Below are positions 1 through 64,000 of a stretch of 64,000 nucleotides of DNA, in pieces. This DNA comes from Desulfobulbaceae bacterium (GTDB taxonomy: Bacteria; Desulfobacterota; Desulfobulbia; Desulfobulbales; SURF-16), in assembly GCA_002868945.1 (NCBI GenBank), contig PKTX01000006.1, forward strand, positions 46,963-110,962. The letters are read 5' to 3'. Each line of letters starts with the position of its first letter. Within the stretch, counting starts at the first letter, position 1. Made by a program: the position numbers and the translations under genes. The notes beneath the pieces are model-generated. The model worked only from the letters and a program-made list of their open reading frames with translations. It made no database searches and was not told the DNA's origin.

Positions 1-98
1 ATATATGCCTGCACCCCAAGGGCACTTCTTTCAGGGCGCGCTTATTTTTCTCGCAGTCCTTGATCTCGTACGAAATGACCTATTTCTGGACAGACACT
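1..98. repeat. Partial copy of dispersed palindromic repeat (right end ...CTATTTCTGGACAGACAC)
   Basis: Shares 'gcacttctttcagggcg.gctta.tttttctcgca.tccttgat.tc..acgaaatgac' and 'ctatttctggacagacac' with copies near 12.9-13.1, 36.4-36.5 and 40.9-41.0 kb; left end is cut by the window. Confidence 0.7.
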
Positions 99-111
99 AA
101 CCAGATTTTTT

Positions 112-1125
112 TTATGATGGGGGTGCGGGTCGTGCCCGGAGGCCGGGGCATACCAGGCGGTTGCGGCCCCGGTGTTTGGCCTCGAACAGGGCGCGTTCTG
201 CCTGGCTGGTCAGGTCATGCACAGTGGTGCCGGCTTTGGGGGTCAGGGAGGCAATGCCGCAGCTCAGGGTGAGCCATGGGCTGACCGCTGAGTGCGGGTG
301 GGGAATCTGGCGTGCTGCCAGGGCCCGCCTGAGCCGCTCCGCCACGGCGCAGCCGCCTTCGGCAGGCGTTTCGGTGAGAATAATGGCAAATTGATCACCA
401 CTGTAGCGCGCCGCCAGGTCGGCCGGTCTTTTGATGGTGGCGGCCAGAATGGTTGCCACCCTTTGCAGGCATGCATCACCCTGTTCACGGCCCTGCCGGC
501 TGTTATAGGCCTTGAAGAAGTCGAGGTCGGCCAGGCAGAGGGTGATGGGGTGCTGGTCACGGCGGCATCGCCGCCACTCCTGGTCGAGGAATTCATCAAA
601 AAAAAGGCGATTGGCCAGGCCGGTAAGGTCGTCATGCCGCCTTGAGTGTTGCAGGCGCATGGCAGCCGTATCGAGTTGCCGGTGTAAGCTTTGGTTGCGG
701 GCTATTTCCGCCTGACGGGCCAGGGCGCACTGAATGCGGGCCCGCAGCTCCACCGGATGGACCGGTTTGCGGAGAACATCCATGGCCCCTTGCGGCAGAC
801 CGGCCTGCAGGGCGGCATGGTTGAGATCGCTTACCAGCAGGATGATGGGGATAGTGGCTGATGCCGCCTTGCCGGCCAGGTGCGGCCAGGCACCATCATG
901 CGGCTGCTGGTCAAGCAGGTTCAGGTCAACGAGGAGAAGTTCAGGCGCGGCCGTCCCCTCCTGCAGGTGGCCTGGGATCAGCGTGCTCGCTTCGGCCAGG
1001 GAGGCGGCCTGCTGGATAGCACCATGGCCGCACTCCTGTAACAGGGCGGCAAGGCGCCTTCTGCTCTCGTCCATTTTGTCGATAATAAGAATGGTCTTGT
1101 CTTGGGTGTCCATGGCGTCCGGCAA
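112..1125 (-). CDS. Response regulator (REC) with degenerate GGDEF output domain (SGDQF) and intact RxxD I-site
   Basis: REC signature (LIIDKMDE, LLLVDLNLL, LRKPV) followed by DDLTGLANRLFFDEF...RPADLAARYSGDQFAIIL. Confidence 0.88.
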   Translation of the reverse strand: MPDAMDTQDKTILIIDKMDESRRRLAALLQECGHGAIQQAASLAEASTLIPGHLQEGTAAPELLLVDLNLLDQQPHDGAWPHLAGKAASATIPIILLVSDLNHAALQAGLPQGAMDVLRKPVHPVELRARIQCALARQAEIARNQSLHRQLDTAAMRLQHSRRHDDLTGLANRLFFDEFLDQEWRRCRRDQHPITLCLADLDFFKAYNSRQGREQGDACLQRVATILAATIKRPADLAARYSGDQFAIILTETPAEGGCAVAERLRRALAARQIPHPHSAVSPWLTLSCGIASLTPKAGTTVHDLTSQAERALFEAKHRGRNRLVCPGLRARPAPPS

Positions 1126-1368
1126 CCGGGAGTGGCAGGAGGAAAACGAGGTTGTCCTGTTGTGCTGCTGGCCACATTGTTCCGTTTGCTGCCGATTTTT
1201 GCAAGGCTATTATGACGGGACGCCTTTTTGGAGCGGGCCGGCAGGGTGTGGTGCTGGTCTGGAAATGGTCAAGTGGGGGGCGGCTGCGATACGGCGCTCG
1301 GCAGGAGGGGGACAGGGTCTGGCTGGCATGCAGGGGCAGGAGTTCTGCCTCGCAGACCAGGTGGTGGA

Positions 1369-1740
1369 TCAGCTGAAGAGGGACTCTTTCGTGATGATGT
1401 GATGGAAGGTAATGATCTGCCGGAAGTTAAGGGCGTCAAAACGGATACAGGCGCGGCGCCGGCCCTTTTCCGCATGGCTCTCCGGGCTGGGCAGATCTAT
1501 CTTGGCGACAATGGTATAGGGGATATTTTCGATATAGAGGATAGTCCCTTGCATAAAAAAGATTTCCAGGGTGTCTGATCTCTTTATTGCCGTGTCGAGT
1601 TGTGCCGGGTAGTCAAAGGCCAGGCCGTCCATGCTGATATCATGGACCTGGCCCAGGCAGTTGTTGATGCTGACGAAAATGTCTTCAGCCACCCTGATGC
1701 GGGCCGAGAGGCGCCGCTCATTCATCTGTTTTGTTGTCAT
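1369..1740 (-). CDS. PilZ domain protein
   Basis: MTTKQMNERRLSARIRVAEDIFVSINN...VHDISMDGLAF...RRRACIRFDAL; internal Met at 1740 chosen over ORF start 1881. Confidence 0.75.
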   Translation of the reverse strand: MTTKQMNERRLSARIRVAEDIFVSINNCLGQVHDISMDGLAFDYPAQLDTAIKRSDTLEIFFMQGTILYIENIPYTIVAKIDLPSPESHAEKGRRRACIRFDALNFRQIITFHHIITKESLFS

Positions 1741-1895
1741 GGCACTCCCCTGTGTCTGAATGTGCAGTGGAAAAAGATCTGCAGCCGGGGTGCAGGGCGC
1801 CTTGATCGCGATCTTGGCAGCAGGGCGTTGGCCGATTGTTAGACGTGAGGCGTTGTTGCCCCGCTTGCTGGGGGCGGCCACCGCCGGCCCGTGGT

Positions 1896-2834
1896 TCAGG
1901 CCACTTTTTCCTTCTTGCGAAGGCCCAAGAGTTCATAGCGTTCAATCTTGCGGCGCAGGGTATCCTTGGATATGCCCAGCTCCCGGCAGGTCTTCATGCG
2001 TTTCCAGTTGTTGCGTTTCAGGGCGTCAAAGATGGCCTGTTTTTCAATCTCTTCCAGGCAGAGCGGTTCATTGCAGGAGGGACTGACGTGGTCCGGCTCC
2101 TGTTGCCTGGTGTCATCCATGGTGGCGGGCAGGTGTTCCGGCTGAATCAGGCCGCCCTTGCAGAGGATAAAGGCATATTCGATGATGTTTTGCAGTTCGC
2201 GGATATTGCCGGGAAAATCATAGGCCATGAGGATACGCAGGGTGTCATCCGCCAGGCCGCTGATCGACATGTTTTTTTCCGCATTTAATTTTTCAATGAA
2301 GTGATTGGCCAGCAGCGGCACATCATGGATACGATCGCGCAGAGAGGGCACCTCCAGCTTGACCACGTTAAGGCGGTAGAAGAGATCCTCCCGAAAGTGG
2401 CCGGCATGCATCAACTCCTCCAGATTACAATTGGTGGCAGCCAGGATGCGAATATCGGCCTGGACCGAGTCGTTGGAGCCCAGCGGCTCGTAGAGTCTGG
2501 TCTCCAGGACGCGCAGGAGTTTGACCTGCATGGCCAGGGATATTTCACCGATCTCGTCAAGGAAGAGGGTGCCGCCCTCTGCCGCGGCAATGCGGCCGAG
2601 TCGATCGGCCTTGGCGTCGGTGAAGGCGCCGGCCTTGCAACCGAAGAGCTCCGACTCCAGGAGGGTGTCGGGCAAGGCGCCGCAGTTCACCGTCACCAAG
2701 GGACCATCGGCTCGATTGCTGAGACGATGCAGGGCCTTGGCCAGGACCTCCTTGCCGGTGCCTGACTCGCCCAGGATGAGGACATTGCTGTCGCTTTTGG
2801 CAATTCGGGGCAGAATGTCAAAGATACGGTTCAT
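1896..2834 (-). CDS. Sigma-54 interaction AAA+ domain plus HTH; C-terminal part of an enhancer-binding protein split from 2925..4043 by an in-frame TAG
   Basis: GESGTGKEVLAKAL, GAFTDAKADRLGRIAAAEGGTLFLDEI, Fis-type HTH C-terminus; the reading frame is continuous through the TAG at 2927-2925. Confidence 0.85.
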   Translation of the reverse strand: MNRIFDILPRIAKSDSNVLILGESGTGKEVLAKALHRLSNRADGPLVTVNCGALPDTLLESELFGCKAGAFTDAKADRLGRIAAAEGGTLFLDEIGEISLAMQVKLLRVLETRLYEPLGSNDSVQADIRILAATNCNLEELMHAGHFREDLFYRLNVVKLEVPSLRDRIHDVPLLANHFIEKLNAEKNMSISGLADDTLRILMAYDFPGNIRELQNIIEYAFILCKGGLIQPEHLPATMDDTRQQEPDHVSPSCNEPLCLEEIEKQAIFDALKRNNWKRMKTCRELGISKDTLRRKIERYELLGLRKKEKVA

Positions 2835-2924
2835 GGCCGGGCTGTTGCTGCGGATATCACCTATCTGCGTCTGCTTACTGCGGCCATACTGCTCAATCTT
2901 GCTTGGCCGTAAGTCGCGGAAGGT

Positions 2925-4043
2925 CTACACGCCGCCCATGAGATTGCCCTGGTTGTCATAGAGGGGCGCGGCCGAGATACTCACCGGAACCTGTTCACCA
3001 TCGGCATTACGAATCTGGATGTTGCGGTTGCAGTCTGGTTGGCCGCAGCTGATGCTGGCGGCAATGGCGCAATTCTTGCCGCAGATGCTGCTGTGAAAGA
3101 TATCGCTGCAATAACTGCCGATGGCCTTGGCCCGGGAGACACCGGTGATCTTCTCCGCCGCCCTGTTAAAGGAGGTGATTCGCCAGTTGGTATCGACACT
3201 GAAGATGCCGTCCGCGACATTGTCCAGGATAACGGCCCGGCCCAGCAGGGATTTAACCTCCCGGAAGACCTGAACGCCACCAATGACGTTGCCCTCTTTA
3301 TCGATAAGGGGGGTGGCGCTGATGGTGGCGCCGATGCGATTGCCCTTGGCATGGGTAATGAAGACAGAGCGATTCTCCACCGCTCTCTTGGTGTTCAGGC
3401 TTTCCGCCAGCACACACCCCTCGCCGCAGGCATTGGATTGAAAGACTTCATGGCAGTGGCGCCCCAGGGCGTCCTCGCGCTTCCAGCCGGTAAGTTCTGC
3501 GGCCGCCTTGTTAAAGCTGGTGATGCGCCAGTCGGTGTCCACGCAAAAGACCCCATCCACCATGGCATCGAGAATAAACTGTGAGGGGATTTCCTGGAAA
3601 ACGGCAGGGGTGAGTTTTTCCGTCAGGGTCTGAATGGGCACGGGCCAGTCGATGTCCCGGTTAAAGGCGATGCCGTACGTTTTCTTGTTGGCGCAGCTAC
3701 CGTTTTTGGCCCAGCAGACATTGCCGTGCACAAAGTGGGTCCCTTCGGCATAGTCCCTGATATGCAGGCCCATTTCATCTTCGGGCCACAATTCCACATG
3801 CATATTGGGTTCAAGGGGGGCATCGGTGATGATCTGCATGCCCTTGGTGTGGATATCCCAACTTTCAGCGGCGTATGAGAGGTTTTGCGACCTCTCGCGC
3901 AACCGGAATTTGAGATGCAGGGGCATTCTCCGCTGGTCTCGGCGTTCGTCTGGATTCTTCAGCGCTCTTCTCCTTACTTGTGCGGGCGGCGAAGCCTGCC
4001 CTGGTTGAGAAAAGGTGCATTCCCATCCTGCCTGCACACTCAT
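2925..4043 (-). CDS. PilZ-PAS-PAS sensory N-terminal part of a sigma-54 activator, ending at in-frame TAG
   Basis: PilZ-like RRDQRRMPLHLKFRL...; two PAS repeats (FILDAMVDGVFCVDTDWRITSFNKAAAELTGW / VILDNVADGIFSVDTNWRITSFNRAAEKITG). Confidence 0.8.
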   Translation of the reverse strand: MSVQAGWECTFSQPGQASPPAQVRRRALKNPDERRDQRRMPLHLKFRLRERSQNLSYAAESWDIHTKGMQIITDAPLEPNMHVELWPEDEMGLHIRDYAEGTHFVHGNVCWAKNGSCANKKTYGIAFNRDIDWPVPIQTLTEKLTPAVFQEIPSQFILDAMVDGVFCVDTDWRITSFNKAAAELTGWKREDALGRHCHEVFQSNACGEGCVLAESLNTKRAVENRSVFITHAKGNRIGATISATPLIDKEGNVIGGVQVFREVKSLLGRAVILDNVADGIFSVDTNWRITSFNRAAEKITGVSRAKAIGSYCSDIFHSSICGKNCAIAASISCGQPDCNRNIQIRNADGEQVPVSISAAPLYDNQGNLMGGV

Positions 4044-4141
4044 GGGGGAGAGAAGGGCCAGCAGGATGGGAATGCAGAAACACCTATATTAAAACCAACT
4101 TGGAAGCTTTTCTGCCTGAACGTACGGATGGACGGAGCCGC

Positions 4142-4501
4142 TTAGCCGTTAAGACGGCGACTGCCCAGGAGCCGGTGTTCCAAACCCTGCCGGTCTATGA
4201 ATGTTTTCCAGTACGTCTCATATTTTATGTCGGTTTGGTAGGTGCCGACATAAAGGGGCATACCGCCCAATTCTTTTATCTTTGCCGCCAGTTTGCACCA
4301 GCTACTGTGGCCTATCTTGCCGGGGTCGGTGTAGAGGGGATGGCCGTGCCAGGCATCGTTGACACCACGACAGGCAGGACATTGACCGCTGCCGATGGAC
4401 CATTCCTTGGCGCGCAGTGCGGCCAGGCGAGCTGCGGCCGATGCCGATGCGCTGTGGGGCTCTTCTCGATACGTGTCGGGCAATCCGTGATCCTGGTTCA
4501 T
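4142..4501 (-). CDS. Hypothetical protein
   Basis: MNQDHGLPDTYREEP... preceded by GGAG-type RBS; ORF intact. Confidence 0.5.
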   Translation of the reverse strand: MNQDHGLPDTYREEPHSASASAAARLAALRAKEWSIGSGQCPACRGVNDAWHGHPLYTDPGKIGHSSWCKLAAKIKELGGMPLYVGTYQTDIKYETYWKTFIDRQGLEHRLLGSRRLNG

Positions 4502-4855
4502 TGATACCCTCCCTTCTCCTGTTGCAGCTGCACATGCAGAGCTCTTTGTCTGGGGTGCAATGGCAGGGGTGGCTTCTTTTGCATCGCCACCCTGATCTCT
4601 GCTGCTGGGTCGTGCTCTCTCAACTACAAAGTGATATAGCAAGAGGCATACCGAAGCATAAGGACGCATGCTGATCCATCCAATAACGATGTATTTTCAA
4701 GGGGAAAGAGTTTTGTGCCGCTTTTTGTCGGTAGGGGGGCGGGAGAGGAATTCGCCCGGCGGCCTTGGCCACTGACCATTTCCTGGCGAGGTAAGGGGTC
4801 AAGAGCTGAGGGTGTGGTGTTTTGCCCCACCCCCACGTCAGGGCAGGGCAATCTC

Positions 4856-6796
4856 TCAGGCAGGGCTGAGGTGGGGGGAGGTGATGGGAATGGTTATGGT
4901 GAAAAGGGCGCCGCCCTCTGCGTGATTGCAACCGGTGACACTGCCGCCGTGATACTCGACAATCTTACGGACATTGGCCAGGCCGAGTCCTGTGCCGCCC
5001 GGCCGGCTGGTCATGAAGGGCTGAAAGAGGCGATGACTCTTGCTGCTGTCCAGGCCGGGGCCGCAGTCGCGCACCTCGATAATGGCCTGATCATGGGCGG
5101 AGATGGTGGAGCTGAGGCGGCTTGCTATGGCAATGGTGCTCTCCTCCGGCGACCATTGAATGGCGTTGAGCACAAGATTGGTCAGGGCCCGGATCATCAG
5201 TTCCCGGTCGATCTCAAGCAGGGTATCGCCCAGATTGTCATGGACCTTGATGGTGATCTTCTTTTCATCTCTGGGCCGGGCTATGGCATTAAAGGTGGCT
5301 TCAACAAGGGCGCTGAAGCTTGTGGGGCGGATCTGCAGGGTGAGCGGCCGACCATAGTTCAGGAGGTCGTTGAGCATATTCTCCAGCCGCCTGGACTGCT
5401 CCTGGGCAATGGTCGCCAGTTCGTGGAAGGCCGGGTTGGCGTCGCCAAGCTCCTGCTGAATGGTTTTTATGTTCATGTTGATGGAGGAGAGGGGATTGCG
5501 CATTTCGTGGGCAATGCTGGAGGTCAATTCGCCGATGCGGGCCAGGGAGGCAGTCTGGGCCAGGGCCCGTTCAATTTCGTTTTTGCGCAGCACCTGTTCG
5601 GTCTTTTTGCGTTCAGTGATATCGTTGGCCACGCAGATCAGGGCGTTGATACTGTTGTCGGCGTTGCGCATCACGGATCCGGAAAACAGTACGGGGATCT
5701 GGACACCATCCTTTTTCAGGAGGCAGATTTCCAGATTGGCGACATCCTCGCCTTTGCGCAGGGGGGCAAGGGCCTTGTCCTGAAAGAGGGGGCGCATCTC
5801 TTCGCAGACCAGTTCGGTGATGCGTAGCCCCAGAAGCTGGTCTTCGGACCGCTCAAGCAGGGAGGCGGTTTTGGCGTTGACCTTGGAGAGTTGCAGATTG
5901 GGGGTGAGCACCATGAGGGAGCCCGACATATTTTTGATGATGCTGTCAACATAATCGCGGGAGACCATGGTCTCCTTAAGTTCCTGGGTCATTTCCCAGA
6001 AGGAGAGGGCCAGGTTGTTGATTTCGTCCTTGTCGCTTCCCAGCGGCGGGCGGTAGACCTCTGCGTTTTTGGCAAAGAGTCGAACCATATTCTGGATACG
6101 GGCCAGGGGCTCGATGAGTTGTCGGCTGGCAAAACCGTGGCTGATCAGAATGGCGGTGATAAGAACCACCACGAAGAGCACACCGAGGAAGAGGGTGTTG
6201 ACCTGGGCATTACGCCGCTGCTCCTCAAGCTCGTTTTCCACCTTGTCGGTGAAGTATTGCGCCAAATGGCGCAGGTCCGTCAGGATGTCGGTCTGCATGC
6301 TGCCCAGTTGCTGGACCTTTTTTTGCAGGGCGATGGAGGTCTCAATGGCCTGGGTGCTCAGATAGACCTCGGCGGCAAGGCTGGAGAAGTCGTTATACTG
6401 TGCCATGAGGGCACTGATTTTGTCGGTCTCCTGTCTGAAGACCGAGGCGTCTTTGGCTATTTCGGACATCTCTTCAAAAAGCTCAATAATCCGACTGCTG
6501 AGGCGATTGCCTTGCACGGCCTGGTCGGCCTCGCCTGTGAGAAAGGCGTTCTCATATTTTTCGATCTGATCTTTATAGGCCTGCAGAGCCTGGTCGCTGA
6601 GCAGGGCCAGGGGCATCTCCACCTTTTGCAGGTGGTTGAGGCGGGCGGCCTGCCGGCTGTTGGAGTAAAAGCTGGAGAGCGTGGCGATGAAATAACCCAC
6701 CAGGGCGATGAGCACACAGGTCCACACCTTGCTGCGAATACTGCCGCTGCGAAACAGGCCGGCGATTGTTTTATGGGTCTCTTTCTTGTCAGCCAT
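4856..6796 (-). CDS. Membrane sensor histidine kinase (TM-sensor-TM-HAMP-PAS-HisKA-HATPase)
   Basis: H-box SLARIGELTSSIAHEMRNPLSSINMN; G-boxes ...VRDCGPGLD, GGTGLGLANVRKIVEYHGG; Met at 6796 overlaps the upstream stop. Confidence 0.9.
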   Translation of the reverse strand: MADKKETHKTIAGLFRSGSIRSKVWTCVLIALVGYFIATLSSFYSNSRQAARLNHLQKVEMPLALLSDQALQAYKDQIEKYENAFLTGEADQAVQGNRLSSRIIELFEEMSEIAKDASVFRQETDKISALMAQYNDFSSLAAEVYLSTQAIETSIALQKKVQQLGSMQTDILTDLRHLAQYFTDKVENELEEQRRNAQVNTLFLGVLFVVVLITAILISHGFASRQLIEPLARIQNMVRLFAKNAEVYRPPLGSDKDEINNLALSFWEMTQELKETMVSRDYVDSIIKNMSGSLMVLTPNLQLSKVNAKTASLLERSEDQLLGLRITELVCEEMRPLFQDKALAPLRKGEDVANLEICLLKKDGVQIPVLFSGSVMRNADNSINALICVANDITERKKTEQVLRKNEIERALAQTASLARIGELTSSIAHEMRNPLSSINMNIKTIQQELGDANPAFHELATIAQEQSRRLENMLNDLLNYGRPLTLQIRPTSFSALVEATFNAIARPRDEKKITIKVHDNLGDTLLEIDRELMIRALTNLVLNAIQWSPEESTIAIASRLSSTISAHDQAIIEVRDCGPGLDSSKSHRLFQPFMTSRPGGTGLGLANVRKIVEYHGGSVTGCNHAEGGALFTITIPITSPHLSPA

Positions 6797-8492
6797 TGGA
6801 TGGGGGGCCGGATTTCCTGTTGGGCGGTTCATAGAGGCAATAGGTTTTGCGGCCGCGGTTCTTGGCAAGATACATAGCCTGGTCGGCCCTGTTGATCAGC
6901 TGTTCGCCGACGCTGCCGTGGTCCGGGAACAGGGTAATGCCGATACTGACCCCCAGGTGGCAGGAGATAGAACCGAAGGTGTAGGGCACGGCCAGGCGTT
7001 CAATGATCTTTTCGGCGATCTTGACGGCATCCTCGGCGCAATGGAGGGTGTTGAGGATGACGGTGAATTCGTCACCACCCATGCGGGCCACGGTATCACC
7101 GGCCCTTACCAGGTTGTGCAGGCGCGCGGCGACGTTTTTGAGGACAAGGTCGCCGATGTCATGGCCCAGGTTATCGTTAATCGGTTTGAATTTGTCAAGG
7201 TCGAGAAAGAGCAGGGCAAACTTGTTGCCCGTGCGTCGCGCCTCGTGGATGGCCAGTTCCAGGCGATCAAAAAAGAGGTGGCGGTTCGCCAGGCCGGTGA
7301 GGGCGTCGTGCAGGGCCATCTGTTTGAGCTTCATCTCGGAATTCTTCAGCTCGGTGATGTCGTTGAGGACACAGACCAGGCCCATGACCTCGCCGGCCTC
7401 GTTATCCATCACCGAGCCGGAAAAATGGGCCGGAAAAATGCGCTCGTCCTTGGTGCGGCAGTTGACCTCAATATTGCGCATGGGCCATTGCGCCAACTGC
7501 TTTAAATTGGCAAGCGGCGCCTCTTTGCCGTCGGCAAAAAGCAGACGGCATTCCCGGTCGAGGAGTTCATTTTCCTCATAGCCGAAAAGTTCACAGGTCT
7601 GCTGATTAATCTTTTGAATGACGCCCTGCGGGCTGAGAACCACCAAGGCGCCCGACATGTTGCGGATGATGTTGTCCACATATTTTTTTGATACGGTGGT
7701 GGTCGTGAGGTCTTTGGTCATCTCGTAGAAGGCCGCAGCCAGCAGGCCCACCTCGTCCGAGGAGCCGTTGCCCTGCGGTTCAATAACCTCCTTGGCCACG
7801 GCAAAGCGTTTGATGTTTTTCTTGATGGCACTCAGCGGCGTAATCAGCAGCCGATCCGCGACCTTGTCGATAATGATCGCAGCGCAGAGCAGCACAATAA
7901 TAAAGAGGACGCCGAGAAAAAAGGTGGTGTGCAGGGCGCGGGTTTTGTTTCTCTGGATCTCTTCGATAAAGCTGGTGGAGAGATTCTTGTCCAGGGTGGT
8001 GAAGCGTTCCAGCAGATCGCGTTGAAGGCGCCCATGTTGCTGAATCTCTTTTTGCAGCTTCGGGGTCAGTTCAATGGCCTCATCGGCCCACGTTTCAATG
8101 GAGCGCGCCATTTTGAGATAGGCAAGGTAGTCCGCTTCCAACTTGTTGATCACCGCAATTTTCAGGGGAATCTGGGGGTTGCTCCGGGCGATCTCCTTGA
8201 CCTGGGTGAACTTGTCGAGCAAAACTTCGTTCAAGGCATCTACCTCATGGGCCAGCTCCTCTTCTCCGGTGAGAAAGGCATCCTCATGCCGGTCTATCTG
8301 GGTCTTAAAGGTGTGGAGCATGTCCGAACCCAGCGAAGCCACGGGAAACCAGGTCTCTTCCAGGTGGGAGAGGCGATCATACTGATCCATGTTGGAGTAG
8401 AAACTGGCAACCGTGGCAATAAAATAGCCGGCCAGTGACACGCACACGCAGAGCCAGATCTTGGTGCGAATACTTCCCCATCTCTTTTTCAG
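6789..8492 (-). CDS. Membrane diguanylate cyclase (TM-sensor-TM-PAS-GGDEF); probable non-ATG start
   Basis: ALTGLANRHLFFDRL...RAGDTVARMGGDEFTVIL; ORF track start (GTG, 8447) truncates the first TM; CTG at 8492 has a GGAGG upstream. Confidence 0.85.
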   Translation of the reverse strand: MKKRWGSIRTKIWLCVCVSLAGYFIATVASFYSNMDQYDRLSHLEETWFPVASLGSDMLHTFKTQIDRHEDAFLTGEEELAHEVDALNEVLLDKFTQVKEIARSNPQIPLKIAVINKLEADYLAYLKMARSIETWADEAIELTPKLQKEIQQHGRLQRDLLERFTTLDKNLSTSFIEEIQRNKTRALHTTFFLGVLFIIVLLCAAIIIDKVADRLLITPLSAIKKNIKRFAVAKEVIEPQGNGSSDEVGLLAAAFYEMTKDLTTTTVSKKYVDNIIRNMSGALVVLSPQGVIQKINQQTCELFGYEENELLDRECRLLFADGKEAPLANLKQLAQWPMRNIEVNCRTKDERIFPAHFSGSVMDNEAGEVMGLVCVLNDITELKNSEMKLKQMALHDALTGLANRHLFFDRLELAIHEARRTGNKFALLFLDLDKFKPINDNLGHDIGDLVLKNVAARLHNLVRAGDTVARMGGDEFTVILNTLHCAEDAVKIAEKIIERLAVPYTFGSISCHLGVSIGITLFPDHGSVGEQLINRADQAMYLAKNRGRKTYCLYEPPNRKSGPPSNG

Positions 8493-8932
8493 GGTATTAC
8501 CTCCATTTTGCGGACCTGTTTGTCAAAGGATTCCGCATCGATATAACTTATCGTGTTTTTGTGCAGGCTGACATATGATTTTACCGCTTCGTCATCCTTG
8601 ACGGCAAGGGGAAGCATGCTGGCGCCGCTGTAGAGGATTTTTTTCCAGTAGACGGAGAGTTGGGCCGGTGATTTCTGCAGCATGGTACGAGTGAAGGATT
8701 CATGGATGTCGTCGTTTTTGTTCATGATCAGGGTGATGGGGGAGCCGTCCGGCCAGAAACGTTCCTTGCCCAGGAAGATGTTCCTGACCTGGGCGGCCGG
8801 CATCTGCTTCACCGGGTTGTCCTTGTGGACCACAATGATAAACTCCGCCTCGGCACAGGCCGGTCTCCCCTGGCAGAGGAGGAGTGCCGACAGTACAGCG
8901 GCAAGGAGGTATGTGATTCGTGAAGGACGCAA
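8489..8932 (-). CDS. PstS/PBP-like phosphate-type substrate-binding protein
   Basis: Signal peptide then EFIIVVHKDNPVKQMPAAQVRNIFLGKERFWPDGSPITLIMN...FTRTMLQKS..QLSVYWKKILYSG. Confidence 0.8.
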   Translation of the reverse strand: MRPSRITYLLAAVLSALLLCQGRPACAEAEFIIVVHKDNPVKQMPAAQVRNIFLGKERFWPDGSPITLIMNKNDDIHESFTRTMLQKSPAQLSVYWKKILYSGASMLPLAVKDDEAVKSYVSLHKNTISYIDAESFDKQVRKMEVIP

Positions 8933-8956
8933 ATTTTTGCCTGGGATTTGGAGGGA

Positions 8957-10267
8957 TTAACGGTTGTCCGTGCTCTTTTCCGGGGGGGCGGCCTCTTTTT
9001 TGGACGGCATTCCCTTGGTGCCGCCGAAAACCGGATAGCTGACACTGAAGTCGCTCTCCAGGATCTGGATCCGGTTGTTAAACAAGTCGGCGACCAGCAG
9101 CCGGCCCTGGCGATCAACGGCAACGGCCGTGGGAAAGTTGAACCAGAGCGGCCCGGTGCCGCGGCCGCCGAATTCAAAAATAAGGCGCCCGGCCATATCG
9201 AAAATCAAGATGGTATGGCGCATGTAGTCGACGATGTAGATGCATTTTTTCTGTTCGTCCAGGGCAATGCCGCGCGGTCGGCTCATCTTGCCGGAGGAGC
9301 CGCCTTTCTGGCCGAAGGAGAAGAGGAAGTTTTCCCCGGGGCCATAGACATAGACCTTGCTGGTTTCTTCGCTGAGCAGAAAGATGCGGCCGTCGCTGTC
9401 AATGGCCAGATCGCGCAGCAGGACAGGCTGCAGGCCTTTGTCCTTCTCCTGGTCACGGGGGATGGCCCGACCTGATTTGGGCCGCAACTCGGCCGGCAGG
9501 CCCGGCGGTGCAGCTGAAGAGTCGGGCGCCGCAGTCTCCGGCGGCTCTTCCTTTTGGCCTTCCTGCATGCGGCTGAGGCGGTCGCGTCTCTCCCGGGAGC
9601 TTGCCGGTATCTCTATGTCGTCCCGGTAGAGCTTGTCCACAGGACGCAGCCAGTGGGAAAAATTGCCCTGGCTGTCGAGCACCAGGGCACCGCGGCTCTG
9701 ATTGCCGAGCAGATAGATATTGCCGTTTATGCCCACCTTGCCGTTAATGACCGAGAAGTTCTCAGCGCCTGGCATGCCTGCGAAGGTTATCTCTTTTTCC
9801 GGCAGGAAGGCACCGTTCAGGATGGTCAAACGACTGGGTTTATCCGCCGAGTTGTTCTGGCCGATGAGCACCCGGCCCTTGCGCGGGTCAAAGAAGAGGC
9901 ATTGCGGGTTGCCGATGTCGCGGCCGGCCCCCAGCACCAGATGGGGGAAGAAATCAGGGCCGTAGATGAGAATATTACCGCGGCCGCCGTTAATCACGTA
10001 GATCTCGCCGGTGTCTTTTTCGGTGGTGATGTTGACGGGAAAGCGCAGGGTTTTGCCCTGGTCGTCCCGGTCAAGGATGGTGACCAGACGCATGACCTGG
10101 CCCGGCGATTCCTTGGGAGGTGTTTCCGGGCCGATATCCGTGGCCGTGGCCGGCCGGACCGCCAGGCAGACGAGCAGCAGGGCGGATAACAGTGTCTGCC
10201 GGCCGCAGCTCTTTTGCGGCGGGCAGATGGCCCGGTGCTTGTTTCTGTTACGTTCTGAAAAAATCAT
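8957..10267 (-). CDS. NHL-repeat / six-bladed beta-propeller protein, exported
   Basis: Met at 10267 gives signal peptide LLSALLLVCLAVRPATA; NHL motifs FNFPTAVAVDRQGRLLVADLFNNRIQIL, MSRPRGIALDEQKKCIYIVDYMRHTILIFD; ORF-track N-terminus overlaps the cytochrome gene out of frame. Confidence 0.85.
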   Translation of the reverse strand: MIFSERNRNKHRAICPPQKSCGRQTLLSALLLVCLAVRPATATDIGPETPPKESPGQVMRLVTILDRDDQGKTLRFPVNITTEKDTGEIYVINGGRGNILIYGPDFFPHLVLGAGRDIGNPQCLFFDPRKGRVLIGQNNSADKPSRLTILNGAFLPEKEITFAGMPGAENFSVINGKVGINGNIYLLGNQSRGALVLDSQGNFSHWLRPVDKLYRDDIEIPASSRERRDRLSRMQEGQKEEPPETAAPDSSAAPPGLPAELRPKSGRAIPRDQEKDKGLQPVLLRDLAIDSDGRIFLLSEETSKVYVYGPGENFLFSFGQKGGSSGKMSRPRGIALDEQKKCIYIVDYMRHTILIFDMAGRLIFEFGGRGTGPLWFNFPTAVAVDRQGRLLVADLFNNRIQILESDFSVSYPVFGGTKGMPSKKEAAPPEKSTDNR

Positions 10268-10271
10268 TTTC

Positions 10272-11381
10272 TTAGTAGTGGCACTGGCTGCAGACCTGGC
10301 CGCCCAGGATATCGCCGATGAGCAGGAATTTATAATCTGAGCCATGGGGGTTATGGCAGCTCGTGCAGGCAAAGGATCTTTCCGGACGGCGCGGATCCTT
10401 GACGCCCTGCACCGGATGGCCGCCCACCGGATGCCCCTTTTCCACGCCCTGAAAGGAGATGTGACAACCCACGCAGAGTTCGTTGATCGGTTTATGGAGT
10501 TGAAAGCGGTTGTCGGCGGCATGCGGGTTGTGGCAGGCCGTGCAGCCGCCGCCCTTGATAATGCCGTGGATATAATAGGTGGAGCTGTCTTCGGCCAACA
10601 GGTCTTTTTTGTCGGTATGGCAGGCCACACACAGCTCATCCTGCCCCTTGGCCCAGAGCTGGGAGCGGTTCTGGTCGGCATGGGGGTTGTGGCAGACCGT
10701 GCAGTCGCCCGTGCCCACCGGCCCGTGGATATGGTCCATCTTCAACCAGGCTTTTTTGTTGACATGACACTGGAAGCAGCTTGATTCCACCTTGCCCTCC
10801 GGGATGGCGATGCGCTGCGGGTCCGGCGTTGTCTGGTGGCAGGAGCGACACTGCAGGGTGGCTGCCGGGCTGTGTTTCCAGCTCTCGGCGATGATATTTT
10901 TGTGGCAGGTAAAGCAGAGCTGCTGCGGATTGCCGGCAATGGGGGGTGCTTCCGGGAGCGGTTTTTCGTAATGACATTCGCTGCAGGCGTCGGGCAGTAA
11001 GGCCTGGCGGTGGAAGAGAAAGACTCCCTTTTCGTCGAAATTGACGTTGAGCAGGGAGCGCAGCGGCCGGTATTTCAGGATTATATCCTTATTGGTTGGG
11101 ATGAGCTCAAGGATGTTCTTGCCCGGCGTCAACGGCAGACGAAAGTGCAGGTAGTATTCACCTGACTTGGACTGGTGGACACCCTGCGGTGAAAAGAGGA
11201 GATCGTCCTTGCGGATCCTGGTGCGGCTGATGCTGTCATTGGCTTGATGCCGCACAATAAGATGGGTGGTGGGATGGCGGGCATAGATGGTCGCCTCAGG
11301 CGGGGGGGTCAGAATCTCGGCCGCGGCCCAAACCTGCTCCACCAAGAGCAGGAGGCTGAGTCCGACAGCCGCGCCAACCAT
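10272..11381 (-). CDS. Decaheme c-type cytochrome with N-terminal Ig-like region
   Basis: 10 CXXCH motifs with alternating HGPVGTGDCTVCHNPHA pattern; signal peptide MVGAAVGLSLLLLVEQVWAA begins at 11381. Confidence 0.88.
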   Translation of the reverse strand: MVGAAVGLSLLLLVEQVWAAAEILTPPPEATIYARHPTTHLIVRHQANDSISRTRIRKDDLLFSPQGVHQSKSGEYYLHFRLPLTPGKNILELIPTNKDIILKYRPLRSLLNVNFDEKGVFLFHRQALLPDACSECHYEKPLPEAPPIAGNPQQLCFTCHKNIIAESWKHSPAATLQCRSCHQTTPDPQRIAIPEGKVESSCFQCHVNKKAWLKMDHIHGPVGTGDCTVCHNPHADQNRSQLWAKGQDELCVACHTDKKDLLAEDSSTYYIHGIIKGGGCTACHNPHAADNRFQLHKPINELCVGCHISFQGVEKGHPVGGHPVQGVKDPRRPERSFACTSCHNPHGSDYKFLLIGDILGGQVCSQCHY

Positions 11382-11385
11382 AACG

Positions 11386-11571
11386 GCCCGTTGAAAAACT
11401 CCTGCGCTCGAAGGCCTCTCTTTGTTCGCTATCTGCTGATGCGGTGACAAAATTCGGTTCAGGGAAGCAAGTTTGCAGGACTCCGAAATGCCCCTGAACC
11501 CATGTGAGCGCTGCTTTTTTGCCTTATTTTTCCTGGCCTCAGCCGCGCTCGCTGCCTTTTTTAACGGGCTG
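11386..11571. repeat. MITE-like palindromic repeat, family B (GCCCGTTGAAAAA ... TTTTTAACGGGC)
   Basis: Terminal inverted repeats; about 70 bp internal match in inverse orientation to 49.69-49.78 kb. Confidence 0.75.
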
Positions 11572-11732
11572 ATAAGGAGTGTCGGATGATCAGACAAGAG
11601 GGGCGGATATGTTTCAGGGAGACGATGCGGCATACGGTTCATGGGAAGACCTTGATCTATGTAGTGAGGGAGCAATGTCCGGACCTTGACCGGAAAAGGA
11701 CCGATAAATGCCTCGCAGGTTGTGCGGTGCGG

Positions 11733-12770
11733 TTATTCGTCAAAATTGCTGCGGCGCAGCAGGAGGTCGTAGGACTTGCGGTATTCCTGGGCGGCCAATA
11801 GGTGGTTTTCCTGCATTTCATAAAGGGTGGCGAGGGCATAGTGCAGTTCGGGACTGCGGCTGTTGCGAAAGAGCATGGCCTGCAGGTCCTCAATGGCCAG
11901 CTCCACCTCGCCCTCATGGGCCGTGACCTGGGCGGCGCATATCTCGCCGCGCAGGGAGTCGGGGTCAAGCTCAAGGCCGCTGTCCAGGTTGTGGCGGGCC
12001 TCAACCATCTTGCCCTGTTGAAAGTAGAGACAGCCTAGCTCCACATGGGCCTCGGCCAATTTCGGGTTGCTCTCAAGGGCGGCCAGCAGTTCGCGTTCGG
12101 CCGCCTCAAGCTGGCCCTTGTGAATCAGCACCTCTGCCATGTTCATGTGACGGTTACCCTCCTTTTCCGTGGCCGGCTTATCCACCATCACCGGGTTGAG
12201 TTCCGCCTCCACCTGCTCTCTGGTTTTCTCGCCCAGCAGAATTTCCACCTCCCCCTTGAGGGTGGCGGTCATCTTTTTACTGTAGCCCATGCCGGCAACA
12301 GTAACGCCCTCCTTGTCCAACAGCAGAACCGAGGGCATGATATAAATGCCCAGCTCGCCGTAGGCCTGGTGGTTGAAGTCCAAATAGACCGGCAGAGTGA
12401 GACCGGCGGCCTCTGTGACCTCGGCAATGGTGGTGTCAGAGTCGCCCTGGGCATTGATCACCCGGACGGCGATATTTTTTTCATTTAAAAAGGGCAGCAG
12501 TTCTTCTATTTCGCTGAGCGCGGTGATGGCTCTTTTTTTCTTGGCCGCCAGATCGCCTCCCCAAAAGACCAGGATGGCCGGGGAGCCCTTCAGGTCATGG
12601 AGACGGATTTTGCTGTTGTCGGCCGGGTTGAGCAGAGTGGCGTCCGGAATGGCATCTCCCACTGCCAGGCTGCGAAAGGGGAATGATTCCGCCACTCCGG
12701 AGGAGAGAAAGATGTAGAGGGAAAAGACAAGGGTAAGGAGAACTATTTTACATAATATACGGGTGTGCAT
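11733..12770 (-). CDS. Thioredoxin-fold (redoxin) domain lacking CXXC, fused to TPR repeats; exported
   Basis: IRLHDLKGSPAILVFWGGDLAAKKKRA...YIMPSVLLLDKEG; C-terminal TPRs; N-terminal signal/anchor. Confidence 0.78.
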   Translation of the reverse strand: MHTRILCKIVLLTLVFSLYIFLSSGVAESFPFRSLAVGDAIPDATLLNPADNSKIRLHDLKGSPAILVFWGGDLAAKKKRAITALSEIEELLPFLNEKNIAVRVINAQGDSDTTIAEVTEAAGLTLPVYLDFNHQAYGELGIYIMPSVLLLDKEGVTVAGMGYSKKMTATLKGEVEILLGEKTREQVEAELNPVMVDKPATEKEGNRHMNMAEVLIHKGQLEAAERELLAALESNPKLAEAHVELGCLYFQQGKMVEARHNLDSGLELDPDSLRGEICAAQVTAHEGEVELAIEDLQAMLFRNSRSPELHYALATLYEMQENHLLAAQEYRKSYDLLLRRSNFDE

Positions 12771-12880
12771 GTTGTTTTTCCTCTGGCCTGGCGACTAGTT
12801 TCGGTGACATTGTTTCCGTGCGCGTTTTCTACTTCGATTGGCTGCTACGGCGTTAACTTACGGTGGCGGCGATTTCGTTA

Positions 12881-13095
12881 GGCCATCTTGGGTAATTGCT
12901 CTTTCGGAGTCTCGCAGGCTCGCTTACCTGGCCGATTATTTTCGTTGCTACGAAAATAAAAACCCTCACATATGTTCGATATGTTGCACCCCAGGGGCAC
13001 TTCTTTCAGGGCGTGCTTCTTTTTTCGCACTCCTTGATGTCGAACCGATACGTGAGCCTGCGAGACTCCGAAATGAGCTATTTCCGGACAGATAC
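12881..13095. repeat. Composite copy of dispersed palindromic repeat (family A left end, C-type right end)
   Basis: ggccatcttgggtaattgc..tttcggagtctcgcaggctcgcttacc ... gagcctgcgagactccgaaat..ctatttccggacagatac. Confidence 0.75.
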
Positions 13096-13575
13096 CTGCC
13101 GGACACCATACCTTTTTTTGCCGGTGGCGCCCAGGTTCGCTTTTACCCTTATCACGATATTAAATTAGCGGCATAAAGGCAAATGGCGGCCACGACGACA
13201 CGCCGAAGAGAGGAGCGATAACCGCGCAAGGCGGCGGAGGGGTGCGCATCGTGGCAGGCGGCTGTGCAGCCAAGCTCGGCCCACGACAAAAAGCGCGGAG
13301 GAATAAACGAGGAGGAGGGGTGGAACATGATTTGCATAACAAAACTGAATGGGGAGGGATGCCATTCTTCCAAACTCATTACCTGATCCTGCTTCCTGCT
13401 GTCAAATGGAAAGTGGAGTGTAACTTGCTGAGATGGAGTTTTTTCTGTCCTCTGCTGATGCCGGTCGGCTGCCGTTGTTGACCGGACCGGCAAGTTTCTG
13501 TACAGTTAAAAAAAATAATCATTCAGGCGATATGCCGCCTGAGCGGGCTTAAATGGATAAGGGAGTTAGGGGTTT

Positions 13576-14928
13576 ATGAAAATTCTGATTGTTGATGATG
13601 ATCAGGCACTGTGTCGTTCTCTGCAGGTGCCCTTGGGGCTCAAGGGGCACGAGGTGCATATGGCTCTTTCAGGCCAGGAAGGCATTGCAGAGGCGGCGGA
13701 ATTTCGGCCCCAGGTGGTTTTTCTTGATATTAACCTGCCGGATCAGAGCGGCCTGGAGACCCTTCCCGGCATTCTCGAATTGCCCTGTGAGCCCACCGTG
13801 GTCATCATGACCGGCGAGTCTGATAATCTGATCGCTGTGCAGGCCATGCGCAGCGGCGCCTTTGACTATCTGCGCAAGCCGCTGGAGATCGATGATATCT
13901 ACACTATGCTGGCCAGGGTGGCGTCCCATCGCGGCCATGAGGCCGACCTGGCGACGGCATGTGCTGCTTCCGGTAGCCAGGGCGCCCAGTCAAGCATGGT
14001 GGGTACCCACCCTGACATAATTGACCTGCATAAGAAGATCGGCCTGCTGTCGCGCAGCAAGGTCACCGTGCTTATTCAGGGGGAGAGCGGCACCGGCAAG
14101 GAGCTTGCCGCCCGCATTCTCCACGATGCCCGTGATCCCGACAAGCCCTTTGTTGACATCAATTGCTCGGCAGTTGTCGCCACCCTGCTGGAGTCGGAGT
14201 TTTTCGGCCATGAAAAGGGGGCCTTTACCGGGGCGGATCGCCTCAAAATAGGCAAGCTGGAGTATGCCGGGGAAGGCACGGTCTTTTTCGACGAAATCGG
14301 TGATATGCCCCTGGGGCTGCAGGGTAAAATATTGCGCGTCCTGCAGGAAGGCGAGTTTGTTCGGGTGGGCGGCCTGGAGAGCATTCCCTTTCGGGCCCGT
14401 TTTGTCTCCGCCACCCATTGGGACCTGGAAAAACTGGTGCAGGAGGGCAAGTTCAGAAAAGACCTCTTCTACCGGATCGCGGTTTCTACTCTCTACCTGC
14501 CGCCGCTGCGGGAGCGGCGCCAGGATATTCCGTTGCTGGTGGATGTGCTGCTCAAGAAGATTGCCCGGCAGCTGCAATGTCCCTTGCCGTCCATTAGCGA
14601 GGAGGCTATGCAGAAGCTGATGAGCCATGCCTGGCCCGGCAATGTCCGGGAGCTGGAAAACGTTTTGACCCGCTCCGTGGCTCTGGCCACCGACAGTGTG
14701 CTCACCGCGGCTGAAGTTTGCCTGGAGCAGTCGCACCGCGACCATGCCGGACCGGTGCAGGAGGCGCCGGTTACCCTGGCAGAGGCGGAAAAGCGTCATG
14801 TTGAGCTCACCCTCAACCAACTCCAGTGGAATATCACCAAAACCGCCAAACAGCTGGCGGTTTCCCCCACCACCCTGCGCAAGAAGATTGCCGACTATAA
14901 CATCGTCAATCCCTGTCGGCAGGGCTAA
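13576..14928 (+). CDS. NtrC-family sigma-54-dependent response regulator
   Basis: REC (ILIVDDDQALC, VFLDINLP, LRKPLEI), GESGTGKELAARIL, GAFTGA, FFDEIGDMPLGLQGKILRVLQ, C-terminal Fis HTH. Confidence 0.93.
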   Translation: MKILIVDDDQALCRSLQVPLGLKGHEVHMALSGQEGIAEAAEFRPQVVFLDINLPDQSGLETLPGILELPCEPTVVIMTGESDNLIAVQAMRSGAFDYLRKPLEIDDIYTMLARVASHRGHEADLATACAASGSQGAQSSMVGTHPDIIDLHKKIGLLSRSKVTVLIQGESGTGKELAARILHDARDPDKPFVDINCSAVVATLLESEFFGHEKGAFTGADRLKIGKLEYAGEGTVFFDEIGDMPLGLQGKILRVLQEGEFVRVGGLESIPFRARFVSATHWDLEKLVQEGKFRKDLFYRIAVSTLYLPPLRERRQDIPLLVDVLLKKIARQLQCPLPSISEEAMQKLMSHAWPGNVRELENVLTRSVALATDSVLTAAEVCLEQSHRDHAGPVQEAPVTLAEAEKRHVELTLNQLQWNITKTAKQLAVSPTTLRKKIADYNIVNPCRQG

Positions 14929-14932
14929 TTTT

Positions 14933-14968
14933 GGCCAGTTTCTGGCTGGCAGTGGCCAGAAACTGATT
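14933..14968. promoter_or_regulatory. Putative paired activator sites GGCCAGTTTCTGGC / GGCCAGAAACTG
   Basis: Inverted 11-mers CAGTTTCTGGC ... GCCAGAAACTG just after the EBP stop; the same 15-bp motif pair occurs at 43211-43247. Confidence 0.5.
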
Positions 14969-15274
14969 AATTTCCACAGCGCCCCCTTTTCTTAATGGCA
15001 AAGCGTCGCAGTGGGCTGAAGAGCCTCAAAAAAAGCGGAATTTGCGGGATATTTCCAGAAGATATGCAGGTTTGGTCCTGCCTGACATGTTGATGTGTCT
15101 GCGAGATGGGTCGACAGGGGTGGTTTCGGTTCGATTCTGGCCCGGCTGCTCAACAGTTTCTGGCGCGGCAAATTGTCGCATCCGACACCGCTTTGCGGAG
15201 AGGTTGCGAGTTAATGTCTTGGGGCACTAAGGTTTGCCGGTTTTTTTCGGCGGAACGGCTCGTTGTTTTGGGTG

Positions 15275-15290
15275 CGGCATGGTATTTGCT
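15275..15290 (+). promoter_or_regulatory. Putative sigma-54 promoter CGGCATGGTATTTGCT
   Basis: GG-N10-GC with GGCA-N-G and TTGCT, matching consensus TGGCACG-N4-TTGCW at most positions; 176 bp before the OmcS-like gene. Confidence 0.6.
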
Positions 15291-15465
15291 GTATAATATG
15301 GGCAGGAGTTGAGCGTTCCGCCTTCCCGGCAAGAGTGATGGGGCGGTCGGCTGCGGGAGGGAGCAGACGGCTGGTGCGATGCGGAGACAACGTGAGAGAG
15401 AGGGGTGCTTGTTTGAAGCAGCCAGTGCAGTGCAAGGAATAATGAGATTACAGGGAGGATTTATC

Positions 15466-16578
15466 ATGAAAAAAAATGTATCAAGACATATGCTGACGGC
15501 CATTGTGGCCCTCAGCGCTGCCGTGGCCCTGCCGAGCCTGGCCATGGCCAAGGTGAGCGGTGCCTGCGGTGACTGCCACACCATGCATAACAGCCAGGAT
15601 GGCGCGGCCATGGCCAGTACCGGTGTTTTTGGCACCAGCACGCCTGCCGATGACAGCGCCAATGGCGCCCTGCTGCGCTATGGCTGTGTTGGTTGCCATA
15701 CCGGTGATAACTCCGGCGGCGATGTGCCCTTTGTGCTGGCCAGCACAGCGCCGACCTATGGCACGAACACCCTGGCCGGTGGTAACTTTTATTGGGTTAC
15801 GACTACCGATAATACCGGTCACAACGTCTTGGATGTGGCCAATGGAGATGGTGCGCTTGGGGACACTCCTCCAGGCGGCGCGGCCCTGACAAGTCAGCTG
15901 ACCTGTGCCGGCACCATGGGCTGTCACGGTGACCGCAGCGAGGAAGATCAGTTCGGCGCCGTGGCCGGCGGCCATCATGGCCCTGGTAATGCGGCCACCA
16001 ACGGCTATGTGTCCGGATCCGGCACTGATATGTCGGATGCCTTCCGCATGCTGGCCGGTATCGAGGGGATCGAGGATGCCGACTGGGAATATACGGCCGA
16101 CGTTGCTACCGGTGACCACAATCTCTACAAGGGTGCCTCGCGAACTGATGAGACGGATGACGCCACCACCATCAGTTCCCTCTGTGCCCAGTGTCATGGC
16201 GAGTTTCATAACGGCGTGGGCAATGTCAGTAGCGCCACCTTCGGTTCTCCCTGGGTGCGCCACCCCACGGATTTTGATATGAGCGCCCTGGCCACCACCT
16301 CCGAGTATGCCGGATATACCGACTACAGCCTGGAGGCACCTGTGGCCGTTGACACCATGGATGGCTCAACGGATCTTACCGCTATCAATCATGCCGGTGG
16401 CCTGGGGGATGCGGCCAAGACAGGCGACTCCATTGTTACCTGTGTCTCCTGTCATCGGGCCCATGGCTCTCCTTATGCCGATCTGCTGCGTTGGGACTAC
16501 AGCACCATGGATGCCCATAACGGTACCACCGGTAATACCGGTTGTTTCAACTGTCATACCACCAAGGATGATGCATAA
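15466..16578 (+). CDS. Small multiheme cytochrome, OmcS/OmcE-like (paralog A)
   Basis: Signal peptide; CGDCHTMHNSQ, CVGCH, LAGGNFYWV, GHNV, CAGTMGCH, CAQCH, CVSCHRAHGSPY, CFNCH. Confidence 0.85.
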   Translation: MKKNVSRHMLTAIVALSAAVALPSLAMAKVSGACGDCHTMHNSQDGAAMASTGVFGTSTPADDSANGALLRYGCVGCHTGDNSGGDVPFVLASTAPTYGTNTLAGGNFYWVTTTDNTGHNVLDVANGDGALGDTPPGGAALTSQLTCAGTMGCHGDRSEEDQFGAVAGGHHGPGNAATNGYVSGSGTDMSDAFRMLAGIEGIEDADWEYTADVATGDHNLYKGASRTDETDDATTISSLCAQCHGEFHNGVGNVSSATFGSPWVRHPTDFDMSALATTSEYAGYTDYSLEAPVAVDTMDGSTDLTAINHAGGLGDAAKTGDSIVTCVSCHRAHGSPYADLLRWDYSTMDAHNGTTGNTGCFNCHTTKDDA

Positions 16579-16615
16579 GCGTCAGGCGGCGTGACAGCGT
16601 CTTGTTGTGCAGAAC

Positions 16616-16657
16616 ACACCGCATTGGCTCCCGATTTCGGGCCGATGCGGTGTTTTG
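16616..16657 (+). terminator. Intrinsic terminator/attenuator after OmcS-like gene
   Basis: ACACCGCATTGGCTCCCGATTTCGGGCCGATGCGGTGTTTT stem-loop with short T tract. Confidence 0.65.
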
Positions 16658-16837
16658 CTGTAGGCTGTATTTTGTTGACAGGAGGTCTGGTCGGGTCGTA
16701 CTCTTATGGGCTGTGGTCGGCCGAGCCTGATCTCGTATTTCGGCAGAGCAGCGAGTGCCAGTCAGGGTCGCTGTCCTGCCGAGTTTCGAGGTTGTAGCAG
16801 AAGTCTACGTCACACATATTTATGTTTTTTTATACAT

Positions 16838-16999
16838 GATGGACTCGCAAAAAGTCCATAGTACCGCTAAAGATGGCTAAGTAAAAAGTTTGATATGCAA
16901 GGCATGGTGGTGTCGCGAAAGCGGAAGCATGCATGTGTTATGTTGAGCATTTCGCGATCCCGCCATAACGCAGCAGATCAGACTTTTTGCGACGCCATC
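16838..16999. repeat. MITE-like element, family D (GATGG.CTCGCAAAAAGTC termini)
   Basis: gatggactcgcaaaaagtc ... gactttttgcgacgccatc terminal inverted repeats around about 120 bp. Confidence 0.75.
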
Positions 17000-17015
17000 A
17001 TATCATGGGGGAGAT

Positions 17016-18773
17016 ATGTTGGGAGGAGAGACGTTGAAGGAAAAAAGTCAAGCTGTGGGCCGCCTAGTCCGCCTGGTGCCGATATTGCTGGCCCTGTTGT
17101 CCATGATGGGCTGTATGGGGTCGGCTGAGCCCAGCCTGGCGTCGTCGTCTGACGTCATTAACGTTGTGTCGCCGCCGAACAACGTCTGGGTCACCGGTGA
17201 GAAGCTTTATCTGGCCGGTGTCGTCACGGACGCCGGCCTGACGGAGCTGAAGATATCCGGTGTCTCCAACGATGCCCGCAAGAATATGATCAAGGTGGAC
17301 AATAAGGCCTTTGGCGTCATGCTGAGCTTGTCGAAGGGCAAGAACACCATTCGTCTGACCGCCGGCGCCCAGCAGCAGCAACTGACGCTCTACTACCTGC
17401 CGGAAAAGGATCTGCGCAAGGGAGCCTCCCCTCCCAAGGGTTATAAACGTTTTTATGTTCACAAGAACCCCTCTGCCCTTGATTGCAAGGAGTGTCATCG
17501 AGTGCGGCGGGGTGCCTATGATTTCAAACGCAACGTGCCGGCCCGGGCCAACTGCACCACCGGCTGTCATACCGACATGGGCAAAAGCGCCCATGTCCAT
17601 GGCCCGGTGGGCGCCGGGGTCTGCATCTCCTGTCATAATCCCCATGGCTCCTACAATCCCATGTCACTGGCCCGCACCGGCAAGGAGATGTGTGTCGTCT
17701 GTCATCAGGCCAAGATCGAGGAATTTGACGATGCCGTGGTCCATACCCCGGTAGAGGAGGGCTGTGTCTCCTGTCACAATCCCCACGAATCTGCCATGCG
17801 CTTTCAACTGCGCGGCAATGGCGCCAGTGTCAGCAGTCTCTGTTTTAACTGTCATGAGGCGGCAATCTTTACCAAGAGTCATCGTCATGGTCCGGTGGGG
17901 GCGGGTGACTGTATTGCCTGCCATACACCCCATGCCGGCAAACATGAGAGTCTCCTCATCGCCGCGCCGGACAAGGGCGAGGTCTGTTTTCAGTGCCATA
18001 AGGATCGGCAGCAGGAGTTTACCATGCGGCATGTCCATGCCCCGGTGCAGGATAATTGCAACAAGTGCCATGATCCCCACAGCTCCGAGGCCCGTTTTCA
18101 GCTGCACAAGGAGGGCAGCCAGCTCTGTGCCGACTGTCATGAACAGATGAGTCCGGAGCTCTATAAGACCATCAAGACCTCCAAGTATAAGCATCAGCCG
18201 GTGGATGAGGGGCGCTGTACGGATTGCCATCGGGCCCATTCCTCAGACGTCAAATCCATGCTGAAAAAGGATACCGAGCAGCTCTGCTTTACCTGCCACG
18301 ATGAGCTGGCCGATCACGTGGCCGGCAGTGATTTCCGGCACGGCCCCGTACAGACCGGTGATTGCATGGCCTGTCATGATGTGCATGGCTCTAATAACAG
18401 CCGTATCCTCAGCAAATATTTCCCGGAGGAATTCTATAAAGAGTATCGGCCCGAGAACTATGAACTCTGCTTTGGTTGTCACAACAAGGATATTGCCAAG
18501 AAGAAATTCACCAAGACCCTCACCAATTTTCGGGACGGCGAATACAACCTGCACTACTTCCATGTCAACATGAAGAAGGGCCGTAACTGTGTGGCCTGCC
18601 ATGATCCCCATGCCAGCACCCAGACCAAACATATCCGTACCGAGGTCCCCTTCGGTGCCTGGTCGTATCCTATTTCCATTACCAAGACGACCAATGGCGC
18701 CACCTGTGTGGTGGGCTGTCATGCCCCGAAGACCTATGACAGGAAGAGACCACAGATCAAGCCAAGCAGGTAG
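17016..18773 (+). CDS. Multiheme c-type cytochrome lipoprotein with Ig-like N-terminus (14 CXXCH + 2 CX3CH)
   Basis: Lipobox-like LLSMMGC; 14 CXXCH plus CTTGCH and CVVGCH counted in the translation. Confidence 0.88.
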   Translation: MLGGETLKEKSQAVGRLVRLVPILLALLSMMGCMGSAEPSLASSSDVINVVSPPNNVWVTGEKLYLAGVVTDAGLTELKISGVSNDARKNMIKVDNKAFGVMLSLSKGKNTIRLTAGAQQQQLTLYYLPEKDLRKGASPPKGYKRFYVHKNPSALDCKECHRVRRGAYDFKRNVPARANCTTGCHTDMGKSAHVHGPVGAGVCISCHNPHGSYNPMSLARTGKEMCVVCHQAKIEEFDDAVVHTPVEEGCVSCHNPHESAMRFQLRGNGASVSSLCFNCHEAAIFTKSHRHGPVGAGDCIACHTPHAGKHESLLIAAPDKGEVCFQCHKDRQQEFTMRHVHAPVQDNCNKCHDPHSSEARFQLHKEGSQLCADCHEQMSPELYKTIKTSKYKHQPVDEGRCTDCHRAHSSDVKSMLKKDTEQLCFTCHDELADHVAGSDFRHGPVQTGDCMACHDVHGSNNSRILSKYFPEEFYKEYRPENYELCFGCHNKDIAKKKFTKTLTNFRDGEYNLHYFHVNMKKGRNCVACHDPHASTQTKHIRTEVPFGAWSYPISITKTTNGATCVVGCHAPKTYDRKRPQIKPSR

Positions 18774-18828
18774 CGGAGAGGGGAGCCGGTTTGTGTAGCA
18801 GGTTGTAGCGGCCTGGCCCGAAAAAATC

Positions 18829-20922
18829 GTGACGGAAGGGAAGAACAGGGAGATGCAGGAAAGAAGAAAGTCTCGCTGTCTTATTTGTCTGCCACTTCTT
18901 TTTTGGGCCTTGATCAGCGCCGTGCCGGGCCATGCCGGCCAGGACCTGACGGCCAACTGGAGCCATGGTGACGGCAAGGATGAGGTGGCCACGGATGACT
19001 ACTTCATAACCTACACCCTTGACCTGAAACAGGAGGTCACCGAAGCCATGTCCCTGCACGAGGCACTCCGTTACAGCACGAGCTGGCGTGAGGAGCGTGA
19101 CAGCCAGAGCCTTGATCCCAGTCTGCGCTTTGCCGTGACCAATGATCTCTTTCTCTTTGAACTCTTTGGGGCGGCCAGCCGGCAGCGCAACTCCGAGAGT
19201 GCCGATCAGAAACGGGCCAACTGGGAGGCCTCCTGGACCAGTGCTTGGCAGAAGCGCTTCTGGCCCACCCTGCGGGCTACTTATGGCGAGGATTGGCAGG
19301 AAGATGACAATTCTCCTAAGATCACGGATAAAGAGACAAAAAACGAGACTGTTGCCCTGGAGTGGGATCTGGAGCTGTTGAAGGCCTATTATAACTACAG
19401 CCGAAGCCGTTTTTTCGACAATGCCGGTGATCGTCAGAATGAGAATACCAACAATTTTGCCAAGCTGGAGGCCGCTCACACCTTCTGGCAGAACCGTCTT
19501 AATCTCGGCTTTTCCCACCAATACTCCGAAACACGCGATATCTCCACCACCAACCTTGTCGGCACGGCAACATCTGCCCTGGTCAAACAGGGGCTGGCCC
19601 AGGTCCTCCATGGTTTGGATTCCACCCCTCTCACCACCACCTCCGGCGAACTGACCTCGGAGGCCGCCCTGCATGACGGCGATCTGGAGACCGCCTCGGC
19701 CCTGGTCACCAACGGCATTGATACGCCGCCCCATACCGTGGCCGTTAAGGTGGATTTCAAGAAGATTGACAGGCTCTATCTCTATAGTCTGGATGATGAG
19801 GCGGCGGCAGCCGCCGGTTTCACCTTTGCCTTTTATACCAGTGATAACGGCACGGATTGGCAGCTGCAGACCACCTCCCTGCCTTTTACCTATAACAGCA
19901 CGGAGAAACGGTTTGAGTTTGTCGTGCCCGGCACCGCCTCCCAGTGGCTCAAGCTGGTTGTCACCAGCAGCCCCCTGGCCACGGTTGAGTTCAGTGAAAT
20001 CGAGGCATATCAACTTGTGACAGGCATCAATGAGGCGGAATTGACCTCGACCTCGTCAAGCATGATTACGGATGTCAATGTTGGGGCGCGGCTCACTGAA
20101 GCTCTTTTTATGACTTATAACCTCTCGTTCGAGGATGGCGAGTATGGTTCCGGTGTCGATTATGACCGCTTCAGCCAGGCCGGCCAGTTGCGTTGGCAGG
20201 CCATGACCGACCTCTCCGCCAGTTTGGCTGTTAATGAGTCGAAATCTCGTAATGGTGATGCAGATCAGTCCACCACCCGTTCCTATTCCATAAATATGAA
20301 TAGTGTTCCCCTGGAAACCGTCGACGTCAATATGGGTATGAGCAGGTCGGAGAATTATCGAGGCGGGGATCGTCAGTCGGTGAGCCATATTGTCGGCCTC
20401 TATACCACGGCAGCCCTTTATCCGGATCTCGACGGCAGTTTGGATGTGAATTACAGTCACAAGAAAGATGATGAGACAGAGCTGACCAGCAAGAATTATC
20501 ATACGGTCTTGAGCCTGACCGCCCGGCTGGTGCCGGGATTGACCGCTGATTTGACCACCGATTACCAGCACAGCCTCGGTGATGAAGGCGCAGAGAGTAC
20601 CGGCGCCAATCTCAGTCTCAACTGGCGGAGCAGTGAGATGCTTTCCATTAATATGTCGGCCAACAAGCAGTGGCAGGGCAGTGAAAGCCAGAGCGAAGGG
20701 GCGGCATTGTCGCTCTCCCTTGCCCCCACCGCCACCACCCAGTTTTCGCTGAGTTATAACTATGCCATGACAGAGGAACGGATCAACAGATATGCCGCTT
20801 TTGGCAGTTGGTCCCTGGGCCCCCATTTTACCCTGCAGGGTACCGGCAGCTATGCCGAAAGCCAGGGCATGGAGGAGTGGCGCATTCAGTCGCAACTGGT
20901 GGCCAGATTTTCGGTGATGTAG
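18829..20922 (+). CDS. Outer-membrane beta-barrel (porin-cytochrome-conduit type) with inserted F5/8C (discoidin)-like segment
   Basis: Signal peptide ALISAVPGHA; alternating amphipathic strands over the whole length; insert HTVAVKVDFKKIDRLYLYSLDD...FAFYTSDNGTDWQ...FVVPGTASQWLKLVVTSSP..VEFSEIEAYQL. Confidence 0.72.
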   Translation: MTEGKNREMQERRKSRCLICLPLLFWALISAVPGHAGQDLTANWSHGDGKDEVATDDYFITYTLDLKQEVTEAMSLHEALRYSTSWREERDSQSLDPSLRFAVTNDLFLFELFGAASRQRNSESADQKRANWEASWTSAWQKRFWPTLRATYGEDWQEDDNSPKITDKETKNETVALEWDLELLKAYYNYSRSRFFDNAGDRQNENTNNFAKLEAAHTFWQNRLNLGFSHQYSETRDISTTNLVGTATSALVKQGLAQVLHGLDSTPLTTTSGELTSEAALHDGDLETASALVTNGIDTPPHTVAVKVDFKKIDRLYLYSLDDEAAAAAGFTFAFYTSDNGTDWQLQTTSLPFTYNSTEKRFEFVVPGTASQWLKLVVTSSPLATVEFSEIEAYQLVTGINEAELTSTSSSMITDVNVGARLTEALFMTYNLSFEDGEYGSGVDYDRFSQAGQLRWQAMTDLSASLAVNESKSRNGDADQSTTRSYSINMNSVPLETVDVNMGMSRSENYRGGDRQSVSHIVGLYTTAALYPDLDGSLDVNYSHKKDDETELTSKNYHTVLSLTARLVPGLTADLTTDYQHSLGDEGAESTGANLSLNWRSSEMLSINMSANKQWQGSESQSEGAALSLSLAPTATTQFSLSYNYAMTEERINRYAAFGSWSLGPHFTLQGTGSYAESQGMEEWRIQSQLVARFSVM

Positions 20923-21080
20923 CTCCTGTGCAGCGCGGTGGGGAAAAATAGATTACCACGGAGTTTCAGCCGGTTTGACTACCATGACAGCCTGTTGTTT
21001 ATTCGAGGTGATTGGCAGGAGCTCACCCCTGTGAGCGATGAACACTAATGGATATCTTGAAGAATGAGGCGTACATACCT

Positions 21081-21650
21081 ATGAAGAGGATAGTGGTACT
21101 GTTGCTGCTGCTGGCCATGGTCACCGGCGGCTGCGCCCGGCGGGGCGGCCTGGAGAGCTTCAGCCGGGAGAATATCGATATCGGTTTTGTCAGGACCATT
21201 GCTGTCCTGCCTTTACAAAATAACAGCAACGATGAGTATGCCCCGGAACGGGTGCGCAATATCACCATGACCCAGGTGCTGGGTCGCGGTATATTTGATG
21301 TGGTGGACAAGGGGGTGGTGGATAGTCTCCTGCACGAGGAGGCTATTGACCCGGGCAAACCGCTGGACCGCCAGGCCCTGCGTCGTCTCGGCCAGCGTCT
21401 CAACGTGCAGGCGGTGATGCTCGGCACCATTGATCTGGCCGATGAGGGGCGCAAGGGCTCGGTGGTCTATCCCCTGCTCTCCGTGACCATGCGTCTGCTG
21501 GAGGTGGAAAGCGGTCTGGTCATATGGCAGGCCAGCGCCAGCGCCAGCGGTGATTCGATCTGGCGGCGCCTCTTTGGTCTGGCGGCGGTGGGCCGCTTTG
21601 AATTGACCCTTGGTCTGGTGGATAAAATGCTGGCCACCATTCCGCAATAA
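21081..21650 (+). CDS. CsgG/LpoB-like envelope lipoprotein
   Basis: Lipobox VTGGC; RTIAVLPLQNNSNDEYAPERVRNITMTQVLGRGIFDVVDKGVVD..., LLEVESGLVIWQASASASG. Confidence 0.65.
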   Translation: MKRIVVLLLLLAMVTGGCARRGGLESFSRENIDIGFVRTIAVLPLQNNSNDEYAPERVRNITMTQVLGRGIFDVVDKGVVDSLLHEEAIDPGKPLDRQALRRLGQRLNVQAVMLGTIDLADEGRKGSVVYPLLSVTMRLLEVESGLVIWQASASASGDSIWRRLFGLAAVGRFELTLGLVDKMLATIPQ

Positions 21651-21655
21651 TGAAG

Positions 21656-21762
21656 GCCATCTTGAATAATTGCTATTTCGGAGTCTCGCAGGCTCGCTTA
21701 CCGGCCCGATTTTTTCGGCGCTACGAAAATAAAATATCTAATTATTCAAGATACCCTGAAGT
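21656..21762. repeat. MITE-like palindromic repeat, family A
   Basis: gccatcttgaataattgctattt ... aaaatatctaattattcaagataccc inverted termini. Confidence 0.8.
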
Positions 21763-21771
21763 GAGACGTTC

Positions 21772-23304
21772 ATGCCTCGACGCTTTAGCTGCATAGTGCT
21801 CCTGGTGGCGGCGACACTCTTGCTGGTGTCGCCGGCAGTGCACAGTCGCCAGTCCCGCATTGCCGTGCTGCCCATGGAAGACTTGAGCAGAGGAGGCAAC
21901 GGCCTTAATTATGGGGTGACGCAACTGGTCAGGGACAATTTGGCGAGCCGGGATCTGGCCGTGCTGGGGCGGGATGAGGTGCTGGCCTTTATGGTGAAAA
22001 ACAGGGTGCGCTGGTTGGGCCATCTCGGCTCCCGCTATATCCGGCGTCTGCATGATGATCTGGGGGTCGACTATGCCCTGCTGGGCTCGGTGAACCAGCG
22101 ACGCGACACGAAACCCTATGTTCTGGGATTAACCCTGCAACTGATCCGTACCGAGGATGCGCGCCTGGTCTGGGCCCACAGTGTGGAGCTGTGTGATGCC
22201 GATGAGATAGGCCTGCTGGGGTTGGCCGGCTCACAGGATCTGCAGGAGATGGAACGATTGGTGGTGGGTAAGGCCCTGCAGGGGCTGGCCGCTGACCTCC
22301 GGCAGTATGGTGGCCCCCTGGATATCCAGGAAGGGGTGGAGTCCGTTTTCCTGGGGCCGGAGATTGTCAGGCCCGGCGAGGAGGTCTCCTGCCGCATCAC
22401 GTTGAGCCTGTCGGCCAGCCAGCTTTATAACACCACGGTCTCTGTGTTTGTGGACGAGCGGATTGTTGAGGCCCGCTACAGCAGTGTTGACAACAGTTTT
22501 CAGGCCGTCTGGAACGCGGCCCCTGCGGATGGCCACTATCCGGTGCAGGTGGCCATCAGTCGGCCCGGTCAGCTGGATAAAGAGGTTCTGGTGGGTGGCT
22601 ATCAAGTGGATGGTCTGGCCCCGAGCTTGGCCCTGCAGGTCAAGGGCCAGGAACTCAACGGTGTTGTTGTTCTCCGGAAAAAGATCGATATGATTCCCCT
22701 GCTTAAAAATCCGGAACCAATCAGCCGCTGGCGGATGAGTGTGCGGGATGAAGAGGGCCTTGTCGTCATGGGCGATGATGGCCGCGCTGGTCTGCCTGGC
22801 CGCTTCTCCTGGTGGGGGCAGGCCAAAAGCGGTGCCTTGGTGCCTGATGGCTTTTATACCATTGAGCTGGAGGTGTGGGACCGGGTCGGCAACAAGGGGG
22901 CAGCCCGCCAGACTATTCAGGTGATCCGTCAGGAGCCGGAGATGCAGGTGGCCTTGAACGAGCAGGATGACAAGGTGGTGGTTCATCTCAACTATGCCGG
23001 CCAGATTCCTTTGGACTACTGGCGCCTGGAGATTCGTGACAAAGAGGGGGGGCTTATTTCCGAAAGTAGCGGTACCGAAGCCCCCGAGGGGCTGGAGCTC
23101 GCTTTGGCAGCCATGCCGTCCGGCAAGATAAGCTATCATCTCTATGCCCAGGATATGCTCGGCAACCGGCTGTTGCGGCAGGTTGATGCCATGGTCCCCT
23201 TGGCAGGCGAAGCGTCTGATGAAGGCGGCGATTTCCTGGCCGAAGCCGTGGCGGAGGAGCGCAGTAAAGTAATGGCGCGACAGGTATGGACCGAAGATTT
23301 TTAG
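21772..23304 (+). CDS. Exported protein, CsgG/TolB-N-like domain plus Ig/FlgD-like C-terminal repeats
   Basis: SRIAVLPMEDLSRGGNGLNYGVTQLVRDNLASRDLAVLGRDEV...DYALLGSVNQ; YTIELEVWDRVGNKGAARQTIQV. Confidence 0.62.
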   Translation: MPRRFSCIVLLVAATLLLVSPAVHSRQSRIAVLPMEDLSRGGNGLNYGVTQLVRDNLASRDLAVLGRDEVLAFMVKNRVRWLGHLGSRYIRRLHDDLGVDYALLGSVNQRRDTKPYVLGLTLQLIRTEDARLVWAHSVELCDADEIGLLGLAGSQDLQEMERLVVGKALQGLAADLRQYGGPLDIQEGVESVFLGPEIVRPGEEVSCRITLSLSASQLYNTTVSVFVDERIVEARYSSVDNSFQAVWNAAPADGHYPVQVAISRPGQLDKEVLVGGYQVDGLAPSLALQVKGQELNGVVVLRKKIDMIPLLKNPEPISRWRMSVRDEEGLVVMGDDGRAGLPGRFSWWGQAKSGALVPDGFYTIELEVWDRVGNKGAARQTIQVIRQEPEMQVALNEQDDKVVVHLNYAGQIPLDYWRLEIRDKEGGLISESSGTEAPEGLELALAAMPSGKISYHLYAQDMLGNRLLRQVDAMVPLAGEASDEGGDFLAEAVAEERSKVMARQVWTEDF

Positions 23305-23888
23305 GCCTGTTGATCATGGTCGGGGTCACGGTCCTTTTTCTCGGGGGCTGTACCGCCTCGCGACCCTACCTTCAGGCCTATACGGCACAGGTGCCGGTAC
23401 AGGCCTGTAGCGTGGCGGTTTTGCCGGTTGTTAATCAGAGTGATTATGATCAGGGCGGCACCATTCTCCACCGTTTATTACTCAGTGCCCTGATAAATGA
23501 ACGCCCTTGGCGTCTGGCCCTTGAGGGGGATGTTCGCAAGATTTATCGCGAGTTGCATGTGCGGCCCTGGCAGCAGGCCAGCCCTGATCAGTTAAGGGTG
23601 CTCGGTTCACGGTTGGAGGTTGATCTGCTTATCGGGGGTAAAATTATAACAATGGAGGAGCAGATAAAGGGTGGCAAATTCAACCCACGTCTGAAAATTG
23701 AACTGCAGGTATATGACGGCGCAGACGGCACCCTGCTCTGGTCCACATATCACAGTAGAAAAGGCACGGATTATCGAAAATTAATGCATTTTGGCCTGAG
23801 CAACACGATTAGTGAGCTGGGCAAAAAGATGTTGAAGGAAATTCTGATATTATGGAAAGAAGAAGGTTTGTTGGCATGTCCCGAGTGA
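23286..23888 (+). CDS. CsgG/LpoB-like envelope lipoprotein
   Basis: Lipobox FLGGC; CSVAVLPVVNQSDYDQGGTILHRLLLSALINERPW...RLEVDLLIGGKIITME. Confidence 0.62.
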   Translation: MDRRFLGLLIMVGVTVLFLGGCTASRPYLQAYTAQVPVQACSVAVLPVVNQSDYDQGGTILHRLLLSALINERPWRLALEGDVRKIYRELHVRPWQQASPDQLRVLGSRLEVDLLIGGKIITMEEQIKGGKFNPRLKIELQVYDGADGTLLWSTYHSRKGTDYRKLMHFGLSNTISELGKKMLKEILILWKEEGLLACPE

Positions 23889-25507
23889 TATGGATGCTTG
23901 TTTCTCTGCTGTTGTGGGGAGGCATGAACCAGGAGGCCCATGCCTGGTTCTGGGATAAAGATGTCCTGGTCACCATCAACGGCACAAAGTTTACCGAGCA
24001 GGACTACCGGGACTGGTGGCGCAGCTGGCAGGAAGAAGATATGGCGGTGCCCGACTCCCTTGATGAGTTTGTCAACTGGCAGCTCTTGGCCCAGGAAGGA
24101 TTGCGGCTGCAACTGGACACCGAGCCGAGCTTCAGGCGCAAGGTGGAAACCTTTGTCAAGGTCCGCTCCTTGATGATGCTCAAGAATGAGGAGGTGGACG
24201 CCAAGGTAAATCCGAGTCATGAGCAACTGTGGGCCATGTATGAAGAGCAATACTGTCCGCGCTGGCAGATTGCCGTGTTTTTCTTTGCCACTGAAGAGCA
24301 GGCCCAGACCCAGGCCGCCGCTCTGCAGCAGGGAGAGATCAGCACCGAGGAGCTCAGGGAGCTTGGCCATGGCGAGGGTGGTCCCCTTTTTTATGAAGCA
24401 AAATGGCTGCGCGTCCCCCAGATAACAGAGGAGTGGTTTGCGGCGGTGAAGGGGCAGCAGCCCGGCCATATCACGACGCCGCAACCCATGGGCAACTATT
24501 TTATTATTCTGCATTTCATGGCGGAAAAGGGGCCGGACAAGGAAGATTTCGCTTCTGTGGAAAAATCCATTACCGCCAAGGTGAAGGATCGGCTCAGTGC
24601 CGACCGTACCGCGGCCCTGGTGGAAAAATTAAAGGAAAAATACCAGGTGGAGGTGGATGAGGAATTTCTGGCGGAAATCGACGAGACCCCCCTGGAGATG
24701 GAACGTGCCGAAAAACCGGTGATAACAACCAATGCGGGTGAGATAAGCGCTGGTGCCGTGCAGGCCATGATGGCCAAGGAACGTCAATTTCGCAAGCAAT
24801 ACAAGTTCGCAGCCGAGGATCCTGATCGGCTCAAAGAGAGGGTGGTGGCCAATATGCTCTCCCAGACCCTGATTTCCTGGGAGGCCATGGACCGCCATTA
24901 TGAAAAACGGCCGCCCTTTGCCGCGGTCTATGATTTTTATCGGAAGCACCGCCTTACCAAGGAGATTGAAAAGCGCTATATTAAACCGCAGGCCACTGTG
25001 GCTGAGGCTGAGGCCAAGGCCTATTATGAGGCACACCAAGATGAATTTTCTCATCCGGAGATGGTCAGCTATGTTCTGGTGGAGGCCGAGGAAAATCTGG
25101 TCAAGAGGATGCGGCGTGAAATAGCCGATGGCGCTGATTTCTTCAAGGTGGTGGACAAGCATTTCCCCGGCGGTCTGCCGGTGCAACAGATGCCGGTCAA
25201 CCATCTCGACCCGGCCCTCAGCGCGCCGCTTCTGGCTCTCAGCAAGGGAGAGGTAAGCATGCCTTTTACCATGAACAACAATGCCGCCATGGTCAGACTG
25301 GTGACCCGCAGGGCTGCCATGCCGTTGCCCTTTCCGCAGGTCAAGGCTGAGATTATCAAGAAGCTCGGCGACGAAAAGTTTACAGCCGGCCGTCGGGAAT
25401 TTCTTGATTTACTCAAGGAGAGATCCGTCATTACGGTGAATGAAAAAGTTTGGAACAGGCTACACAAGGAGCTCACACAACAACATGAATCCACGGACAC
25501 CCATTAA
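23876..25507 (+). CDS. Periplasmic peptidyl-prolyl isomerase (SurA/PpiC-like)
   Basis: SurA-N-like VLVTINGTKFTEQDYRDWW; two parvulin-like segments (RWQIAVFFFATEEQA..., EMVSYVLVEAEENLV...). Confidence 0.8.
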   Translation: MSRVIWMLVSLLLWGGMNQEAHAWFWDKDVLVTINGTKFTEQDYRDWWRSWQEEDMAVPDSLDEFVNWQLLAQEGLRLQLDTEPSFRRKVETFVKVRSLMMLKNEEVDAKVNPSHEQLWAMYEEQYCPRWQIAVFFFATEEQAQTQAAALQQGEISTEELRELGHGEGGPLFYEAKWLRVPQITEEWFAAVKGQQPGHITTPQPMGNYFIILHFMAEKGPDKEDFASVEKSITAKVKDRLSADRTAALVEKLKEKYQVEVDEEFLAEIDETPLEMERAEKPVITTNAGEISAGAVQAMMAKERQFRKQYKFAAEDPDRLKERVVANMLSQTLISWEAMDRHYEKRPPFAAVYDFYRKHRLTKEIEKRYIKPQATVAEAEAKAYYEAHQDEFSHPEMVSYVLVEAEENLVKRMRREIADGADFFKVVDKHFPGGLPVQQMPVNHLDPALSAPLLALSKGEVSMPFTMNNNAAMVRLVTRRAAMPLPFPQVKAEIIKKLGDEKFTAGRREFLDLLKERSVITVNEKVWNRLHKELTQQHESTDTH

Positions 25508-27419
25508 GTTTATTCTTCTGCTGGTCCTGGCCGGCGCCCTGCTCTCCTGCGTAAAGGAGCAGCCGCAGCAGGCTCGGCGCAAGGGTTGCCAGGACTGCCA
25601 TGCGGAGATGGCCACTGCCCTGCAGCAGGGCAAGGTGCATAAGCCGGTGGCTGACAATGCCTGCGGCGCCTGTCATTTGCCGCATGGCGTCCTCGGCGGC
25701 ATCTTTCTGCGCCAGGAGCCGCCGGGCCTTTGTTATCGCTGTCATCGTCAGCTGGCAACGGCAGCGGCGGATGTCTCTGTTCATGAACCGGTGCGGCAGG
25801 GGCGCTGCGGGAAGTGTCATGCCAGCCATAACGCTCCCGAAGAGTATCTCTTGCAGGAGAAGGTTAACCAGTCGTGTTATGGCTGCCATGACCGGCGACT
25901 CTTTACGCGCCGGAATGTCCACCCGCCTCTTCAGGATGGGTGCACCTCCTGTCACAATCCCCACCATGCCGGGCAGGACAAGCTCCTGGTCAAGGAGGCG
26001 GATAGTCTCTGCCTGGAGTGTCATGAGAGTGGCGCGGCAACCTTTAAAGAGGCCCATTTCGGCTACCAGGCCGGCAGCGGTTGCGTGGGTTGTCATACCC
26101 CCCACAGCTCCGCAGGGCCTGGCCTGTTAAAGGCGGATACCCACATGCCCATGGCGCAGGGTAACTGTACATCCTGCCATGCGGAAGATGATACGGGTCT
26201 GCTCGTGGTGCCGGACAAGCCTGACACACTCTGCGTCTCGTGCCATGAGCAGGTGGTTGACCAGTCGGCAGGACGTCACCAACCGGTGATGGATGGATCG
26301 TGCCGCAGCTGTCATGCCCCGCATGCCAGTGAGGAGCGCCACCTGCTGGCCATGGCCCCGGAGGAGCTCTGCCTGCAATGCCATAGTGACGAACATGCCG
26401 CCGCGATGCGCAGCAGTCATGAGCCCTTTGACAAGGGGCAGTGTCTTGCCTGTCATACCGGCCATGGCAAAAAGGAGAATAACACCCTGAGCGCCGAGCC
26501 GGCCCTCTTGTGTGGCCAGTGCCATGCCCCTGAGCAGTATGGCCGGGGAGAGTTCAGTCATGCCCCGGCAAATAGCGGCGAATGCCTCACCTGCCATGCA
26601 CCGCACAACTCCAAAGAGAAGCGACTGCTTGTCGACCGCGACGGTGATATCTGTGTGGGATGTCATCAGGAAACAGCGGAAGAGCTTACCATGTTCAGTC
26701 TGCATATGCCCTTTGCCGCCGGCGAGTGCAGCCGCTGCCATGCGCCACACCAGGGCGAGCGGGCCGACCGCCTGCTGGCACCGCCGGAAGAAGGCCGGCT
26801 CTGCCTCGATTGTCATAAGGAGAGCCGCCTGGAACAGAAAAAGGAGCATGGCCATCTGCCCTTTGTCGAGGGAAGTTGCCAAAGCTGTCATGAACCGCAT
26901 GCCAGCAATACCTCGTTCATCCTCAAGCAGCCGGCCGGCGCCCTTTGTCTTTCCTGTCATCCTGATGTCAATGCGGTGGCGGCAGCCGACCATGTCCATG
27001 CCCCTGTTGCGGCAGGGAACTGCGGCGTCTGCCATATCGGCCACGGCTCCGGTAACAACAATCTGCTTATGAAGGATAAGCCGGATCTCTGTCTCACCTG
27101 TCACCCGGATATTGCTCGGTATTGGCAGGATGGCGTGGCCCATGCCCCGGCCCGTGAGGATTGTGGACTCTGCCATCAAGCCCATGGCGGCGAGCATGCC
27201 CGTTTGCTTGTCATGGATGCCACACAGCTCTGCTTTTCCTGCCATGAAAAAAATGGCCGCTTCAACAATGTCCACCAGGGCATTGAGCCACCGGGCTCAT
27301 CGTGTCTCACCTGCCATGACCCGCATGGCGGGGCGGATAAAGGCCTCCTTTATCCGGTTCACCATACGCCGTTTGACAAGGGGGGCTGCATGGCCTGTCA
27401 TAGGGAGGAGAGCACATGA
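25485..27419 (+). CDS. 26-heme c-type cytochrome lipoprotein
   Basis: Lipobox GALLSC; 26 CXXCH motifs counted in the translation. Confidence 0.92.
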   Translation: MNPRTPIKFILLLVLAGALLSCVKEQPQQARRKGCQDCHAEMATALQQGKVHKPVADNACGACHLPHGVLGGIFLRQEPPGLCYRCHRQLATAAADVSVHEPVRQGRCGKCHASHNAPEEYLLQEKVNQSCYGCHDRRLFTRRNVHPPLQDGCTSCHNPHHAGQDKLLVKEADSLCLECHESGAATFKEAHFGYQAGSGCVGCHTPHSSAGPGLLKADTHMPMAQGNCTSCHAEDDTGLLVVPDKPDTLCVSCHEQVVDQSAGRHQPVMDGSCRSCHAPHASEERHLLAMAPEELCLQCHSDEHAAAMRSSHEPFDKGQCLACHTGHGKKENNTLSAEPALLCGQCHAPEQYGRGEFSHAPANSGECLTCHAPHNSKEKRLLVDRDGDICVGCHQETAEELTMFSLHMPFAAGECSRCHAPHQGERADRLLAPPEEGRLCLDCHKESRLEQKKEHGHLPFVEGSCQSCHEPHASNTSFILKQPAGALCLSCHPDVNAVAAADHVHAPVAAGNCGVCHIGHGSGNNNLLMKDKPDLCLTCHPDIARYWQDGVAHAPAREDCGLCHQAHGGEHARLLVMDATQLCFSCHEKNGRFNNVHQGIEPPGSSCLTCHDPHGGADKGLLYPVHHTPFDKGGCMACHREEST

Positions 27420-28585
27420 AGATTCGCATAGGCATACTCACCCTGATCATTCTGCTCGGTGCCGGTGGTGTGGTGACGGCAGCCCCGGGCAAGACCTGTA
27501 TCAGCTGCCATCCGCAAGAGGATTTCACCGGCAAGATCGTCCATAAACCCGTGGCCCGCGGTCAGTGCAGTCAGTGTCATAATCCCCATGTGGCCAAGTA
27601 TGACAACCTGTTGAGCCACCAGGGCGGCGCACTTTGCTACTCCTGCCATGGCGAGGCCCGCGCCGCCTTCAGCGAGGGGGTTCAGCATCAACCCGTAAAA
27701 GAGGGGAGGTGTCTGACCTGTCACAGCGCCCATGTCTCGGCGGAAAAGGGTTTATTGCGGGGGCCTGTGGCCGACAGCTGCTTCAGTTGCCATGAGGATC
27801 TGGCGGCCAGGCAGTATAAGGTCAAACACAAGCCCTTTGCCGAGGGTGACTGTACTGCATGTCATCAGCCCCATCATGCCGATAATTTCCAACTCTTAAA
27901 GAATGATGGCGACCAGCTCTGCCTGGAGTGTCATAGCCGTCCTGCCTCCCTGGCCGGCCATCGTGGCTTTCCGGACGAAATCGGCCAGTGCCTTTCCTGT
28001 CATAATCCCCATGGCAGCGCCGGCAAGGGCTTGATGCGTGCCGCGCTGCATGCGCCTTTTGCCGAGGGGTGTACGGCCTGCCATGGAAAGGATTCCGCAA
28101 CAGGCATAGACCTCTGCCTCGGTTGTCATGCCGAAGTGGGCGAGCAGATGCGTGCTCCCCACTCCCATATGCTGGCCGGTGAAGGGGCCTGCGTGGCTTG
28201 CCACAGCCCCCATGCCGCCGATGTGGACGGTTTGCTGAAGGCCCCCTATGAACAGCTCTGCCGTTCCTGTCACGAGGCCACCATTGAGCGTAATCGGCGC
28301 AGCCTCCACCCCCATCCGGAGACTGAGAAGTGTACGGATTGCCATGCGCCGCATGGCTCGCCGCGTCTGGTCATGCTCAATGCGGATGGCAATGCCGTTT
28401 GTTCTCGCTGTCATGAGACCCAGGGGAAATTCAGCCATCCGGTGGGCAGTGAGGTGATTGATCACCGTACAGGTCAGGCCATGGATTGTCTGACCTGTCA
28501 CGATCCCATGGGCACCGAGTATCGCTATCACCTGAAACTAAGCGGCAAAAAGGCATTATGCGTCCAGTGCCACCGCAGCTATTAG
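27416..28585 (+). CDS. 16-heme c-type cytochrome
   Basis: 16 CXXCH motifs; signal peptide; ATGA overlap with the 26-heme gene. Confidence 0.92.
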   Translation: MKIRIGILTLIILLGAGGVVTAAPGKTCISCHPQEDFTGKIVHKPVARGQCSQCHNPHVAKYDNLLSHQGGALCYSCHGEARAAFSEGVQHQPVKEGRCLTCHSAHVSAEKGLLRGPVADSCFSCHEDLAARQYKVKHKPFAEGDCTACHQPHHADNFQLLKNDGDQLCLECHSRPASLAGHRGFPDEIGQCLSCHNPHGSAGKGLMRAALHAPFAEGCTACHGKDSATGIDLCLGCHAEVGEQMRAPHSHMLAGEGACVACHSPHAADVDGLLKAPYEQLCRSCHEATIERNRRSLHPHPETEKCTDCHAPHGSPRLVMLNADGNAVCSRCHETQGKFSHPVGSEVIDHRTGQAMDCLTCHDPMGTEYRYHLKLSGKKALCVQCHRSY

Positions 28586-28593
28586 AGGAAGAA

Positions 28594-29502
28594 ATGGATA
28601 CTATCCGCTCCGTTAAAGCAGCCCCCCTGATGCCGATATGGCTTGTGGTCCTTGTTGCGACGATGATCTTTGCCGGGCAAGTTCCGGCCGCCGCTGCATC
28701 GGGGCCATGGAAATTGGCCTTCAGCCTCAACCATGAGAGTATCAACAGTGCCCTGCCCACCGCTCTTTATGTGGATGGTGACAAGGAGCGCTACTATATG
28801 GTGGACAGTGCCGGTGGCCAGCTCGTTTCCTTTGATAAAGAGGGGGCCTTTTTAACCGCCTTTCAGCCGGATGAGGGCCTGGACCGGCCCTTTGACCTGG
28901 TCAGGTTGAGTGAGGCGGTCTTGGTTGTCGCGGAAAAAGGGCCGAACAGCCTGACCGTCATTGATTTTGCCGGGCAGGAGACCAAACGGCTGCAGGTGAA
29001 AGATCAGGGGCGGCCGCTTATGGTGGACAGGCTGGAGATCGGCAACAACGGCCGCCTCTATGCCTTGGACCGTGCCAGTGGCCGAATCTACCGCCTCACC
29101 GACTCCTTTACCGTTGCGCAGCGCTTTGATCTGCCGGAAGAAAAGGAGGCCCTTGTCGATTTCAAGGTGGTTGGTGAGCAGATTTGGGCCCTGGGACAAC
29201 AGAAGAAGCGCCTTTACGTCTATCATGAAAACGGCCGGCTCAGCAAGCGTCTCGACGTAGCCGATCTGGTGGTCTTTCCCGTTTCTCTGGCTGTTGATGA
29301 GGCCGGTCTTATCTATATTCTTGATCGGCACCAGGGTACGGTGGTGGTCTTGGATCGCAAGGCCAAGTTCAAATATCGCTTTCTCGGCAAGGGGCATGGC
29401 CCCGGCCATCTTTATTACCCCATGGAGATTCGTTTTGATCCCTGGGGTCGTCTCTGTGTTGTTGATGAGGGCAATGGCCGGGTGCAGATCTTCCGGCGCT
29501 AG
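28594..29502 (+). CDS. Exported NHL-type beta-propeller protein
   Basis: FPVSLAVDEAGLIYILDRHQGTVVVLD, LYYPMEIRFDPWGRLCVVDEGNGRVQIF. Confidence 0.82.
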   Translation: MDTIRSVKAAPLMPIWLVVLVATMIFAGQVPAAAASGPWKLAFSLNHESINSALPTALYVDGDKERYYMVDSAGGQLVSFDKEGAFLTAFQPDEGLDRPFDLVRLSEAVLVVAEKGPNSLTVIDFAGQETKRLQVKDQGRPLMVDRLEIGNNGRLYALDRASGRIYRLTDSFTVAQRFDLPEEKEALVDFKVVGEQIWALGQQKKRLYVYHENGRLSKRLDVADLVVFPVSLAVDEAGLIYILDRHQGTVVVLDRKAKFKYRFLGKGHGPGHLYYPMEIRFDPWGRLCVVDEGNGRVQIFRR

Positions 29503-29510
29503 GTGAGGAT

Positions 29511-30602
29511 ATGGTCTTAACAAGAGCTGCATGTATATGTCTGGTTGGGCTGCTGCTGGCCATGACCTGGCCGGCCTGGGCCAAGGTCAGCGGCCCCTGT
29601 GTCAATTGCCATACCATGCACAACAGCCAGGCCGGCAGTCCCATGGCCTATACCGTAAGCAGCGGTGTTACGACCTATACTTCCACACCCAACAAGGGGT
29701 TGCTCAACACCGATTGTGTCGGCTGCCACCAGGGCAGCAACAGTGGCGGTCCAGTGCCCTATGTCCTGGACGTCAGCCAACCTACATACGGGGCCACCGG
29801 CACCGAGGGCGACACCCTGGCCGGTGGCAACTTTTACTGGGTCAGCCAGGGGAATGACCGGGCCGGCCATAATGTTGCCGGGCTGGCCGGGAGTGACGTT
29901 GCGCACGGCAACCTGCCGCCCGGCTCCACTGACTCGGCACCCTTATCCCAGCTCACCTGCGCCGGCACCTACGGCTGCCATGGCGCGTCGACGGAGATTG
30001 ATGCCACCGTGGCACTGCTGGGCAGCCATCACGCCAATGACATGACTGCCTGGAACGACGGCAGCACGGTGGCCAAAAGCTATCGCTTTCTCGATGGTGT
30101 CCAGGGTTTGGAGGACAGCGATTACGAGTACCGGCCCACCAGCAGCGCCCACAATAAATATTATGGCGCAGATCGAACCGGGGAGACAGAGAGCAGTGGC
30201 ACCATAAGCAGCCACTGCGGTCGTTGTCATAATGATTTTCATAATGGCGTTGGCGAGATTTCCGAGGGCGTCTTCAGCAACAATGTCTGGCTGCGTCATC
30301 CCACTGATTTTGATATGAGTAATGCCGCCGGCTCCGAGTACGCCGCCTACAACGATTATCAGGGGGTGGGCACTCCCTATAGTGTCATTTCACCGGTGGC
30401 CACGGCCGATACCACCACAACCCTGAACCAGGCGGTGTATCAGCAGGCCGATGATGCCATTGTCATGTGTCTCTCCTGCCACCGGGCGCACGGCTCGCCC
30501 TATGACGGTATCTTGCGTTGGAACTACAAGAACTGGCCGTGTGAAAATGAAGGAACAGATTGTTTTAACGGGTGCGCCATATGTCATACGACCAAGGATT
30601 AA
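29511..30602 (+). CDS. Small multiheme cytochrome, OmcS/OmcE-like (paralog B)
   Basis: CVNCHTMHNSQ, CVGCH, LAGGNFYWV, GHNV, CAGTYGCH, CGRCH, CLSCHRAHGSPY, CAICH; same order as 15466..16578. Confidence 0.87.
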   Translation: MVLTRAACICLVGLLLAMTWPAWAKVSGPCVNCHTMHNSQAGSPMAYTVSSGVTTYTSTPNKGLLNTDCVGCHQGSNSGGPVPYVLDVSQPTYGATGTEGDTLAGGNFYWVSQGNDRAGHNVAGLAGSDVAHGNLPPGSTDSAPLSQLTCAGTYGCHGASTEIDATVALLGSHHANDMTAWNDGSTVAKSYRFLDGVQGLEDSDYEYRPTSSAHNKYYGADRTGETESSGTISSHCGRCHNDFHNGVGEISEGVFSNNVWLRHPTDFDMSNAAGSEYAAYNDYQGVGTPYSVISPVATADTTTTLNQAVYQQADDAIVMCLSCHRAHGSPYDGILRWNYKNWPCENEGTDCFNGCAICHTTKD

Positions 30603-31933
30603 CCATACTTTGTTGCTGTCTGGTGATGAGCAGTGCCGTGGTTGTTATAGCGCCGCCTGTTCAGGCCGCCAGCTATCGTGATTCGGCTCACGGCTCCGCT
30701 GTTGACAGACCGGCCATGAGCGGTTACGCCATCGGTAACTGCGCTCACTGTCACGAGATGCATGCCAGCCTGGCCGGTGTCGAGCCGGAGCCTTCCGGCG
30801 GTTCCCCCCACCCCTACACAGTCTTTGCCGATAATTTCACCAGTGGCGCTACAGCCGGTTCCTATCTGGTGACTGATAATTTCTGCTTCTACTGTCACGG
30901 TGAAGGATTCGAAGTGGTGCAGGCCGTGGCCAATGCTGATTACAGCACCACTTTCGGCGGCGGATCGCTTGGCACCCTGCCGCAGTCCATTCTTGCCGCC
31001 TTTAATCAGACCTCCTACCATAACCTAGGTGATATCCAAACTTTTATGACCACCGGCGATGGGGCGGCCATGTCCTCCTGGTACACATCCTCTTCCAATC
31101 CCTGCAACGCCTGTCATAATCCCCACCTGGCCAAGAAAAACTTTGGAAGTAGTTCAGTTTTCAGTGCACCATTGGCCAGCGCCATCTCCAAGCCCGGCGA
31201 CCACTTCAATCTGTGGGGCGGGAGTGAGACCATGGCCGCCTATAGCGGCTATGAACCGCCCTATGCCGATAGGACCAGCGAGGCCAGGGAACCGGATGGG
31301 ACAGTGGTGGCGGCCGGCGGCGACGGTTCCGGCCAGGCGGCTAAGACGCCTGACTACATCGGCTTTTGCACCGATTGTCACAATACCACCAATACCATCG
31401 AAAGCTCCACCCTGCCCCCCACTCTGCGCCCCATTGATTGGTCCAGCAGCGGTGACAAGCATGGTGGCTTGAGCCGCGACGTCGGCATTGATATCCGCGA
31501 GCCCTTTGCCTCGGCCCAGGCAGGCACGACAAATTTTGTCCTCTCCTGTCTCGATTGCCATGAACCGCACGGCGCAAGCAATATCATGCTCTTGCGCAGC
31601 CGGGTCAATGGCGAGGATATGGGGCTGCGCGAGGTCTCCACCACCAATGACATGGGTGCCCTGTGTCAGCGGTGCCACAAGGATGATGCGGCTGCGGGGT
31701 ATGGTTCTGCCGATCAGTGGCGTTATATTCATCATGAATCCAGCGACGCACCTTATCCCGGGCCACCTAATTTTTGCAAAGGTTGCCATAATACGACTGC
31801 CGGTTATGCAACACCTGTAGCCGGGGCAAGTCAGCCCAGAATCCACTGTGGCCAGTGTCACTTTCACAACAGTGATGACAGCTGGATGCTCGGTGTCAGA
31901 AGCGAAGAATACACCGGCCGTACAACCTTTTAG
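30581..31933 (+). CDS. Octaheme c-type cytochrome
   Basis: 8 CXXCH (CAHCHEMHAS, CFYCH, CNACH, CTDCH, CLDCH, CQRCH, CKGCH, CGQCH). Confidence 0.88.
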   Translation: MSYDQGLTILCCCLVMSSAVVVIAPPVQAASYRDSAHGSAVDRPAMSGYAIGNCAHCHEMHASLAGVEPEPSGGSPHPYTVFADNFTSGATAGSYLVTDNFCFYCHGEGFEVVQAVANADYSTTFGGGSLGTLPQSILAAFNQTSYHNLGDIQTFMTTGDGAAMSSWYTSSSNPCNACHNPHLAKKNFGSSSVFSAPLASAISKPGDHFNLWGGSETMAAYSGYEPPYADRTSEAREPDGTVVAAGGDGSGQAAKTPDYIGFCTDCHNTTNTIESSTLPPTLRPIDWSSSGDKHGGLSRDVGIDIREPFASAQAGTTNFVLSCLDCHEPHGASNIMLLRSRVNGEDMGLREVSTTNDMGALCQRCHKDDAAAGYGSADQWRYIHHESSDAPYPGPPNFCKGCHNTTAGYATPVAGASQPRIHCGQCHFHNSDDSWMLGVRSEEYTGRTTF

Positions 31934-31960
31934 AAATCTCCGGACAAAGAGCGGGGGCGC

Positions 31961-33430
31961 TTGAAAAAGATGAAAAAGAGGATTGTTGGCACAGGGCCGG
32001 GCAGCATAGGGCAGCGGCGGATTGTTCTGATCTGCCTGCTGGCGGCTGCCCTGTTTTCTTTGCAGGGATGTGTGGCCGGCCAGAAGACCACCTCGGCCCT
32101 GCTGGTGGCGCCGCAGCCGCTGGCCGAGCATGAGGGCTTGCTCACTATCTTTGTGCAGTTGGCCGGGCAAGAGGGCGGTGAGGCCTGGCTTGAAGTTTCC
32201 AGCGTGGAGTTGGTGGGGGAGGCAGCAGTCGTGGCCCTGGCCGGCGGCAACAGGGCGTTGGCCGCAGCCGAGATCGGCGACGGCCAGCGTTTTGTCGCCC
32301 GCGGGCCGGTACCGGCCGGCCGTTATGACTTTCTGCGCCTCACCCTTGATAAGGCGGCCCTGCAGCGTGACGGCAAAAAGATTCTGCTTACCCTTGAGCA
32401 GCCGATTGTCGACCTGCCCCTGCCGGGTGATTTCCAGATGGAGGCCGGCGATAGCCGCACCCTGATTATCTCCTGGGACGATGAAGCCTCATTGGTCAAC
32501 GAGGCCCACTTCAGCGCCCGCATGGCGCTTCTCAGCCCTCGCCGACCGCTGTTGGCTGATCTGGCCTATGTCAGTTGTCCTGATATCGACACCCTCTATC
32601 TGCTCAGTACGGACCGCAATCGGGTTTCCGGCTCCCTGGCCATCAAGGGGCGGCCCACGTACATGGCCTATGCTCCGCAGAGAAAGAGACTCTACGTCCT
32701 TTCCGAAGAGCAGTCCACCATCACCGTGGTGGAGACGGCCACCAGCCGCATTGTTGATCGCTTCAAGATTCCCATGACCGTGGCGCCCTCTTTTTTCATG
32801 AGCCCGGACGGTAACCGCGGTTATATCCTTGATGGCGGCGGCAACTATCTGACCCTGATGGATCTCAACCAGGGTGCCATGATCCAGCGGCAGCGGCTCG
32901 GTTATCAACCCCGCCATCTGATCTGGCACGCAGCGGGCCGCCAGCTTATTCTCTCCTCCGGCCTGGACCAGAAGATCTATTTCCTTGATGCCGAGACCCT
33001 GGCCACCCGGGATGTTCTGCCCGTGGGCAGCAGCCCTGACGGCCTTTTGGTGGATGATGATTATCTTTTTGTGGCCGAGCAGAGTGCCAATAGTCTCAGC
33101 ATTTTTGACTTGGACCGCGGTCAGGAGGTCAAGCGGTTGCAGGTGGGCCTGTGGCCTCGTCGCATCTTGAAAAATAACAATACCCTTTATGTCAGCAATT
33201 ATCGGAGCAGTTCCGTTTCCCTGGTGCTGGTCAGGCAGCAACGCGTGGCACGCACCATTGCCGTGGCTGATGGCCCCCTGGAGATGGTCTCGGCAAACCA
33301 CAGCAAGTGGATCTATGTTGCCGGGCGGCAGGGCGGTGCGATTACAGTGATCGACCAGACATCCAACCGGCCGGCCGCTCTTATTGAGCTGGCTGCCAAA
33401 CCGGCTGATCTTCTGGTTGTGCAAGAGTGA
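31961..33430 (+). CDS. Lipoprotein with YncE/YVTN-type beta-propeller
   Basis: Lipobox SLQGC; repeats LYVLSEEQSTITVVETATSRIVDRFKIP, GYILDGGGNYLTLMDL, LFVAEQSANSLSIFDLDRG. Confidence 0.78.
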   Translation: MKKMKKRIVGTGPGSIGQRRIVLICLLAAALFSLQGCVAGQKTTSALLVAPQPLAEHEGLLTIFVQLAGQEGGEAWLEVSSVELVGEAAVVALAGGNRALAAAEIGDGQRFVARGPVPAGRYDFLRLTLDKAALQRDGKKILLTLEQPIVDLPLPGDFQMEAGDSRTLIISWDDEASLVNEAHFSARMALLSPRRPLLADLAYVSCPDIDTLYLLSTDRNRVSGSLAIKGRPTYMAYAPQRKRLYVLSEEQSTITVVETATSRIVDRFKIPMTVAPSFFMSPDGNRGYILDGGGNYLTLMDLNQGAMIQRQRLGYQPRHLIWHAAGRQLILSSGLDQKIYFLDAETLATRDVLPVGSSPDGLLVDDDYLFVAEQSANSLSIFDLDRGQEVKRLQVGLWPRRILKNNNTLYVSNYRSSSVSLVLVRQQRVARTIAVADGPLEMVSANHSKWIYVAGRQGGAITVIDQTSNRPAALIELAAKPADLLVVQE

Positions 33431-33451
33431 TTCGGCAATGGATTTTTTTAT

Positions 33452-34669
33452 ATGAACAGAGTGTCCATCTTGAAATTTATCTTTTTGCCGCTGTTGGTCG
33501 GCTCGCTTTGCGGTCTGCTGCTCACCGGGACGCCACATCTCAGCCTGGCCGGTCCAGAGGATGACAGCGGCCAGTGCTGTACCTGCCACAGTGAGGTGTG
33601 CCGGGAGAGCGCCGGCCGGCTTTATGTGCATGCCCCGGTAGCGGAAAAACGGTGTGTGGTCTGTCACGGCAGGAGCAGGAGCAGTGAGGAGGCCGGGGTA
33701 AGGCCGGTGGCCTATGCGGCCGGCCAAGAAGATGTGCAAGAGGATGACGAGATTGATTGGTTTACCAAGGATTGCCGGGAACGAACCACGCATTGGTTTA
33801 AGTTGCCCGGCAATGCGGCCGGCCGGAGCTTGATCTTTATGGCGCGGGCCAATGGCAGGAAGATACTGGCCCGGCAGATTGTCCTGCCGGAGCTGGCTCA
33901 GGTTGAGCCCCTGCCCATGGCGGAGGGTGATCCGACCATTTTTGATGTGCGGGTTATGGAGGTGAAAAGAGGAGTTTTTCTCAGCGCCCGCATTGCCTGG
34001 AAGACGGATCGGCTCACCGATGCCCGGCTTCTTTACGGGGTGGATGAACTTGATTCCAGCACCGCGGTTGTTCAGCACCTGGCCACCCGGCATGAGATCA
34101 CCATAACCGGGCTGCAGGCCAAGCAGACCTATCAGGTGGTGGCTCTCGGTCGTGATGTCCTGGGCAATGAGGCCCGCTCTGCGCCGTTGCTCCTCTCCAC
34201 CGCCAAGGCCTTCAGGGAGCCGGAGTTCAGCGCGCCTCACTTTTCCGGGGAGGAGCTTGAGGTTGACACAGCCTATTACCGGCATGACGAGCGTCTTTTT
34301 GCCCGTTTTTCGACAAATTACCCGGTGGCCATACGCCTGGGTCGCCATGGCAATGGTCAGCCTTTTGGGAAGAATAGCGACAGGGAGGAGAAACGCATCC
34401 CCGTGGGCCACCCGCAGCTCGCCGATCCCTACACGTTGGCCATAACCGTCTGTGTGGAATGCCATCCCCAGGCCAAGGGAGTACAGTCGCATCCGGTGGA
34501 TGTCGGTCCCAAGGCGGACATGACTATCCCGGCTGATTATTCCACCATGCCAGATGGCCGGTTAAGCTGCATGTCCTGCCATCAGGCCCACGCCTCTGAC
34601 CACGAGTATCGCTTGACCCGCGCCCGACGGAAGGATCTCTGTCTGGGTTGTCATCGTAATTTCGGCTGA
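33452..34669 (+). CDS. Pentaheme c-type cytochrome with Fn3-like central region
   Basis: CCTCH, CVVCH ... CVECH, CMSCH, CLGCH; central LTDARLLYGVDELDSSTAVVQHLATRHEITITGLQAKQTYQVVALGRD. Confidence 0.82.
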   Translation: MNRVSILKFIFLPLLVGSLCGLLLTGTPHLSLAGPEDDSGQCCTCHSEVCRESAGRLYVHAPVAEKRCVVCHGRSRSSEEAGVRPVAYAAGQEDVQEDDEIDWFTKDCRERTTHWFKLPGNAAGRSLIFMARANGRKILARQIVLPELAQVEPLPMAEGDPTIFDVRVMEVKRGVFLSARIAWKTDRLTDARLLYGVDELDSSTAVVQHLATRHEITITGLQAKQTYQVVALGRDVLGNEARSAPLLLSTAKAFREPEFSAPHFSGEELEVDTAYYRHDERLFARFSTNYPVAIRLGRHGNGQPFGKNSDREEKRIPVGHPQLADPYTLAITVCVECHPQAKGVQSHPVDVGPKADMTIPADYSTMPDGRLSCMSCHQAHASDHEYRLTRARRKDLCLGCHRNFG

Positions 34670-34689
34670 GGCCGATCAGGATTGATACT

Positions 34690-35208
34690 ATGCAAGAGAA
34701 CAAAAGAAAGAAGTTGAATATGGCGATAAAAAAACAATTTCAGCGTTGGTTGCTGGTGCGTATCGCCGGGACGGTGATGCTTGCGGCCGGGACCGCAGCC
34801 GTGATCCTCTATTTTTATTCCCGGCAAGAACTGGGCGCCTCTTTTTATACGGCCCATATCACGGTGCGACGGGTCAGTGACCTCCTCCTGCCGGTGATTC
34901 TGGCCGGGGCCGGCGTCAGCCTGCTGAGCGGCCTGCTGCTTGCCCTTTTTCTGCCGCAGAAGATAGCCGGCCCCCTTTACCATATTGAAAACGACCTGCG
35001 TCTGGTGGGCCGCGGCGACCTCACCGTCAAGATTGTCCTGCGTCAGTGTGATACCCTGCAGGATTTTGCCGGCGTGGTCAATGATGCCGTGGGCCAGTTG
35101 CGACACAGTGTCGAGGAGGTGCAGCAGGGCCTGCGCGACCTTGATCAGAGTGGTCTGTCCGCCGCCCAGAGGGAGGCATTGCAACGTCTCTACGAGATCA
35201 GGGTCTGA
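34690..35208 (+). CDS. Two-TM HAMP domain protein without output domain
   Basis: Two TM segments then LPQKIAGPLYHIENDLRLVGRGDLTVKI HAMP and coiled coil; ends after 172 aa. Confidence 0.72.
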   Translation: MQENKRKKLNMAIKKQFQRWLLVRIAGTVMLAAGTAAVILYFYSRQELGASFYTAHITVRRVSDLLLPVILAGAGVSLLSGLLLALFLPQKIAGPLYHIENDLRLVGRGDLTVKIVLRQCDTLQDFAGVVNDAVGQLRHSVEEVQQGLRDLDQSGLSAAQREALQRLYEIRV

Positions 35209-35234
35209 TGGTAATGGCCTTCCTGGGTCTCGAC

Positions 35235-35654
35235 TCAGATCTGCAGGTTCATTTTGGTGAGAATGGCGGCCAGATAACTGCTCTCCCGGGCACTCAGCTG
35301 TGAGGTGAGGTCCTGGGTGAGTTTGATGTGCAGCCGGTGGTGTTCCTCGAAAAGTTCATGGCCCCTTGCGGTCAGGTGAACCAGCACTGAACGGCGATCC
35401 TCCTCGTCTTTTTCCCGTTCAACCACGCCCTGTCTGGTCAGGCCGTCCACCATCACCGTGATGGTGCCGGTGGTAAGCCCCATCTGCTCGGCCAGTTCCT
35501 TCATGCGCAACTTGCCGGCCTGACCGATCACCTCGATGGCATGCATCTGGGTGGGTGACAGGCCCGATTCCTTTACCACCTCCTGTTCCCAGGAGGAAAT
35601 CTTGTCGTAAAATTCAATGATCAGTTGGCTGAGATATTCCAGTTTCGCGTCCAT
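35235..35654 (-). CDS. MarR-family transcriptional regulator
   Basis: LSPTQMHAIEVIGQAGKLRMKELAEQMGLTTGTITVMVDGLTRQGVVEREKDEEDRRSVLVHLTARG. Confidence 0.9.
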   Translation of the reverse strand: MDAKLEYLSQLIIEFYDKISSWEQEVVKESGLSPTQMHAIEVIGQAGKLRMKELAEQMGLTTGTITVMVDGLTRQGVVEREKDEEDRRSVLVHLTARGHELFEEHHRLHIKLTQDLTSQLSARESSYLAAILTKMNLQI

Positions 35655-35677
35655 TTTTTTTAGTTCCGTAAAGGGGT

Positions 35678-36358
35678 TCAGGCCAGATGCGGGACCAGGG
35701 AGATGGTGGCAAAAAGCAAGGTGATGACACCGGCGCCACACATTATGACGCTTTCCGCCCACGGTTGCCTCAGCCGGTGGAGTAGACCGGTGACCTTGAA
35801 AATGGCATAGATCACGGCAGCCACGGCCATGGCCGTGGTCAGGGCGTAGGCGGCAAAGACCAGGGTCGCCTTGACGATATTGCCTGAATCAATGGCATAG
35901 CCATACATGATGGCCACGGTGGGACAGGGAATAATCATATTGACAAACCCGACGCTGAACAGGGCCACGGCAGTAACCCGTTCTTTTTTGATCCATCCGG
36001 GCTGGTGGTCATGATGCTCATGCTGGTCGTGATCATGGCTGTGCAGGATGGTCGGCCTGATAGTCAGAAGCAGACCGATACCGACCAAGGCCAGGCCGGT
36101 GCCGATCTCCACCCACCACTGCATATTGGTGGGGATGAGCTGGGAAATGGCGCCCAGGCTGGCGCCCAGGACAATGCAGGCCACGGCCGTTCCCAGCAGA
36201 AAGGCCATTGTCAGGTAACTGACCTCTTTGGCATCCTTTTTGCCGGCCACAAAGGGGGCCAGCACCAACCAGGAGTGGCCGCAGGGGTTGATGCCGTGGA
36301 TGAGCCCCAGCACCAGGCTTGACTGCATGGCCATCCAGAAAAAAGAGTCATATTCCAT
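35678..36358 (-). CDS. TauE/RcnA/UreH-like transporter with His-rich loop
   Basis: GLIHGINPCGHSWLVLAPF, HSHDHDQHEHHDHQ, multiple TM helices. Confidence 0.75.
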   Translation of the reverse strand: MEYDSFFWMAMQSSLVLGLIHGINPCGHSWLVLAPFVAGKKDAKEVSYLTMAFLLGTAVACIVLGASLGAISQLIPTNMQWWVEIGTGLALVGIGLLLTIRPTILHSHDHDQHEHHDHQPGWIKKERVTAVALFSVGFVNMIIPCPTVAIMYGYAIDSGNIVKATLVFAAYALTTAMAVAAVIYAIFKVTGLLHRLRQPWAESVIMCGAGVITLLFATISLVPHLA

Positions 36359-36419
36359 TATGGTGTTCTCCTTGATCTCTCTGGTACCGGCGCGTAGCCG
36401 AATCCGTAGAGATTATCCT

Positions 36420-36506
36420 GTGCCACACGGGTACTTCTTGCAGGGCGTGCTTATTTTTTTTCGCACTCCTTGATCTCCATCGAAATGATCCGTTCTGGGC
36501 AGACAC
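36420..36506. repeat. Partial copy of dispersed repeat (as at 1..98)
   Basis: gtacttcttgcagggcgtgcttatttttttcgcactccttgatctcc..cgaaatgat...ctgggcagacac. Confidence 0.65.
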
Positions 36507-36850
36507 TATCTTGTCTGCCTTGCCCCAAGGCGGGCTCACTCCCTGCCGGTCAGGGGCATCCCGCATCAGGGCCCTTCCTCCGCGACCTTACACGTTTTTA
36601 CAGCCTTCTTCGGCCACAGTCTGGCGTGGAATGCCTTTCTCCCCGTGTGGTTTCTCTTTTTTTGTTCAGCGAGGCGCGGCAACGCTCCTGACCTGATTCC
36701 TCCGGTGCGACAACGGCATACCCTATTCAGGGGCTGAGATCTTGTAAGATAGCCAATATTGTTTGACAGTCAAGCTAAAAAAGGTCGCCACCTAAAGCGC
36801 TCCAATCAACAAGCATCTTGCCGCCCTTGTTGCTCTTGATTCAATGGTGG

Positions 36851-36866
36851 TGGCATGTCCCTTGCG
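36851..36866 (+). promoter_or_regulatory. Putative sigma-54 promoter TGGCATGTCCCTTGCG
   Basis: TGGCATG-N4-TTGC, near-consensus; upstream of the porin at 36989. Confidence 0.65.
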
Positions 36867-36900
36867 TTTGGTAAAAAAGTTCGTCTTGCCTAAAAAAACC

Positions 36901-36929
36901 TTGACCCGCAAAATACATCGGTGTATTAG
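36901..36929 (+). promoter_or_regulatory. Putative sigma-70 promoter TTGACC-N17-TATTAG overlapped by palindrome ATACATCGGTGTAT
   Basis: Read directly; palindrome at 36913-36926. Confidence 0.45.
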
Positions 36930-36988
36930 CGCTAAGTAAAGAATTTAGGCAGCACTAACTTTTATTTTTTAATGCAAGGAGATGTGTG

Positions 36989-38335
36989 ATGAAGAAAATG
37001 GCTGTGTTGTTGGCTGGTCTGACTCTGGCGGCCTCCCCTGTGGCGGCAAACGAGTATGATGACCGCTTGTCCTCCCTGGAGGCCATGGTGGAAAAATTAA
37101 CGGGTTCCATTGTCGAGAGGGATAGAACCATTGATCAGTTGCAACAATCCCTGCGGCGTCTGGACGCCTCTGAGCAAACAACACCGGCGGCGGCCCGGCA
37201 GGAGGCGGTGGTGGTGAGCAAGGATGAGGTGCGCCGGATAGTGGCCGAGTTCAACGACAAAAGTCCAGAACCGGATTTTTTGTCAAGGTTCTCTTTTGGC
37301 GGCTACGGTGAAATCCATGCCAATATCGCCGAAGGCGATGATGCGGGCGGCGATTCAAACGACCAGCTTGATATCCACAGGTTTGTCACCTATGTTGGCT
37401 ATGATTTTGCCGATTGGCTGAAGTTTACCTCTGAAATCGAGATTGAGCATGCCATGGTTTCCTCAGGCGACGGCGGCGAACTGGAGCTTGAGCAGGCCTA
37501 TCTCGATTTTCTGCTCAGTGACTACGCCAATATCAGGGTGGGCAGGACGCTGGTGCCGGTGGGGTATCTCAACCAACACCATGAACCCACCACCTTTAAC
37601 GGCGTGGAGCGGCCAAACTTCTACAAGTATGTTGTGCCCACGACCTGGTGGTCGGACGGGATCGGTCTTTTCGGCGCCCTTGGTGATATCACCTATCAAC
37701 TCGCCTATCTTGGCGGCATGGACGGTTCCGGGGTGAGCAGCTCCGGTATCCGTGGTGGTCGGCTCAAGGAGAGGCCCAGTCTCAACGACCCTGCCTATGC
37801 CCTGCGTCTTGATTATACGCCCTTTGCCAGTCGTGATCTTACGCTTCGCTTGGGGACTTCCCTTTACTATTCCGGGCTTGATAATGGCAACAAGGGCAAC
37901 GATCCCGGCGTAGAGGCGGATCTGGCCATCTATGAGGCGGATTTCAGCTTCAGCTATGGCGATCTTGACCTGGTGGGGGCCATGGCCTGGGAGCGGATCG
38001 ATGGTGCCGAGAGTTTGGCGGCCGGTGTGGCTGAGGAGATCTTCGGTTATTATCTGGAGGCAGGCTATCATGTCATGCCGTCCGCCTGGCAGACCGGCAA
38101 GTTGGCCAATGCCGACGCCGTGTTCTTCGTCCGCTATGATGAGTATGACACCCAGGCGAACATGCCCACGGGCCAACTCGCTGATGCCGCGCAAGATAGG
38201 CGTGATTTGACCCTGGGTGTTTCTTTCTGGCCAACCACCAATGTGGTGGTCAAGGCTGACTATCAGATCCTCAGGTCTGATGCCGACGAAGACCCGGACA
38301 ATACCATCAATTTCGGTATTGGCTGGCAGTTCTAG
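36989..38335 (+). CDS. Outer-membrane porin (OprP/OprO-like) with N-terminal coiled coil
   Basis: Signal peptide, coiled coil DDRLSSLEAMVEKLTGSIVERDRTIDQLQQ, FSFGGYGEIHANI, NIRVGRTLVPVGYLNQHHEP, C-terminal ...INFGIGWQF. Confidence 0.85.
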   Translation: MKKMAVLLAGLTLAASPVAANEYDDRLSSLEAMVEKLTGSIVERDRTIDQLQQSLRRLDASEQTTPAAARQEAVVVSKDEVRRIVAEFNDKSPEPDFLSRFSFGGYGEIHANIAEGDDAGGDSNDQLDIHRFVTYVGYDFADWLKFTSEIEIEHAMVSSGDGGELELEQAYLDFLLSDYANIRVGRTLVPVGYLNQHHEPTTFNGVERPNFYKYVVPTTWWSDGIGLFGALGDITYQLAYLGGMDGSGVSSSGIRGGRLKERPSLNDPAYALRLDYTPFASRDLTLRLGTSLYYSGLDNGNKGNDPGVEADLAIYEADFSFSYGDLDLVGAMAWERIDGAESLAAGVAEEIFGYYLEAGYHVMPSAWQTGKLANADAVFFVRYDEYDTQANMPTGQLADAAQDRRDLTLGVSFWPTTNVVVKADYQILRSDADEDPDNTINFGIGWQF

Positions 38336-38343
38336 GGGGAGCA

Positions 38344-38607
38344 ATGAAGAAATATGTATTGCTCTTGCTGGTTATGGCTTCCGGGGGCTGCGTTTTCAGC
38401 CCCCCGGGGGACGCTGGTTCTCGCCTGGGGCGCCACTATTTTTTACGCGAATGCGCCCGGTGCCACGCCCTGATCTATCCGGAGGAACGCACTGCCGACC
38501 AGTGGCGGCATGTTTTGTTGCGCAAAAAAAACAAGCTCTCCCTGACCGGCGACCAGCTCACCAAGCTTGAAAAATATCTCATCGGCAATTCTCGCTCTCG
38601 GCGCTAA
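38344..38607 (+). CDS. Small monoheme cytochrome lipoprotein
   Basis: Lipobox ASGGC; single CARCH motif. Confidence 0.7.
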   Translation: MKKYVLLLLVMASGGCVFSPPGDAGSRLGRHYFLRECARCHALIYPEERTADQWRHVLLRKKNKLSLTGDQLTKLEKYLIGNSRSRR

Positions 38608-38786
38608 TGTAAAAAGCAAGGCGAGGGGCCTGGTTTTTTTCGTCAGATGGGTTATATGGATGGGGTATTTATCCCCGGGCAATGTGCCTGGTTTCGAGTA
38701 TCAGCTTCGCCTCGCCGCCCAAGGGCCATGGCCCTTGGGCGGCGAGGCCAGAGCCTTGCAACGTAAAATCCATTATGGAGTAAACC

Positions 38787-39479
38787 ATGATCTATTCTTC
38801 CGAAGTCGAAGAAATGTGCTGCGTGGCCAAGGGGCCGCGGAACGGCCCCTCGCCCATCCCCCAGGAGGGGGGCTGGACGCAGGTCAAGGAGATTAGTGAT
38901 GTCAGTGGTCTGACCCACGGCATAGGTTGGTGCGCCCCCCATCAGGGTGGCTGTAAGCTCACCCTGAATATCAAGAACGGCATCATTCAGGAGGCCCTCA
39001 TCGAGACGGTGGGCTGTACCGGCATGACCCACTCGGCGGCCATGGCTTCCGAGATTCTGCCCGGCAAGACCATTCTTGAGGCCTTAAACAGCGACCTGGT
39101 CTGCGATGCCATCAACGTGGCCATGCGGGAGCTCTTCCAGCAAATCGTCTATGGCCGCAGTCAGTCCGCCTTTTCCGAGGGAGGCCTGCCCATCGGCGCC
39201 GGCCTGGAGGATCTCGGCAAGGGGCTGCGTTCAGTCACCGGTTCCATGTATGGCACGGCGCGCAAGGGCCCCCGCTATCTGGAGATGGCCGAGGGCTATG
39301 TTCTGGAGCTGGGCCTGGACGCACATGACGAGATTATCGGCTATAAATTCGTCCACCTCGGCCTGATGATGGATGCCGTCAAAAAGGGCATTGACGCCAA
39401 CCAGGCCCTGCAGGATGCCACCGGTACCTACGGTCGCTTCGACGAGGCCGTCAAAACCATTGATCCCCGCAAGGAATAG
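38787..39479 (+). CDS. Iron-sulfur cluster assembly scaffold-like (NifU/IscU-type) protein
   Basis: CKLTLNIKNGIIQEALIETVGCTGMTHSAAMASEILPGKTILEAL; next to GGGtGRT protein. Confidence 0.78.
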   Translation: MIYSSEVEEMCCVAKGPRNGPSPIPQEGGWTQVKEISDVSGLTHGIGWCAPHQGGCKLTLNIKNGIIQEALIETVGCTGMTHSAAMASEILPGKTILEALNSDLVCDAINVAMRELFQQIVYGRSQSAFSEGGLPIGAGLEDLGKGLRSVTGSMYGTARKGPRYLEMAEGYVLELGLDAHDEIIGYKFVHLGLMMDAVKKGIDANQALQDATGTYGRFDEAVKTIDPRKE

Positions 39480-39496
39480 GCACTGAGGAGAAGAGC

Positions 39497-40492
39497 ATGT
39501 CACTATTTGAAGGATATGAGAGAAGGATCGATCAGATTACACCGGTGCTGGACCAGTACGGGATCGGCTCCCTGGAGGAGGCCCGCGCCATCTGCGAGGA
39601 GTATGGCGTGGATGTCTATACCCTGGTCAAGGAGATTCAGCCCATTTGTTTTGAAAACGCCTGCTGGGCCTATATAGTCGGCGCCGCCATCGCCATTAAA
39701 AAGAAGCTCACCGTGGCCTCCGATATTGCCGCCGCCCTTGGTGAGGGTTTGCAGAGTTTCTGCATCCCCGGTTCGGTGGCCGCTGATCGCAAGGTGGGGC
39801 TGGGGCACGGCAATCTGGCGGCCATGCTGTTGCGCGACGAGACCAGGTGCTTTGCCTTTTTGGCCGGGCACGAATCCTTTGCCGCGGCCGAGGGTGCCAT
39901 TGGTATTGCCAAGAGCGCCAACCGGGTGCGGCAGGAGCCCCTCAAGGTTATCTTGAATGGCCTGGGCAAGGACGCGGCCCACATCATCGCCCGCATCAAC
40001 GGCTTTACCCATGTCAAGACCGCCTTTGATTACAGCACGGGCGAGGTGCGCATTGTCGAGGAGACCGTGTATTCCGAAGGTGATCGCGGCAAGGTCCGCT
40101 GCTACGGCGCCGATGATGTCCGCGAGGGCGTTGCCATCAACCACCTGGAGGGTGTTGATGTCTCCATCACCGGCAACTCCACCAACCCCACCCGTTTTCA
40201 GCATCCGGTGGCCGGCACCTATAAGAAGGAGTGCGTTCAGCAGGGTAAGAAGTATTTTTCCGTGGCCTCGGGTGGCGGTACCGGCCGTACCCTGCATCCG
40301 GACAACATGGCCGCCGGTCCTGCCTCCTACGGCATGACCGACACCATGGGGCGCATGCATTCCGATGCCCAGTTTGCCGGCTCTTCCTCGGTACCGGCCC
40401 ACGTGGAGATGATGGGCCTGATCGGTATGGGCAACAACCCCATGGTTGGTGCCACTGTAGCGGTAAGCGTTGCCCTGGAGCAGGCCGCCTGA
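39497..40492 (+). CDS. GGGtGRT protein (function unknown)
   Basis: SVASGGGTGRTLHPDNMAAGPASYGMTDTMGRMHSDAQF motif. Confidence 0.9.
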   Translation: MSLFEGYERRIDQITPVLDQYGIGSLEEARAICEEYGVDVYTLVKEIQPICFENACWAYIVGAAIAIKKKLTVASDIAAALGEGLQSFCIPGSVAADRKVGLGHGNLAAMLLRDETRCFAFLAGHESFAAAEGAIGIAKSANRVRQEPLKVILNGLGKDAAHIIARINGFTHVKTAFDYSTGEVRIVEETVYSEGDRGKVRCYGADDVREGVAINHLEGVDVSITGNSTNPTRFQHPVAGTYKKECVQQGKKYFSVASGGGTGRTLHPDNMAAGPASYGMTDTMGRMHSDAQFAGSSSVPAHVEMMGLIGMGNNPMVGATVAVSVALEQAA

Positions 40493-40515
40493 CCTGTCTG
40501 CCTCCCTCTTCTGTA

Positions 40516-40562
40516 GAGTAAAGCGGCATCATCCGTCTCCCGGGTGGTGCCGCTTTTTTTGT
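40516..40562 (+). terminator. Intrinsic terminator
   Basis: AAAGCGGCATCATCCG...CCGGGTGGTGCCGCTTTTTTT. Confidence 0.85.
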
Positions 40563-40862
40563 TGTGAGCAGGCCGTTGTGCAGGTGCCGCCCCGCTGGTT
40601 GGTTCTATGGATTGCGCACGGCCAATTCCGGGAAAATGAAGACCGAGGCATATGGTGTTCATGACGGGTCTGTGAGGCATGCTTGTCAGACCGGCGACTT
40701 GCCGGACAAGAGAGCTCCATGATCGGGCCGCAGCTGGTAATTGTAACTATTTGATATTGTTTTTGATCGCTTTTTTTGCTGGTATTTATTGCGGTATGAG
40801 GCTATGGTTCACGACTTTTTTGCAAGGAGTTGCGCGGATTTATTATGCGCCTTGCTTCGAAG

Positions 40863-41003
40863 GTGCCTGTCCAGAAATGGCCCTTTCACCCGATCTCGGC
40901 GTCATGCTCAAAAAATAATGCTCGGAATATCGTATATATGCCTGCGCTTATTTTTCTCGCAGTCCTTGATCTCGGACGAAAAGGACTATTTCTGGACAGA
41001 CAC
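40863..41003. repeat. MITE-like element, family C (GTGYCTGTCCAGAAATRG termini)
   Basis: gtgcctgtccagaaatggcccttt ... aaaaggactatttctggacagacac inverted termini. Confidence 0.75.
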
Positions 41004-41458
41004 TAGAAAGTATGTTGGGGGCGGGCCGGTTTTTCTTCCCACTGCTCGGTGATGGATGAGCCAGGAAAGCGGGCCTTTTTGTATGTGAACATGTTGCACG
41101 TTGGTCGGACCTTTTGCACGGGGCGGCCACAACCTTTCCGAAACATGAAAAAATTATGTCTTGAGAGTGCCAAGCGTAAATATACGCAACAACGGCACGA
41201 GGGAACGTATCACTCTCTCTGGTACAGAGAGGGATGGCGGGCCGAATGGCAGCGATTTACCACTGCGGACGGTCAAAACAAATTCACCTTTAAGGAGATG
41301 CCGGCCCATCGGCGTAGATTGGCCATCCGTATGGCCAATCTTGATAAGCATCAGGTGGCGGATGTCTCCGAGGGAGAGCAGGATTTCTCCCTGGCGGCCG
41401 AGGCTGTTGACACGCCTGAAAGGCAGAGGAATACGGTTATTCGTCGGAAATCAGGTAA

Positions 41459-41560
41459 GGGTATCTTGAATAATTAGATATTTTATTTTCGTAGCGACGA
41501 AAAAAATCGAGCAGGTAAACGAGCCTGCGAGACTCCCAAAAAGCAATTATTCAAGATGGC
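41459..41560. repeat. MITE-like palindromic repeat, family A
   Basis: gggtatcttgaataattagatatttt ... aagcaattattcaagatggc; inverse orientation of the 21.7 kb copy. Confidence 0.82.
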
Positions 41561-41664
41561 CGTAAGCAATAGGCCTGCCGCTTTCATGGTTCCCTTGTAA
41601 AAGAGGCCGGAGCCGCCGCGACAGGTCTCCTGCTAAAGCGGCTTGGCTGCCTGTCCAGAACGGA

Positions 41665-42051
41665 TCATGGGGCATCCAGCCACTGGCCAATAGCCGGTTC
41701 CAGATAAAGAGTGTCAAGCAGCGCCGTGGCCCAGTTTTCTCCCTGCTCGTTGAGCCGCCGCACCAATCGCACCGCCATAACCTGTACTGCCGGCAGGTCG
41801 CTCCAGACAACTGTTTCCAGAAAACGCCAGTAGAGCGGGTTAAGCTCACCACAGGCCAGTTCGTCCTGACATTGGCCACAGATCATGATGGTATGCTCCA
41901 GCTCCGGTCGGGGTGGCAGCGGGGGGACTTCGTGGGGTGCCAGGGCTCTGCCGCCCTTGCCGCACAATTCGCAATGGGCGTGCGAGCGGCGGACAAGATC
42001 CTTGCCCAGCTGGGCGAGGTCATCCGGACGGGCCCGATAATGGTGTGCCAT
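41665..42051 (-). CDS. PhnA N-terminal-domain-like zinc-binding protein
   Basis: HAHCELCGKGG..LAPHEVPPLPPRPELEHTIMICGQCQDEL. Confidence 0.6.
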   Translation of the reverse strand: MAHHYRARPDDLAQLGKDLVRRSHAHCELCGKGGRALAPHEVPPLPPRPELEHTIMICGQCQDELACGELNPLYWRFLETVVWSDLPAVQVMAVRLVRRLNEQGENWATALLDTLYLEPAIGQWLDAP

Positions 42052-42154
42052 GGTGTCTCCTGCGCAGACATGACCTTTTTTTGATCTTGCCGCTTATAGT
42101 ATGCTGTTGCGCCGGGGAAAGCCACGTTTCTTCTTTGCCTGGTCACACAAAAAG

Positions 42155-42197
42155 AAAGGACTCCAGCCCCATGGGGCGTTGGAGTCCTTTTTTTGGT
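42155..42197 (-). terminator. Intrinsic terminator of dodecaheme gene
   Basis: aaaggactccagccccatggggcgttggagtccttttttt stem-loop. Confidence 0.8.
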
Positions 42198-42219
42198 AAC
42201 GGCAGTGCTGCCGGTGTAA

Positions 42220-43014
42220 CTACTTGTTCAGATCATGGGCAATGCCATGGCACTGGCCGCATTGAGGGAAGTTTTTGTGCATAACCTCGGGATGCGGTTC
42301 ACCGTGACAGGTGGAGCATTGCGGGATCATTTTGTGCGTCTCCTGGTGACAGGTGGCGCAGGTCAGTTTGGCATGTCGGGCCGGGTTGTCCTGCAGCTGC
42401 CTGAGGACATCACCATGACAGGCGGCACACTGCGAGGAGGGCACGTCGTTGGGATAGGCGACTTGGCGCGGCATATGCGCCTTGTGGCAGGTCAGACAAT
42501 CCTGCTGTTGCATATCCTTGCTGTGCGGGGAGTGACAATGCATGCAGTAGGGAATCATGCCGTGCTGGCTGCGATGACAGGTGGAACAGCTCACCTGGGT
42601 ATGTTTGCTTTCATACTGCTGAAGCTGGGCCATCTGGTCGGTGTGGCAGGTCAGGCAGGGCTCGGTGATGTTTTCGCCGATGCTGATAACCAGAGGCGTA
42701 TGAGGATTGTCGTGGCAGGAGAGGCAGTTGGTCAGCTCAAAATGGGCCGTGCCTTCATGGCAGTTGCTGCAGCTAGGGATAATGTCGCTGTCAGTGGGGG
42801 GATGGCCGTCGTGACATTCGATACAGGTCACCTCGGTTCTATGAGCCTCGCCGCTGCTGGCAATATCGCTGGGGGCCTTATCATGGCACTTGATACAGTC
42901 ATCCGGGGTCAGGGCGGCGCCATGGGCGGTGACGACACTGGCCAGCAGGGTCAGCAAGAAAGGGCCGGCCATGAGGCGACCAAGACGTTGTAGACGGTGA
43001 TAGAGATGCTTCAT
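42220..43014 (-). CDS. Dodecaheme c-type cytochrome
   Basis: 12 CXXCH motifs in 264 aa; signal peptide FLLTLLASVVTAHGA. Confidence 0.92.
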   Translation of the reverse strand: MKHLYHRLQRLGRLMAGPFLLTLLASVVTAHGAALTPDDCIKCHDKAPSDIASSGEAHRTEVTCIECHDGHPPTDSDIIPSCSNCHEGTAHFELTNCLSCHDNPHTPLVISIGENITEPCLTCHTDQMAQLQQYESKHTQVSCSTCHRSQHGMIPYCMHCHSPHSKDMQQQDCLTCHKAHMPRQVAYPNDVPSSQCAACHGDVLRQLQDNPARHAKLTCATCHQETHKMIPQCSTCHGEPHPEVMHKNFPQCGQCHGIAHDLNK

Positions 43015-43110
43015 TGTTCTCCCCTCTTTAGTTTAAGGAAAATATTTAGATATTTTAAAAATATAGACAACTGGTCTATGCGGCGCGTGGCTTTTTATTA
43101 CACGTTTTGT

Positions 43111-43124
43111 GCCAGATTATCGCC
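43111..43124 (-). promoter_or_regulatory. Possible sigma-54 promoter (minus strand CGGCGATAATCTGGCA)
   Basis: GG-N10-GC spacing upstream of the dodecaheme gene; weaker consensus match than 15275 or 36851. Confidence 0.35.
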
Positions 43125-43210
43125 GTTCGCCAAGGGACTGCTATCGTCTTGAAAAAGGGTGCTATTTTTTTTTATGATGGGGCCGGCGGCCTGAGGCGGT
43201 TTTTTGTTTC

Positions 43211-43247
43211 GGCCAGAATCTGGCCTGGCCGTGGCCAGTTTCTGGCC
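43211..43247. promoter_or_regulatory. Putative paired activator sites GGCCAGAATCTGGCC and GGCCAGTTTCTGGCC
   Basis: Two 15-bp palindromes with centres 22 bp apart; same motif as 14933-14968. Confidence 0.5.
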
Positions 43248-43456
43248 AGGTCACTGTGGGCTAACAAGCTGCTTTGATTATGATAAATGGAGAGAGGGCC
43301 GGGCTGGGTTTGGTTTTTTGTGGTCGGCTTGGCGCTGCTGCACCTCATCTGCCGGCCGCTTCATGTAAGGTGGGGCACCTGTGCTCTGCGGGAAGAAAAG
43401 AGGCGGAGCACTCGCTACTTTCTCCTGTTCATCCGCCCTGATAATGTTTATGTTCA

Positions 43457-43503
43457 ACTTTCCTTGCCTCAGCTGCGTTCGCTACGTTTTTCAACGGACT
43501 GCT
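43457..43503. repeat. Fragment of family B repeat
   Basis: tttccttgcctcagctgcgttcgctacgtttttcaacggact. Confidence 0.6.
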
Positions 43504-43579
43504 ATGGGGCAGTTGTTGCGGGAAAAGGTTTTGGGCGACTGCGACGCCCTGTAAATGAATAGTGTTGATGAGGGTAGAT

Positions 43580-43789
43580 ATGGAAAAGGTCTGTTTGAAC
43601 TGTAAATTCTTCAAGGTTGACGATCTGCAATCCGGCGTTTGTCGCAAGATTAAAGGTAAGGAGGCGCCGCGCCCCATGCAGCGCCATGCCGATACCTGCG
43701 GCGACTGGCAGGATGCCGGCCAGCAATACTCCATCCGCAAGGGGTGGCTGCAGGCGCAGCACAAAAAAGAGGCCCTGCCGAAAAATTAG
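43580..43789 (+). CDS. Small four-cysteine hypothetical protein
   Basis: MEKVCLNCKFFKVDDLQSGVCRKIKGKEAPRPMQRHADTCGDW. Confidence 0.6.
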   Translation: MEKVCLNCKFFKVDDLQSGVCRKIKGKEAPRPMQRHADTCGDWQDAGQQYSIRKGWLQAQHKKEALPKN

Positions 43790-44189
43790 CACGATCAGCC
43801 AAAAGGCCCGGGCCTTGTCGCCGTCCTCTTCTGTGTGGGGCGATTGGTATGGCTGTCGTGGAATTTCATGCCGAGCAGGTCTTTTTAAAATGGTAGGCTG
43901 TAGAATATGCTATGATATATTCGCCTTATGGCATGGGGGTGCTGCCCTGAAAATCGGTATGGCTATTCTTGCCTGGCAGACACGAGTTAGGCATTGCATT
44001 TTCGGCTGGAAGTCGTAAAAGAAAAAAGGCTTTATACTCCTTGCTCGGCTGGTGTGCGGCTGGGCATGGGTTGATCTCTTCGCCAACTGGAGAGCTGCCA
44101 TTGTCTCGCCGGCACGTGGCACAGGGCAGGGATGAAAAGAGGGTGGAGATCCGGCACCACCAGCTACGTGGCCCAGGTGTCGGCAGAAG

Positions 44190-45188
44190 GTGATTGAAGA
44201 GGAAATGGCAACATTTAAACCGGAAAAATATGGTAAATATCTCCTCCTGGATCGCATAGCCAGGGGTGGGATGGCAGAGCTATACCGGGGTAAGATCATC
44301 GGCGCCCAAGGTTTTGAAAAGATTGTTGCCATCAAGAAAATACTGCCCCACCTGACCGACCAGGAAGCCTTTGTCCGGGCCTTTATCGATGAGGCGCGGT
44401 TGGCCGCCTTCCTCCAGCATCCCAATATTGTCCAGATCTATGATTTCGGTGAAATGGGTGATACCTATTTCATCTCCATGGAATATCTTGCCGGCGTTGA
44501 TCTGAAGAGCGTCCTGAAGAAGTCACGGGAGCAGGCAAAACCCCTCAAACTGGCTCTCTCCCTCTTTTATATTCTGCCGCAGATCTGTTATGGCCTGCAA
44601 TATGCCCATAACCTCAAGGATTTTTCCGGTCGGCCCCTCAGCATCATCCACCGCGACCTGGGGCCGCAGAATATCTTTATTACCTACAGCGGTGAAATTA
44701 AGCTCATTGATTTCGGTATTGCCAAGGCCTCAAGCCACGACGCCACCACCTATGTCGGCTCCCTGAAGGGCAAACTGGCCTATATGTCGCCGGAGCAGGC
44801 CTCCGGCAAAGAGATAGATTATCGTTCCGATCTCTTTGCCCTGGGCATCCTGCTTTATGAATTGGCCACCGGTCAGCGTCTTTATACGGGGGAGTCTCAG
44901 ACCATTCTCGCCAAGGCCGGCAATGCCGATTTTATTCCGCCTGAACAGGTCAAACAGGGACTGCCGGCCAGTCTTTACACCATGATCAACAAGGCCCTTC
45001 ATAAGGATCCTGCCTTGCGCTATCAATCTGCCGAGCAGATGCGTCTTGATCTGGAGGCGTGTGCCCAGGAGTTGGCTGTTCGGGTGTCCCGCGGCCAGAT
45101 GGCCGCCTACATGCATGAACTTTTTCGGGAAGAGGCAGCCGCAGAGGAAAAGGCCTTAAAGGAGGCGGGCTTGGCGGTTATGCCGTAA
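44190..45188 (+). CDS. Serine/threonine protein kinase; ORF ends at TAA in frame with the following TM-TPR ORF
   Basis: GKYLLLDRIARGGMAELYRGK, VAIKKIL, IIHRDLGPQNIFIT, LIDFGIAKA, YMSPEQ. Confidence 0.9.
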   Translation: MIEEEMATFKPEKYGKYLLLDRIARGGMAELYRGKIIGAQGFEKIVAIKKILPHLTDQEAFVRAFIDEARLAAFLQHPNIVQIYDFGEMGDTYFISMEYLAGVDLKSVLKKSREQAKPLKLALSLFYILPQICYGLQYAHNLKDFSGRPLSIIHRDLGPQNIFITYSGEIKLIDFGIAKASSHDATTYVGSLKGKLAYMSPEQASGKEIDYRSDLFALGILLYELATGQRLYTGESQTILAKAGNADFIPPEQVKQGLPASLYTMINKALHKDPALRYQSAEQMRLDLEACAQELAVRVSRGQMAAYMHELFREEAAAEEKALKEAGLAVMP

Positions 45189-45248
45189 CCTGCCCCTGTC
45201 CGGAGTGCGGAGCCTGTCCCGGAGGCGATCAGTGCCGAGGACAAGACA

Positions 45249-46013
45249 GTGGTACTTGGCGCCGCGCCAGCTGATCGCGCCACCAGAAAAAAGGTGGTCG
45301 GCGCACTGCTCATCCTGGCCCTGGCTGCTGTGCTGCTTGATACGCCCCTCACCACGCCGATACGTCATAAGGCGCTGGGCCTGTTTGCTGCCGGCAAGGG
45401 ACGGTTGGCAGCCGTCAGCAGCTCGCTGCAGGCCCAATGGAGTGGAGATGGCAGTGACAATGGGATGCTACAGGAGGCGCAGGTCGCTGACGATCCCTAT
45501 CTGGAGGCGCTGCTTTTCTTCAGTCAGCTGCAGCAGAGCGACCCTGAGCGCTCCCAGGATATCGACCTGGAAAAACTCAACCGCCATGCCGCCTTTCTGG
45601 AAGAAAATTATCCCCAGGAGGCCCTGGTTCGCATAACCGCCCTGACCGAGCGCTATCCAAAGCTGGCCCCGCTCCATTTTTATATGGGCAAGCTCCATGC
45701 CGCCCGTTATGAGACACGGCAGGCCACTGCCGCCTATGAGCGTGCCTTGGAGCTTGATCCGGAATTTACCGATGCCTATTTTAATCTCGGGTATATCTAT
45801 GCCTCGGCCGGCAATTATCGTGAGGCGGAAAAGATGTATGCCCGGGTTGTTGCGCTGGCACCGGCCTATCTTGATGAGGCCCTTGTCAATCTTGCCGTTA
45901 CCCAGGAAAAACAGAACAAGATGGATGCCGGTATCCGCTCTTTGCAGAAGGCCCTGGATGTTAATCCCCGCAATCAGCTGGCGGCCAAGAAGTTGGAACA
46001 ATGGCGCCGGTAA
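45249..46013 (+). CDS. TM plus TPR protein, same frame as the upstream kinase
   Basis: TM VVGALLILALAAVLL; TPRs ATAAYERALELDPEFTDAYFNLGYIYASAGNY; 45189..45248 is open in the same frame. Confidence 0.8.
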   Translation: MVLGAAPADRATRKKVVGALLILALAAVLLDTPLTTPIRHKALGLFAAGKGRLAAVSSSLQAQWSGDGSDNGMLQEAQVADDPYLEALLFFSQLQQSDPERSQDIDLEKLNRHAAFLEENYPQEALVRITALTERYPKLAPLHFYMGKLHAARYETRQATAAYERALELDPEFTDAYFNLGYIYASAGNYREAEKMYARVVALAPAYLDEALVNLAVTQEKQNKMDAGIRSLQKALDVNPRNQLAAKKLEQWRR

Positions 46014-46097
46014 GCCACATTATCTTCTTGTTGCGGCCGCTCCAGACCTGAAGGCAGGCATGCCTAGGGAATTATGCCACCATGAGGCACGTATTCA

Positions 46098-46631
46098 ATG
46101 ACCACCATGTCCCATAAGCAGGAGAATAAGGTGAAGCGCCTTGCCGTGCTCTGGCCCTGTTTCCTCTGCATTCTTGTTTTGGCAGGCTGTCAAACCAGCC
46201 GCCCGGTTGACAGGTGGCAACCGGTGCAGAACCAGCAGGCGACGTTGGTCCACACCATTACCTGGGAGAAGGAGAACCTGGCGCTCATCGCCAGATGGTA
46301 TACAGGTGCGCAAGAAAACTGGCAGGAAATCGCCAACGCCAATCCTGATATAATTGCCGGGCAGCTCAGACCCGGAGATCGTATCTTTATTCCACCCCGT
46401 CTTATTGAGACGCGCGCCCCTCTGACCAAGGGCTTTGTTGATGAGTGGCTGCGCACTGCGGCACAGCGTGGCTCACCTGCGGCCGGGCAGGTGGACACGG
46501 CTGCCCCTCTTCTTGTTCCCGGTCTCCATAAGAGGCCACAGGACAGTGCGACGCCCGGCCGGCAGCCGGCCCCTCCCGACGTTGACGAGCCGGATGATGA
46601 AAATGATTTGGAGCTGTTTGGCCCCCGCTGA
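46098..46631 (+). CDS. LysM-domain-like lipoprotein
   Basis: Lipobox LVLAGC; LALIARWYTGAQENWQEIANANPDIIAGQLRPGDRIFIP. Confidence 0.75.
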   Translation: MTTMSHKQENKVKRLAVLWPCFLCILVLAGCQTSRPVDRWQPVQNQQATLVHTITWEKENLALIARWYTGAQENWQEIANANPDIIAGQLRPGDRIFIPPRLIETRAPLTKGFVDEWLRTAAQRGSPAAGQVDTAAPLLVPGLHKRPQDSATPGRQPAPPDVDEPDDENDLELFGPR

Positions 46632-46734
46632 GCTTTTGTCGGGGCGAGCGGACCAAGGAAAGGTCGGAGCCGGCCGGCGGCAACAAGCCGGTGAGGGCTT
46701 TTATCATCAACTTTCTGCCGCTGTTTTCTCATGT

Positions 46735-46875
46735 GGATATCTTGAATAATTAGATATTTTGTTTGAGTTTGAGAAGCATAGAAAATAAAAACCGCAGCAT
46801 ATCGAGCATATGTGAGGATTTTTATTTTCGTAGCGACGAAAAAATCGAGCAAAATAGCAATTATTCAAGATGGCC
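46735..46875. repeat. MITE-like palindromic repeat, family A
   Basis: atatcttgaataattagatatttt ... agcaattattcaagatggcc. Confidence 0.8.
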
Positions 46876-46982
46876 ATGTTGTAATAGCTTTGTACGGCAC
46901 CGCCTTTTTTTGCCGCCTCACGCACTCGATCCGGAGATGGCAGGCCGGCCCCTCAAGGCGCAGGCTCTGCCATGGAATGATT

Positions 46983-48821
46983 ATGAAACCACATCCACCC
47001 CAGTTGGCCCTTTTTCTCTTCCGGTTGATGCTTGCCTGCACCCTTGCCGTTGCTGCGCCTGTATTGGCGGAATCCGAGAGCATGCGGACCAGTGATGTCG
47101 ATGAGATCCTGGCCACGACCCGCATTTTCCAGCAGAAGAATCTTAACAGGAAAAGCTTGCCCGGCTACGATTTCAGCCGCAGCCGCTTTGTCGGCTCCAG
47201 CCTGGAGCGGGCCCGCCTGGATGAGGCTCGTTTTGCCGGTGCCATTGTCCTGGATACGGATCTGAGTGCCTCCTCCCTGGTCGGTGTCGACTTGCGGGGG
47301 GCCAAGCTGGAAAAGGTCAGCCTTGCGGGCAGCGATCTGCGCCGGGCTCTTCTTAACCGCCTCTGTCTGGTGGATGGCAAGCTGGTCGGTGCCAATCTGG
47401 CCGAGGCCATTATGGCGGGAATTTTTGTCAACAGGGCCGATTTAAAACAGGTCAATCTGGCCGACAGTGATATGAGCAACGGCCTGTTGCAGGATGTCTC
47501 GCTCCAGCAGGCCAGGTTGAGCGGCGCTGATCTGCATGGTCTCGGCATGGACAATGTTCGCCTTGCCTCCACTGATTTCAACCAGGCCAATCTGGGCGGC
47601 GTCACCCTGCGCCGGGTGACGGTGGAGGATGAGGAGGCAGCCCCTACCAGCCTGGTGGAGGCAAACCTGAACCATGCCCTTGTTTTTGACAGTCGGTTGG
47701 CGGGGATTGCGGCCCGCAGCGCTTATTGCTATGGCCTCTATGCCAGGAATGTCAAGTTTGCCGGCGCGGATTTCAGTAACGCCACCCTTGATCAGGCCTT
47801 TCTGGCCGAGGTGGATATGTCCGGGGTGGACCTGCGATTTGCCTCCCTGGTTGATATCACATGCGATGCCGTAAAGTTTGTCGGTAGCCATTTTGGTGGG
47901 GCCGCGCTGCGAGGTGCTGATCTGCGTAATGTTGATATGACGGGGGCGTTGTTGCCTGATACCGACCTTGCGGATGTGGTCATGCTGGCGGTGCGCCTGG
48001 ATGGGGCCCGGATGACGGGGGCGCTCCTGGAGAATGCCCGGATTGCCGACTCCTCCATGGCGGAGGTTGTCATGAGCGGGGCCCGTTTGGCAGGGACACA
48101 GATCAGTCAGAGCAATCTTGACAAGGTCAAATGCCGGGATTGCCGACTGACCGGTGTCAATCTCAGCGACAGCAGCTTGTTGCAGGCGGATCTGCGCGGT
48201 GCTCAACTGGTTGACGGCAGCCTGGTACGGCTCAAGCTTGCCGGTGCCGATTTCAGCATGAGCCGCCTGACCGGCATGGATCTCCGCAGCTGCGATTTCA
48301 GCAAGGCCAATTTTCAGGGGGCCCATTTCACGGCAACCACCGTTACCGAGGTGGACTTGCGGGATGCGCGGCTGCAAGATGCGCGGCTGCAAGGCATGGA
48401 TCTCCGCAGTGTGACGCTGGCCGGTGCCGATTTGTCCGGCGCTGATCTGCGTGGCGCCAATCTGCAGGGTGTTGATCTGCAGGGAGCCAAACTTGACAAG
48501 GTGAATTTGGCCGGCGCCAACCTGGCCGCGGCCAATCTTAAGAAGGTCTCTCTGCAGGGGGCTGATCTTCGCGCTGCCGCTTTGCCTGGCGCCAATCTGG
48601 AGGGAGCGCTCTTGCTGGACGCCCGGCTCGACAGTGTCGACCTGCGCAAGGCTCGGTTGCGCGGCGTTGTTTTTCAAGGGGCCAGCCTTTTGGGTGCCGA
48701 TTTCCAAGGCGCGGATGTCAAAAACGCCGATTTCAGCGGGGCCATATTGACTAAGGTCAAGAATTTTAAAAAAGCGATCAATGTTGATGGCGCCAAGGGC
48801 TTGACCCCGGAAGGACGCTAG
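46983..48821 (+). CDS. Exported pentapeptide-repeat protein
   Basis: Signal peptide LMLACTLAVAAPVLA; A(D/N)LXX repeats across almost the whole protein. Confidence 0.9.
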   Translation: MKPHPPQLALFLFRLMLACTLAVAAPVLAESESMRTSDVDEILATTRIFQQKNLNRKSLPGYDFSRSRFVGSSLERARLDEARFAGAIVLDTDLSASSLVGVDLRGAKLEKVSLAGSDLRRALLNRLCLVDGKLVGANLAEAIMAGIFVNRADLKQVNLADSDMSNGLLQDVSLQQARLSGADLHGLGMDNVRLASTDFNQANLGGVTLRRVTVEDEEAAPTSLVEANLNHALVFDSRLAGIAARSAYCYGLYARNVKFAGADFSNATLDQAFLAEVDMSGVDLRFASLVDITCDAVKFVGSHFGGAALRGADLRNVDMTGALLPDTDLADVVMLAVRLDGARMTGALLENARIADSSMAEVVMSGARLAGTQISQSNLDKVKCRDCRLTGVNLSDSSLLQADLRGAQLVDGSLVRLKLAGADFSMSRLTGMDLRSCDFSKANFQGAHFTATTVTEVDLRDARLQDARLQGMDLRSVTLAGADLSGADLRGANLQGVDLQGAKLDKVNLAGANLAAANLKKVSLQGADLRAAALPGANLEGALLLDARLDSVDLRKARLRGVVFQGASLLGADFQGADVKNADFSGAILTKVKNFKKAINVDGAKGLTPEGR

Positions 48822-48840
48822 GCTTGGGCGGCCACCCGTT

Positions 48841-49512
48841 TTATGTCGGCCGACTTCTTCCCTTGTTGAGGGCGGTCATTCTGGCAAGCAGGGTCCTGCG
48901 CCATGAGCTTGACAGACCGGCCAGGGCCACCAGCTTTTCCAGCTCGGGCAGATTATCTTTGTCGTGATAAAAGATGGTGTTGGCCATGCGGATGGTGACA
49001 TGGTGAGGGTCGGCCTGGAAAAGGGAGATGCGGCTGCCCGGCCCCACTTCGCCCTCTTCCACGACGCGACCATACCAGCCGCTGAAGCCGTGCTTGATGA
49101 CCAGTTTCACCAGATCGGCACGCTGGTGGCGGGCCGCCAGGGTGTGGCAGGGCCGTCTGGGTTGACTGATCTGCACCAGGGCGGAGCCAAGGTGATAGAT
49201 GTCGCCAATGGCAACAATGTCCTCAGAGAGGCCGGTTACCGTGATATTCTCACCAAAGGCGGCTGGGGGCATGGGGTGGCCCAGCAACCGGGCCCAGAAA
49301 TCATAGTGGTCATAGCTGTAAAAACAGACAGCCTTGTCAGGGCCGCCATGGTATTTTTTGTTGTGGACATCATCACCGTTAAAGCCCGTCCTGCCTAGGA
49401 AAAGGGGGCTGGTTACCGCTTCTTTGCCTATGCCGGTGATGATTTTCCGGCCGGCGAAGGTTTCTTCTTTGGGGCGGCCGATGTTGAGGCTCTGCACAGA
49501 TGCCGTTATCAT
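48841..49512 (-). CDS. MOSC domain protein (YiiM-like)
   Basis: GFNGDDVHNKKYHGGPDKAVCFYSYDHYDFW, FGENITVTGL, QPRRPCHTLAAR. Confidence 0.88.
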   Translation of the reverse strand: MITASVQSLNIGRPKEETFAGRKIITGIGKEAVTSPLFLGRTGFNGDDVHNKKYHGGPDKAVCFYSYDHYDFWARLLGHPMPPAAFGENITVTGLSEDIVAIGDIYHLGSALVQISQPRRPCHTLAARHQRADLVKLVIKHGFSGWYGRVVEEGEVGPGSRISLFQADPHHVTIRMANTIFYHDKDNLPELEKLVALAGLSSSWRRTLLARMTALNKGRSRPT

Positions 49513-49534
49513 GGTTGAAGGTCTCTACTATAGT

Positions 49535-49775
49535 AGCCCGTTGAAAAACGTAGCGAGCCCAGCTGAGGCTAGGAAAAATGAGGCAAAAAAATGCGCGCCC
49601 GCAGGAGGTAAGGGAGCCTACGACACTCCCGGTAGCCTTGGGGTGCAGTTTACATGGGGTTTAGGAGCATTTCGGAGTCTCGCTCCGCTCGCTTAGCTCA
49701 AGCCGAATTTTGACGACGCATCAGCAGATAGCGAACGAAGAGAGACCTTCGAGCGTAGTAGTTTTCCAACGGGCT
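49535..49775. repeat. MITE-like palindromic repeat, family B
   Basis: agcccgttgaaaaac ... gttttccaacgggct; internal segment shared with the 59.9 kb family A copy. Confidence 0.78.
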
Positions 49776-49806
49776 GATAGGTTTTGTGAAAAAAACGTAG
49801 AATAAC

Positions 49807-51036
49807 ATGAAGAACGTTGTCCGGCCAATAGCCATTTTCCTCCTGCTGCTGCTCGCATCGCCGGCCTGGGGCCATAGAATATACCTGAAGAACGGCCAGG
49901 TGATCAGCACCCCGGAGTATTCCGTGCAGGAGGATGTGCTGATCTATCAAAATTATGGGGGCACCATTGCCATTCCCATGGATCTGGTGGAGCGCATTGC
50001 CCATGACAAACCAGGCTGGCAAGGGAGTCCGGCGGATACCGGCCGCCCTGAGGCGGCTCAGGAGGAGAGGGCCGGCAAGGAAATGGGCTCAGCGACACAG
50101 GTGGACGAACCCATTGATCCCAAGGATCTGCAGGCCCGTCTTGTCAGGCGGATGACCCCCCGGACGGCCGTTGAGAAGGCCAATCTGGCCACGGTTGCCA
50201 TTGAATCGGATATCGGCATGGGCGCCGGTTTTTTTATAAGCGATGACGGCTATATTATTACCAATAGGCACGTGGTCAGGGTCACGGAAGAGAGTCGGGC
50301 GCAAAGCTCCAAAAGAGTGGCCGAGGCTCGGGCTGCGCTGCGTGAGGCAGCGGCTTCTCTGCAAAACGAAAAGGAGCGGCTCGACAATGCCGAAAAACGG
50401 CAACGGCGCGACAAGGCCGCCTTGGCGCAGGCCGTTGCCAACAAGGCCGGTGCCGAACAGATCCGCGATATGCGCCAGACCATTAAGAGCAATGAGGAGT
50501 ATTTGCAGCTGTGGCGGCGTGCCCATAAAAAACGGCTGGCCGAACACCGGGCGGCCATGGACCAGGTGGCGAAGGCAGAGCAGGAGTATCAGGCCCTGCT
50601 GGAGGGTATGAAGAACCGCCGTTTTTACAAGGTCTATCTGGCGGATGAGACCAGCCTGAACGCCTATCTGGTTAAGATCAGCGATAGATATGACCTGGCT
50701 CTGCTGAAGGTGAGCGGCTATCGCACCCCCCATCTCCAGCATGTGCCGCCCTTTACCATTCCGCGCGGTACCACCCTTTATGCCATCGGCAATCCCATCG
50801 GTCTTCGCAATACAGTGACCTCCGGGGCCTTGTCCGCCTTTCGCGGCGGTTTTATCCAGACCAGTGCCGACATCAACCCCGGCAACAGCGGCGGGCCGCT
50901 GGTCACGGAGGAGGGCAAGGTTATTGGTGTCAATACCAAAAAAATGATAGCCCCGGGTGCCGAGGGCCTCGGTTTTGCCCTGGACATTCAGTACGTCTTT
51001 GATGAATTCGGTACCTTTTTTGGGGCCGAAGAATAG
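49807..51036 (+). CDS. Exported trypsin-like serine protease with coiled-coil insertion
   Basis: TNRHVV (His), YDLALLKV (Asp), NPGNSGGPLV (Ser); charged coiled coil between the His and Asp segments. Confidence 0.82.
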   Translation: MKNVVRPIAIFLLLLLASPAWGHRIYLKNGQVISTPEYSVQEDVLIYQNYGGTIAIPMDLVERIAHDKPGWQGSPADTGRPEAAQEERAGKEMGSATQVDEPIDPKDLQARLVRRMTPRTAVEKANLATVAIESDIGMGAGFFISDDGYIITNRHVVRVTEESRAQSSKRVAEARAALREAAASLQNEKERLDNAEKRQRRDKAALAQAVANKAGAEQIRDMRQTIKSNEEYLQLWRRAHKKRLAEHRAAMDQVAKAEQEYQALLEGMKNRRFYKVYLADETSLNAYLVKISDRYDLALLKVSGYRTPHLQHVPPFTIPRGTTLYAIGNPIGLRNTVTSGALSAFRGGFIQTSADINPGNSGGPLVTEEGKVIGVNTKKMIAPGAEGLGFALDIQYVFDEFGTFFGAEE

Positions 51037-51193
51037 CCTTCTGAAGTGATCATGGAGGTTGGGCAGTAGGGCGGGGTGTCAGACCGCGCCATGCGCCAGA
51101 CGACAAAAATAAGGGCTGCAAGGGTGCCGGCCAGGACAAGCAAAGGCGGCCAGAGGCCGCCTTTGCTTGTGGAGTTATGGAACTGGCCGTCTC

Positions 51194-53467
51194 TTACGAC
51201 GCCGTGCGCATGAAATTGAGGGCCGAGCCCGCCTTGAACCAGTCGATCTGTTCACTGTTTAACGAGTGGTGCAGACTGATCTCCTCGCTACTGCCGTCTT
51301 TGTGATGCAGGATGGCGGTGATGGTGCTGCCCGGAGCCAGCCGACCGAGGCCGGTGATATCAATGACATCATCCTCCAGGATGCGTTCGTAATCGGCCTG
51401 GTCGGCAAAGGTCAGGGGCAGAATGCCCTGTTTTTTCAGATTGGTTTCATGGATACGGGCAAAGCTCCGGGTGATCACGACCCGGGCTCCCATGTGACGA
51501 GGGCTCATGGCGGCATGCTCCCGGGAAGAGCCTTCGCCGTAGTTGGTGTCACCCACCACCAGCCAGTTCTTGCCGGCCGCGGTATAGTCGCGGGCCACCT
51601 CATTGACCGGCTTGCTTTCGCCGCTGAGTTGGTTCTTGGTGGTGCCCACCTCCTCTGTGAAGGCGTTGACCGCGCCGGTGAGCATGTTGTCGGAGATGTT
51701 GTCGAGATGGCCGCGGAAGCGCAACCAGGGCCCGGCCGGCGAGATGTGGTCGGTGGTGCACTTGCCCTTGGCCTTGATGAGGAGCTGCAGGCCGGTGAAA
51801 TCCTTACCGTCCCAGGGGGCAAAAGGCGTGAGCAGGGCCAGGCGCTCAGAATTGGGGTCGACCAGGACCTCCAGGCCGGAGCGCTCGGCCGGCGGTGCCA
51901 GAAAGCCTTTTTCATCATGGATAAAGCCGGCGGCCGGCACTTCGGCGACCGGGCCGGGGCTTTCCAACAGAAAGGTGGAGCCGTCGGCAGCGGTAAGTTC
52001 CTCCTCATAGGGATTGCAATCCATTCTGGCCACGCAGGCATAGGCCATGGCTGTTTCCGGGCTGCCGATAAAGGCGCAGGTCTCCGGATTGCCGTCCGCC
52101 CTTTTCGGGAAGTTGCGGTTATAGGAGGTGACAATGGAGTTTTTGAAGCCGGTCTGGACATCCTCCCGCTGCCATTGGCCGATACAGGGCCCGCAGGCAT
52201 TGGTGAGAATGACGGCACCGATATCCTCCAGCTTTTGGAGGATGCCGTCCCGTTCAATGGTGGCCCGGACCTGCTCGGAGCCGGGGGAGATATAGAGCGG
52301 CACCTTGAGCTTGGCGCCCCTGTTGAGAAGCTGTTCGGCCATGGCGGCAATGCGGCCCATGTCCTCATAGGAGGAGTTGGTGCAGGAACCGATCAGGGCG
52401 GTGGTCATGTTGGTGGGCCAGCCGCCCTTGGCCATGTGCTGGGCCATCCTGGAGACCGGCGTGGCCAGATCGGGCGAGTGGGGGCCCACCAGGTGAGGTT
52501 CCAGTTCACTGAGGTTGATCTCGATGACCTGGTCGTAATACTCCTCGGCATTGGCTGCCACCTCCGGATCAGCGGTGAGCAGGTGGCTGTACTTTTCCGC
52601 CAGCTCTGCGGTTTCTGCCCGGCCGATGGCCTGCAGATAGGCGGCCATGCGCTGGTCATAGGGAAAGGTGGAGGTGGTGGCACCCAGCTCGGCACCCATG
52701 TTGCAGATGGTGGCCTTGCCGGTGCAGGAGATGGAGGCGGTACCCTCGCCGAAATATTCAATGACCCGGTTGGTACCACCTGAGCAGCTCAGGATGGCCA
52801 GCAGTTTGAGGATGACATCCTTGGGCGCGGTCCAGCCACTCAGGGCACCGGTGAGTTTGACGCCGATAATCTTGGGATGCAGGACCTCCCAGGGCAGACC
52901 CACCATGACATCCACGGCATCGGCGCCGCCGACGCCGCTGGCAAAACCGCCCAGACCGCCGGCATTGGGGGTGTGGGAGTCGGTGCCCAGCATCATCTGG
53001 CCGGGGAAGGCGTATTGTTCAAGCACCACCTGGTGGATGATGCCGGCCCCGGGCTGCCAGCAGCCGAAACCGTAGCGCTGCGAGGCTGAGGCCAGGAAGT
53101 CATAGACCTCCTTATTCTGGATGGTAGCGGTTTCAAGATCCTTTTTGGCGCCCTTGTGGGCCTGGATAAGATGATCGCAGTGAACGGTGACCGGCACGGC
53201 CGCCTCGTCCTTGTCGGCCAGCATGTATTGCAGGATGGCCATCTGGGCGGTGGCGTCCTGCAGGGCGATCCGGTCCGGTCTGGTCTTGATATAGGATGAT
53301 CCGGCCGTAAGTTCCGCGGTGGCCGGCTCGTCAAGGTGGCCGTAGAGCAGCTTTTCAGCATAGGTGAGCGGTCGGTTCAGGCGTTTACGGATAATGGCGA
53401 GGTTTTCCTCCATCTTTTTATAAACCCCTTCAACAAATGCCGGGGTGGAATCAACAGCTGAGCTCAT
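51194..53467 (-). CDS. acn: Aconitate hydratase (mitochondrial-type)
   Basis: TDSHTPNAGGLGGFASGVGGADAVDVMVGLPWE, GSCTNSSYEDMGR, NACGPCIGQW, NYGEGSSREHAAMSPRHMGARVVI. Confidence 0.93.
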   Translation of the reverse strand: MSSAVDSTPAFVEGVYKKMEENLAIIRKRLNRPLTYAEKLLYGHLDEPATAELTAGSSYIKTRPDRIALQDATAQMAILQYMLADKDEAAVPVTVHCDHLIQAHKGAKKDLETATIQNKEVYDFLASASQRYGFGCWQPGAGIIHQVVLEQYAFPGQMMLGTDSHTPNAGGLGGFASGVGGADAVDVMVGLPWEVLHPKIIGVKLTGALSGWTAPKDVILKLLAILSCSGGTNRVIEYFGEGTASISCTGKATICNMGAELGATTSTFPYDQRMAAYLQAIGRAETAELAEKYSHLLTADPEVAANAEEYYDQVIEINLSELEPHLVGPHSPDLATPVSRMAQHMAKGGWPTNMTTALIGSCTNSSYEDMGRIAAMAEQLLNRGAKLKVPLYISPGSEQVRATIERDGILQKLEDIGAVILTNACGPCIGQWQREDVQTGFKNSIVTSYNRNFPKRADGNPETCAFIGSPETAMAYACVARMDCNPYEEELTAADGSTFLLESPGPVAEVPAAGFIHDEKGFLAPPAERSGLEVLVDPNSERLALLTPFAPWDGKDFTGLQLLIKAKGKCTTDHISPAGPWLRFRGHLDNISDNMLTGAVNAFTEEVGTTKNQLSGESKPVNEVARDYTAAGKNWLVVGDTNYGEGSSREHAAMSPRHMGARVVITRSFARIHETNLKKQGILPLTFADQADYERILEDDVIDITGLGRLAPGSTITAILHHKDGSSEEISLHHSLNSEQIDWFKAGSALNFMRTAS

Positions 53468-53683
53468 CTGATCTATTCTCCTTCATCTTGAAAAAGGGCA
53501 TTGCAGCCCCTTGGTTATGGTCTTAATTGCTGACGGCAAACGGTTTAATATTTCTGCATATGGCTGTAAAGCGCAGAATGCATTCGGCCCGCTGCAGAGG
53601 GCTGCAACCTGGGCCTCGTCTGTCGGGTGAATCGGTGCGGAGCGTTATCTTCCTCAAAAAAATCGAGCATGGACAGGCCCGGC

Positions 53684-55030
53684 TCAGCGGATTTTTTCAT
53701 AAAATTCCTTGAGGTCCTGTTGCAGGAATTTCTTGATTTTCTGCAGGTTGCGGCTGTGGGCGGCAAAGACCTGGCCAAGGCCGGCGCTGCGCAGGAGAGC
53801 CACCACATGGGGCTCCACCTTGTTCCAGAGATGGCGGCGGTAGTCGGTTTCCAGGGTGACGAGGCTTTTGGGTGCTGCCAACCGTTGTTTCAGGAGGCGC
53901 GGAAAGGTGATTCTGGTGAGCCAGATCCAGCAGCCCATGACCACCAGGGTGACGCCGGCCAGGGGAAAGGAGAGATGGGCCAGGCCCACCTCGCCCTGGA
54001 GCAGCGCCTCAAGCAGGCTTTGCTCGGGGAAGCCGAAGAGCAGCTTGCTGAGCAGGCCACTGAAGAAAAAGGCGAGAATCGCGGTTACCAGGGTCACCTT
54101 GCCGATATCAAGGATCTTGGTGCGCACCTGCTTGCTGAAGTTGACCATGGCCTCGCAGGTGAGCTGCAGCTCGTTGACCTGGCGGTCAATGTCTTGCAGG
54201 ATATGGAAGACCCTGAATTTAGGAGCGGTGAGAATCTTGTTCTTGAGCTGATCGCGCTCCTGGCTCCAGGGGGTGATATCAAGGCCGGGCCGGGGAGAAT
54301 CAGGGGCGCAGGTCAGAAAGATCTGGGGGATATCCTTGCGGCCCGTCATCTGCGACAGGTTCCAGCACAGGGCACCGTAAGAGCGTACCAGGTCGCTGGT
54401 GGAGTCGCATTCATCGATTCTGCTCATCACAAAGACCAAGCGGTCCTCGCCGGCGCTGGCCGGCAGGGTGTCGCGGATGGCGGTGTAGGTCTCCTTGATG
54501 GTGCCGGCCTTGAGCGGATCGAACATCAAGACCACCAGGTCGGCAAGTTTGGCCAGGCGGGAGATCACGGCCATGTAATCATAACCGCGGTCCTTTTCCG
54601 TTACCGAATCAAGCATGCCGGGACTGTCGATAATGGCCATGTCGCCGAGCAACGGTGTGGCAACCTTTTTCAGGTGCAGGTGGGAAATGAGCTGCTCGCA
54701 CTGATCCTTCAGGCCGGTAAAGGGCAGGTTATCGTCGTTGACCAGGGAGGAGCCGGGGATTTCCGTGCCCGCCTGTTCCGGGCCGTCGTGGGTGATGATG
54801 GTAAAGGAGTCATCCGTGGGGGCCTGGCCGGTGCGCTGGATCTCCTCACCGGTGAGCTCGTTGATCAGGGTGGACTTGCCGGAGGAGTAATTGCCGATCA
54901 ACAGAACCAGGGGTTTCCATTTGAGCAATGATTCCAGGTCGCTGAAATCGCGGTTATACTTGTCAAACAGGGGGAGCAGGGTATGGTGGATCCTGTTTTT
55001 CAGGAGGTTTTGCAGTTCTTTTTCATCCAT
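53684..55030 (-). CDS. Dynamin-like (EHD-type) GTPase with C-terminal TM segments
   Basis: P-loop GNYSSGKSTLINELTG, DSPGML, LMFDPLKAGT, VMSRIDE. Confidence 0.85.
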   Translation of the reverse strand: MDEKELQNLLKNRIHHTLLPLFDKYNRDFSDLESLLKWKPLVLLIGNYSSGKSTLINELTGEEIQRTGQAPTDDSFTIITHDGPEQAGTEIPGSSLVNDDNLPFTGLKDQCEQLISHLHLKKVATPLLGDMAIIDSPGMLDSVTEKDRGYDYMAVISRLAKLADLVVLMFDPLKAGTIKETYTAIRDTLPASAGEDRLVFVMSRIDECDSTSDLVRSYGALCWNLSQMTGRKDIPQIFLTCAPDSPRPGLDITPWSQERDQLKNKILTAPKFRVFHILQDIDRQVNELQLTCEAMVNFSKQVRTKILDIGKVTLVTAILAFFFSGLLSKLLFGFPEQSLLEALLQGEVGLAHLSFPLAGVTLVVMGCWIWLTRITFPRLLKQRLAAPKSLVTLETDYRRHLWNKVEPHVVALLRSAGLGQVFAAHSRNLQKIKKFLQQDLKEFYEKIR

Positions 55031-55594
55031 TGCTGGGCCTTTTTCTGTGCAGACGCGAGGGGCGGGGCCGGTAGCACCCCGGAGCCCGAAAGAGGAACAT
55101 ATAAAGCATACTTGTAACTATCCGGTAAAGGACAAAAAAGTTGGAAAATCCCGGACTGTACTTGTTCAGATGTGCCTCAGATTTGGACAAGCAGGCCGAC
55201 GAGCTGAAGCCTATCTCCGTGAGGAGGCCTGATCGTTCAAAGATGGGGTGCAACTGGACAGTTACGCATACTTTTTACCTTGAACATCCCTGTAAAACAA
55301 GAAATTTGATAGTCATTGCCACGGCGATTACCGGCATGCGGCGCAGATCTTGCCGCCAAAAGAGGGAGAGAAGAGCAGGGTATAAAGAAAAAGACGCAGC
55401 GGCAGAGAGACGCCTGGCCTGAAGAGGGGCTGTTCTTGCGGGCACATGGCCGGATGATGCTTGGCTGGCGCCGGGGAGGTGGTGTCTGGTTGGAAGTTTA
55501 CGTGCGGGGAGGGGCGTTGCGGCCGGCAGGGGTAATGGCGACGATGGTCTGCGCCAGGGATGGAAATTTATGGGGTGGTTGGCGCCAGCTCCAG

Positions 55595-55924
55595 CTACAT
55601 TTCGGTGACAAGGCCGTCCAGGGCGTCAAAGATCCGCATCTCGTGGCGGCTTGGTTCGCACTCCGGGGTAAAGGAGTTGCGGCGCAGGGTGGCCTGGCAC
55701 ATGCGGCGGCAGGCACAGGTGTCGGTCTCGCCGAAATCTATCTTGTTGATGTAGGATTTGCCGCTCATCAACATGGCCAGGCTGACGGCGCCGGCATCCC
55801 AGGCTTCACCTTCAGCCAGGCGCAGGGCGTAGCCCTGTTCTTCTTCCAGGTCGGCAACAACAAAGGCCTGTTGGCGGGCCGCCATAAGCTGGCGCTTGAT
55901 TTTCTTGGTAGCTTTCTCCGGCAT
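55595..55924 (-). CDS. Hypothetical protein
   Basis: Intact 109-aa ORF, minus strand. Confidence 0.5.
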   Translation of the reverse strand: MPEKATKKIKRQLMAARQQAFVVADLEEEQGYALRLAEGEAWDAGAVSLAMLMSGKSYINKIDFGETDTCACRRMCQATLRRNSFTPECEPSRHEMRIFDALDGLVTEM

Positions 55925-56289
55925 AACTTCCCCCTGATAACGTGTAAAGCCTGCTGGCGCTTGTCTGTGCTTTTATGGAAACGATCTCATTCCGGCCAGA
56001 TATAAACCATCTTAGCGAAGGGGCGCGCCGGGAAAAATGGGCAAAGTGTTTATTCTTGTTTAGGCCATTGTTTAGCCTGTTTAGGAGGGCGAGGGACGGC
56101 GGATAATTATTTCATTGCCGCTTTTTTTCTGGTACAACTGCATTCATCTTTTCATCTTATGAAATATCGGGATGTTCCAGGTTTTCATGCCCGCTGTCAT
56201 CATCATGCGGCCGCCTGTTGTCGGGCCACGACCTAACTAAATTCGGCGGCCCCAGGGCCGGCCCCCTTCTCTGGAAAGATCTGAAAAAA

Positions 56290-57087
56290 ATGTTGTCCTA
56301 TCCGGAAATAGATCCTGTCCTGCTGCGCATCGGCCCTCTGGCCCTGCACTGGTACGGCTTGATGTACGTCCTGGGATTTTGCGCCACCTTTTTTCTGGTC
56401 CGTCGCCAGATTCGCCTGCACAACATCAAGGAGTTGGCCCCTGTTTTTGAGAATCTGAACATGGTGCTGCTCATCAGCCTGGTGGTGGGCGGTCGCATCG
56501 GCTACGTGCTCTTTTATAATTTTTCCTACTACCTGCGCCATCCTCTGGAAATCGTCAATACCCTGGCTGGCGGCATGAGCTTTCATGGCGCCTTGCTTGG
56601 TGTGTTGATCGGCGGTCTCTGGTACTGCCGTCGTCATCATCTTGATTTTTTGAAAATGGCTGATATCTATGTGGCCACTATTCCAGTTGGTCTCGGTCTG
56701 GGGCGGATCGGCAATTTTATTAACGGCGAGCTGTACGGTCGTGTCACGGATGTGCCCTGGGCCATGGTCTTCCCGGCTGGCGGCCCCTTGCCCCGCCATC
56801 CTTCCCAGCTCTACGAGGCCGCCCTTGAGGGTCTGCTGCTCTTTGTGTTGCTGGTCTGGATGGCCCGTCTCAAGAGAAAAAAAGGCTGGGGCCATGGTTC
56901 CGTTCTGGCCCTGTTTCTGGTTTACTATGGCATCCTGCGCTCTTTTGCGGAACTTTTTCGGGCCCCGGATAGCCATATAGGACTCATGGCCGGTTTTTTG
57001 AGCCGCGGCCAATTGTTGAGCAGTGTGATGATCGGCGGCGGCGCCTTGCTCTTTTGGTTCAGCCTGCAGCGGCGCCAGGCGGCATGA
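56290..57087 (+). CDS. lgt: Prolipoprotein diacylglyceryl transferase
   Basis: LHWYGLMYVLGF, GRIGYVLFYN, GGMSFHGALLG, GRIGNFINGELYGR, RHPSQLYEA. Confidence 0.95.
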   Translation: MLSYPEIDPVLLRIGPLALHWYGLMYVLGFCATFFLVRRQIRLHNIKELAPVFENLNMVLLISLVVGGRIGYVLFYNFSYYLRHPLEIVNTLAGGMSFHGALLGVLIGGLWYCRRHHLDFLKMADIYVATIPVGLGLGRIGNFINGELYGRVTDVPWAMVFPAGGPLPRHPSQLYEAALEGLLLFVLLVWMARLKRKKGWGHGSVLALFLVYYGILRSFAELFRAPDSHIGLMAGFLSRGQLLSSVMIGGGALLFWFSLQRRQAA

Positions 57088-57141
57088 ACCGGCAGAAGAG
57101 ACCGGCCCTTTGACCACCAAACAGGTTGCAATGGACACGCT

Positions 57142-59802
57142 ATGAAAAATATTTTTGTTACTACCCTCTTCCTTGCAGTGATACTTATGACGACACATAC
57201 CCTGTACGCCACGGAACTGGCTCCCCATCTCCACAAGGATACCCTGGATAACGGTCTCACCGTTATGGTCAAGGAGATGCCGGGCAGTAAGGTCGCCACC
57301 GTGCAGATCTGGGTGAAGGCCGGCTCCATCTATGAAGAGGAGTCGGAGGCAGGCATCACCCACCTCATTGAACATATGATCTTCAAGGGCACCCCCAGCC
57401 GTGGTCCGGGCCAGCTGGCCGAGGAGATCGAGGGTTTGGGCGGCAGGATAAACGCCTATACCTCCTTTGAGCATACCGTTTACCATGCCACCCTGTCGGC
57501 CCGGCACTGGCAACAGGCCCTGGAGGTGCTGGCCGATTCGGTCCGGAACTCCCTCTTCGATGCCACAGAGCTGGAACGGGAGAAGAAGGTGGTGCTGGAA
57601 GAGATCGGTATGCGTAATGACCGACCCGGCACCATGCTTTTTCAGTCATTGATGGAAAACGCCTACACGGTTCATCCCTATCGCCTGCCCATTATCGGCA
57701 CGGTGGAGAGTGTCAGCGGCTTCAGCCGTGACGATATCCTGGCCTACATGGCCAAGCATTATAAGCCGGAAAACATGATGGTCCTGGTGGTGGGGGATGT
57801 CCGCTACGCCGAGGTGCGCAGCACGGTGAAAAATGTTCTGGGCGACATGGCCCGGGGCGACTATGTGCAGCCGCCATTGCCGGTGGAGCCGGAAAAGAAG
57901 GAGCCCGCCTTTTTTGCCCTGAGGCAGGATGTCGGTCAGAGCCATCTTGCCCTGGCCTTTCCGGGTACTGCTTTTGTTGATGCGGATACCGCCGTGCTCG
58001 ATGTGATCGCCTCCATCCTGGGCGAGGGTGAGACGTCGCGTCTCTATCATGAGTTGCGTGACAAGAAGCAGCTTGTTTATCGGGCCAACAGCGCCGCCTT
58101 TACCGCCAAATATCCGGGCCTGCTGCAGGTTACGGCAGTACTTGACGCCGCCAATATGGAGGCGGCCATGGAAGCGGCCCTGGCCGAGGTCTTTCTCCTC
58201 AAGTATCTGCCGGTCAGCGATGAGGAGCTGACCCGCGTCAAACGCAACCTGGAGGGGGACTTTGTCTTCAACCTGGAAACCGCCGAGGGCCAGGCCCGCA
58301 CCCTGGGTTCCTTTGAGTTCCTGACCGGCGACCCCACCAACACCCTCTACCTTGACCAGATCCGGTCGGTGACCAAGGAGGATATCCTGGCCGTGGCCAA
58401 CAAGTACTTCCGGCCCGAGGTGGTCACCGGCGGTTTTCTGGGGCCGCGCCAGGCCGGGCTCGATATTGATCAGGAGAGGTTTGCGCAGATTATCGAACGG
58501 GCGGAAGAGCGGGCCCGCCAGGGGGTGCCGGCATCCTATCTGCCCGACGCCTATCTCACCAATGTCCACCGTTTTACCCTGGCCAACGGTATGACCCTGG
58601 TGGTACGCGAGGATGCCGATGTGGAGACTGTTGCCATCCGGGCCATCTTTCCCGGTGGCCTGCGTTCTGAAACAGAGATGACCAACGGCGCCTTTGCCTT
58701 TATTGCCGATCTGCTGCCCAAAACCACCGAAGAGCTGTCGGCCCGGCAGCTGGCGGTCAAGGTTGCGGATATGGCCGGCAGCCTGTCAGGCTTTAACGGC
58801 AAGAACACCTTTGGTCTGAAGGGCGATTTCCTGGCCCGTTATTTTGAGCCGGCCCTGGCTCTGGTGCGTGATGTCCTTGTCACGCCGGGCTTTGACAAGG
58901 GCGAGGCGGAAAAGATCAGGCCGGAACTCCTGGCCCAGCTCAAGCATCAGGAAGACTCGCTGCCGGCCCTGGCCTTTCGTGAGTTTAACCGCATTCTCTT
59001 TCAGGGCCATCCTTACGGCCTCAACACTCTGGGCGCCGAGGGCTCCCTTGCCCGCCTCAAGGTGGATGACCTGCAGGCCATCTATCGGCAGCATGCCGTG
59101 CCGGACAAGATGGTGCTCACTGTTGCCGGGGCGGTGAAGGCCAAAGAGGTCAGGGAGCGTGTCGAGGAGCTTTTCGGCACCTGGCAGGGCCCGACCGACA
59201 GCCAGGCCCTGGCCGAAGAGAGCCTTTTGCCGCCCGACCCGCCGATTGAGCCCGAGATGTACTCCATCTCCCGCGACAAAGAGCAGGTCCATATCATTAT
59301 CGGTTTCCTGGGGACAACGCTGCATGATGATGATCGCTTTGCCCTGGAGATTCTCGATAATATCCTGAGCGGCCAGAGCGGTCGGCTTTTCACCGAGCTG
59401 CGCGACAAGAAGAGCCTGGCCTACAGTCTCTCCGCCTTTTCCCTGGTGGGACTCGATACCGGTTCCTTTGGCATCTATATCGGCACCAGTCCTGATAAGC
59501 GCGAGGAGGTGATCTCCTCGTTGTGGAAGGAGCTCTATCAGGTCATGGAGCAGGAGGTGACCGACAAGGAGCTGCAACGGGCCAAGAATGTCCTGATCTC
59601 AAACTATGAATTGCGCCTGCAGACCCATAGTCAGCAGGCCATGGAGATGGCCCTCAACGAGGTCTACAACCTGGGCCAGGACCATGGCAGCCGCTACATC
59701 AAGGAGATCAACAAGGTTGACAAGGCGCGCATCCAGGAGGTGGCCCGCAAGTATATCCAGCCGGAGCATTATGTTATGGTGACGGTCGGCGCTGAAAAGT
59801 AA
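57142..59802 (+). CDS. M16 family (insulinase-like) zinc metallopeptidase
   Basis: HLIEHMIFKGT (HXXEH) with downstream E; duplicated second half. Confidence 0.92.
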   Translation: MKNIFVTTLFLAVILMTTHTLYATELAPHLHKDTLDNGLTVMVKEMPGSKVATVQIWVKAGSIYEEESEAGITHLIEHMIFKGTPSRGPGQLAEEIEGLGGRINAYTSFEHTVYHATLSARHWQQALEVLADSVRNSLFDATELEREKKVVLEEIGMRNDRPGTMLFQSLMENAYTVHPYRLPIIGTVESVSGFSRDDILAYMAKHYKPENMMVLVVGDVRYAEVRSTVKNVLGDMARGDYVQPPLPVEPEKKEPAFFALRQDVGQSHLALAFPGTAFVDADTAVLDVIASILGEGETSRLYHELRDKKQLVYRANSAAFTAKYPGLLQVTAVLDAANMEAAMEAALAEVFLLKYLPVSDEELTRVKRNLEGDFVFNLETAEGQARTLGSFEFLTGDPTNTLYLDQIRSVTKEDILAVANKYFRPEVVTGGFLGPRQAGLDIDQERFAQIIERAEERARQGVPASYLPDAYLTNVHRFTLANGMTLVVREDADVETVAIRAIFPGGLRSETEMTNGAFAFIADLLPKTTEELSARQLAVKVADMAGSLSGFNGKNTFGLKGDFLARYFEPALALVRDVLVTPGFDKGEAEKIRPELLAQLKHQEDSLPALAFREFNRILFQGHPYGLNTLGAEGSLARLKVDDLQAIYRQHAVPDKMVLTVAGAVKAKEVRERVEELFGTWQGPTDSQALAEESLLPPDPPIEPEMYSISRDKEQVHIIIGFLGTTLHDDDRFALEILDNILSGQSGRLFTELRDKKSLAYSLSAFSLVGLDTGSFGIYIGTSPDKREEVISSLWKELYQVMEQEVTDKELQRAKNVLISNYELRLQTHSQQAMEMALNEVYNLGQDHGSRYIKEINKVDKARIQEVARKYIQPEHYVMVTVGAEK

Positions 59803-59866
59803 CCCAAAAAAACTACTGCGCTTGGAAATCCTGCGTTAAAAATCCACGCAAAATGCTCACTTACGT

Positions 59867-60093
59867 CTTAAGGGTGTCTTGAATAATTAGATATTTCGGA
59901 GTCTCGCTCCGCTCGCTTACCTGTTCGAGTTCAAGAAGCATAGAAAATAAAAAGCGCGCCCTGAAAGAGGTAAGGGAGCCTGCGACACTCCGGGTGCCCT
60001 TGGGGTGCAGCATGTTAATGATATGTGGGCATTTTTATTTTCGTAGCGACGATGAAATCGGGCAAAATGGCAATGATTCAAGATACCCTTAAG
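59867..60093. repeat. MITE-like palindromic repeat, family A, longest copy
   Basis: cttaagggtgtcttgaat ... attcaagatacccttaag: 18-bp termini with one mismatch. Confidence 0.85.
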
Positions 60094-60263
60094 GACTTGC
60101 AAGGCGGTTTCTCCCTCTCCCCCAGGTAAGAGGGTTTGGGTGAGGGGGCCGAAGGCCGGAGAAAGACAAATACGCAAGACGCCAACGTCTCACACAATGG
60201 TCTCACCGGACAACAGAGACTTGCGATAATATTTTTTAATGGGAATAAAACGAGATGAACATG

Positions 60264-60917
60264 CTTGAGAAGATGATTGCGCCGTCCATTCTATCGGCCG
60301 ATTTTGCCCGATTGGGTGATGAGATAACCGATGTGGTGGCGGCAGGCGCCGATGTCATCCATGTGGATGTCATGGACGGCCACTTTGTCCCCAATATCAC
60401 TATCGGACCCCTGGTGGTGGATGCGGTGCGCAAGGTGACGGACAAACCCCTGGACGTACACCTGATGATCAGCGAGCCGGACAACTATATCGAGGCCTTT
60501 GCCCGAGCCGGTGCCGACTGGATCACCGTCCATGTCGAGACCTGCCCCCACCTGCATCGCACCATCCACATGATCAAGGATCTGGGCAAGAAGGCGGGCG
60601 CCGTGCTCAATCCGGCCACGCCGCTCACCAGCCTCGACTATATCCTGGAGGACCTGGACCTGGTCATGCTGATGAGCGTCAACCCCGGCTTTGGCGGCCA
60701 GTCCTTTATCCCCTCCACCCTGGACAAGGCCCGTACCTTGAAGGGGATGATCGACGCCAAGGGTCTGTCAGTGGGCATCGAGATCGACGGCGGCGTCAGT
60801 CCGGCCACCATCGAGGAGATATCCCGGGCCGGCGTCAATATCTTTGTGGCCGGCTCAGCCGTTTTTGGCGCCGCCGACTACCAGGAGGCTGTCACCACCC
60901 TGAAGTCCAGGTGGTAG
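60264..60917 (+). CDS. rpe: Ribulose-phosphate 3-epimerase
   Basis: [52 protein letters not shown]. Confidence 0.95.
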
Positions 60918-60947
60918 ATCCGACCCTGCTTCCCCCCCCCGAGACAA

Positions 60948-60992
60948 AAAAAGGGTTTGCGGCTTTTTAGGCGGCAAACCCTTTTTTTGTGT
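60948..60992 (+). terminator. Intrinsic terminator of rpe
   Basis: aaaaaaagggtttgcggctttttaggcggcaaacccttttttt. Confidence 0.85.
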
Positions 60993-61283
60993 GCGAGGCA
61001 GCGGCGTTCTGAGAGAGGAGAGAGGAGAGAGGAGAGGAGTAAGAGGGCAGGTAATCGGCTGATTGCCCCGCCTGAGCTGCCACCCATCCAACATCGTGCG
61101 ACACCAAGATGGTGCTGCGCAAAACCATACCCTTAGCGGACCATAAAACAGCTGCTGAAGTTGAGGTGGAATTTGGCAAGGGTATCGGTTACCCTTACAG
61201 GCTGTTATGAAATGCCACAGCCCCAGCGGCTGCGCGAAGCAGCATGCCGTGCAGTAGCGCGGCGGACCATTCCGGCTTGTGAA

Positions 61284-62222
61284 ATGAAAGAAGAGGAGTA
61301 CCCCTTGGCCGTACCTGATTTTCAAGCATTGATGTTACCGTTACTCAAATTCTCCGCTGACGGTGCAGAACATTCGATGCAGGGAGCTCGTGATGGGCTG
61401 GCTGGAATTATGGGCTTGTCCGAAGAAGATCTTCAGGAAAGGCTGCCGAGCGGTAGGCAAACCACATTTGCAAACCGTGTGGCATGGGCGAAGGTGTACC
61501 TGACCCAGGCTGGAGTTTTGGAATCGCCAAAACGAGGGAAATTCCATATTTCTGATCGTGGTCGCAGAATTCTTGCAGAAGGCCTGGAACGGATTGATAT
61601 CAAGTATTTGCAGAGGTTTGAAGAGTTTCGGGAGTTCCGGCAGGCAAGCAACAAGAACCGAACCGAAAAAGTAACCCACACTGGCGATGATGCAACATCA
61701 TCAACGACTCCCGAGGAAACATTAGAGCAGGCCTATCAGCAGCTACGAGATGAAGTGGCAAATGAACTGCTTCATCTCGTCAAAAGCAATACACCGGAAT
61801 TTTTTGAAAAATTGGTCGTGCATCTCATTGTTTCAATGGGTTATGGCGGTTCCGTCAAAGAGGCAGGTAAGGCTACTCGGAAAACCGCTGATGAGGGCAT
61901 TGATGGCGTTATCAAGGAAGATCGCCTCGGCTTGGATGCTATATACCTGCAGGCCAAGCGGTGGGAAGCTGTTGTTGGTCGGCCAGAGATACAAAAGTTT
62001 GTCGGTGCGCTTCATGGACAACGAGCCAAGAAGGGGGTGTTTATTACCACGAGCCGTTTTTCAAAAGAAGCGTTGGACTACGTTGGCCAAATTGATCCCA
62101 AGGTGGTGCTGATAGACGGCTCGGATCTTGTTCAGCTCATGATTGACCACAGTGTTGGTGTCAGTACTGCGGCGGTGTACGAAGTCAAAAAGGTGGATAC
62201 GGATTTCTTCATTGAAGATTAA
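61284..62222 (+). CDS. mrr: Mrr-type restriction endonuclease
   Basis: N-terminal winged-helix region; FFEKLVVHLIVSMGYGG, DEGIDGVIKED, AIYLQAKRW, KGVFITTSRFSKEAL. Confidence 0.88.
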   Translation: MKEEEYPLAVPDFQALMLPLLKFSADGAEHSMQGARDGLAGIMGLSEEDLQERLPSGRQTTFANRVAWAKVYLTQAGVLESPKRGKFHISDRGRRILAEGLERIDIKYLQRFEEFREFRQASNKNRTEKVTHTGDDATSSTTPEETLEQAYQQLRDEVANELLHLVKSNTPEFFEKLVVHLIVSMGYGGSVKEAGKATRKTADEGIDGVIKEDRLGLDAIYLQAKRWEAVVGRPEIQKFVGALHGQRAKKGVFITTSRFSKEALDYVGQIDPKVVLIDGSDLVQLMIDHSVGVSTAAVYEVKKVDTDFFIED

Positions 62223-62416
62223 CCCAAATATCTATAACAAGCGCGAAAGATCAGGTCCGTTTTTTGACTTTTGCATCGAAAGAATATCAAAATGTCAAGC
62301 CTGACCCCTCCCCCGTAGTGGCGGTTGATGAGAATAAGTGGATCCCCGAGGGGCCAGGCTTTTGGTTTCTAAAAGAAACACTGTAGCCTCAACACAGTGA
62401 TACGATCAGAGCAGTG

Positions 62417-62464
62417 GCCAAAAAAAGAGGGATGGAGCACCGTGCTCCATCCCTCTTTTTTTTA
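62417..62464. terminator. Bidirectional intrinsic terminator
   Basis: aaaaaaagagggatggagcaccgtgctccatccctcttttttttt. Confidence 0.9.
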
Positions 62465-64000
62465 ATCCTGGAAGGGCCAGGGGAAGTAGCGTCCCGCCAT
62501 GGGGGGATCATCTGCCACGTTGCCGTTTTCCCCGCGCCAGAGGGCGGTCTGGCGGCGGCTTATGGTCTTGAGGTGGATCTCCTTGCCCACCTCCTTGCCG
62601 GTATTGTCCACAACGGTCAGGGCCAGGGTGGGGCCGGCGGCGGCATCGGTGTAGAAGGAGGAGGGCATGGTAAAGGCCACCCGCGAACCTTCGTCATTCA
62701 TGGGGTAGAGGGCAATGGGCACCCCCGCCACCTGCTGCCAGCTGAATTGCAGGCTTTCCCTGGCCTCGTCGCGACTGGCCGAGGCGTCGATCACGACCTT
62801 TTGACCCACCAGGTAGCCGCCCTCGTTGAGCTGGGCAATGTTGATCTCCGGGGCCGGACTGCCCAGTGCGACATCAATGCGCACGGTCTGGGTGGTGGAA
62901 CGAAATCCCCCCTTTTTGAAGCGATAGCGAATAGTGGCGCTGTCCGCCTGATAGGGATCGGGCCGGAAGAGATGGCTGCCGGCGTCGCGGCGCTCCAGTT
63001 TGCCGTGCGTCCTGGCGTCGACAATCTCCACATGCACCTGCTGGGCTGCATAGGGTGAGTGGTTGGTCTCCTGCCAGAGTCGGGCCCAGTCAATGATGAC
63101 CGGCTCGGTGCTGACGGTGGCATACCTGGCGTCCGTGGCCCGGACCACGGGGGTGCGCGGCTGAAGGGATTTGCTGGGGCTGCTCTCCTCCTCTGCCTGT
63201 TCCTGTTGTGCCTCCTTGGCCAAGGTGGCCAGGTCCGGCCCCGTGATGGTGACCTGGGCCTTGTTGCTGGTGTCACTGCCGTCGCTGGCGGTAAACTCAA
63301 AGCGGTCTTGGCCGGGGAAGGTGCTGTCCGGCAGATAGGTGAGATGCGGTGCTGTGCCGGAGAGTCTGCCGTGGCTGGGCGGTGTGATAATCTCGTAGAT
63401 CAGGGGCTGGTCATCCTTGTCAAAGGCGGCAAGTTCAAGGGAGATTTCGGCGGCCTCGTCGCCCATTTCATAGGTGTTGTCTTCGCTGACCGGGGTGAAG
63501 TTTTCCGCTTCGGGGCGAGGTGTGGTCTGCTTAGTGGGCGCCTTGGCCTCAAAGGTGTCAGAGGTGGTGATCGCCTCATCCGTTCCTCCGGAGAAGAGGA
63601 AGAAGAGGCCGATGAGCAACAACAGGATAACGGCGCCGCCGATACCGGCCATGGTTGTCCTGTTCATCTCGGTGAGGGCTAGGGGCAGCACCAGGCCTTT
63701 TTTGCCGGCGCCCTCCTCTTCATCGCCGGTCACGGCCTCGACATCCGCGTCATCTTCCGCACCGGCCCGAGCCATGAAGGCATCGGCCTCGGCGCCGACG
63801 CTTTCGTCCGCATCCAGCTCAATGAATTCCTGGTCATCCTCACCGGTGCTCTCGCCCAGCATCTCGGCAAAGTCTATTTCTTCCGCCTCAAAGGGATCCT
63901 CTTCGTCGATATCGCTGTCCAGGTCGGCAAAGAGCTGATCCATTTCATCAAGTTCGCTGTCAAAGGCGGCACCGGCCTGTTCCTGCTCCTTTTCTTCCTC
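62462..64000 (-). CDS. Acidic N-terminus, single TM, cadherin/VCBS-like protein; 5' end beyond window
   Basis: Acidic stretch, TM AGIGGAVILLLLIGLFFLF, Ig/cadherin-like DRFEFTASDGSDTSNKAQVTIT; frame stays open through 63944-64000. Confidence 0.65.
   Translation of the reverse strand, partial: EEEKEQEQAGAAFDSELDEMDQLFADLDSDIDEEDPFEAEEIDFAEMLGESTGEDDQEFIELDADESVGAEADAFMARAGAEDDADVEAVTGDEEEGAGKKGLVLPLALTEMNRTTMAGIGGAVILLLLIGLFFLFSGGTDEAITTSDTFEAKAPTKQTTPRPEAENFTPVSEDNTYEMGDEAAEISLELAAFDKDDQPLIYEIITPPSHGRLSGTAPHLTYLPDSTFPGQDRFEFTASDGSDTSNKAQVTITGPDLATLAKEAQQEQAEEESSPSKSLQPRTPVVRATDARYATVSTEPVIIDWARLWQETNHSPYAAQQVHVEIVDARTHGKLERRDAGSHLFRPDPYQADSATIRYRFKKGGFRSTTQTVRIDVALGSPAPEINIAQLNEGGYLVGQKVVIDASASRDEARESLQFSWQQVAGVPIALYPMNDEGSRVAFTMPSSFYTDAAAGPTLALTVVDNTGKEVGKEIHLKTISRRQTALWRGENGNVADDPPMAGRYFPWPFQD

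Follow-up and report, generated by a model that had tools for sequence, protein, structure and literature searches.

We consider it highly probable that the region between a gene for an NtrC-type response regulator and a gene for an OmcS-like hexahaem cytochrome holds a sigma-54-dependent promoter together with upstream activating sites for that regulator, and that the switch includes a probable second target elsewhere in the window (the whole 64,000-nucleotide stretch of DNA analyzed). The conserved promoter and paired sites make the region a likely on-switch for extracellular electron-transfer machinery, with which these sulfur bacteria would pass electrons outside the cell. Little is known about how sulfur bacteria control production of cytochrome nanowires and outer-membrane conduits. 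Here, regulator, sites, promoter, and second target can be named together, and the motif can be scanned in other genomes. The features are listed in Table 1.

Table 1. Features of the window; sites, targets, and the partner kinase are predictions from sequence.
Feature	Position	Strand	Description
Candidate partner histidine kinase	4856..6868	-	Sensor, PAS, HisKA, HATPase
GGDEF protein	6789..8447	-	Sensor + PAS region in common with kinase; 36% identity over ~400 aa, E = 4e-76
Small PstS-like periplasmic-binding protein	8489..8932	-	PF12849 at 26.8 bits, slightly below cut-off of 27
NtrC-type response regulator	13576..14928	+	Receiver (PF00072), sigma-54 AAA+ with GAFTGA (PF00158), Fis-type HTH (PF02954)
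Distal regulator site 1 (putative)	14932..14948	.	TGGCCAG-TTT-CTGGCTG, TGGCCAGTTTCTGGCTG; read directly, pair kept in 11/11 regulator-linked loci
Distal regulator site 2 (putative)	14953..14969	.	TGGCCAG-AAA-CTGATTA, TGGCCAGAAACTGATTA; read directly, conserved pair
Proximal regulator site (putative)	15150..15166	.	TCAACAG-TTT-CTGGCGC; centre 116 bp from -24 start
GTCGCA block	15175..15180	+	12 bp past proximal CAG-N3-CTG; invariant and equally spaced in window, L068, L083
Sigma-54 -24/-12 element	15275..15290	+	CGGCATG-GTAT-TTGCT, CGGCATGGTATTTGCT; predicted transcription start ~15300
OmcS-like hexahaem cytochrome (gene A), putative target	15466..16578	+	Six CX2-4CH motifs; ribosome-binding site AGGGAGGA
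12-haem cytochrome, probably periplasmic, second putative target	42220..43014	-	Downstream of the 43210-43248 pair
Weak sigma-54-like element	43099..43114	-	TGGCACAAAACGTGTA; -12 reads GT
Second-target site (putative)	43210..43226	.	CGGCCAG-AAT-CTGGCCT
Second-target site (putative)	43232..43248	.	Perfect palindrome TGGCCAG-TTT-CTGGCCA; centre 22 bp from 43210 site

The regulator belongs to the NtrC family (bEBP) by its receiver, AAA+, and HTH domains, all of which exceeded the Pfam cut-off, and by the presence of GAFTGAD, GESGTGKE, and GTVFFDEIG (sigma-54 contact loop, Walker A and B). Orthologues were found in single copy in 11 genomes. Alignment revealed the recognition helix, SPTTLRKKI, to be invariant among regulators with sites at their loci. 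The sigma-54-contacting loop reads GSFTGA, not GAFTGA, in L057, L061, L062, L088, and L093, and the promoters of these lineages are the closest to the sigma-54 consensus. Upstream of the regulator gene lie a sigma-54-like TGGAACATGATTTGCA (13321-13336, + strand) and a sigma-70-like TTGACC-N17-TACAGT with CAAGTTTCTG (13478-13506, + strand), both with counterparts in G068.

The kinase in Table 1 is probably the partner of the regulator, as suggested by its conserved neighbourhood. The divergent operon of G068 (L197), like that of Desulfurivibrio alkaliphilus (G004, L192), retains a kinase homologue, and homologues of the PstS-like protein adjoin the regulator in G068 and in a distinct set of loci, family f1. 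Through the kinase and the GGDEF protein, a common signal could plausibly feed both transcription and c-di-GMP.

Gene A is an OmcS homologue, judged by homology and its six haem motifs. A single-sequence search of the PDB missed OmcS, and a family profile was needed; built from 16 relatives, it matched OmcS (6EF8) with E = 7e-25. The cluster downstream of gene A encodes multihaem cytochromes, a second OmcS-like protein, and possibly a beta-barrel, for which there was no Pfam match.

Direct reading of the window placed two CAG-N3-CTG palindromes, 21 bp apart from centre to centre, behind the regulator gene. The preliminary description had located them at 14933-14946 and 14954-14968, about 21 bp apart, which our reading reproduced to within 1-2 bp. 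In its fullest form the motif is TGGCCAG-N3-CTGGCCA, and with up to three mismatches this palindrome occurs 27 times in the window, compared with 7.2 +/- 2.9 in shuffles. The genome scan proposed with the motif recovered 11 copies of the exact 11-mer in 3.7 Mb, compared with 4 for the reversed control. Four of the 11 fall within two intergenic regions of the window; the others, among those inspected, are mostly in coding sequence. Measured to the first base of the -24 element, the centres of the distal pair are 334 and 313 bp away, a distance that exceeds the usual range and counts against the reading as a sigma-54 switch.

Additional sites had been described between 15135 and 15164, about 110-140 bp upstream of the promoter, and this claim held in part. 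The 11-mer CAGTTTCTGGC at 15154-15164 was confirmed by direct reading, and it marks a single proximal site that is equivalently placed in the window, L032/L068, and L083 (113-116 bp from -24). The half-site TTCTGGCC is present at 15135, but because it scored low with the site matrix and lost its register when aligned with the two closest relatives, we did not count it as a regulator site. As for the GTCGCA block (Table 1), TTGTCGCA also precedes the promoter in L044 and L062. Between the proximal site and the promoter, no IHF-like site was found when one mismatch to the consensus was allowed. The idea that site distances are held to one helical face was also tested and was not convincing.

The preliminary description had placed a sigma-54 promoter at 15275, and direct reading showed an element there with the GG-N10-GC arrangement and a match to YTGGCACG-N4-TTGCW. 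It scored 14.5 bits, whereas no opposite-strand site exceeded 3.3 (shuffle p ~0.013). This score is at the low end of the set (range 13.7-18.7), and the -24 begins with CGG rather than TGG, which counts against the sigma-54 reading. Across the whole window, the sigma-54 pattern with two mismatches was found 27 times, with 29 expected by chance; support for the element is thus drawn from its conservation and not from this count. A -24/-12 element (GG-N10-GC) was present in every relative with the regulator, and GGCATG-N4-TTGC was invariant in the alignment of the window, L032/L068, and L083, where the sites were largely kept against a background mean identity of 67%. The genome (G000) also encodes sigma-54 (rpoN; PF04552 at 9e-65). 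The top sigma-54 score in the window, 14.6, belongs to TGGCATGTCCCTTGCG at 36851-36866 (+ strand), ~120 bp upstream of the Porin_O_P gene at 36986-38335, a place where we saw no CAG-N3-CTG pair.

To compare OmcS-like loci, we fetched 80 from named genomes plus further ones from the order. With duplicates removed and 700 bp of upstream sequence required, 11 loci with the regulator adjacent and 74 without it were compared, a strict pair being defined as two CAG-N3-CTG with 11-15 bp between them. The pair was found at all 11 regulator-adjacent loci and at 0 of the 74 others (Fisher p = 4.7e-14, which overstates independence because the 11 loci share ancestry). A sigma-54 score of at least 13 was reached at 11 of 11 regulator-adjacent loci versus 4 of 74 others, with 0 on the opposite strand. 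In an unbiased count of dyads over the 11 gaps, CAG-N3-CTG came out on top, with 29 copies where 1.05 were expected. Among 4+4 dyads, GGCA-N6-TTGC was shared by the most lineages (10 of 11, where shuffles reach 4-6). The earlier proposal that these are enhancer sites of the neighbouring regulator is supported by this co-occurrence and by the invariant recognition helix, and it is very probable that this regulator is the one that the paired sites serve.

In every lineage the pair starts soon after the regulator stop codon, with centres 21-23 bp apart. At short-gap loci the pair itself would be the near enhancer, its nearest site lying 95-152 bp from -24. At long-gap loci (window, L032/L068, L083), where the pair sits ~310-330 bp from -24, one additional site is found at 113-116 bp. 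Many matches to a loose CAG-N3-CTG pair in 147 genomes came from distant families and resembled coding sequence, so the pattern by itself is not diagnostic outside an intergenic context. In L021, L068, and L083 the 5' leaders are long (~165-420 nt across the set) and carry GC-rich inverted repeats, e.g. CAGCCGG..CCGGCTG, with no Rfam match. No RNA family in Rfam matched the window, and the matches in relatives did not rise above chance level. At six fetched family f1 loci (L171, L175, L178, L181, L184, L187), a regulator homologue is accompanied by kinase, porin-like, PstS-like, and sensor genes, and pairs with the same 22 bp spacing precede genes for secreted proteins without a Pfam match.

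Other explanations of these elements were considered. The OmcS-like gene could be transcribed from a sigma-70 promoter, as an exact TATAAT hexamer at 15292-15297 overlaps the predicted switch. We rejected this as extremely unlikely: the hexamer has no acceptable -35 and is missing here from the two closest relatives and other lineages, whereas GG-N10-GC is found in all of them, including 11 of 11 regulator-linked loci. The inverted repeat at 14936-14965 could likewise act in the regulator mRNA, as a 3'-end hairpin or intrinsic terminator, instead of binding protein. It lies immediately after the regulator stop codon, its 13-pair stem was flagged as terminator-like, and RNA folding gave z-scores of -3.7 (window) and -6.3 (L057). 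However, an intrinsic terminator should combine a conserved stem with a T tract, and the tail in the window, ATTAATTTCC, is a poor T tract, while the second site of L068, CAGGGTCTG, keeps the palindrome and loses the stem (z = -0.8). A terminator would also not account for direct-repeat pairs at an equal 22 bp spacing in family f1, or for the palindrome recurring at 15150 and 43210-43248, remote from any 3' end. Predicted DNA dimer sites account for all of these cases and a terminator for some only, making the latter highly unlikely as the sole explanation; in some lineages a hairpin may serve as both site and terminator.

The sites could also be real and yet bound by another regulator, the neighbouring one being a bystander, and a first look found 51-124 candidate homologues of the regulator per genome. 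Against this stands the restriction of the pair to loci where the regulator orthologue adjoins. The family f1 pairs, too, lie near a regulator homologue, whose recognition helix is identical. We therefore regard a different binding protein as very unlikely and retain the reading in which the adjacent regulator acts through these sites on a sigma-54 promoter.

A second tandem pair, at 43210-43248, which is not among the sites listed in the preliminary description of the promoter region, suggests a regulon wider than the OmcS-like gene. It contains the only exact copy of the full 17-bp palindrome in the genome, at 43232, and probably brings the 12-haem cytochrome gene under the same regulator. 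In G068, G085, and G050, a sigma-54-like element likewise accompanies one or two sites at the orthologue of this gene. Its promoter is weaker on paper because the -12 reads GT, which is kept within the genus (G068 and G085) and is GC in G050; this atypical -12 counts against the sigma-54 switch reading. In G002 (L175) a homologue of the 12-haem gene lies directly upstream of the kinase-regulator genes.

From these observations we infer the following order of events. The kinase, probably that at 4856-6868, would phosphorylate the response regulator, whose Fis-type HTH dimers would bind the CAG-N3-CTG palindromes. The regulator would thereby occupy the pair two helical turns apart just past its own gene, as well as the proximal site ~116 bp before the -24. 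Its AAA+ oligomer would reach sigma-54 RNA polymerase at 15275-15290 by DNA looping and open the promoter, so that the OmcS-like gene, probably along with the downstream cluster, would be transcribed from near 15300. The regulator probably acts on the 12-haem gene in a similar way, via its own site pair. More tentatively, and as less likely than not, all of this may form one envelope-sensing system of Desulfobulbales-type sulfur bacteria with two outputs from a single signal: the kinase-regulator would turn on nanowire, conduit, and periplasmic cytochromes via CAG-N3-CTG enhancers, and the related GGDEF protein, with its matching sensor, would increase c-di-GMP. In that case, OmcS-like clusters would commonly be controlled by private modules of kinase, bEBP, and sigma-54, the cluster induced in D. 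alkaliphilus on iron oxide among them.

The mechanism itself is the standard bEBP/sigma-54 switch. The apparent novelty is in the motif, in its co-conservation with the regulator, and in the connection with OmcS-like clusters; neither motif, regulon, nor target seems to have been described before. We found no paper on the regulator or motif in the open-access literature, most subscription papers being outside this scope. The Oet/OmcS-like clusters of syntrophic sulfate reducers combine OmcS-like and multihaem cytochromes with a porin-type conduit, and the window cluster is similar in general make-up (PMC10553843). That study covers gene content and evolution, and none of the terms sigma54, two-component, and transcriptional regulator occurs in its main text.

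In Geobacter sulfurreducens, the PilR-pilA, dcuB, and fdnG regions resemble the window in having a receiver-AAA+-Fis HTH activator, with the -24/-12 target promoter directly past the activator gene and palindromes upstream (PMC2725144). Unlike these, the window's predicted targets are OmcS-like and 12-haem cytochromes, and its motif is CAG-N3-CTG in 21-23 bp pairs. Near omcS (GSU2504), GSU2506-GSU2507 encode a sigma-54-dependent response regulator and a kinase, as in the window (PMC10599522, PMC11077965). Compared by description, GSU2506 is annotated with a PAS domain and GSU2507 is a Cache/HAMP-type kinase, unlike their counterparts here. Deletion of the GSU2507 kinase has a published effect on omcB and pilA transcripts (PMC10599522, PMC11077965).

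A further comparison is with D. alkaliphilus, a culturable test system whose extracellular iron respiration has been profiled by transcriptomics. Its OmcS-like genes DA_402, DA_756, and DA_765 are reported as upregulated during iron-oxide respiration with sulfide, DA_402 more than 100-fold (PMC12545173); the words regulator and promoter do not occur in the main text of that paper. G004 was identified as this species by the published DA_402 qPCR primers, which map to 7126-7209 of L224, in the gene after a TGGCACGCCGTTTGCT element. In the L224 region (8200-15388), a near-consensus sigma-54 element precedes each of two OmcS-like genes; a divergent phosphonate-binding-like protein, a kinase, and an NtrC-type regulator are also encoded there, and the palindrome that recurs is another one, CCAAATCGATTTGG / CCAAACCGATTTAGG. 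DA_402 differs from the window in its consensus TGGCACGCCGTTTGCT, divergent kinase, other NtrC-type regulator, and other palindrome. A second G004 locus (L192) matches the window in regulator, site pair, and sigma-54 element. There, the regulator (G004:C1:908106-909440), the pair CAGAAACTA / CAGTTTCTG (23 bp apart, one mismatch in the first site), and TGGCATGCAACTTGCT precede an OmcS-like gene at C1:906477-907655, which, from gene order and numbering, is probably DA_765.
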